Notes under the pieces: generated by a model
Databases searched by the model: none
Seen by the model: the letters and a program-made list of their open reading frames with translations, nothing else
What the model was told of the DNA's origin: nothing
Position numbers and translations under genes: made by a program
Part shown: piece by piece, positions 1 to 27,293 of the stretch
Position numbering within the stretch: position 1 is the first letter of the stretch
Layout of the letters: each line of letters starts with the position of its first letter
IMG/VR virus record: IMGVR_UViG_3300025652_000421
Location: 1 to 27,293 of that record
Direction: 5' to 3' (one strand)
DNA: 27,293 nucleotides
Source: a virus

Positions 1-496
1 CAATGGGAAGAGTGCCCCCCACACGGCCGGCAATCTGTTTACCACCGGTGACTGCTGCCATAAAACCTTCAAAAACAAACCCAGCGGAGGATTCACTATA
101 GTCGTTCAGGCATGCTTGCAGTGCTTCGATGATCATCATCATGTTAAGGATGGCATTAAATCTATCGCCAGTCCCTTTTCTTTGGGCGCGCGCTGGATCA
201 ACAAAACTATTAACGTGATCGATGCGCGCCTGAATGCTTGGCTGTCGAGTGATAGACGCAAATATTCTATCAATGTCTTGTCTTGACTGACTATTGGGAT
301 CTCCCCATGCTTCGTTGGGATTGAGTTTCGGAATGTCGATAGACATGCTAAAGCGTTCAGCTTCTGCTATCGGCTCCAAGCCGGGTAGCTGGATGTCCAT
401 AAACTCTTCGACCATCTCTCTCAATAGTTCTAGTTGGGTCAGAGGTTCCTCTTGTTCCCTCACTTCAATAAACATATCTTTCATAAAATTTGACAT
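1..496 (-). CDS. Unknown phage protein, N-terminal part, cut by window edge
   Basis: The reading frame opens with ATG at 496, after a GAGGAAAGAG ribosome-binding stretch, and stays open to base 1, giving about 165 residues without a stop. The N-terminus is acidic and helical (MSNFMKDMFIEVREQEE), a Pro/Asn-rich linker follows near residues 55-75, and a helical segment with AVTGGKQ lies near the end. I do not recognise the family. It follows the ClpP-like gene by 10 bases and is probably cotranscribed with it. The reading frame itself is well supported by length, ribosome-binding site and spacing; the function is open. The rest lies outside the window. Confidence 0.65.
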   Translation of the reverse strand, partial: MSNFMKDMFIEVREQEEPLTQLELLREMVEEFMDIQLPGLEPIAEAERFSMSIDIPKLNPNEAWGDPNSQSRQDIDRIFASITRQPSIQARIDHVNSFVDPARAQRKGTGDRFNAILNMMMIIEALQACLNDYSESSAGFVFEGFMAAVTGGKQIAGRVGGTLPI

Positions 497-506
497 TCTC
501 TTTCCT

Positions 507-1187
507 CTAAATTATAATGTCGGCAATGCCGTACTCTACAGCTTCTTCTGCAGATAAATAGACATTAACTTTGCGCTCTAACAGATCTTTTAACTGTTTC
601 TTGCTTAAGTTAGTTTCGGCGACAAGGCACTCAATGTACATCTTTTGGATCTGCTCTACTGCTTCCATCTCATTTAAGAGATTGTGCAGGGGGCCATGGT
701 TGCCGCCGATTACAGAATGGATCATGACGCGGCAGTTCTTGCCTATTTCTCGTTTGCCCTTAGTGCCAGCGGCCAATAGAATAACGCCGGCTGACATAAC
801 CTTTCCTAGGCCAACCGTGTGTAGCTCGGTTGTTTCTCTGACGTTTCGCATTACATCGTACATTCCGAACATGTCGTCAGCGGAGCCACCGTATGTAGAG
901 ATATAAAACTTAATAGGTTTTTTGTCTTTCTTGTTTAGCTTGTTAACCTCATCGAGATACAGCATAGCGTGAATAAGTTCAGCCACTCTCTCCTCAGAGA
1001 CATCTGAGAACAAGCCAATCGTGCGCAGATCGGGCTCAGACGGCCTCTGTTGACTCTGCTGCTCCATTAGCATCTCTGCCAGTTCCTCTTCTAGTTCAGC
1101 CATATCAACTACCTGAACTTTTTGTTTAGGGGCGCCTTGGCTTTTATCCCCCACTTTTGTTATAATATCTAAAATTTTACCGATCAT
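507..1187 (-). CDS. clpP: ClpP-like serine protease homologue with altered catalytic triad
   Basis: This is a 226-residue ClpP-fold protein. I start it at ATG 1187, which overlaps the previous stop as ATGA and has GGAGG 8 bases upstream; an in-frame TTG at 1202 is the alternative. Residues 1-50 are an acidic helical extension. The oxyanion Gly-Gly is at 100-101, the nucleophile in GKVMSAG is S132, and the histidine in VMIHS is H157. The third triad position, just before the conserved LSAEEAVEYG block, is N208 where canonical ClpP has Asp. Hydrolysis may therefore be weak or absent, or another residue may serve. ClpP works as a ring with a Clp ATPase, and none is seen here, so it would need the host ATPase or act alone, for example in virion assembly. 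The family call is firm; activity is uncertain. Confidence 0.85.
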   Translation of the reverse strand: MIGKILDIITKVGDKSQGAPKQKVQVVDMAELEEELAEMLMEQQSQQRPSEPDLRTIGLFSDVSEERVAELIHAMLYLDEVNKLNKKDKKPIKFYISTYGGSADDMFGMYDVMRNVRETTELHTVGLGKVMSAGVILLAAGTKGKREIGKNCRVMIHSVIGGNHGPLHNLLNEMEAVEQIQKMYIECLVAETNLSKKQLKDLLERKVNVYLSAEEAVEYGIADIII

Positions 1188-1588
1188 CCGCCCATCCTCC
1201 AAAAATTAAAAGCGTCTTCTTTGTTGTGTCGTAAGAATCTCATTGCTGAGCGCCAATCGTCAAACTCTAGGTTTTCCCGAAAAGTTGGTGGAGTATTGTG
1301 AATAATATCTTGTATCGTGCTATTTTTAAAATCTTCCAAATCTTGTTCAAACTTTATCTTGAACGCTTTTATAACTTCTTCGTCTTGTTGTGATTCTTTT
1401 AGGTAGCGCTTCATGCTATACTCCGAGACTGCGTACTGTTCAACTATCTTGGCTGCCATCAATAAGTAGGCAACCCGACTTGATTTCAGTAATTTTAATG
1501 ACACTCGGGTAGCGTTTAAAAAATAAAATGTCTTACACGTAATGTAGCCAAATATAAATACCAAAGCATGTAACCACCAAATATCCAT
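1184..1588 (-). CDS. Small membrane-anchored protein, unknown function
   Basis: This 134-residue protein has one hydrophobic segment at residues 4-24 (WWLHALVFIFGYITC) followed by a charged, helical, probably cytoplasmic domain with two Trp-containing stretches near the C-terminus. The start ATG at 1588 has AGGAG 7 bases upstream. It begins just after a strong terminator and ends with a 4-base ATGA overlap with the ClpP-like gene, so the two are probably translationally coupled. I see no catalytic motif. It could tether a partner to the inner membrane, but that is only a guess. Confidence 0.6.
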   Translation of the reverse strand: MDIWWLHALVFIFGYITCKTFYFLNATRVSLKLLKSSRVAYLLMAAKIVEQYAVSEYSMKRYLKESQQDEEVIKAFKIKFEQDLEDFKNSTIQDIIHNTPPTFRENLEFDDWRSAMRFLRHNKEDAFNFWRMGG

Positions 1589-1597
1589 GATACTCCT

Positions 1598-1629
1598 AAA
1601 AAATAACCACTGGGGGACCAGTGGTTATT
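1598..1629 (-). terminator. Rho-independent terminator
   Basis: A perfect 12-bp inverted repeat (AATAACCACTGG at 1602-1613 and CCAGTGGTTATT at 1618-1629) encloses a 4-base loop. On the minus strand it runs into six T residues (1603-1598). It lies downstream of the acidic repeat protein and upstream of the membrane protein and ClpP-like gene. No promoter is evident after it, so downstream genes may depend on readthrough. Confidence 0.85.
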
Positions 1630-1659
1630 ATAATCGCTCGCAAAGCAATTGTCAAATGA

Positions 1660-2256
1660 TTATTTGGTTAATCGTGTCATGATGCGCTCGGCAAGAGCAT
1701 CCACCATGTTTTCTTGGTCGTCTTTTGCTTGCAGTCGTGCTGCAACGCGCTTTGCAACCTCGTTAACGAGATCTTCTTGGTTTTCATACACATTGCGCAT
1801 GCCGGGAAGCTCTTCTTCCTCGTCATCCATAGCCATGTCGGTGTCCATCTCGGCGTCCATGTCCATCGCGTCAGCGTCTTCCATGTCATCGTCAGCGGCC
1901 ATCTCATCGTCCATCTCTGTAGATACTGGCTCACCAAGGACATCCTCTAGAGCGGCCTCAAGGGCGCCCATGAAGTCATCAACAGATACCATACCACCTG
2001 CACCAGCGTCGGCGCCCATGTCCATTTCAGCATCCATGTCATCCATGCCTGCATCCATATCCATTTCTGCATCGTCCATGTCCATGTCTGCATCGCCCAT
2101 GTCCATGGCAGCATCGTCCATGTCTTCGTCTTCATCGCGAGCACCGGGTGCCTCGCCGTACATCTCTTCCATCTTGTCTGCACCGAGTGGTCGGAGTTCC
2201 GCCAACTTCATAAAGTTGCGAATCTCGGATTCGGTTAAAAGGTTTTTGCGAGCCAT
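1660..2256 (-). CDS. Acidic Asp/Met-rich repeat protein, scaffold candidate
   Basis: I start this 198-residue protein at ATG 2256 because AAGGAG lies 8-9 bases upstream; the longer frame to 2337 would overlap the preceding stop and has no such site. Residues 1-25 form a basic-to-amphipathic helix containing LLTESEIRNFMKLAEL. Residues 40-90 and 120-150 are degenerate Asp-Met-Asp repeats, and the C-terminal 45 residues form a mixed-charge helix. The protein is extremely acidic and probably flexible. Acidic helical proteins of this kind can serve as capsid scaffolds or core proteins, and a ClpP-like protein lies two genes downstream, but no scaffold motif proves it. A virion structural protein or nucleic-acid mimic is also possible. 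Confidence 0.6.
   Translation of the reverse strand: MARKNLLTESEIRNFMKLAELRPLGADKMEEMYGEAPGARDEDEDMDDAAMDMGDADMDMDDAEMDMDAGMDDMDAEMDMGADAGAGGMVSVDDFMGALEAALEDVLGEPVSTEMDDEMAADDDMEDADAMDMDAEMDTDMAMDDEEEELPGMRNVYENQEDLVNEVAKRVAARLQAKDDQENMVDALAERIMTRLTK
2014..2122 (-). repeat. Degenerate Asp-Met-Asp codon repeat
   Basis: On the coding strand this stretch is built from short units of GAYATGGAY type, interrupted by Ala and Glu codons, and encodes the main acidic repeat. A shorter related stretch lies at about 1822-1915. Such low-complexity DNA is prone to slippage, so unit number may vary between relatives. Confidence 0.65.
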
Positions 2257-2320
2257 CTTGTTTTTCTCCTTGAAATGAGTCAGTAATAAATAGTTGTGTA
2301 TTTTGTAAAAACTAGTATTT

Positions 2321-2569
2321 TTACCAATACTTTGCACGTTGTTTCATCTTAAGTAGTGCCTTTTGCTCAATTTGCTTTACGCGCGCAAAAGATATATCGA
2401 GCCTTTCACCGATTTGCCTTAGGGTCATTGGCCCGTTTTCATATATTGAAATTAGGGAACAATTGTACTCTTCAGCATGGTCTATCCATAGGCGGCACTC
2501 TGTATGTGGGCACTCTTGATCCAAATCTTTGCATTTTCGCGAGCAGGGTCGGAGTCCGTCTTTATTCAT
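2321..2569 (-). CDS. Cysteine-rich sigma-70 region 4-like HTH protein
   Basis: This 82-residue protein has two parts. Residues 9-36 contain a cysteine cluster (C9, C13, C20, C25, C36) that could bind zinc. Residues 46-77 match a sigma-70 region 4 helix-turn-helix: MTLRQIGERL, then DISFARVKQIEQKALLKM, the last resembling the sigma signature SRERVRQIE. There is no sigma region 2, so it is not a complete sigma factor. It may bind DNA at -35-like elements or host RNA polymerase and act as a co-regulator or appropriator. It overlaps the preceding gene by 4 bases (ATGA). The HTH call is good; the regulatory role is inferred. Confidence 0.7.
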   Translation of the reverse strand: MNKDGLRPCSRKCKDLDQECPHTECRLWIDHAEEYNCSLISIYENGPMTLRQIGERLDISFARVKQIEQKALLKMKQRAKYW

Positions 2570-2898
2570 AACTCGGGATGCTCCTCTGCTATGAGGTCGA
2601 AGATATTATCTATCTGGTCTTCCGAAAAGCCTGTATCGCTCAGAAGTTCGCTACCTTTCTGCTTCAGTTTCTTTGATTTGGTTTTCTTTTTTATAGACTG
2701 GGTTTTAATGTCTTCTATAAAGCTTAGGATTCTTTCGTCCTGTTCAAGATAGCCTGAAATAATTGCCCGAAAGAATTGGGATTGCCTTAAATCATCGTGC
2801 CTTAACCGAATTACTAATTTGGCATGCCGGTGATCATTTTCTGTAAAGACTACTTTCTTGTTCATCTTTCCGTAGTCAACTGGTTCTTGATCTACCAT
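2566..2898 (-). CDS. Small basic protein, possible ribbon-helix-helix-type regulator
   Basis: This is a 110-residue protein starting at ATG 2898 with AAGGAAG 5 bases upstream, overlapping the previous stop by 7 bases. A short predicted strand (KKVVF) is followed by helices carrying RLRHDDLRQSQFFRAIISGY, a pattern reminiscent of ribbon-helix-helix DNA-binding proteins. A Lys-rich run (KKKTKSKKLKQK) and an acidic C-terminal helix follow. It sits directly upstream of the sigma region 4-like protein, so the two may form a small regulatory pair. The fold suggestion is weak; only the gene is secure. Confidence 0.5.
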   Translation of the reverse strand: MVDQEPVDYGKMNKKVVFTENDHRHAKLVIRLRHDDLRQSQFFRAIISGYLEQDERILSFIEDIKTQSIKKKTKSKKLKQKGSELLSDTGFSEDQIDNIFDLIAEEHPEL

Positions 2899-3932
2899 TT
2901 TCTTCCTTTGATATGTGTACCGCTTTCTGAAATTCCAGAATTTGTCTGACGAATAAATTTCGCCGTGGCGGCCAATTCGCTTATCGTTCGTGCCCCACTG
3001 TAGGAGAGACCTGAGCGGATACCTCGTTCTAAATCTGCCAGGATATCCCCTACAGAACCTCGGTATGGCACGTTGGCGGACACCCCCTCATGCGATGAGT
3101 AGCGGCCGCGCCAGTTGACTTGTGCTTCCTTGGAGGCCATGCCGCGGTAGGTCTTCCATCTTGTTCCGTCTGGCTTCTCAAAAACCTTGCCTGGCGTCTC
3201 GTCGGTGCCGGAAAATAAAGACCCACACATAACTGCGTCGGCGCCGGCTGCAAGGGCCTTGACAATATCTCCGGAGTTTCTGATTCCCCCGTCTGCTATA
3301 ATAGCGACGTCGCGGTCTGTCTTTGCGCACTCAAAGATCGTATGCAATCCTGGTACGCCATGGCCAGTCTGTATACGGGTAGAGCAGATAGAGCCGCCGC
3401 CGATGTTACAGCGTACAGAATCAGCGCCCCAGTCAGCAAGATCGTTGACCCCTTGCAAAGTGGCTACATTGCCGGCCATCAGATGGATATCCGAGCCGAA
3501 TTCTGCCCTCAGGTTTTGAAGGGCCTCCTTCATCATTATGTGATGGCCGTGAGCGACATCTAAACACAAGAACGATGCTTGCGCGCTGACCAAAGACATG
3601 GCGCGGGCCATATAATCATCGGTAATCCCAATCGCGGCGCCGACAAGGCCGGCCGAGCCCTTAAGCTCAGTCGTCATATCTTGCGCCATGGACACAAATC
3701 TAGATTGCATTTCAATCGAGTTGTAGCGATGAATCACGGAGGTGCCGCCGCTAATACCAATGGCGATCGCCATGGCAGCCTCGGTGATGGTGTCCATCGG
3801 AGAGGCGATTACTGGCAGCTTGAGTGTGACGTTGTTTCCCAGGTCAGTCGAAATAGACACTTCGGAGCGGCTCTTAATGTCAGAATACTGGGGCGCTAGC
3901 AACACATCGTCGTAGGAAAAAGTTTCTTGCAT
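2892..3932 (-). CDS. GMP reductase-like enzyme (IMPDH/GMPR family)
   Basis: This 346-residue protein is a single TIM barrel of the IMP dehydrogenase/GMP reductase family without CBS domains. The N-terminal FSYDDVLLAP, the Asp-containing strand near D125, the catalytic loop GGGSICSTR with C183, and IIADGGIRNSGDI are typical. The flap from GMAS to HEGV is short: 12 residues between GM and Tyr, against 15 in E. coli GuaC as I recall it and a far longer flap in IMPDH. I therefore favour GMP reductase (GMP + NADPH to IMP + NH3). It would recycle guanine nucleotides from degraded host nucleic acid. A CBS-less IMP dehydrogenase remains possible because an Arg-Tyr pair occurs at 277-278. It shares one base (TAATG) with the preceding gene. 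Confidence 0.85.
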   Translation of the reverse strand: MQETFSYDDVLLAPQYSDIKSRSEVSISTDLGNNVTLKLPVIASPMDTITEAAMAIAIGISGGTSVIHRYNSIEMQSRFVSMAQDMTTELKGSAGLVGAAIGITDDYMARAMSLVSAQASFLCLDVAHGHHIMMKEALQNLRAEFGSDIHLMAGNVATLQGVNDLADWGADSVRCNIGGGSICSTRIQTGHGVPGLHTIFECAKTDRDVAIIADGGIRNSGDIVKALAAGADAVMCGSLFSGTDETPGKVFEKPDGTRWKTYRGMASKEAQVNWRGRYSSHEGVSANVPYRGSVGDILADLERGIRSGLSYSGARTISELAATAKFIRQTNSGISESGTHIKGRKW

Positions 3933-4279
3933 TATTTTTCTCCATCCGTCTTCTTATTTTCCATTGACTTTCTGTATGCCGCGGATCTCTTGAAGAGTTC
4001 AGCCTCTGTTATTGCTCGGCCTGGCGTGCTATCTTCTGGTGGAGGCTCCTCCGGGGGTGGCTGCGCCATGGGCGGAGGACTAATCACAGCACCCCACCTG
4101 CTCTTGAGTGTGGTGAAGGAACTCTCTAGGATAGCGTACTCCCCCAAAGCTTGGCGGATCTCCTCAAGCGTGGCGTTGCTGTCTCCTAATAAATTGTCAA
4201 TCTTGTTGTATAACTCAAGGTGATGTGCGTTAAGATATAGCAACACTGCTTCATATTTTCTTTTCTTGCTTAAACTCAT
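3932..4279 (-). CDS. Small protein with proline-rich linker, unknown
   Basis: I start this 115-residue protein at ATG 4279, preceded by GAGGAGG and one base after the previous stop; the longer frame to 4315 lacks a comparable site. Residues 1-65 are helical and charged, residues 70-85 form a linker with repeated PPP and PPPEE units, and the C-terminus is a charged helix. No family is recognised. The two-helix-region plus linker design suggests an adaptor or structural protein. It is embedded in the nucleotide-metabolism operon between thioredoxin and the GMP reductase-like gene. Confidence 0.55.
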   Translation of the reverse strand: MSLSKKRKYEAVLLYLNAHHLELYNKIDNLLGDSNATLEEIRQALGEYAILESSFTTLKSRWGAVISPPPMAQPPPEEPPPEDSTPGRAITEAELFKRSAAYRKSMENKKTDGEK

Positions 4280-4280
4280 G

Positions 4281-4652
4281 TTATTTTTCCTCCTCAATAA
4301 ATTGTTTAATTTCACTAACTGTGTACCAAGTCTTCTCGTTGGGTTTTGTCGGATCCCCCAAGATTCTCACCTTCGGCTTGCGAGGTGTACTGTAAGTCTT
4401 GATAAGTGATATTGTTGGTACACCGTTAAAGTTTAACTGCTTCTCAATACTCGGATGGCTATCCACATTGAAAGCGAAGAAGTGGATATCTTCGTAACTT
4501 TCGGCATTGGAAATATCATGATAGTATTCCTTAAGGTTGTGGCAAAGGTGGCAATCGTTTGAGTAAAACTTTATAACGCAAGTTGCGTCTTCCTTAACCT
4601 TGCCGGCAATAATTTTCTTTAAACCATCAATGGTTATTCTAGACACGCTCAT
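4281..4652 (-). CDS. Thioredoxin-fold protein
   Basis: This is a 123-residue thioredoxin-like protein with the redox motif CHLC (C34, C37) after the strand VIKFYS, and the cis-proline loop GVPT at P79, both in the expected order and spacing. A Lys-rich insertion lies between the last strands (residues 85-108). It overlaps the zinc-protein gene by 14 bases and has AAGGAG 9 bases before the ATG. A natural partner is the ribonucleotide reductase in this window, whose C-terminal Cys pair needs a thiol donor, but the two genes are 12 kb apart and the link is inferred. The CxxC inner residues differ from the usual GP, so redox potential may differ. Confidence 0.8.
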   Translation of the reverse strand: MSVSRITIDGLKKIIAGKVKEDATCVIKFYSNDCHLCHNLKEYYHDISNAESYEDIHFFAFNVDSHPSIEKQLNFNGVPTISLIKTYSTPRKPKVRILGDPTKPNEKTWYTVSEIKQFIEEEK

Positions 4653-4887
4653 TTTCTAATACTCCTTTTGCTTTCTCAATACAATGCGGACAGAATAATC
4701 TGACCACCTCTTGCTTCACAACAACGCTCCACGAGTTGACCATCTCTCTGTCCTGTTTATCAAATGGTTCTGCGCATGCGTCACATTTCTGTGGCAACTT
4801 ACCAAAGTGGGAAATTTTTTCGGCGAGGTTTTCGCTGGCATCCTTCCCCATCTGTTTTGCTAAGGCTCGGCGCTGCTGACGGCTCAT
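4639..4887 (-). CDS. Small zinc-ribbon protein
   Basis: This 82-residue protein has a basic helical N-terminus (MSRQQRRALAKQ) followed by two CxxC knuckles, KCDAC near residue 35 and FCPHC near residue 66, separated by about 30 residues with predicted strands. This is a typical zinc-ribbon layout. It overlaps the upstream methyltransferase gene by 4 bases (ATGA) and the downstream thioredoxin gene by 14. Binding to nucleic acid or to a protein partner is possible; the sequence does not decide. Confidence 0.65.
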   Translation of the reverse strand: MSRQQRRALAKQMGKDASENLAEKISHFGKLPQKCDACAEPFDKQDREMVNSWSVVVKQEVVRLFCPHCIEKAKGVLENERV

Positions 4888-5357
4888 CGGTTAATCCCCT
4901 CGACGCGCCAAAGTTCATCGCCGCCGTCGAACACAACCACTGCTGATGGGAACGGTGCCGAGTTCTTGGAGTCACCGAACTTTAGGCGCCCCTTCACAAA
5001 ATGAATCTCCGAGGCCTTCATAACATAGTTATGCCAATACTTTGTATCGGTTCTTGCTGGGATGAGCATCACGACTTTAGTTCCTGTGTTCATTGCTTCA
5101 TTATAACCCTTTGCAATCCACTTGTCAATACCTCTTCCGTATGGTGGGTTCACAAAGGACGTGAAGCCCTCCCAACTCTTACCCAGGCCGTCTTCAGCTT
5201 CGGTAAAAAAGTTAGCACACTTTGTATTATGGGTGCTCGCGCAAGGGTCCAAGTCAAAGGGTCCGAAGCGCCAGTTTAACTTATCAAAAAAGTCTTGTGG
5301 GGTTGCCCAGTTGCCAGTGGCAGAGCTAAACATTGTTTTTTGTGTATCTTTATTCAT
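4884..5357 (-). CDS. Phage DNA N6-adenine methyltransferase
   Basis: At 157 residues this matches the compact phage N6-adenine methyltransferases (Dam-like, Pfam DNA_N_6A family). Visible features are WATPQDFFDKLN near the start, FDLDPCAS near residue 35 as part of the AdoMet/catalytic region, and the motif IV NPPYGRG at about 69-75, which holds the catalytic NPPY. It would methylate adenine in a short DNA site. The preceding gene, overlapping by 8 bases, is a PD-(D/E)XK nuclease candidate, so this enzyme may protect phage DNA from it. The start ATG at 5357 has AAAGGAAA upstream. The target site cannot be read from sequence. Confidence 0.85.
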   Translation of the reverse strand: MNKDTQKTMFSSATGNWATPQDFFDKLNWRFGPFDLDPCASTHNTKCANFFTEAEDGLGKSWEGFTSFVNPPYGRGIDKWIAKGYNEAMNTGTKVVMLIPARTDTKYWHNYVMKASEIHFVKGRLKFGDSKNSAPFPSAVVVFDGGDELWRVEGINR

Positions 5358-5919
5358 TGTTTTCCTTTAAAAGTTGTTTAAGATGTTCTTCGGGGTTTTT
5401 GTTGTTTAGTTTGATTCCCCATTCTTTCACGTCAGAGACACTGATGCCGGGATCGTTTATGCGGGAGCCAAACAGGTTCTGCTTAGTGAGCCTCTCAAGC
5501 TCCTCTTCGTCCCAGCCCTGGTCTAACAGATGTTGCCTGGCTCGATTCCAAGAGTTCATGCCGGCGCGGCCAGCGTGCCCTTCGTTTTGTTTGGTGATGA
5601 CTTTATCATAGAACGGCTCCAAGTCTTTCTGGAAGCACACATAGTGCTCCACGAACTCGCCATCCTCGGTAACCGTACTGAACAATGAAAAGTCAAAACC
5701 CTTTTTCCAAGCCTGTACCTTCATGGTTCCCATCCTGCTAGAGGTAGAGAAGTGGCCGCGCGACACACTAGTGCTCTTCAGTTCACACCTGAACTCCTTG
5801 CCCTCAACAATGAGGGAGCCATCAGGTACATACTTGTTTGAACGACCAGGACCCGGCGTCATACCGAAACGTTGAAGTTGCTTGTTTTCGATCTTGTCGT
5901 CTTGGCGAGTCCTATTCAC
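5350..5919 (-). CDS. Putative PD-(D/E)XK endonuclease
   Basis: This 189-residue protein starts with GTG at 5919, overlapping the dUTPase stop by 8 bases, with GGGAG upstream. Residues 32-48 contain PDG, a 12-residue strand-turn-strand, then ELK, so D33, E46 and K48 fit the metal-binding PD-x(n)-(D/E)xK signature. A Ser-rich stretch near 55-65 and a Trp/Lys helix follow, and the C-terminal half is helical. It lies directly before an adenine methyltransferase, which suggests a restriction-modification pair or a host-DNA-degrading nuclease with self-protection. The motif is short and the family is very diverse, so this remains a candidate. Confidence 0.5.
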   Translation of the reverse strand: MNRTRQDDKIENKQLQRFGMTPGPGRSNKYVPDGSLIVEGKEFRCELKSTSVSRGHFSTSSRMGTMKVQAWKKGFDFSLFSTVTEDGEFVEHYVCFQKDLEPFYDKVITKQNEGHAGRAGMNSWNRARQHLLDQGWDEEELERLTKQNLFGSRINDPGISVSDVKEWGIKLNNKNPEEHLKQLLKENNE

Positions 5920-6367
5920 CTGTGCTCCCTAGAGCACCGGCGCCTCTATTGCTTATTGTCATCGGATAGGTATATAGAATGTCCTCTGTAGTCTCCATTG
6001 GCCTGAAATGGACTACGGGGGTCATGACTAACTGAGCAACTTTGTCGCCAGGAGACAGGACCTGTATTGTGTTGCCAATGTTGTGTAGGTTAATAAACAC
6101 TTCTCCATCATATCCGGAGTCCACCACGCACGCCCCCACAATAAGGGAGCGCTTGGCAGCCACGCTGCTGCGGTTTTTTACCTCCAGCATGTAACCGTGG
6201 GGTACCCCAAACTTCAATCCCGTTGGCAAGATCTTGCTGTCACCTGGATTTAGAAGCACAGTTACTGGATCTTCCGGGGAGAAAAATACGTCAAGGCCTG
6301 CATCCGATGGATTAGCCCTCTCGGGGCTAATCGCATTGGGGCGCACTTTTGCGTACTCAAGAATCAT
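5912..6367 (-). CDS. dut: dUTP pyrophosphatase (dUTPase)
   Basis: This 151-residue trimeric-type dUTPase hydrolyses dUTP to dUMP and PPi, limiting uracil in DNA and supplying dTTP synthesis. All five motifs are present: SDAGLDVFF (21-29), KNRSSVA (64-70), GACVVDSGYDGEV (78-90), GDKVAQL (107-113) and the C-terminal RGAGALGSTG (141-150). The catalytic Asp in VVDSGYDG and the Phe/Gly-rich tail position are recognisable, although the usual tail Phe is Leu here. I start at ATG 6367; a TTG at 6391 would add 8 residues. It overlaps the upstream small protein by 11 bases and the nuclease gene by 8. Confidence 0.93.
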   Translation of the reverse strand: MILEYAKVRPNAISPERANPSDAGLDVFFSPEDPVTVLLNPGDSKILPTGLKFGVPHGYMLEVKNRSSVAAKRSLIVGACVVDSGYDGEVFINLHNIGNTIQVLSPGDKVAQLVMTPVVHFRPMETTEDILYTYPMTISNRGAGALGSTGE

Positions 6368-6611
6368 CAGAATTTCCGCTAAACATTTCAAAGTTTTCTA
6401 CTACCTCATCGATGTCGTACTTTTGCTTGAAAAGACGGTATGCCTTTACTGCTGATCGAATTTCATCCGTGTTGAGCCATCCGTTCTCTCGGAACTCTGT
6501 GCGTAGTTCACGCTTTTGTTCCTGAAAGGGTTCGATACACTCTTCAATTGCTGCCAGTGAGCGGATGTACTCCTTGACATAGCGCTTGCGCTCTTCATTT
6601 GTTGTAGCCAT
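6357..6611 (-). CDS. Small helical protein, first gene of dUTPase operon
   Basis: This 84-residue protein is almost entirely helical and charged, with a central stretch of EPFQEQKRELRTEFRENGWL followed by an Ala/Lys-Tyr helix. The arrangement faintly recalls GapR/DUF2312 DNA-associating proteins, which are also short coiled helices, but I cannot confirm that. It has AAGGAGG 5 bases before the ATG and a strong promoter directly upstream, so it should be well expressed. It leads the operon that continues into dUTPase, the nuclease candidate and the methyltransferase. Confidence 0.55.
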   Translation of the reverse strand: MATTNEERKRYVKEYIRSLAAIEECIEPFQEQKRELRTEFRENGWLNTDEIRSAVKAYRLFKQKYDIDEVVENFEMFSGNSDDS

Positions 6612-6635
6612 TGTGGCCTCCTTTGTTACTCTAAT

Positions 6636-6664
6636 AGTATAACAAGTGTGGGAGGCGCCGTCAA
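6636..6664 (-). promoter_or_regulatory. Sigma-70 promoter, extended -10
   Basis: On the minus strand the -35 is TTGACG (6664-6659), the spacer is 17 bases, and the -10 is TATACT (6641-6636) preceded by TGT, an extended -10. The predicted start is near 6629, followed by AAGGAGG and the ATG at 6611. It fills the only gap between the J-domain gene and the dUTPase operon. Confidence 0.8.
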
Positions 6665-6671
6665 GTTCTTT

Positions 6672-7394
6672 TCAGAAGTTTATTCCAAATAACTGAGTCA
6701 TGAATTTTTTAATCAACTCATCCTTTTCGTGCTCCGACTCACAGTCAGCAAACAAATAATTGTATGTCGTCTTACTGTGGGCGATGGCATGTTTTAGGGC
6801 CTCTATCTCTTTCTTCATCCATCTTATTTGTTGTTTATAGTTCTTTGGGGTCTTGATCCCCAGTTCTGCAGCTATCTCAAGGACAACAAAATACTTTCTA
6901 TCATCAAGAGCGGACTTCGCTGCGTTAAACTTTGCTATTTTCTTTCCCTTCTCCTCGGTCGACAGCGCCGCAGACAACTTATCTGGATGCAACTCCATGG
7001 CCACCTTTTTGAAGAGTGCCCTGAAGCATTCGTGCAGTTCCGCTTCGTCCTTTGTCATCTCGTATTCGTTTGATGGCTCTGGGTCGGGCTCCGAATTCAG
7101 AACCTTTGGTTCACTATACTTTACCAACTGCTGCTGCATCTCTGTGAGGGCTTCCTTGACTTGCTCTACCTCTTCCACTTCCTCATCGACGCCGTACATC
7201 TTTCTGATTTTTTCACTGTTCTTTTTGTTAAGTCGTTCGATATCATAGCTTAGACGCTCACAAAAGTTATTATAATACTTTTGGAACTCGGGATATGCAT
7301 CGTGAATGATCGATTTTACAAACTCACTCTCTTCATTTAAATAAATTAATTCGTTCAAAATGCGCTTCCATCTTAAACTATCAGTTACACCCAT
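6672..7394 (-). CDS. J-domain (DnaJ-like) co-chaperone protein
   Basis: This 240-residue protein has a helical, charged N-terminal half (coiled coil likely at 50-95, acidic around 70-80) and a J-domain near residues 120-175. The HPD motif at 136-138 sits between a basic helix II (FRALFKKVAMEL) and a helix carrying KIAKFNAAKSAL, matching the J-domain pattern. J-domains stimulate the ATPase of Hsp70 (DnaK), so this may recruit host DnaK to phage replication or assembly complexes. There is no Gly/Phe region or zinc domain, so it is a specialised type III J-protein. The start ATG at 7394 has GGGAGGG upstream. A helical tail of about 60 residues follows the J-domain. Confidence 0.75.
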   Translation of the reverse strand: MGVTDSLRWKRILNELIYLNEESEFVKSIIHDAYPEFQKYYNNFCERLSYDIERLNKKNSEKIRKMYGVDEEVEEVEQVKEALTEMQQQLVKYSEPKVLNSEPDPEPSNEYEMTKDEAELHECFRALFKKVAMELHPDKLSAALSTEEKGKKIAKFNAAKSALDDRKYFVVLEIAAELGIKTPKNYKQQIRWMKKEIEALKHAIAHSKTTYNYLFADCESEHEKDELIKKFMTQLFGINF

Positions 7395-7428
7395 GATTGG
7401 CCCTCCCTGTAACTAGGTGGGGTACCCT

Positions 7429-8034
7429 TTACTTGAAATCAAATTCAACTTTTGTTTTAATTTTCATCTCTGGGACGTGAAGATGGTTAGCCAGATTATG
7501 TTTAAGGCACTCGTCTGCCTCTAAGAACCAATCAGAATGGCCCTTGTCGTGAACGATATCAAGAAAGTAATCTTTATGCTTGCCGCAGTTCTCTGCCATC
7601 ATGCTATAAATCTTCTGATTTAGGCGGTCGGTCTCTTCAGCAGATGCCTTAATCTCTTCAACTTTTCCCCAACCCATCGAACTTACGTCGTGGATCATAA
7701 GAGTGGCATCGGGGTCCATATACCGGTAGCCCTCGGCGCCGAAGCTAAACAAGATGGCGCCGCAGGACATCGCCTTACCCTGAACAATGGTCGCTACTGG
7801 AATGCGACTATGCTTAATATCTGATATCATAGACATCAGGCTGTAAACTTGGCCGCCATAACTATCGATAATGATTGGTACAAGAGGCTGCCCTGTGTTC
7901 TGCGCCTTCATCATTGCGCCGGAAAATGCTTTGGCATTTGATTCATCGAATTTCGACAGCCGGATGACAACAGGCAGGTCATCGATGAGGCTTGGCTCTT
8001 TCAGCAGGGGACTAAAGTACTTTATGATATTCAC
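7429..8034 (-). CDS. clpP: ClpP-like serine protease with intact triad
   Basis: I start at GTG 8034 because AAGGAG lies 8 bases upstream; GTG 8070 (overlapping the DnaE stop) and TTG 8094 would extend the protein by 12 or 20 residues without a good site. The result is 201 residues. The nucleophile is S90 in GKAMSCG, the histidine H115 in LMIHD, and the triad Asp D168 in SDWFLEADE, all in register with E. coli ClpP. DSYGGQV carries the oxyanion Gly pair. This protein, unlike the homologue near base 1000, should be catalytically competent. It follows DnaE and precedes the J-domain protein. Possible roles are processing of virion proteins or mixed assemblies with the second ClpP-like protein. 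Confidence 0.85.
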   Translation of the reverse strand: MNIIKYFSPLLKEPSLIDDLPVVIRLSKFDESNAKAFSGAMMKAQNTGQPLVPIIIDSYGGQVYSLMSMISDIKHSRIPVATIVQGKAMSCGAILFSFGAEGYRYMDPDATLMIHDVSSMGWGKVEEIKASAEETDRLNQKIYSMMAENCGKHKDYFLDIVHDKGHSDWFLEADECLKHNLANHLHVPEMKIKTKVEFDFK

Positions 8035-8066
8035 GGGGGAAACTCCTTGTATAAAGTATGTAGTGG

Positions 8067-11000
8067 TCACCCCAACAAGCGGAATGTTTTCCAAAGAGCA
8101 TAAGTTGAAAATCCCCAGTTCTCATTGTAGTCTAGCTTTGCCATATATGGGCGATTTAACTGAATACGATCCTTGTGTGGTTTGACTCCCCAGCATCGGA
8201 TTCTAGTAACTTCGTTATTAGAATCAATGACTTCCACAATCCAATAAAGTTTACCGTTCTTTGTTTTCCGCTCTGTTACCTTTCTGGGGATGAACCAGCA
8301 AACTTCAAGCTCTGGATCAAACTCCGAGATAGGTGGAATAAACTTTTCTTGTAGTTTCTGGATCGTTTCCAGGCTGATGACCAGATTGATTGGGAACACT
8401 CCCGTCAGATCTGTCTTAAACTGAATGATTTCTTCTTCGGAGAAGTCGCCCTCCGGTCGATAGAGTTCAACGTTTTCTGCAAACTTCTTCAGGTTCTTAG
8501 GTCGCTCTACAACGCAGGCAGACCAAAAGTGCTTGCGGCCAGAGAATCTGTCATCGACAATAAGATCTAAGGCGCCACCTCTACACAGAGCATCGAGAGC
8601 CTTCTTATTTAGCTTGCTGTATGACACCCCCTCCCGAAACAAAAGGTCTTCTGCATTCAAGAATGGCCTGTGGTCGAGCACTTGCTCGATGGCTGTTGCG
8701 CCTAGACCCTTAATAGATGTGAGCGGCTGGATAAGAGTCTTACCGTCGTCACTAATTTCCCAAACCTTACCAGACTTATTTATATCAAGTGGTGCAATAT
8801 CAAAGCCGTACTGCTTTGCAATGTTGATCGCCTTCTCTTTGCGTGTCTCGGGCTCTTTGTCCAGAAATGCAGCCATCCACTCAGCCGGATAATAATTCCA
8901 CAGCCATGCACACTGGAAAGAAATAATACTATACGATACCGCATGCGACTTGTTGAAACCGTAGCCGGAGAAAAACTCAAACTTATCCCAAAGTGACTGG
9001 GCCTCATCACGGCCGATCTTATTCTTAACACAGCCGGAAATAAACTTAGCGTGCAGCTTTTCTTTAACAGAACCCTTGCCAGTTCCCTTCTTGGTGAGCA
9101 CCTTACGAAGCATGTTGCCCTCATCAAGAGTCAGGCCACCCAGTTTATGAGCCAGGAGAGCAATCTGCTCTTGGAAGATAAGGAAACCAAATGTCTCCTG
9201 TGTAATGTCGTGAGCATCATCATTTAAATATTTGATGTGATGCGGGCTCTCCTTGGCGTCGACGTACTCATCATGCACGCCAGCGGACAAAGGGCCCGGG
9301 CGATAGATAGATGTGATAGCCGATACATCGATGATGTTGCGTGGCTTTGCTCGCACACAGAACTGCTGGGCACCTTGCTCTGTAAACTGGAAGACCCCAG
9401 CCCATCGGCCAGTGTGAAAAACATTTTCATATACTTCTTGATCATCCAGATCGATCACTTCAGGGTGCAAGTTCTTCTCATAGTACTCACGCACTTGCGC
9501 GAATGTTGGACTCTCAACACCGTGATGGCGCTGGAGAATGTGCTCGATGCAACCCTCCATCATCTTGAGAGTGGACAAGCCGAGCAGGTCGAACTTAATG
9601 AATCCCATCGGCTCAAGGTGACGGACGTTCTGACCTTCTGACCATGGGGCCTGCCGTACGCCTCCAGAGTTAATTAGGGGCATGTTCTTATCAAGGTTTT
9701 CAGCAATCACAACTCCGCCGGCATGGCGAGAGCATGAGCGAACTTGACCAACAAGACCCTCAACGTGCGTCTTGACGGCAGGATGAGCAGCAAGATATTT
9801 CTGCAGCGATGGGGAAAACTCGATGACCTCCTCCCAAGTCGGGACGTACACGCCGGCTTTAATGCCATGCTTTTGCTTGGCTGGTGTAGTGGCTTCACGC
9901 ATCATGATTGATGTAACCGTATTGACTTCAGTAAAAGGAATGTTATAAAGCTTGGAAATGTCCTTGATCAAAGACTTCAACTGTAGCGTGTTCCAGTTAG
10001 AGATCGGCGCGACACAGTCTGTTCCCCACATCTCGACGAGCTTTTCTTTCAGCGCCATGCTGTCAGATACATCATAGTCAATATCCGGATAGTCCTTTGC
10101 ATCGGAGCGTAGGAATCGTGAGAACAGTAGGCCATGCTTGATCGGGTCTACCTGTGTAATGTTCAGGGCGTATGCAACCAACGATCCAGCAGCAGAGCCG
10201 CGGCCCGGGCCTGGGAGCATCATGTCGACTGCCACATCGACAATAGACTTCATTGTTAGGAAGTACTTAGAGAAGCCTCGATCATCAATAACATTGAGTT
10301 CATGTTTAAGGCGATTGGTGTATTCCTTGTTGGTATGCAGATTCTTTTCCTTAAGACCCTCTAGAGCAAAGTTTACTAGTGCTTGTGTGGCAGTAAAGCC
10401 GGCAGGCACAACGAACTCTGGTAGCCTAACGGTGTTGTCAGGGAGAAACTTCTCAATACGATCAAACGCAATCCTGTGGCTCTCTTCAATGCTCTCAAGA
10501 ACAAGGTCATCATCATACTCAAAGCCTTGTTCCTTGGAGTATTGTTTGTAACTCTCCCACATCTGGTCGCCGTTCTTTGGATACAACTCGTAACCAATCT
10601 CTTCGACACCCTCTGGCAGTTGGGACTCATCCTCAGCCCATGATGGAGTGCCTTTCCCAAGCCAGCCAAGACGCTTATAAAGTTCACGGTCCTTCCAAGC
10701 TTCAGGGTCTGGATAGTGACTGTCAGCGGTGGTAAGCAAAGAGACACCAAACTCTTTGGCAACCTGAATAACGTATTGATTCAGTTCATGTTGTTCTTTA
10801 ATGTTGTTCCATTGGATCTCAGCATACCAGCGATCTCCAAAGATATCTACCATCTGTCGTGTAGACTCTCTCATGGCCTCTAGGACGGCTTCTTCACCTT
10901 CCTCCCGGTATTCCCAGTAGTTACCAGCGTAAACGCCGCCTAGGCATGCTGACGAGGCAATGATACCCTCATTGTACTTCTTCAAGAGAGCGTAGTCAAT

Positions 11001-11501
11001 ACGCGGGTAGCGATAGAAGTTTTCTGGCTGGTAGGACTCAGAGACAAGCTTGAACAAATTGTTAAGCCCTGTCTGGTTTTGTACTAGCAAAACTAAGTGC
11101 CTACGTCGCTTGAGGATGCCCTGAGTCTTCTTGCTATCGCCTTCGTCTTCTACGGTGGCGCCGGACTGGGCGTCCTTCTTAATTGCGCGTGCTCTCTTCT
11201 TATCTTCCATCGCCTGGTTATAAGCGTCGTGCCATTCTGCAATCGACGGGGTGAAATATGCTTCGCAACCAAAGATGGGCTTAAACTCTTTACCCTCTTC
11301 TTGCATTTTCTTTGCATGCAGAACTTGACCTGCAAGACCGTTCATGTTGCCGTGGTCTGTGAGAGCCAGGGCGTCGGCGCCATTACTATAAGCGAAATCC
11401 ATGTGCGCGCTTGGATACCCGATGGCATCAAAAATAGAACCTGCAACGCTGTGCGCATGCAGTCCTACAAATTTAATCTTCGATTGTGTTCTCTGTGTCA
11501 T
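8067..11501 (-). CDS. dnaE: DNA polymerase III alpha subunit (family C, DnaE type)
   Basis: A 1144-residue replicative polymerase. The N-terminal PHP domain (1 to about 265) keeps metal-ligand residues: HAH at 15-17, TDH at 48-50, GCE at 78-80 and ADSH at 259-262, so it may have proofreading activity, unlike the degenerate E. coli domain. The palm holds GPGRGSAAGS (431-440) and the catalytic pair in PDIDYD (D473, D475), with the third Asp in IKFDLLGLSTL. A helix-hairpin-helix (IKGLGATAIEQ) and an OB-fold region near the C-terminus follow. ATG 11501 has GGGAGGG upstream and overlaps the previous gene by 29 bases. No clamp loader, clamp or epsilon subunit is in this window. A family A polymerase is also present, which is noteworthy. 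Confidence 0.95.
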   Translation of the reverse strand: MTQRTQSKIKFVGLHAHSVAGSIFDAIGYPSAHMDFAYSNGADALALTDHGNMNGLAGQVLHAKKMQEEGKEFKPIFGCEAYFTPSIAEWHDAYNQAMEDKKRARAIKKDAQSGATVEDEGDSKKTQGILKRRRHLVLLVQNQTGLNNLFKLVSESYQPENFYRYPRIDYALLKKYNEGIIASSACLGGVYAGNYWEYREEGEEAVLEAMRESTRQMVDIFGDRWYAEIQWNNIKEQHELNQYVIQVAKEFGVSLLTTADSHYPDPEAWKDRELYKRLGWLGKGTPSWAEDESQLPEGVEEIGYELYPKNGDQMWESYKQYSKEQGFEYDDDLVLESIEESHRIAFDRIEKFLPDNTVRLPEFVVPAGFTATQALVNFALEGLKEKNLHTNKEYTNRLKHELNVIDDRGFSKYFLTMKSIVDVAVDMMLPGPGRGSAAGSLVAYALNITQVDPIKHGLLFSRFLRSDAKDYPDIDYDVSDSMALKEKLVEMWGTDCVAPISNWNTLQLKSLIKDISKLYNIPFTEVNTVTSIMMREATTPAKQKHGIKAGVYVPTWEEVIEFSPSLQKYLAAHPAVKTHVEGLVGQVRSCSRHAGGVVIAENLDKNMPLINSGGVRQAPWSEGQNVRHLEPMGFIKFDLLGLSTLKMMEGCIEHILQRHHGVESPTFAQVREYYEKNLHPEVIDLDDQEVYENVFHTGRWAGVFQFTEQGAQQFCVRAKPRNIIDVSAITSIYRPGPLSAGVHDEYVDAKESPHHIKYLNDDAHDITQETFGFLIFQEQIALLAHKLGGLTLDEGNMLRKVLTKKGTGKGSVKEKLHAKFISGCVKNKIGRDEAQSLWDKFEFFSGYGFNKSHAVSYSIISFQCAWLWNYYPAEWMAAFLDKEPETRKEKAINIAKQYGFDIAPLDINKSGKVWEISDDGKTLIQPLTSIKGLGATAIEQVLDHRPFLNAEDLLFREGVSYSKLNKKALDALCRGGALDLIVDDRFSGRKHFWSACVVERPKNLKKFAENVELYRPEGDFSEEEIIQFKTDLTGVFPINLVISLETIQKLQEKFIPPISEFDPELEVCWFIPRKVTERKTKNGKLYWIVEVIDSNNEVTRIRCWGVKPHKDRIQLNRPYMAKLDYNENWGFSTYALWKTFRLLG

Positions 11502-11778
11502 TTACCCTCCCAGATAATTTAATGTATACTGTCCATATAACCGGTACTGCGATAGGATGCAAGCATAAAATCCAACTAATTGGAGCGCCCGTCAAAAACC
11601 AAGGGTGTACCTCGGCCCCAAGCCACAGAAACAGCAGGGGAAATAGAACATCCTCTATGATCTCCCACACTATAAATATTATAACAAATGCGGTGCCATA
11701 ACGCAAGAGATCTTTTTTAATATTCTTAATTTTATAGTGCTCAAGCTTATGCTTGATTCGATGTATTAGCCATTTCAT
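11473..11778 (-). CDS. Small integral membrane protein, two TM segments
   Basis: This 101-residue protein has a basic N-terminus (MKWLIHRIKHKLEHYKIKNIKK), which would stay in the cytoplasm, then hydrophobic segments at about 30-53 and 62-88, and a short polar C-terminal tail. I see no holin signature that I would trust, although size and topology (N-in, C-in, two TM) are compatible with a holin. Its end overlaps the DnaE start by 29 bases, so it is translated together with DnaE, which argues somewhat against a pure lysis role. Confidence 0.55.
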   Translation of the reverse strand: MKWLIHRIKHKLEHYKIKNIKKDLLRYGTAFVIIFIVWEIIEDVLFPLLFLWLGAEVHPWFLTGAPISWILCLHPIAVPVIWTVYIKLSGRVNDTENTIED

Positions 11779-11783
11779 AATTA

Positions 11784-12662
11784 CTATTCCTCATGCGAGA
11801 ACTTCTCATGCTTGTGAGGCCTAACTAGTTCTTTGTAGGGCTTTTCTATAATGTTATCTGATGCTAAATAGTCTATATATTGGCCCCAGGTGGAGCCATC
11901 GTAAAACCAATCAACCTCTACCTTTGTCGCTCTTTCTTGTTCTGTCGCCAGAGGTTGGAAGATCTCGCTCAGAGGGAAGCGACGGGCTGACCATCGCTGA
12001 CTCAAGGGGATCTTCTGCGTGGGGTATTGCTGGCCTGGTAAAGGGGGTAAATACTCCCGTGATGTTTTTTTGTTGATGTGTCGTCGGCATAACTTAAAAT
12101 CTTCTCCTGTCATCGTGAAAGAAAGAGGTAAATCATCTTTCACTGTTTTATTTTTATGCGTAAAGAAAAAATTCTTTTCTTTATCTTTTATATATTTCCT
12201 GTGTTCTCTTACTTGTTCAACATCGAAAAGGCCCATGGGGAAAGAAATATAATATTTCTGTGGTACAATCCATTGTGAAATCTTGTAGGATGTTCGCCAT
12301 GCGCTATGAATCCCGTGGATAATAGACCAGCCGTAAGAATCACGACGATCGCGATCTTTCGGATGTATAGGAACGTAGTAAATAGGTACTTCTTTCCGTT
12401 GTTCCTTGTAAAATTTACTAAATTTTCGGGCATAATAAACAGGATCATAGATCCATTCACCAATCGTTTTTCGCACAAGAGGGATTAAGTCGTCATTTGC
12501 AACTATCCAGATTGTGCTGCAGCCGGCCATGGCACACTCGTACACCGATTTCTGAATTGCCGAGAAACCATTGTCAACTGGTACTAGAATTTCTGGTACC
12601 GGGTTTTCGTGATCAGTCTTGATGTTTGCTACTGGTACTATGCCCGCAAGGTGTAATCGCAT
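11784..12662 (-). CDS. Nucleotidyltransferase-like (GT-A fold) protein
   Basis: This is a 292-residue protein. Residues 1-75 resemble the start of a sugar-nucleotidyltransferase fold: LAGIVPVANI, then EILVPVDNGFSAIQKSVYEC, then CSTIWIVANDDLIPLVRKTI, that is, strand, helix, strand with an NDD. The classical GxGxR loop is not evident, so nucleotide binding is uncertain. The middle is rich in aromatic and basic residues (YYARKF, HPKDRDRRDSYGWS) and the C-terminus is His/Lys-rich. It overlaps the preceding gene by 25 bases, and the two probably act together, perhaps in modifying a sugar, a virion or DNA. The fold call is tentative. Confidence 0.45.
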   Translation of the reverse strand: MRLHLAGIVPVANIKTDHENPVPEILVPVDNGFSAIQKSVYECAMAGCSTIWIVANDDLIPLVRKTIGEWIYDPVYYARKFSKFYKEQRKEVPIYYVPIHPKDRDRRDSYGWSIIHGIHSAWRTSYKISQWIVPQKYYISFPMGLFDVEQVREHRKYIKDKEKNFFFTHKNKTVKDDLPLSFTMTGEDFKLCRRHINKKTSREYLPPLPGQQYPTQKIPLSQRWSARRFPLSEIFQPLATEQERATKVEVDWFYDGSTWGQYIDYLASDNIIEKPYKELVRPHKHEKFSHEE

Positions 12663-13534
12663 TTTAAAATATCATACTTGTCTAAGTCTCTCTTTTGGAG
12701 ATTTTTTATTAGTTCTTCTTCCGAGTTCTGTATCTTTCTTATGCTGTCGGATGCTTCCCACCTAGGGTGGGTAAGGCGCCTCTTGATACGGCGCATATGT
12801 GACGTCTTTAATGTGTAGTATTTTGGACGTCCAGTAGGACTCAATCCGTTATAGGGCCCCTTGATACCCATTTCTTTTAAGATTGCTTCCATTTTAAATC
12901 TAGCCATTGTCTCGATGTAATCAGCACTAACGAGTTGTTCCTCTGTTAGCCTTGAGACAATACAAGCATCTTTAACACCAGTATTCCCATCAATTCTGTC
13001 AGATGAATAGAACCATATCTCGCTGACAAAATCATCATTTGTTGATAAGTAATCAAGTTCAAGTTTTCCTCCTCGGTTAAACGCTATGTAATCATAGCAT
13101 AGATATCTGTTTTCTTTAACTGGCTGCTGGGTTACTAGGTTAGAAAGATTATCATCTCTAAGATAATAACAAGTATTAAAGCTAAATTCATATATTTTGG
13201 AATATTCATTTGTGCAAACAATTTTTTCTCCGTTATATCTCATCTTATCACAAAGATCAGACAAAGGCAAGAGCCCCTCTAAAGAAAGTAAAAAAACTAA
13301 CCTCTCCCAAAGTAAATACTTCGGTATACCAATTTTTTTAAGACCAGATGGTGTTTTTAGTTCCTGTGTTGTAGTTGGGATACCAACACACTGAAGATCA
13401 AGTGTCGGTTCAAAGTAATCAAACCGAAAAGGTCGCTCCGGTTTTGCAAAGAATACAGGATACCGATTTAAATAGGCAAAGAGCAGGGCCGATAGGTTGC
13501 CGCCTATTACAATCTTATCATGTTCAGGTATCAA
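12638..13534 (-). CDS. Rossmann-like dinucleotide-binding protein, unknown function
   Basis: This 298-residue protein starts at TTG 13534, which overlaps the previous stop as TTGA; no in-frame ATG or GTG precedes the first conserved strand. Residues 7-30 read as a strand-glycine-helix-strand (KIVIGGNLSALLFAYLNRYP), typical of the ADP-binding beta-alpha-beta unit of flavoproteins such as NAD(P)- or FAD-linked enzymes. The rest contains many Tyr/Asp residues and a basic C-terminal region (SHMRRIKRRLTH), and I see no further flavoprotein motif. It may be a sugar-modifying oxidoreductase working with the downstream nucleotidyltransferase-like gene. This is inference from the N-terminus and gene order only. 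Confidence 0.45.
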   Translation of the reverse strand: MIPEHDKIVIGGNLSALLFAYLNRYPVFFAKPERPFRFDYFEPTLDLQCVGIPTTTQELKTPSGLKKIGIPKYLLWERLVFLLSLEGLLPLSDLCDKMRYNGEKIVCTNEYSKIYEFSFNTCYYLRDDNLSNLVTQQPVKENRYLCYDYIAFNRGGKLELDYLSTNDDFVSEIWFYSSDRIDGNTGVKDACIVSRLTEEQLVSADYIETMARFKMEAILKEMGIKGPYNGLSPTGRPKYYTLKTSHMRRIKRRLTHPRWEASDSIRKIQNSEEELIKNLQKRDLDKYDILKCDYTLRA

Positions 13535-14727
13535 TCTTCTTTTCGTCTAAAGCCAGCGACCAGCGCAGCCATAAAGATAACATACAAGCTGCCGCGGCTA
13601 CTCAATACGCTGTTGCAGCCTGCAGGATCCTTGGGGCTTGGCCCTCTCGCATTCTCGGTAAACTCAAATGAGTCACCGGTGTCTGAGGCTTCTTCGTGCG
13701 CCGCACCCGTGTCTTCGGGTTCCGGTGGTGCGCCAGTGTCGTTGTCTGTAACTGTAGGTTCTTCTTCCTCACCCTCATCTGCTGGGATGAAGTGGGGTTG
13801 CGAGATAACCAGATCGGTCAGACTAACACCGAGTTCGTGATGAAAGGGGTCATACCAGCCGGTATCGAAGTTGCCTATAAAGTTTAACTCATCAATCCTG
13901 AAGGGCATGCCTTCCTCAACCTGAACACTCAAAAAGTATTCGTGATAAGCCGACTGAGTTTCTCTTGCTCCTAGGTTTAAGTACATGTCCCAAGCCATTA
14001 GATCAGCCCGGCCATCTACAAAGACATCCCACTCATAGAGGGTGACTTCGTATTGTGTCTGCACTGAGTATTCTGACGAGTGAAAGCCTTTCACTTGAAC
14101 GTTTCCTGCAGCTTGCATTTCAGCGTCGTCTTCATCGATCTTGTATTCTCCGTGCGCCATCACAGCACCCTCAGAGTCAGAGCCAATGCCATATGCGTTC
14201 TGGAACGTTACTTGGCCATACGCGTCCATACCATATGACTCAAACGGAACCGACCAGTCCCAGCGGAAGGCGCCTTGCTCACGCTCTACGTCGGTCATAG
14301 CTTCTACGCTTAGAACGGGATGTTCACCCCAATCACTCCACTCGTCTGCCCATAGTTTACATTGAGCGCCTCTTGCCCAATCCCAGGGTGCGTAGTAGCA
14401 GTCGTGGCCCGGTGTAACCCGTGTCTTGATGACGGCAACATAAAAATCTGTACCCCTATCAATCGATGATTGGAACCAGAAAAATTCCACAATGGCATCA
14501 ATGGTGTTATCATAAACGTCCGAGTTCCCAACGTAAAGGGTATTCCCCTCAAAAAAGGCGTACGGAAATCGGCCCTCACTGCCAGCGATGTCGGTAGCGG
14601 TTTCAAACGATACGTCCCAGTCTCCTTCTAAGATAGATGCGCCCGAATAAGACGTCTCGCTGGCGCTTAAGTCGCTAGCGTTTGCGGTACCCATAAGGCA
14701 CAGCGATAACAATAAGTTTGTAAACAT
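13531..14727 (-). CDS. Secreted protein with MYXO-CTERM-like surface anchor
   Basis: This is a 398-residue exported protein. Residues 1-17 are a signal peptide with a cleavage site after ANA. Residues 20-330 are rich in aromatic and acidic residues and predicted strands, so a beta-sandwich is likely; I recognise no enzyme motif. Residues 335-365 are an acidic linker with repeated DTG (DNDTGAP, EDTGAA, SDTGDS). The tail has Gly-Cys at 370-371, a hydrophobic segment (LYVIFMAALVAGF) and RRKED at the end. Cys, TM, Arg-rich end after a DTG linker resembles the MYXO-CTERM sorting signal of Myxococcota surface proteins. The gene has its own consensus promoter. It could mask receptors or exclude rival phages; that role is speculative. 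Confidence 0.6.
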   Translation of the reverse strand: MFTNLLLSLCLMGTANASDLSASETSYSGASILEGDWDVSFETATDIAGSEGRFPYAFFEGNTLYVGNSDVYDNTIDAIVEFFWFQSSIDRGTDFYVAVIKTRVTPGHDCYYAPWDWARGAQCKLWADEWSDWGEHPVLSVEAMTDVEREQGAFRWDWSVPFESYGMDAYGQVTFQNAYGIGSDSEGAVMAHGEYKIDEDDAEMQAAGNVQVKGFHSSEYSVQTQYEVTLYEWDVFVDGRADLMAWDMYLNLGARETQSAYHEYFLSVQVEEGMPFRIDELNFIGNFDTGWYDPFHHELGVSLTDLVISQPHFIPADEGEEEEPTVTDNDTGAPPEPEDTGAAHEEASDTGDSFEFTENARGPSPKDPAGCNSVLSSRGSLYVIFMAALVAGFRRKED

Positions 14728-14752
14728 GTTTCTCCTAGTTTATGTTTGATAT

Positions 14753-14781
14753 ATTATAACTCAGTTGACGCAAAGTGTCAA
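14753..14781 (-). promoter_or_regulatory. Perfect sigma-70 consensus promoter
   Basis: On the minus strand the -35 is TTGACA (14781-14776), the spacer is 17 bases and the -10 is TATAAT (14758-14753), all matching consensus. It begins right at the stop of the metzincin gene and drives the secreted surface protein at 14727. An inverted repeat overlaps the -35 (separate entry). Confidence 0.88.
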
Positions 14782-14783
14782 CT
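14763..14783. promoter_or_regulatory. Candidate operator, inverted repeat over -35
   Basis: AGTTGAC and GTCAACT form a perfect 7-bp inverted repeat with a 7-base centre. One arm contains the -35 of the promoter and the other lies in the spacer, so a dimeric repressor bound here would block RNA polymerase. It has no T-run, so it is a poor terminator. Confidence 0.45.
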
Positions 14784-15330
14784 ATCTTTTGCGTATCCCA
14801 TAGGAATCATAGCCGCCGCCGGCCCACGTTGGGTGCATTATGTGATAGCGCTGCCGATAATGTGACCACCCTAGGGCATGACCCATTTCATGCTCCAAGA
14901 CACGCTCTTTACGTGCATGTTTGGGGAGTATATGAATCTTTGCTTTTAAAATTTCGCCTGTTTTGTTGCTGACATAAAGACGCGTCGACGCCAGATGTGT
15001 ATCTGAAAAACCACTCTCGGGTAAAGTGACGATGATTTCGCCGAAACGAGGTTCTGCGCAAGCGGGCGAAGAATCGGGAATCACCCCATCAAAAATGTAT
15101 CCGTTCTTTTCCCAATATCTCATTGCGCGCTGGACTCTAAAAAATGGAACCTCGGCGGAAGCGCAGACCCTTATTGTCGGCTTTATAATCCATTCCGCTT
15201 TTTGCTGTGGTGTCCCAATCGCAAACATCTCTACAACGTGGGGGGAATTTATCTTAAGTGGTGGAGGCGGCTCGTAGACTGGCTCGATGATCATATTGCA
15301 ATATATCAAGATTGATACTATAAATCCCAT
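14782..15330 (-). CDS. Metzincin (matrixin-like) zinc metalloprotease
   Basis: This 182-residue protein has a hydrophobic N-terminus (GFIVSILIYCNMII) that should act as a signal peptide or anchor, a proline-rich stretch (EPPPP), and a catalytic region with HEMGHALGWSH (H147, E148, H151, H157) followed by a Met-turn IMHP at M165. That is the metzincin pattern HExxHxxGxxH plus Met. It probably acts outside the inner membrane on envelope or extracellular proteins. No Shine-Dalgarno sequence is seen before ATG 15330, so translation may depend on coupling or a leader. It lies between endolysin and the anchored surface protein, so an entry, lysis or surface-processing role fits. Confidence 0.82.
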   Translation of the reverse strand: MGFIVSILIYCNMIIEPVYEPPPPLKINSPHVVEMFAIGTPQQKAEWIIKPTIRVCASAEVPFFRVQRAMRYWEKNGYIFDGVIPDSSPACAEPRFGEIIVTLPESGFSDTHLASTRLYVSNKTGEILKAKIHILPKHARKERVLEHEMGHALGWSHYRQRYHIMHPTWAGGGYDSYGIRKR

Positions 15331-15356
15331 ACGGTAAATAGGCGTATGCTAAAATA

Positions 15357-16295
15357 CTATTCTTTCTGTTTTTTTGGCCAGTCTATAATGTCAATATCAT
15401 GTTTAGTTTCTTCAAGAAGGGCCTTGATATCCAAGCCAGCGCAGTCGATCTTTCCCTTGTTTATGTGGTAGTGACTAACGAAACCTTTAAAGTTTCCGTA
15501 TGCTACCTCTTGAACATATTTGCTTGAGGTTTTTCCAAACTGATTTAGGGGTGTCTCAAAAGGAATCCCAGTTGCCCCGTTGATGGCGCGCCAGAGAGCC
15601 TTAAGCGCATCTATTTGTGCGGGATAGAATCCCATGAAAGGCGCTAGATTGCTCCCATGAACCCACACGTCTTCAAGTATAGGCCTTTCACCGAAGCCAT
15701 TCTTTTTATACCAATCTTGATACTTGGGATAATAAGCATTGCTGATTTCTACCCCAATGGACGGCCGATTTGTTCGTGATGAACCTGCGTGCCATGCTGC
15801 ATGTTGCATGTCTAGAGTTTGGTAAATTGTTCCGTCGTTATCAATAAGGAAGTGTACTGAAATGCCGCGCCTGTCAAGGACACGCTGGCAAGAAGTAGCG
15901 TTGAGGCAAACATCCCAGTGATTCACAAAGTATCTTACACTTCGTTTGGGGCGACCAGAGTAATCATAGTAATGACCAGGTTTGGTGGCCAAGCCGCCTT
16001 TCTCGGACCAAAGAACAAACTTGTCCCACTCAATAGGAAAAAACTCACTATTGTATATAATGTAGTTAGAGTAATGACAGTCCCGAGGTTTGTATTCATC
16101 AATGGCGGCCTGTCTTGTCGTCCACAATCTTCGGAAAGTACTTGGACCGCACAGCCCATCGGCTGCTATTAACTGTGCCTTTTGCCATTTTTTAATAGCT
16201 CGGACAAGCTTGTCATCGAAATACTTTTCTCCGAACCATGAAGGCTCCCAACCAAGCTTTTTTGACGAAGCTTCGTTGTAGAAATTCTTGTCCAT
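15357..16295 (-). CDS. Endolysin: peptidoglycan-binding plus N-acetylmuramoyl-L-alanine amidase
   Basis: This is a 312-residue lysis enzyme. Residues 1-65 form a peptidoglycan-binding-type helical domain (KLVRAIKKWQKAQL, then ADGLCGPSTFRRLW). Residues 110-290 form an Amidase_2 (T7 lysozyme-like) domain with zinc ligands H126 in VNHWD, H275 in VSHYH and C285 in KIDCAGLD, and the substrate-side motif HAAWHAG near 165-171. It would cleave the amide bond between MurNAc and L-Ala. There is no signal peptide, so export needs a holin or lysis by other means. A run of eight G residues 10 bases before the ATG may serve as the ribosome-binding site. Confidence 0.87.
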   Translation of the reverse strand: MDKNFYNEASSKKLGWEPSWFGEKYFDDKLVRAIKKWQKAQLIAADGLCGPSTFRRLWTTRQAAIDEYKPRDCHYSNYIIYNSEFFPIEWDKFVLWSEKGGLATKPGHYYDYSGRPKRSVRYFVNHWDVCLNATSCQRVLDRRGISVHFLIDNDGTIYQTLDMQHAAWHAGSSRTNRPSIGVEISNAYYPKYQDWYKKNGFGERPILEDVWVHGSNLAPFMGFYPAQIDALKALWRAINGATGIPFETPLNQFGKTSSKYVQEVAYGNFKGFVSHYHINKGKIDCAGLDIKALLEETKHDIDIIDWPKKQKE

Positions 16296-16323
16296 ATACT
16301 GCTGACCCCCCCCTGGGTCGTGT

Positions 16324-16596
16324 TTAATCGACTATCCCAACTACGTAATTGTCCAGAATAATGTTGTAATTAGTTTGATCAATCTTAATTTGCTCGATCA
16401 TAGAGCGATCAACTATAATTTTAGATTCTTCACATAGATTAAATCTCACATCATCAGCAGAATCAAGAACGCTAGCAACAGCAAAGTTTTCCTTTTCTGG
16501 CTCATAGTCCTCGGGCAATACAATTAGCGATTGAGTATCGACCTCTCTTTCCGGGGGTACTTCAATCAAGATGTACCGGTTTACTGGCTTAAACAT
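16324..16596 (-). CDS. GroES-like co-chaperonin
   Basis: This 90-residue protein has the GroES outline: FKPVNRYILIEV as the first strand, a variable mobile-loop stretch around 15-30 ending in LIVLPEDYEPE, ENFAVASVLDSA as the strand region, and ESKIIVDRSMIEQIKI with a final strand ILDNYVVGIVD. T4 gp31 and related phage proteins replace host GroES on GroEL to fold capsid protein; this may do the same. The mobile loop lacks an obvious GGI(V/L)L motif but has SLIVL at the matching place. It sits between ribonucleotide reductase and endolysin. Confidence 0.6.
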   Translation of the reverse strand: MFKPVNRYILIEVPPEREVDTQSLIVLPEDYEPEKENFAVASVLDSADDVRFNLCEESKIIVDRSMIEQIKIDQTNYNIILDNYVVGIVD

Positions 16597-16611
16597 TTAC
16601 TTCTCCTTCGT

Positions 16612-18582
16612 TTAAATTTCGCACTGGTCTCCATCACAATATTTTGTACCGGATCCTGCAGTTTCTGTTTTGATTCTATGGATGGGTGTCACTTTGTTGG
16701 ACATTTCTTCATATTGTTCTTTGGTAATTGGTTCGTAGGGCGCCTGTTTATAACCAGTTTCACTGAGTTTTAAGAAAGAGACTGCCTTGAGCCTTGTCTC
16801 ATACATCTCTAGCGCGCTTTGGATGTGCTGTGACTCGCTTTCATTAAACGTAATCGTAACAGAGACCGCGTTGTCTGCCCAATAGTGTTGATATTGTGCT
16901 GCAATCTCAAGCTGCTCCCACATGCTAACATCTTTCTTACCCTTAGTGAAGTGTTCCTCTTTGACCGGGAACTCAACAACTGAAGTGTTGGGCGAGTATG
17001 CATCGTCTTCAATATGATAGCCTGCCTTCTCTAGATCTGTCAGCATGGAGGATGTCTTTGAAAATCTTATGCGTCTAATGTAATATTCGTCCTCAGGGAA
17101 ATGAATCCCAGGGGTTGAGCCATTTAACAACGACACAGTGCCCGAGGGCTTGATGGACGTCACTTTGATAGATCGGGGAACACATAACCAATTAGAATAC
17201 TCGGTATCCAGTTTCCTAACATGATCATAGGCTTGGTCGCTCCACTCTAATAGGTTTCTGCGGCCGTGCTTCTTAAACGCCTGGATGATTCCTGACTGGG
17301 AAAGTCCGATTCGGCGGTTCTTAAGCATTTTTGCATTTGTTTCTGGCCAGTGTGTGTTGACAAGGGTAACCGTCTTGCCATATAAATAAGCACACTTGAG
17401 CGTCTTTACATAGTCTTCGTAGTCATCATGCTTCGCCGGGAAAGTTTCCACCAAGCAGCACATTTCAGCATTATGGAGACTTTGTTCGACGCAAGGATTG
17501 AATCCCACGACCTCTGCATCGTCATAGTTAACGCCATCTTTGAACCTACCGTATGCGCGGGCATTCTCCAGCCAAATAGTTCCTGGCTCTCCATTCTCTT
17601 GGGTTTGATTTGCATGCCACCCATACTCCATACCTACATGCGCAGCGTACGAGTTGTTGGAGCCCCATCGGTGATGATACAGTTTCTCCTGATCATTCTT
17701 CATCTCCAGGTAGCGGAAGTCATCGTGCTCACCAAGCGCAAGGGCCGCCGATCGGCGAACATTGCCAGATACGACACAGCGACCAATTAGATTTTCTATG
17801 TCCACAATGTCAACCGATGTGATTAGTTCCCCCACCTTAGAGGAAAACAACTCTTTTAGGTTGTCATGCAACTCTATGAGTGGGCCGGCGCCTGACGATG
17901 TACCACCAAAACCATGGATGATGGCGCCCTCTGGGCGCAGTGCGCTATAGTCAAACTTTGGAATGTTGCTTCCGAATAAAAAACCATCTAAAAGAATGTG
18001 AACGGAGTTGACCCATCCCTCGCGCGAGTCATCAATAACAAGCGTATCATTGGTGAACTGAGGTTCTTTAATTGTTAGTGTGCCGGCGCCCTTAGTGTCA
18101 AAGCCCACGCCGACACCTACCATAAGAGCATCCATGATCCAGGCGAAAATGTAGCCACCCTTCTTGTCTATATCCTTGGTAGAGCGGAAAGCACAGTTAA
18201 ACAGGGCGGCTCCAGTTCTCTCCTCGACAAACTTAGTGCCCATCATCCAAAGGCCGCGGCCAGGTGGGGTCCACTTTAAGTTGAACAGGCGATCATACGC
18301 GTCTTTTGCAGTCTTTTGAGCCTTATTATCGTTCCACTCTAGACCCAGTCTTACAACGTGCTCTTTCTGAATATCAAACATACCTTCGATTACGCGGCGA
18401 CATGTTTGAAACCACTCCTCTGTACCTGTTGCGCCGGGTTCTGTTTCACTTAGTCGACGTGCATATGTTCTTTTGAAAGTGATGTAACCCAAGGGACCCC
18501 AAGGCACCTCGGCATTAACATATGGTTCGATGAATGAATCTGATAATCTAAATCTGCGAATATTTTCTACTGTTCTTCTCAT
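16612..18582 (-). CDS. nrdJ: Adenosylcobalamin-dependent (class II) ribonucleoside-triphosphate reductase
   Basis: A 656-residue monomeric class II reductase, slightly shorter than the Lactobacillus enzyme. It makes dNTPs from NTPs with B12 as radical source. Visible residues: C130 in ALFNCAF and C375 as the redox pair, C364 and E366 in FNPCVE as the thiyl radical and catalytic glutamate (spacing C364 to C375 is 11, as in the Lactobacillus enzyme), SGTVSLLNGSTPG near the phosphate site, and a C-terminal CDGDQC (C649, C654) that reduces the active site. It needs no oxygen and no second subunit, but needs host or scavenged cobalamin. It follows the helicase by two bases and precedes the GroES-like gene. 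Confidence 0.93.
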   Translation of the reverse strand: MRRTVENIRRFRLSDSFIEPYVNAEVPWGPLGYITFKRTYARRLSETEPGATGTEEWFQTCRRVIEGMFDIQKEHVVRLGLEWNDNKAQKTAKDAYDRLFNLKWTPPGRGLWMMGTKFVEERTGAALFNCAFRSTKDIDKKGGYIFAWIMDALMVGVGVGFDTKGAGTLTIKEPQFTNDTLVIDDSREGWVNSVHILLDGFLFGSNIPKFDYSALRPEGAIIHGFGGTSSGAGPLIELHDNLKELFSSKVGELITSVDIVDIENLIGRCVVSGNVRRSAALALGEHDDFRYLEMKNDQEKLYHHRWGSNNSYAAHVGMEYGWHANQTQENGEPGTIWLENARAYGRFKDGVNYDDAEVVGFNPCVEQSLHNAEMCCLVETFPAKHDDYEDYVKTLKCAYLYGKTVTLVNTHWPETNAKMLKNRRIGLSQSGIIQAFKKHGRRNLLEWSDQAYDHVRKLDTEYSNWLCVPRSIKVTSIKPSGTVSLLNGSTPGIHFPEDEYYIRRIRFSKTSSMLTDLEKAGYHIEDDAYSPNTSVVEFPVKEEHFTKGKKDVSMWEQLEIAAQYQHYWADNAVSVTITFNESESQHIQSALEMYETRLKAVSFLKLSETGYKQAPYEPITKEQYEEMSNKVTPIHRIKTETAGSGTKYCDGDQCEI

Positions 18583-18584
18583 TA

Positions 18585-19988
18585 TTATTTCCTTTTTTTG
18601 TTATGTTTTCTGAACTTGTCGTATTTGTTTTGTAGCAATTCCTTTTGCTCTCTAGTGCCCAGAGGGAGGGGGTTGACCGGAATCATACTCTGTGCGCCTG
18701 ATGGATTTATGGTATTTGCTTTTGGCATTGTTTTTATCTTAACACAAGAGGTGTCCATAAATATATCATATATGATCCCATCGGGTCCGTTTCTATTTTT
18801 TGCAATAAATATTTTGCCCGTATTATTTTGTTTGTCTTCAATCGTTCTGGAGACGGACATAATAAAGTCGGCCACGAAGCACTTATTGAAGGCCTCTGAT
18901 ATCTGTTCCATCGTAATTACCTCTGCGTTTAGACCTGACCGGTTTGTTTGCGATGCTGTCCAGATTGGGCACGAAAATTCTGTGGACATACCGCGCAAGT
19001 CTTCATAAATAGATTCTAGTTCGGCGCGTTTCTCTTTTCGGACAACAATTGGCTTAAGCAGATCAGCGTAATCAACGATGATTAATCCGGGATCAATTCC
19101 GCGCTTCTTTAACTTGTTCAAGTGAGCCTTGATAGTGGCTACTGACGCAGACTTAGTGGGGTATTCCTTGACGATGAGAGAGCCTTCCAGATCCTTAATG
19201 TCGTCATAAATCTCGCTTTTGAAGCTCATCAGATCGCTCAAAGGATATCCCGTGATACAACTATCGTAACGATTTGCAATGACGGTGTCCTGAAGCTCCA
19301 GGGTATAGTGCACAACCGTCTTACCCTCAAGGATGGCCTGGGAGCCGAGGTGAACAAGCACCATTGACTTTCCGGCGCCCGTAGGGGCGATAACTACACC
19401 GAGTTCACTCTTACCTAGGCCGCCACCTACAATGGCATCAATGTCCTTCCAGCCGGTCGTAACGGGCTGTCTGTGTCTGGGCTGGTAGCGCGCTTCAAAG
19501 TCAGCAAGATAGTCATGACCAAAATTGGTTTCAGATCCAAGTTTTAGCGAATCATTAATTATCTTAGAAATTTCATCAAAGGAACATGACTGCAGCAGAT
19601 CAACCGACTGCAACATTGCTTCCTTGAGGTTCTGTTTGCGACAAAAATCAAGGGATTGTTCTTTTATATACTCGACTTCGTCAAGTTCAGTCGTAGAGAT
19701 TTTAGTGAAGTACTCTTTTACTTGTTGTTGGGTTACTTGCTCTTCGCCGTCTAGTTCTGTTCTAAGTATGGTTGCTATTGCGTCCGCTGAGGGGTGTTTC
19801 GCATACTTATCCCTGTAAGATGTAATCTTGTCTGTGAAGACGCGCAAGTATTCTAACTCAAGAAAGTTTAAGTCTAGCACTTCCGTTATCTGATCTGCAA
19901 ATGGCCTATCTTGGTATATTAATTGCACTAATCCTTCTTGGAATGTCTTACCATACTTTCCAAAATTAGTCGCGGTTACTGCCGACAA
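18585..19988 (-). CDS. dnaB: DnaB-like replicative DNA helicase
   Basis: A 467-residue hexameric helicase resembling T4 gp41/DnaB. Residues 1-150 are the helical N-terminal domain. The RecA-like core has Walker A APTGAGKS (201-208), a Walker B-like strand LIIVDYADLL (301-310), and TASQTNRSG (345-352), a DnaB-type motif. The start is TTG 19988 with AAGGAGG upstream and a strong promoter further up; no ATG is suitable. The C-terminus is basic (RKHNKKRK). It unwinds DNA ahead of the polymerase; no primase gene is in this window. Confidence 0.9.
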   Translation of the reverse strand: MSAVTATNFGKYGKTFQEGLVQLIYQDRPFADQITEVLDLNFLELEYLRVFTDKITSYRDKYAKHPSADAIATILRTELDGEEQVTQQQVKEYFTKISTTELDEVEYIKEQSLDFCRKQNLKEAMLQSVDLLQSCSFDEISKIINDSLKLGSETNFGHDYLADFEARYQPRHRQPVTTGWKDIDAIVGGGLGKSELGVVIAPTGAGKSMVLVHLGSQAILEGKTVVHYTLELQDTVIANRYDSCITGYPLSDLMSFKSEIYDDIKDLEGSLIVKEYPTKSASVATIKAHLNKLKKRGIDPGLIIVDYADLLKPIVVRKEKRAELESIYEDLRGMSTEFSCPIWTASQTNRSGLNAEVITMEQISEAFNKCFVADFIMSVSRTIEDKQNNTGKIFIAKNRNGPDGIIYDIFMDTSCVKIKTMPKANTINPSGAQSMIPVNPLPLGTREQKELLQNKYDKFRKHNKKRK

Positions 19989-20012
19989 ATAACACCTCCT
20001 TCCGTGTTCATA

Positions 20013-20040
20013 ATTATAACACTTCTGCTGTAGAAGTCAA
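20013..20040 (-). promoter_or_regulatory. Sigma-70 promoter with extended -10
   Basis: On the minus strand the -35 is TTGACT (20040-20035), the spacer is 16 bases and the -10 is TATAAT (20018-20013) preceded by TGT. It lies just after the exonuclease stop and drives helicase, ribonucleotide reductase and probably the GroES-like gene. ACTTCT (20037-20032 read on the minus strand) and AGAAGT (20026-20021) form a 6-bp inverted repeat between -35 and -10. Confidence 0.82.
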
Positions 20041-20045
20041 GTTAT

Positions 20046-21011
20046 TTAACATTCTGAATTGATCTTATTCAAGTGCAGTTCCAAATCTTTCCAGTTTAAT
20101 TCTCCGAAGCCATCGTCTCGCATTTTCTTTATAATTTGTATCTTATTGAAATTGCACTCAAAGTTCTCAATAGCATTCCTGACAAAGTCTTTCGACTGGG
20201 GAGAAAGCATGGGAGAATAAAGCTGCATCATTTTATAATTGTGCTCAATTATATTTTTGCCTTCCATAATATTGTTATGAAATTTTAGTTTCTTCTCGGT
20301 CTTTTCACAAAACGCCAATATATCATCGATGGTGTAATCCTTATCCGCAGCAAGAAAGCCTAGGCGATTTGCCACAGTTTTAAACCCAACCGAAGGGATC
20401 CCGGGCAAGTTGTCAGAGGCATCGCCAATAAGGGCCCGGGCGAGCGCCATATTGCGTGGATGTACTCCGAGTTCTTCTATAATCCGGGCCTTGTTATAGA
20501 CGGTCTTGCTGACCGGTCTAAAAACGACAGTCTCGTCATCACATAGCTGATAGAAATCCTTGTCGTTTGAGACAATGACCTTCTGCCAGCCCTTGTAATA
20601 AGACAGGTGCGTGATATGTGAAATCACGTCGTCTGCCTCCACTTCTGGTATCATAATTTGAATTATGGGCATCTCATTGAAATACTCCATCAGGCGCATT
20701 TGCTGCCAAACCTTATTGTGCATTTCCTCTTCGTCTGTTAGGTTCATTACACTTCGATTTAGTCGGATAGGCTTGCGGCCCTCTTTATAATTCTTATTGA
20801 GTGCCTTGCGCTTTTGTGAACCGTTGGGGCCATCCCACACGAAGATGATCTCGTTGGGCTTGGAATCTCGCACCAGCTTCTGGAGGATCTTTAGGGAACC
20901 TTTAATGCCACCGCAGGGCGCTCCGCCCATCGTAAGGCTTGGGTCCATAATATACGCACGCAAATAAAGGTTTAGGGAATCTATAATTAATACTCGTTTC
21001 TTGTCAGACAT
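20046..21011 (-). CDS. 5'-3' exonuclease / flap endonuclease (T4 RNase H-like)
   Basis: A 321-residue FEN-family nuclease. Acidic metal ligands are visible in VLIIDSLNLYLR (D11), VWDGPNG, EVEADDVISH, SNDKDFYQL and GDASDNLPGIPSVGFKT, the last being the helix-hairpin-helix region with the G(D)xxDN motif. The clamp region with KRKALNKNYKEGRKP matches the basic helix that guides 5' ends. It removes RNA primers and 5' flaps during lagging-strand synthesis. It begins 11 bases after the RecA stop and precedes the helicase promoter. Confidence 0.9.
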   Translation of the reverse strand: MSDKKRVLIIDSLNLYLRAYIMDPSLTMGGAPCGGIKGSLKILQKLVRDSKPNEIIFVWDGPNGSQKRKALNKNYKEGRKPIRLNRSVMNLTDEEEMHNKVWQQMRLMEYFNEMPIIQIMIPEVEADDVISHITHLSYYKGWQKVIVSNDKDFYQLCDDETVVFRPVSKTVYNKARIIEELGVHPRNMALARALIGDASDNLPGIPSVGFKTVANRLGFLAADKDYTIDDILAFCEKTEKKLKFHNNIMEGKNIIEHNYKMMQLYSPMLSPQSKDFVRNAIENFECNFNKIQIIKKMRDDGFGELNWKDLELHLNKINSEC

Positions 21012-21022
21012 AACTTACTCTC

Positions 21023-22150
21023 TTATTTAGGATCTGCGTAAAATTGTTCTGCCGAACCTTCTCGGCGATCAAACTTCTGGACAACTTCTTCGTCCATCAA
21101 CTTGATGATGTTGTTTTTAAACTCTTCGTCAGCCTTAATGATATCGGTCCACTTGGACGGTTGAAATTTCTTCTCATATCCATCAGGCATCTTCAAGGTA
21201 TACCAGGCGCCGGCACTTGTGAGGTGTTCAGAACTTTTAACTGCGTCAAACCAGCTTTCTTCGTCGCGGATGCCAATGTCTTCTGTACCCCACAGGATGC
21301 GGAATGCACAGTTTCTGCCTTGTGTTCCAAAACGAGACTTCTCAAGTTTTACCTTGACCTCCGAACCGATACGGAAACCCTTTTCGTCTTCAACAAACGC
21401 AGACTTTGCTTTACGTCCAGTGAGCCAGATACGAAGCGAATAAGAATAATGCATCGCCTTGCCGCCGGGCGTCATATAAGGCGTGGTCATCGCAATGATG
21501 CGCGCGTTGGGTCCACTTGGAATATTTGTCTTTAACTGATTGAGGACCAAGAACGTAGCCTGCTTATCTGCAATAGGAATAATCAGCTTGGACATTCCCT
21601 TAGCTAAGATGCGAGCCTTTACAGCCATCGATGATTGGGGATTAAAGTCTCCCTCAACATCAGAGATAGAGGGCGTCAGCGCCAGTGAGTCCCAGATAAA
21701 CAATATTTGTTCATCGGTTGCCCCCAGCAGTTCTTCCACCGTCTCCAGTACAAACTCCACAGAGGACGCTTGAACATACATTAATCGCTCTAGATCGCAT
21801 CCTGCGCGCTCCAAAAAGCTTGGATCGATGGCAGACTCCGAATCGAAGTAAACGACCATCTTGCCTGTCTTCTGGGCGTTTGCAGCTACTTGTGCTGCCA
21901 TATAAGACTTACCTGTACTTTCAAGGCCGGCAAGTTCTGTTATCTTGCCAACTGGAATGCCGGCGACCTGCCCCTTGCAGATAATGGAATCAAGCCATCG
22001 GGATCCTGTGGAAATCCACTCTTTCACTTCGGTTGGGTTTTCACCCGTAAGATCATGGGCGACATTTCTGCCGGCCTTTTTGTTAACAAGACCCATTAAG
22101 TCTTGCAACGATACTCTTCCTGCTTTCGCTTCTTTTGTTTTTCTAGCCAT
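21023..22150 (-). CDS. recA: RecA/UvsX-type recombinase
   Basis: A 375-residue recombinase. The ATPase core has Walker A GLESTGKS (75-82), AIDPSFLERAGCDLERLMYV as the MAW-like region, ILFIWDSLALTPS as the Walker B strand, NQLKTNIP and TPGGKAMHYSYSLRIWL near loop L2. These match RecA/UvsX. It forms filaments on ssDNA for recombination-dependent replication and repair. The N-terminus is basic and the C-terminus acidic and helical. It follows the ParB-like gene, separated by a hairpin, and leads into the exonuclease gene. Whether it is closer to bacterial RecA or to T4 UvsX I cannot settle. Confidence 0.93.
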   Translation of the reverse strand: MARKTKEAKAGRVSLQDLMGLVNKKAGRNVAHDLTGENPTEVKEWISTGSRWLDSIICKGQVAGIPVGKITELAGLESTGKSYMAAQVAANAQKTGKMVVYFDSESAIDPSFLERAGCDLERLMYVQASSVEFVLETVEELLGATDEQILFIWDSLALTPSISDVEGDFNPQSSMAVKARILAKGMSKLIIPIADKQATFLVLNQLKTNIPSGPNARIIAMTTPYMTPGGKAMHYSYSLRIWLTGRKAKSAFVEDEKGFRIGSEVKVKLEKSRFGTQGRNCAFRILWGTEDIGIRDEESWFDAVKSSEHLTSAGAWYTLKMPDGYEKKFQPSKWTDIIKADEEFKNNIIKLMDEEVVQKFDRREGSAEQFYADPK

Positions 22151-22175
22151 TATGGTTTCCTTGGGTTAAATAAAG

Positions 22176-22207
22176 GCGGCAGACTTTGCACCGGTCTGCC
22201 ATCGGCT
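22176..22207 (-). terminator. Intergenic hairpin, copy 1 of a three-member family
   Basis: Arms GGCAGAC (22178-22184) and GTCTGCC (22194-22200) form a 7-bp stem, followed on the minus strand by GCC and TTTATTT. It lies between the ParB-like and RecA genes. Of 32 positions, 29 equal copy 2 near 24600. A weak terminator or RNA-processing element fits. Confidence 0.65.
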
Positions 22208-22212
22208 TTGAT

Positions 22213-23148
22213 TCACCCTTCGATGATATCATTAATCCTTGCCAAAGGCAAGCTTTTATTTTTACTTGCTCGGGAAGCATTGGGTGAGTTGACCTTTCGG
22301 AAATCGTTAATGATTCCTCGGGCGACACATGCTGCAGCCTTATTCACAACGGACCCGCCGGCAGCCTTGTAATCTGTGGCCACAACACGCTGTTCATACA
22401 ACGCTTGGCGAGTGGTGAACCACTGCTCAAAGTCGGAGTTAATCTTGGACCGACTACTGCTTAAAGCAGGGTAAAGTTTAAAAAGGACTGCCAAACCTTC
22501 TAGAAGTTCAACTTTTACCTCTTCGGCTTTTGGCCACGTTGCCTTGACTAGACTAGCTGCCAACTTGGTGCTTTGGCTACCCTGCTTAAGGGCGCGCCGA
22601 AATCCACCAATTTTTACGCGCGGGCTGTGGGTTTTTTTGCCGGGAACAAGCCCCACAATACCCCCCGTGTCTGATGAGCCGTGTACACACAAGCCGCACC
22701 TAATAAGCTCTTGACTTATGGCAAGAGCATCTTTTCGGAAGCTCTTCACATCGTGAACATAGACCTCTTCTGGGGAGGCATTCTTACGATGGTAGAGATT
22801 TATGTCCGTGAAAAGCTCATGGTACTCCTCCATATCTTTTACTTGATAAATCATCGCGGGGATTTCCTCTGCGTCGGGAAATGTCAATATAAACATATGA
22901 CGGCGATGGTCCCCATCAAGTAGTTTAGGCTCGATTCCAGAATCAATTGGAAACATCGCGACTGCGATTGGTCCGAACAGATTCCAGTTCCACCCATTTT
23001 TGAGATATTTGGAAATCAGCTTTCCGTTAGTATCTCGATTTACATGACCGTGAATATCCACGGACACTAAGCCATACGTAGGCTGGACGTTGAGGACCTT
23101 AATTTGTCCTGCTTTTAGGGAATGCTTTCCCTGTACTTTGATTGACAT
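22213..23148 (-). CDS. ParB/Srx-fold nuclease-like DNA-binding protein
   Basis: A 311-residue protein with a ParB-N-like domain near residues 10-125: a strand-rich start, then LLDGDHRRHMFIL (77-89), matching the ParB-type G-(D/N)-H-R box, then IPAMIYQVKDMEEYHELFTDIN. The rest is helical and basic. The domain occurs in ParB partition proteins, in phage ParB-like nucleases and in nucleotide-binding relatives. No ParA partner is present here, so partition is unlikely. Its place directly after a restriction-modification-like pair and before RecA suggests DNA metabolism. The ATG at 23148 has GGAG upstream. Confidence 0.65.
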   Translation of the reverse strand: MSIKVQGKHSLKAGQIKVLNVQPTYGLVSVDIHGHVNRDTNGKLISKYLKNGWNWNLFGPIAVAMFPIDSGIEPKLLDGDHRRHMFILTFPDAEEIPAMIYQVKDMEEYHELFTDINLYHRKNASPEEVYVHDVKSFRKDALAISQELIRCGLCVHGSSDTGGIVGLVPGKKTHSPRVKIGGFRRALKQGSQSTKLAASLVKATWPKAEEVKVELLEGLAVLFKLYPALSSSRSKINSDFEQWFTTRQALYEQRVVATDYKAAGGSVVNKAAACVARGIINDFRKVNSPNASRASKNKSLPLARINDIIEG

Positions 23149-23225
23149 GATATTACTCCTTTGTTTTGATCATGTTATTGTAGTTTTGAAGCCCGGGTTT
23201 GGGACTTATACTAGGCACTACAAAA

Positions 23226-24092
23226 TTACTTTTTGCCTATCATCAATATTTCTCTCGCCTTCTTGGCACTATGTGTGCCGTCTTCGTTCTTTTTTCTTCT
23301 TCCTGCCGTATATGTGACATCGAAATATGTGATGTCATTTCTGCCTTGGCGCGCCTCAAAAAAGCCGTCACCAATGTCTCTATTAGACATCATAACGTAT
23401 GCACCCTTGACTGTCAAGTCATTTAGGAACTTAATTACTGACTCCTGTAAATCATCATCAAAATCAACACCATACTGTGTGAACGATCCTCGATATGGAG
23501 GATCCAGAAACACATATGAGTTAGGTGTGGCGGCGCTTAAGGTCTCGCGAAAATCTCCAGTCATGAGGGTGCAGCGCTGAAGGGCCTTCTTCCACTCTAA
23601 AACATTGTCTTTATCGTATACCTTGTCTTTCTGATTTAGCAGACCAGACGGCGTGCCAAAGCGACCGTCAGTGTTTTTGTTAATCTGCCAGATTCCATTA
23701 AACCCTGTCTTCATGAGAAAATATAGGGTGGCAGCTTCTTCGGTCCTTGACCACTTTTTATAATCAAATGCATGCTCGCGTCTTAAGTCGTAGTAAAAGA
23801 CCTTGCGTGCTTCTTTGTCCAAAGGCAAGTACTGTGTTGAGAGATCATCCATCCGTGTCATGAAAGCGCTGCAGTCATCTTTAACGGCAGCATAAATAGC
23901 CATGATAGATTCATTGGAATCGTTCAAAACAAACGTGGCGCTGGGGTTTTGAGCATAGGCCCATATAAACATTGCGCCGGCCCCCAAGAATGGCTCCATG
24001 TAATGATCGAATGAACCTGGGAGGACCTCTTTTTCTTTATACTTTTTCAGAAGGCGAGTCTTTCCTCCAGCCCACATAAATAACGGCTTCAT
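23226..24092 (-). CDS. D12-class DNA N6-adenine methyltransferase
   Basis: A 288-residue Dam/D12-class enzyme. FMWAGGK (5-11) is the AdoMet-binding motif X, EPFLGAGAMF (33-42) is motif I, and the catalytic motif IV is DPPY at 197-200. The helical target-recognition region lies between 75 and 180. It transfers methyl from AdoMet to adenine N6 in a short site. It overlaps the EcoRI/MunI-like endonuclease gene by 4 bases (ATGA), with the nuclease first, so the two are coupled and most simply form a restriction-modification unit. T4 Dam belongs to the same class, so an orphan function is possible too. Confidence 0.9.
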   Translation of the reverse strand: MKPLFMWAGGKTRLLKKYKEKEVLPGSFDHYMEPFLGAGAMFIWAYAQNPSATFVLNDSNESIMAIYAAVKDDCSAFMTRMDDLSTQYLPLDKEARKVFYYDLRREHAFDYKKWSRTEEAATLYFLMKTGFNGIWQINKNTDGRFGTPSGLLNQKDKVYDKDNVLEWKKALQRCTLMTGDFRETLSAATPNSYVFLDPPYRGSFTQYGVDFDDDLQESVIKFLNDLTVKGAYVMMSNRDIGDGFFEARQGRNDITYFDVTYTAGRRKKNEDGTHSAKKAREILMIGKK

Positions 24093-24571
24093 ACAATCTC
24101 CATAATTTGTTTAGCGACGGCTCCAATATTACGGAAGCCGGGATCCATTATAGCATGGTTTTCTCCTTCAAGCAACAAGGAAAGTTCATCTTTGTATTTT
24201 TGACCTTGAAAGGTTTTTCCCGAAAAGACCATAAAGAAAGGCTCTTCCACGGTATTGTACTTCTCACGGACTGCCCGCTTCAACGCAGGGGAAAGAAACT
24301 TATAAGCGCGTTCGTGCGCATTGCCCCCGTTATTACCTGTCTTTTTTTCCACATACAGGCGCCCCTCTGTGAGGGTGTTGATAATAAGCGTATCAAGTAC
24401 GATGCCGCGGCCTTCACTGTATACTTGCAGCTTGGGCGGCTTGTGAATAACCGTATAATACGATGGCAATGCAGTCGCGATTAGGGTTGCAAAGTCTTCT
24501 TCCCCCGCATCTCCTACGATGCGTGCCCCCATTTGCCAATTGTCTCTTTGTGATAGCGCTGTCGCACCCAT
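24089..24571 (-). CDS. EcoRI/MunI-like type II restriction endonuclease
   Basis: A 160-residue, compact nuclease. D60, E75 and K77 fit the PD-(D/E)xK site, with the D-to-E spacing of 15 and E-x-K as I recall for MunI (D83, E98, K100). Just downstream, GNAHER (83-88) matches the EcoRI GNAIER recognition segment, where Glu and Arg contact the AATT-centred site. EcoRI cuts GAATTC and MunI CAATTG. It is shorter than both, and the C-terminus may be reduced. The overlapping methyltransferase gene supports a restriction-modification role. It might degrade host DNA during infection, as chloroviruses do. The fold and motif are well supported; the exact site is not known. Confidence 0.7.
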   Translation of the reverse strand: MGATALSQRDNWQMGARIVGDAGEEDFATLIATALPSYYTVIHKPPKLQVYSEGRGIVLDTLIINTLTEGRLYVEKKTGNNGGNAHERAYKFLSPALKRAVREKYNTVEEPFFMVFSGKTFQGQKYKDELSLLLEGENHAIMDPGFRNIGAVAKQIMEIV

Positions 24572-24591
24572 TTTGCCTCCTCATTAAAATA

Positions 24592-24623
24592 GCGGCAGAC
24601 TTTTAACCGGTCTGCCAGCGGCT
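24592..24623 (-). terminator. Intergenic hairpin, copy 2 of a three-member family
   Basis: Arms GGCAGAC (24594-24600) and GTCTGCC (24610-24616) form the stem, with GC pairs extending it past a bulged A; the minus strand then reads GCTATTTTAA. It separates the Thr-rich membrane gene from the restriction endonuclease gene and is 29/32 identical to copy 1. Confidence 0.68.
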
Positions 24624-24630
24624 GTTTTTA

Positions 24631-24909
24631 CTACTCTGTTGTAGTTGTGGTGGTGTCAGTTGTTCCACCATCAGTGGTAGTTTCGGTGGTTGTTCCACCA
24701 TCCGTACCAGTTGTTGTGCCACTCGTTGTGGCAGAGACTTCTACAGTCTCACTAGCGGTTGTTTCAGTTGTTTCAGTGTTGGTGTTTGTCGACACCGCTC
24801 CCGGATCAACCGAACATGTCCCGTATGCTGTTGCGACCAGAAGGACGCCTCCGGCCACACTTACTTGGACCTTCCATTTGGCCCATAGGGACTTTAGTGA
24901 TTCTAACAT
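24631..24909 (-). CDS. Thr-rich single-pass membrane mini-protein
   Basis: This 92-residue protein has a short amphipathic N-terminus (MLESLKSLWAKWKVQ), a hydrophobic segment at 15-31 (VQVSVAGGVLLVATAYG) ending at a Cys, and then about 55 residues of Thr, Ser, Glu and Gly with repeats such as TTTETTTDGGTT. The tail would lie outside the inner membrane. The lipobox is poor (YGTC), so a lipoprotein is doubtful. Composition resembles a mucin-like stalk. It stands alone between two related hairpins. AAGGAG precedes the ATG. Function unknown; an envelope or superinfection-exclusion role is a guess. Confidence 0.6.
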   Translation of the reverse strand: MLESLKSLWAKWKVQVSVAGGVLLVATAYGTCSVDPGAVSTNTNTETTETTASETVEVSATTSGTTTGTDGGTTTETTTDGGTTDTTTTTTE

Positions 24910-24936
24910 TATTTTCTCCTTTATGTTAAAAAATAG

Positions 24937-24965
24937 GGCAGAGTATTTGCGGCACCCGCTCTGCC
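24937..24965 (-). terminator. Rho-independent terminator, copy 3 of the hairpin family
   Basis: Arms GGCAGAG (24937-24943) and CTCTGCC (24959-24965) form the outer stem, and an inner GCGG/CCGC stem strengthens it. On the minus strand it runs into TATTTTTT, a good terminator tail. It follows the SSB gene and, like copies 1 and 2, has CGC/CGG bases beside the arm (CCGCTGGCAGA). Confidence 0.8.
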
Positions 24966-24990
24966 AGCGGTGTTTCTCAAACTATATGGT

Positions 24991-25758
24991 TCACTTTCCG
25001 TTCATCAGTTCGTTAAAGGCTTTATCTACATCACTCGTTGGCTTGTTATACGAAGTAGTCTCACTAGAGCGGGCTTCTGCGGACTTATTGCCGCACAATT
25101 GCTCATCAAGAATACTATCAATCTGCTCTGAGGTGTGACGCTCAAAGAGAGAAGCAAAATCTGGCATGCGATCGAGGAGGGCAGGGATCGCTTCTGTATC
25201 TGCCAGAAGAGGGGAAGTATTACGCCTCATCTTCATATTAGTTTGAGGATATGCGCCCGGGGTGGTGGGCTTGGTATATGTTAGTGTGATATCCGTGCCT
25301 TCGTTGGCATCCGTGACATCACCGTATTCTGGATCAAGAATGTAACCAAGAAGAAGTTCATATGCCTTCTTTCCATATCCATACACCTTGATTCCTTCTT
25401 CTTCTCGGCCGCGGAGGACCACTGGTGAGAAGTAACGAGCACGTACGAACAGAGACTTAGCGAGCTTCTTGCTCTCTTCATCGTTGTTATCCACACCTTC
25501 TCGCCATACAGAGGAGGCAAATTCACAAATTGGGCATGACTCTCCGTAGTTACGCTTAGGGCAAAGAATACCGCCCCGATGTTCTCCAACATTGTAGTGG
25601 AAATACATCTCCTTTAGGGGATCACCATCTGATGTCGGTACAATCCGAATATCTTGGTCACCTTCGTCGGGCTTAAACCAGACTGAGTCCCTGTTATCGC
25701 CACCTTCACCGCGTAGTGAAGCCAACTTCTTTCTCATTAGTTCCATATTAATAGACAT
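24991..25758 (-). CDS. gp32-like single-stranded DNA-binding protein
   Basis: A 255-residue protein started at ATG 25758 because AAGGAG lies 8 bases upstream; the longer frame to 25809 lacks one. The N-terminal helix (MELMRKKLASLRGE) resembles the gp32 self-interaction region. The core has the zinc knuckle CPKRNYGESCPIC (C66, C75, C78, with a nearby His such as H60) as in T4 gp32, followed by strands with aromatic residues (RARYFSPVV). The C-terminus is acidic and ends in DVDKAFNELMNGK, suited to binding partner proteins. It coats ssDNA for the polymerase, helicase and RecA/UvsX encoded nearby. Confidence 0.82.
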   Translation of the reverse strand: MSINMELMRKKLASLRGEGGDNRDSVWFKPDEGDQDIRIVPTSDGDPLKEMYFHYNVGEHRGGILCPKRNYGESCPICEFASSVWREGVDNNDEESKKLAKSLFVRARYFSPVVLRGREEEGIKVYGYGKKAYELLLGYILDPEYGDVTDANEGTDITLTYTKPTTPGAYPQTNMKMRRNTSPLLADTEAIPALLDRMPDFASLFERHTSEQIDSILDEQLCGNKSAEARSSETTSYNKPTSDVDKAFNELMNGK

Positions 25759-25811
25759 TACTTTTTCTCCTTGTTGTTTTGTTAAAGTATACTGAGCTTT
25801 CCTCAGCATCT

Positions 25812-25840
25812 AATGTATTACTCTTGATCGAACTTGTCAA
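25812..25840 (-). promoter_or_regulatory. Likely promoter for the SSB gene
   Basis: On the minus strand a consensus -35 TTGACA (25840-25835) is followed after 17 bases by TACATT (25817-25812), a weak -10. The -35 lies in the last codons of the preceding gene. CTCTTGA (25821-25827) and TCAAGAG (25837-25843) form an inverted repeat around it. A second -10-like TATACT lies further downstream, near 25790. Confidence 0.5.
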
Positions 25841-26681
25841 GAGTTTTTTGTTGTTGTATTGCGTTAGTGTGGGCAACGCAGAACCCAAAATCTGGTAAAT
25901 TTGTTTCGTAAATCGCGTAAGAAATTTTACGATAGGCATTCCTGGGTTTTGTTTTTAGGATGTCTACCAAACGCTTATGCAACCCTGTCTCACTCTCCAA
26001 CCGCTTTTCGTTTATACACATATAATAACATAATTCGCGCTCGGTGTCAAGGTCAAATAGCCACTTTTCTTCAAGTCTTTTCATGTCCAAAAGGGACACT
26101 GCTCTTATCTTGTTGATATTGCTTGGCTTTGACACATTTCCAATGTGCGGCTCGGTATGTGCAAAATAATTTAAGTAATGCACACAAGAATAGACGGTCT
26201 CATTAAGAATGCTGTAGTACTCTTTTAGATTGATCTCGCTGTGGACTCTCTCAATATTCTCGTTGGAAAAAATAGTTAGGTTTTTAAAAAGGCCTGATCG
26301 TGCATATTCCTGTAGCACTCCGAAAGTCGTGTTCTCCACTAATCTTGGTACGCCTGTGAGCAGTTCGATATCCGGCTTGATATAGAAAACATCCAGTTGT
26401 TTCTCTCTGATCTGCTCTAATACCCCAAGTGTATAAATTGAACTCAGTGAGGAGCCCACTACAAAAACCTGCACGTGGTCTTTTAGATTCTTTAAAAACT
26501 TTTTAACTCGGGGGGCGTTCTTTTCGTACTCTTCAGGGGTATCGTACGTATTTAACTTAAACTGCGTCTTTGAGTTCTTCTCGACCTTGCTGTTCATGGT
26601 ATATACCTCGTATTGCGGCAGATCTGCAAACTTACTTGCGATTGCAGACGCAGCATTGCCAATTCCGATCACAGAAATCAT
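25818..26681 (-). CDS. Tubulin/FtsZ-like protein (divergent), unknown function
   Basis: This 287-residue protein begins with MISVIGIGNAASAIASKF, a strand and glycine loop like the first nucleotide-binding loop of FtsZ/tubulin. VFVVGSSLSSIYT (72-84) sits where FtsZ has its GGGTGTG T4 loop, followed by a helix, the strand LDVFYIKPDIE, the segment TFGVLQEYARSG, FSNENIE at the place of the FtsZ NDR region, and a long helix YYSILNETVYSCVHYLNYF like H7. The T4 loop is degenerate, so GTP binding may be altered. It overlaps the polymerase A gene by 4 bases. Phage tubulins centre or move DNA in some large phages, but the role here is open. A simple Rossmann-fold protein is the alternative. Confidence 0.5.
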   Translation of the reverse strand: MISVIGIGNAASAIASKFADLPQYEVYTMNSKVEKNSKTQFKLNTYDTPEEYEKNAPRVKKFLKNLKDHVQVFVVGSSLSSIYTLGVLEQIREKQLDVFYIKPDIELLTGVPRLVENTTFGVLQEYARSGLFKNLTIFSNENIERVHSEINLKEYYSILNETVYSCVHYLNYFAHTEPHIGNVSKPSNINKIRAVSLLDMKRLEEKWLFDLDTERELCYYMCINEKRLESETGLHKRLVDILKTKPRNAYRKISYAIYETNLPDFGFCVAHTNAIQQQKTLDKFDQE

Positions 26682-27293
26682 AGGTTTAGGTCTCCCAAAT
26701 CAAAATAGTTTTGGCCGGCCTTAAGATTGACCATGAATGAGTCCAATTTGTTATTTGAAAAGACTTCTTTAATTGCCGGCAAAAGAGGGCGGTCCTCATT
26801 AGCCAAGTCAATTACCAGTTCATCATGTACAATATGTGAAATGTGACTTTTCGTGTTTTCTAGCATTTTGTTGATCTCAATTGCCCGGTCGATAACCAGA
26901 TCCGAAGTTGTGCTTTGGATAAGGTAATTGAATGCCTTTCTTTGTTCCACTTTAATGCGCCTTCCGAAGATGGTCTTAATATAGCCATCTTTGTAATGTT
27001 TGTCAAGAATCAAATTGCGATTATATAGATCGCTTTCAATAATCGTAGAATCAGGATTGTACAACCACCCGAAAAACAAAGTCTTTGCTTCTTCGCGCGT
27101 AGGATTGCGTATGTCATTTGATTTGTTAAACACGTTTTCAATGTTCCATTGGTGAATGTCTTCCTGCGGTTGCGGTTCGCCGAGAAGAGACAGCACCGTC
27201 CTTACCTCCGCTCCGTTATAGTCCAATGAAATAAACCAATCGTTTTTAGGCTTTACAACCTTTCTAAAATCCTTTTTCATCGTTAAGACGGGG
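26678..27293 (-). CDS. polA: DNA polymerase I (family A), C-terminal part, cut by window edge
   Basis: The frame is open to the right edge; the first four codons before the ATG at 27280 have no stop, so the start lies outside. About 204 residues of the palm/fingers are visible. Motif A is DYNGAEVR (D20 and E25 counted from that Met), motif B is REEAKTLFFGWLY with R62, K66, F70 and Y74, and motif C is HDE in HIVHDELV. These match the catalytic residues of E. coli Pol I (D705, E710, R754, K758, F762, Y766, D882). Phe at the 762 position is a type seen in many virulent phages. It would be the main phage replicase unless DnaE takes that role. The preceding exonuclease domain cannot be judged. Confidence 0.9.
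   Translation of the reverse strand, partial: PVLTMKKDFRKVVKPKNDWFISLDYNGAEVRTVLSLLGEPQPQEDIHQWNIENVFNKSNDIRNPTREEAKTLFFGWLYNPDSTIIESDLYNRNLILDKHYKDGYIKTIFGRRIKVEQRKAFNYLIQSTTSDLVIDRAIEINKMLENTKSHISHIVHDELVIDLANEDRPLLPAIKEVFSNNKLDSFMVNLKAGQNYFDLGDLNL

Follow-up and report, generated by a model that had tools for sequence, protein, structure and literature searches.

The window, by which we mean the whole 27,293-base stretch analyzed here, is the record of an uncultured virus, and we refer to its carrier as a marine phage. Its main genes lie on the minus strand and encode RecA-like, DnaB-like, and DnaE-like proteins, a ribonucleotide reductase, and a dUTPase-like protein, names that were mostly assigned by eye from the translations. 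Two further genes encode a MunI-type nuclease of 160 amino acids and a D12-class adenine methyltransferase of 288 amino acids (Table 1). A first-pass annotation, made from the sequence alone, had described a nuclease reading frame overlapping an adenine methyltransferase gene. Both frames are indeed present, and the nuclease stop and the methyltransferase start share four nucleotides (ATGA, 24089-24092). The nuclease frame is preceded by a ribosome-binding site, GAGGAGG, that we judged to be good. The two adjacent genes have the arrangement of a Type II restriction-modification pair.

Table 1 Features of the nuclease and methyltransferase locus, and of a third nuclease type at related loci. 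Positions refer to the window unless a related locus (L number) is named.
Feature	Position	Strand	Basis
Second stem-loop copy preceding the recA-like gene, second cassette border	22178-22200	(-)	L055 and L057 homology resumes at the recA start
DGQHR/ParB-like gene inside the variable cassette, optional neighbor	22213-23148	(-)	TIGR03187, E 2e-5
D12-class (Dam family) N6-adenine methyltransferase gene, 288 aa	23226-24092	(-)	PF02086, TIGR00571, DpnM match
Methyltransferase Q136 codon, aligned with E. coli Dam R124	23685-23687	(-)	Q in 88/88 phage enzymes
Methyltransferase M6 codon, aligned with E. coli Dam K9	24075-24077	(-)	M in 69/88, I in 19/88 phage enzymes
MunI-type restriction endonuclease gene, 160 aa	24089-24571	(-)	Profile, predicted fold, PF11407, dN/dS
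Recognition segment G83-N-A-H-E-R88 (MunI 116-121; EcoRI G140-NAIE-R145)	24308-24325	(-)	Invariant in alignment A1; aligned
Codons of catalytic E75-K76-K77 (MunI E98-x-K100)	24341-24349	(-)	E75 and K77 invariant in A1; aligned to MunI
Codon of catalytic D60 (MunI position 83)	24392-24394	(-)	Invariant in A1; aligned to 1d02 and the near-MunI reading frame
Stem-loop GGCAGACCGGTTAAAAGTCTGCC preceding the nuclease, probable cassette border	24594-24616	(-)	L055 homology breaks inside; L057 homology breaks just after
Third nuclease type, ADGG..IF...ENK.Q...NA(C/V)ER, before the same methyltransferase	L061:2498-3001, L125:2492-3004, L120:27-404		

The window nuclease is a compact protein that belongs to the MunI branch of the EcoRI/MunI fold. 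A PDB search with the single sequence returned MunI as the best match (E 1.8e-4), and a profile of 20 homologs matched MunI (1d02) at E 7e-9, followed only by repeat lectins without a qualifying stretch. Against the RestrictionMunI family (PF11407), the window protein scored 18.1 bits, below the cut-off of 25; all 20 family members matched (best E 7.3e-8), and one relative (L091) passed the cut-off with 30.9 bits. The AlphaFold (AF2) model, with a pLDDT of 86, was aligned by VIA-align to chain A of 1d02 with a Z of 13.4 (rmsd 2.3 Å, 136 residues, 24% identity), the next entry reaching 10.6, and Foldseek also placed MunI first (E 1e-7). The predicted structure therefore superposes on MunI, and the EcoRI/MunI fold on which the first-pass annotation depended survived the comparison. 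EcoRI itself was not matched by sequence and was absent among the structure matches listed for the model. Searches of PHROGs and NCBIfam with the window nuclease gave no match, and the only MunI-type sequence that tblastn retrieved from INPHARED was a near-MunI fragment on MT836404. No nuclease relative was found in GTDB genomes with GGNAH-type patterns, a search that reaches only proteins sharing those stretches.

Thirty-three full-length relatives were recovered from IMG/VR, and the alignment A1 retains 20 non-identical rows, including 19 relatives with 51-80% identity to the window nuclease. Forty positions are invariant, among them D60, E75, K77, and G82-R88 (GGNAHER). The catalytic residues and the GNAHER segment read by eye in the first pass are therefore not only present but constant across 20 sequences, and the arrangement D60-x14-E75-x-K77, that of a PD-(D/E)xK nuclease, has the same aspartate-to-glutamate spacing as MunI (83-x14-98). 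The residue before D60 is leucine in the window nuclease, compared with proline in MunI and in the relatives L065 and L091. Position 83 of MunI is alanine in the 1d02 chain, which we take to be the crystallized D83A mutant. The near-MunI reading frame on MT836404 carries SPDF at this place, so aspartate is the natural residue at position 83. This frame (L143; MT836404.1, near 10189-10611) comes from a faecal scaffold labeled ‘bacteriophage’, which is unverified and could be bacterial DNA.

The phage protein shares with MunI the fold, the D-x14-E-x-K arrangement, GNAHER, and an N-terminal MG..LS.R.NWQ motif, but it differs in being phage-encoded, in being paired with a D12 methyltransferase, and in its length (160 amino acids versus 202). 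It lacks about nine residues between the catalytic lysine and GNAHER, among them R115, which stands just before GNAHER in MunI and presumably takes part in reading the outer bases. Because R115 is missing, the outer bases must be read differently than in MunI. With EcoRI (PF02963, PDB 1eri/1qc9), the window nuclease has the GNAxER segment in common, although it belongs on the MunI side. Between the window and L002 nuclease genes, we counted 49.5 synonymous and 6.5 non-synonymous changes, a dN/dS of 0.026, with other informative pairs reaching up to 0.18; the nuclease gene is thus under purifying selection.

The methyltransferase was assigned to the D12 class (Dam family), with 110 bits against a cut-off of 22 for PF02086 (E 2.1e-31), 166 bits against a cut-off of 114.85 for TIGR00571 (E 1.3e-48), and a match to DpnM (2dpm) at E 4.7e-21. 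Similar to the GATC-specific enzymes E. coli Dam and DpnM, it is a D12-family protein with the catalytic DPPY, present in 88/88 phage methyltransferases, and with the target-recognition loop FNG...P. E. coli Dam uses K9 to read the G in base pair 1 of its GATC site and touches base pair 4 through R124 (PMC10073500), and a K9A mutant was reported to methylate sequences other than GATC (PMC6567924). The lysine and arginine are kept in EcoDam, DpnM, P7 Dam, and S-WAM2. In contrast, none of the 88 phage enzymes has this pair of guanine readers: K9 is replaced by methionine or isoleucine and R124 by glutamine. A further difference from E. coli Dam and DpnM is GTPSG in place of NVPFG. The lack of guanine readers at both outer pairs, with a glutamine facing pair 4, fits A-A*-T-T as the methylated sequence, although the step from these replacements to AATT is one that we infer. 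Here, nature may have carried out an experiment on the change of a methyltransferase target from GATC to AATT. S-WAM2, whose methyltransferase keeps both residues and which served as a control for a GATC pair, has no recognizable nuclease upstream.

In all 32 loci with readable sequence, some of them on near-duplicate contigs, the methyltransferase gene lies immediately downstream of the MunI-type gene, either abutting it or overlapping it by 4 nt. Profile, fold, and operon evidence thus all support the initial proposal of a phage-encoded EcoRI/MunI-like endonuclease with a D12 methyltransferase partner. Relatives of the window methyltransferase were also used as bait. The 87 loci obtained, which include near-duplicate contigs and a few loci fetched with an EcoRI-type query, carry upstream of the methyltransferase a MunI-type nuclease (27), an EcoRI-type nuclease (21, five of them with one gene between), or a third, NAxER-type nuclease (3). 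At the remaining 36 of the 87, no nuclease was recognized, so a methyltransferase on its own must also bring some benefit or at any rate do no harm.

The EcoRI-type family (A3, the S-RIM2 type) has the motif PDGG...FExK...GNAIER and matches EcoRI both in sequence and in predicted fold. Its profile retrieved EcoRI entries from the PDB with E values between 1.6e-6 and 1.1e-5 and, apart from these, one designed protein (E 0.024), and VIA-align of the A3 model gave Z values of 14.8-15.3 for five EcoRI entries, the next entry reaching 9.1. Foldseek alone did not rank EcoRI significantly for this model. The profile-profile comparison of the MunI-type and EcoRI-type phage families was weak (probability 20%, E 0.0011), with ExK...GNAxER aligned exactly, and hhalign links the third, NAxER type to the EcoRI-type family (probability 95%, E 2.7e-8). 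Other uncharacterized genes directly upstream of the same methyltransferase (L062:2262-2999, L050:1840-2892, and L118:2134-3000) include some nuclease-like stretches by eye; Pfam gave no match for the L062 gene and none above the cut-off for that of L118. At L080:558-1364, and also at L094, L095, and L097, a second D12 methyltransferase gene lies directly upstream in place of a nuclease.

On the methyltransferase tree, at least six changes between nuclease classes are required. The clearest case of nuclease exchange between near-identical phages is L077 and L068, which are 98.2% identical over 2,447 bases upstream and 98.6% identical over the methyltransferase. These segments differ in the nuclease gene only. 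The first encodes an EcoRI-type nuclease (L077:2483-3001) and the second a MunI-type nuclease with GGNATEER (L068:2438-3004), and the two nuclease genes have no DNA similarity. Loss can also be followed. L057 matches the window at 98.6% identity until just before the start of the nuclease, which it lacks. L055 has flanks 98% identical to those of the window, with the block between about 22151 and 24607 replaced. In L050 and L051, only the last nuclease codons are left before a methyltransferase 96.5% identical to that of the window. These phages provide a natural experiment in which a nuclease is exchanged without killing its carrier.

Copies of a stem-loop, GGCAGACCGGTNNAAAGTCTGCC, lie at or near the cassette borders, before the nuclease and before recA, and may serve the exchange by recombination. 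These repeated intergenic stem-loops have the form GGCAGAC...GTCTGCC, and a variant stands before the gene starting at 24909. We weighed the DGQHR/ParB-like gene of the variable cassette as a possible third component but discarded it, as it is absent from most related loci. Genes of this kind were nevertheless seen beside or inside the cassette at L113-L115 and L120-L124 and between the nuclease and the methyltransferase in several cyanophage-like loci; their presence is not constant.

EcoRI recognizes GAATTC and MunI recognizes CAATTG, and the first-pass annotation named these two hexamers as candidate sites. Of these, only the AATT core is favored by our data. The GNAxER segment, through which EcoRI and MunI both read AATT, is kept in both the MunI-type and the EcoRI-type phage partners, and as one methyltransferase would protect against both nuclease types, its target is most simply AATT. 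The choice of a hexamer goes beyond the evidence, given that R115 is missing and that a single methyltransferase serves both types. The same annotation had listed CAATTG and GAATTC positions that proved right to within 1-2 bases: CAATTG occurs in the window at 1646, 2460, 24537, and five more places, and GAATTC at 3498 and 7093. It had also taken the unpurged sites as a sign of self-methylation. AATT is indeed not purged (114 observed versus 127.6 expected), but as most palindromic tetramers in the window are near expectation, we judged the site counts uninformative. By its presumed 4-bp target, the phage pair can be likened to MluCI (AATT), a likeness in the site; EcoRI, MunI, and MluCI have been grouped as a possible mosaic family (PMC4081073). 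It is improbable that the genes form a true pair directed at a site without an AATT center. The shortened region before GNAHER and the missing arginine indicate that the window nuclease does not read DNA exactly as MunI does. However, the EcoRI residues of the GNAxER segment (N141, A142, and R145) contact the inner A:T pairs (PMC4081073), the segment is common to both partner types, and the methyltransferase has lost the guanine readers of GATC.

We put at roughly three in four the probability that the two genes constitute a complete Type II restriction-modification cassette, carried by the phage and centered on AATT, whose shield stays the same and allows the nuclease to be swapped. In such a cassette, the two proteins would be made together from one operon, nuclease first. 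A nuclease dimer would cut a site with an AATT center, and the methyltransferase would mark the second A of AATT, shielding phage genomes as they are copied in the infected cell. Virion DNA would then reach the next host already methylated, and unmethylated DNA, whether host chromosome, plasmids, or rival phages, would be cut. The nuclease-first order would endanger a bacterium acquiring the pair and would suit a phage with incoming DNA methylated in the previous host. Because the shield would cover AATT itself, an EcoRI-type nuclease could replace a MunI-type one without self-harm. The more specific proposal strikes us as evenly balanced: that a Dam-type methyltransferase was retargeted from GATC to AATT through the loss of two guanine readers and became the constant shield for MunI-type, EcoRI-type, and NAxER-type nucleases exchanged among near-identical phages. 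If it is true, one antidote opens the way to a changing set of restriction enzymes aimed at the DNA of hosts or rivals.

What the cassette would be used for can be approached by analogy with the chloroviruses. Their endonucleases, the best-studied parallel, are packaged, and they are believed to break down host DNA within minutes (PMC7019647); CviAI (GATC) and CviAII (CATG) are likewise virus-encoded nucleases with a short site and an adjacent adenine methyltransferase gene (PMC7019647, PMC7248222). However, the chloroviruses infect algae, and their nucleases belong to other families. By this parallel, which the first-pass annotation also drew and which is plausible, the phage nuclease might break the host chromosome early, stopping host expression and feeding phage replication, a reading to which we give slightly less than an even chance. 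The pair lies among replication genes, with the ribonucleotide reductase and dUTPase-like genes in the same record, and the operon order would suit an enzyme made when the incoming DNA is already methylated. That near-identical phages have often lost the nuclease shows, on the other hand, that it is dispensable. As far as can be judged from genome comparison, this frequent exchange and loss argue for a function in conflict over a fixed function in takeover.

A somewhat less probable but still credible use is competition between phages, in which unmodified superinfecting DNA would be destroyed and nuclease exchange would reflect conflict among co-infecting phages. Both the presence and the type of the nuclease differ between near-identical phages (L057, L055, and L077/L068), as might be expected of a conflict weapon. 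However, a shared AATT methyltransferase would leave related phages mutually immune, and the chlorovirus endonucleases, when tested, were not responsible for exclusion (PMC7019647). We consider it unlikely that the cassette is instead a selfish, addictive element that spreads by cutting the DNA of unmethylated sister phages and is kept since loss of the methyltransferase would be lethal. Its borders at repeated stem-loops and its clean replacement between conserved flanks would suit such an element, as would L050 and L057, where the nuclease is lost and the methyltransferase kept; yet the pair remains in place at related loci, and solo methyltransferases are common and persistent, so addiction is not needed to keep them. 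Least probable of all is an anti-restriction or regulatory methyltransferase beside a nuclease-like gene that is catalytically dead or acts differently (for example, as a nickase or a recombination nuclease): the many solo methyltransferases count for it, as orphan methyltransferases are frequent in phages, but none of the catalytic or recognition residues varies, dN/dS is low, and the replacements come from AATT-reading EcoRI-type families.

Restriction enzymes are usually viewed as bacterial weapons against phages. Here, tailed phages, including cultured S-RIM2 cyanophages, appear to carry complete EcoRI/MunI-type pairs, which, if active, would give phages in the ocean a means of breaking down host genomes or of fighting one another. 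The EcoRI-type gene is found in 64 Synechococcus phage S-RIM2/S-BM1 records and in S-CREM2. In S-RIM2, it lies directly before a methyltransferase of the same family as that of the window, is annotated as ‘hypothetical protein’ (L045:1968-2504; KX349240.1 39811-40347), and overlaps a gene annotated as ‘DNA adenine methylase’. In S-CREM2, the GenBank note reads ‘restriction endonuclease EcoRI’, the nuclease is not discussed in the S-CREM2 paper, and the methyltransferase nearby differs in belonging to another D12 subgroup that keeps K9. We found no paper describing such a phage pair in the open literature, a weak negative with subscription journals outside the search. An isolated phage with a culturable host makes the question testable at once.

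Several other features of the window deserve mention. A possible second pair consists of a 189-codon reading frame (5350-5919, minus strand) with a PD-x12-ELK motif, invariant in five aligned sequences, whose end overlaps a Dam-type methyltransferase gene of the PF05869 family (4884-5357, minus strand). Among the related loci L036-L041, the two genes remain neighbors in L037-L039 and L041, and about 200 nt separate them in L040; a solved structural relative of the 189-residue protein was sought and none was found. Two ClpP-like protease genes, recognized by eye from their translations, are present on the minus strand at 507-1202 and 7429-8094. Finally, the same record holds both a full DnaE-like polymerase gene (8067-11501, minus strand) and a short family-A polymerase fragment (26678-27280, minus strand; 200 amino acids, PF00476 E 7e-18), and the latter may be part of a split polymerase.
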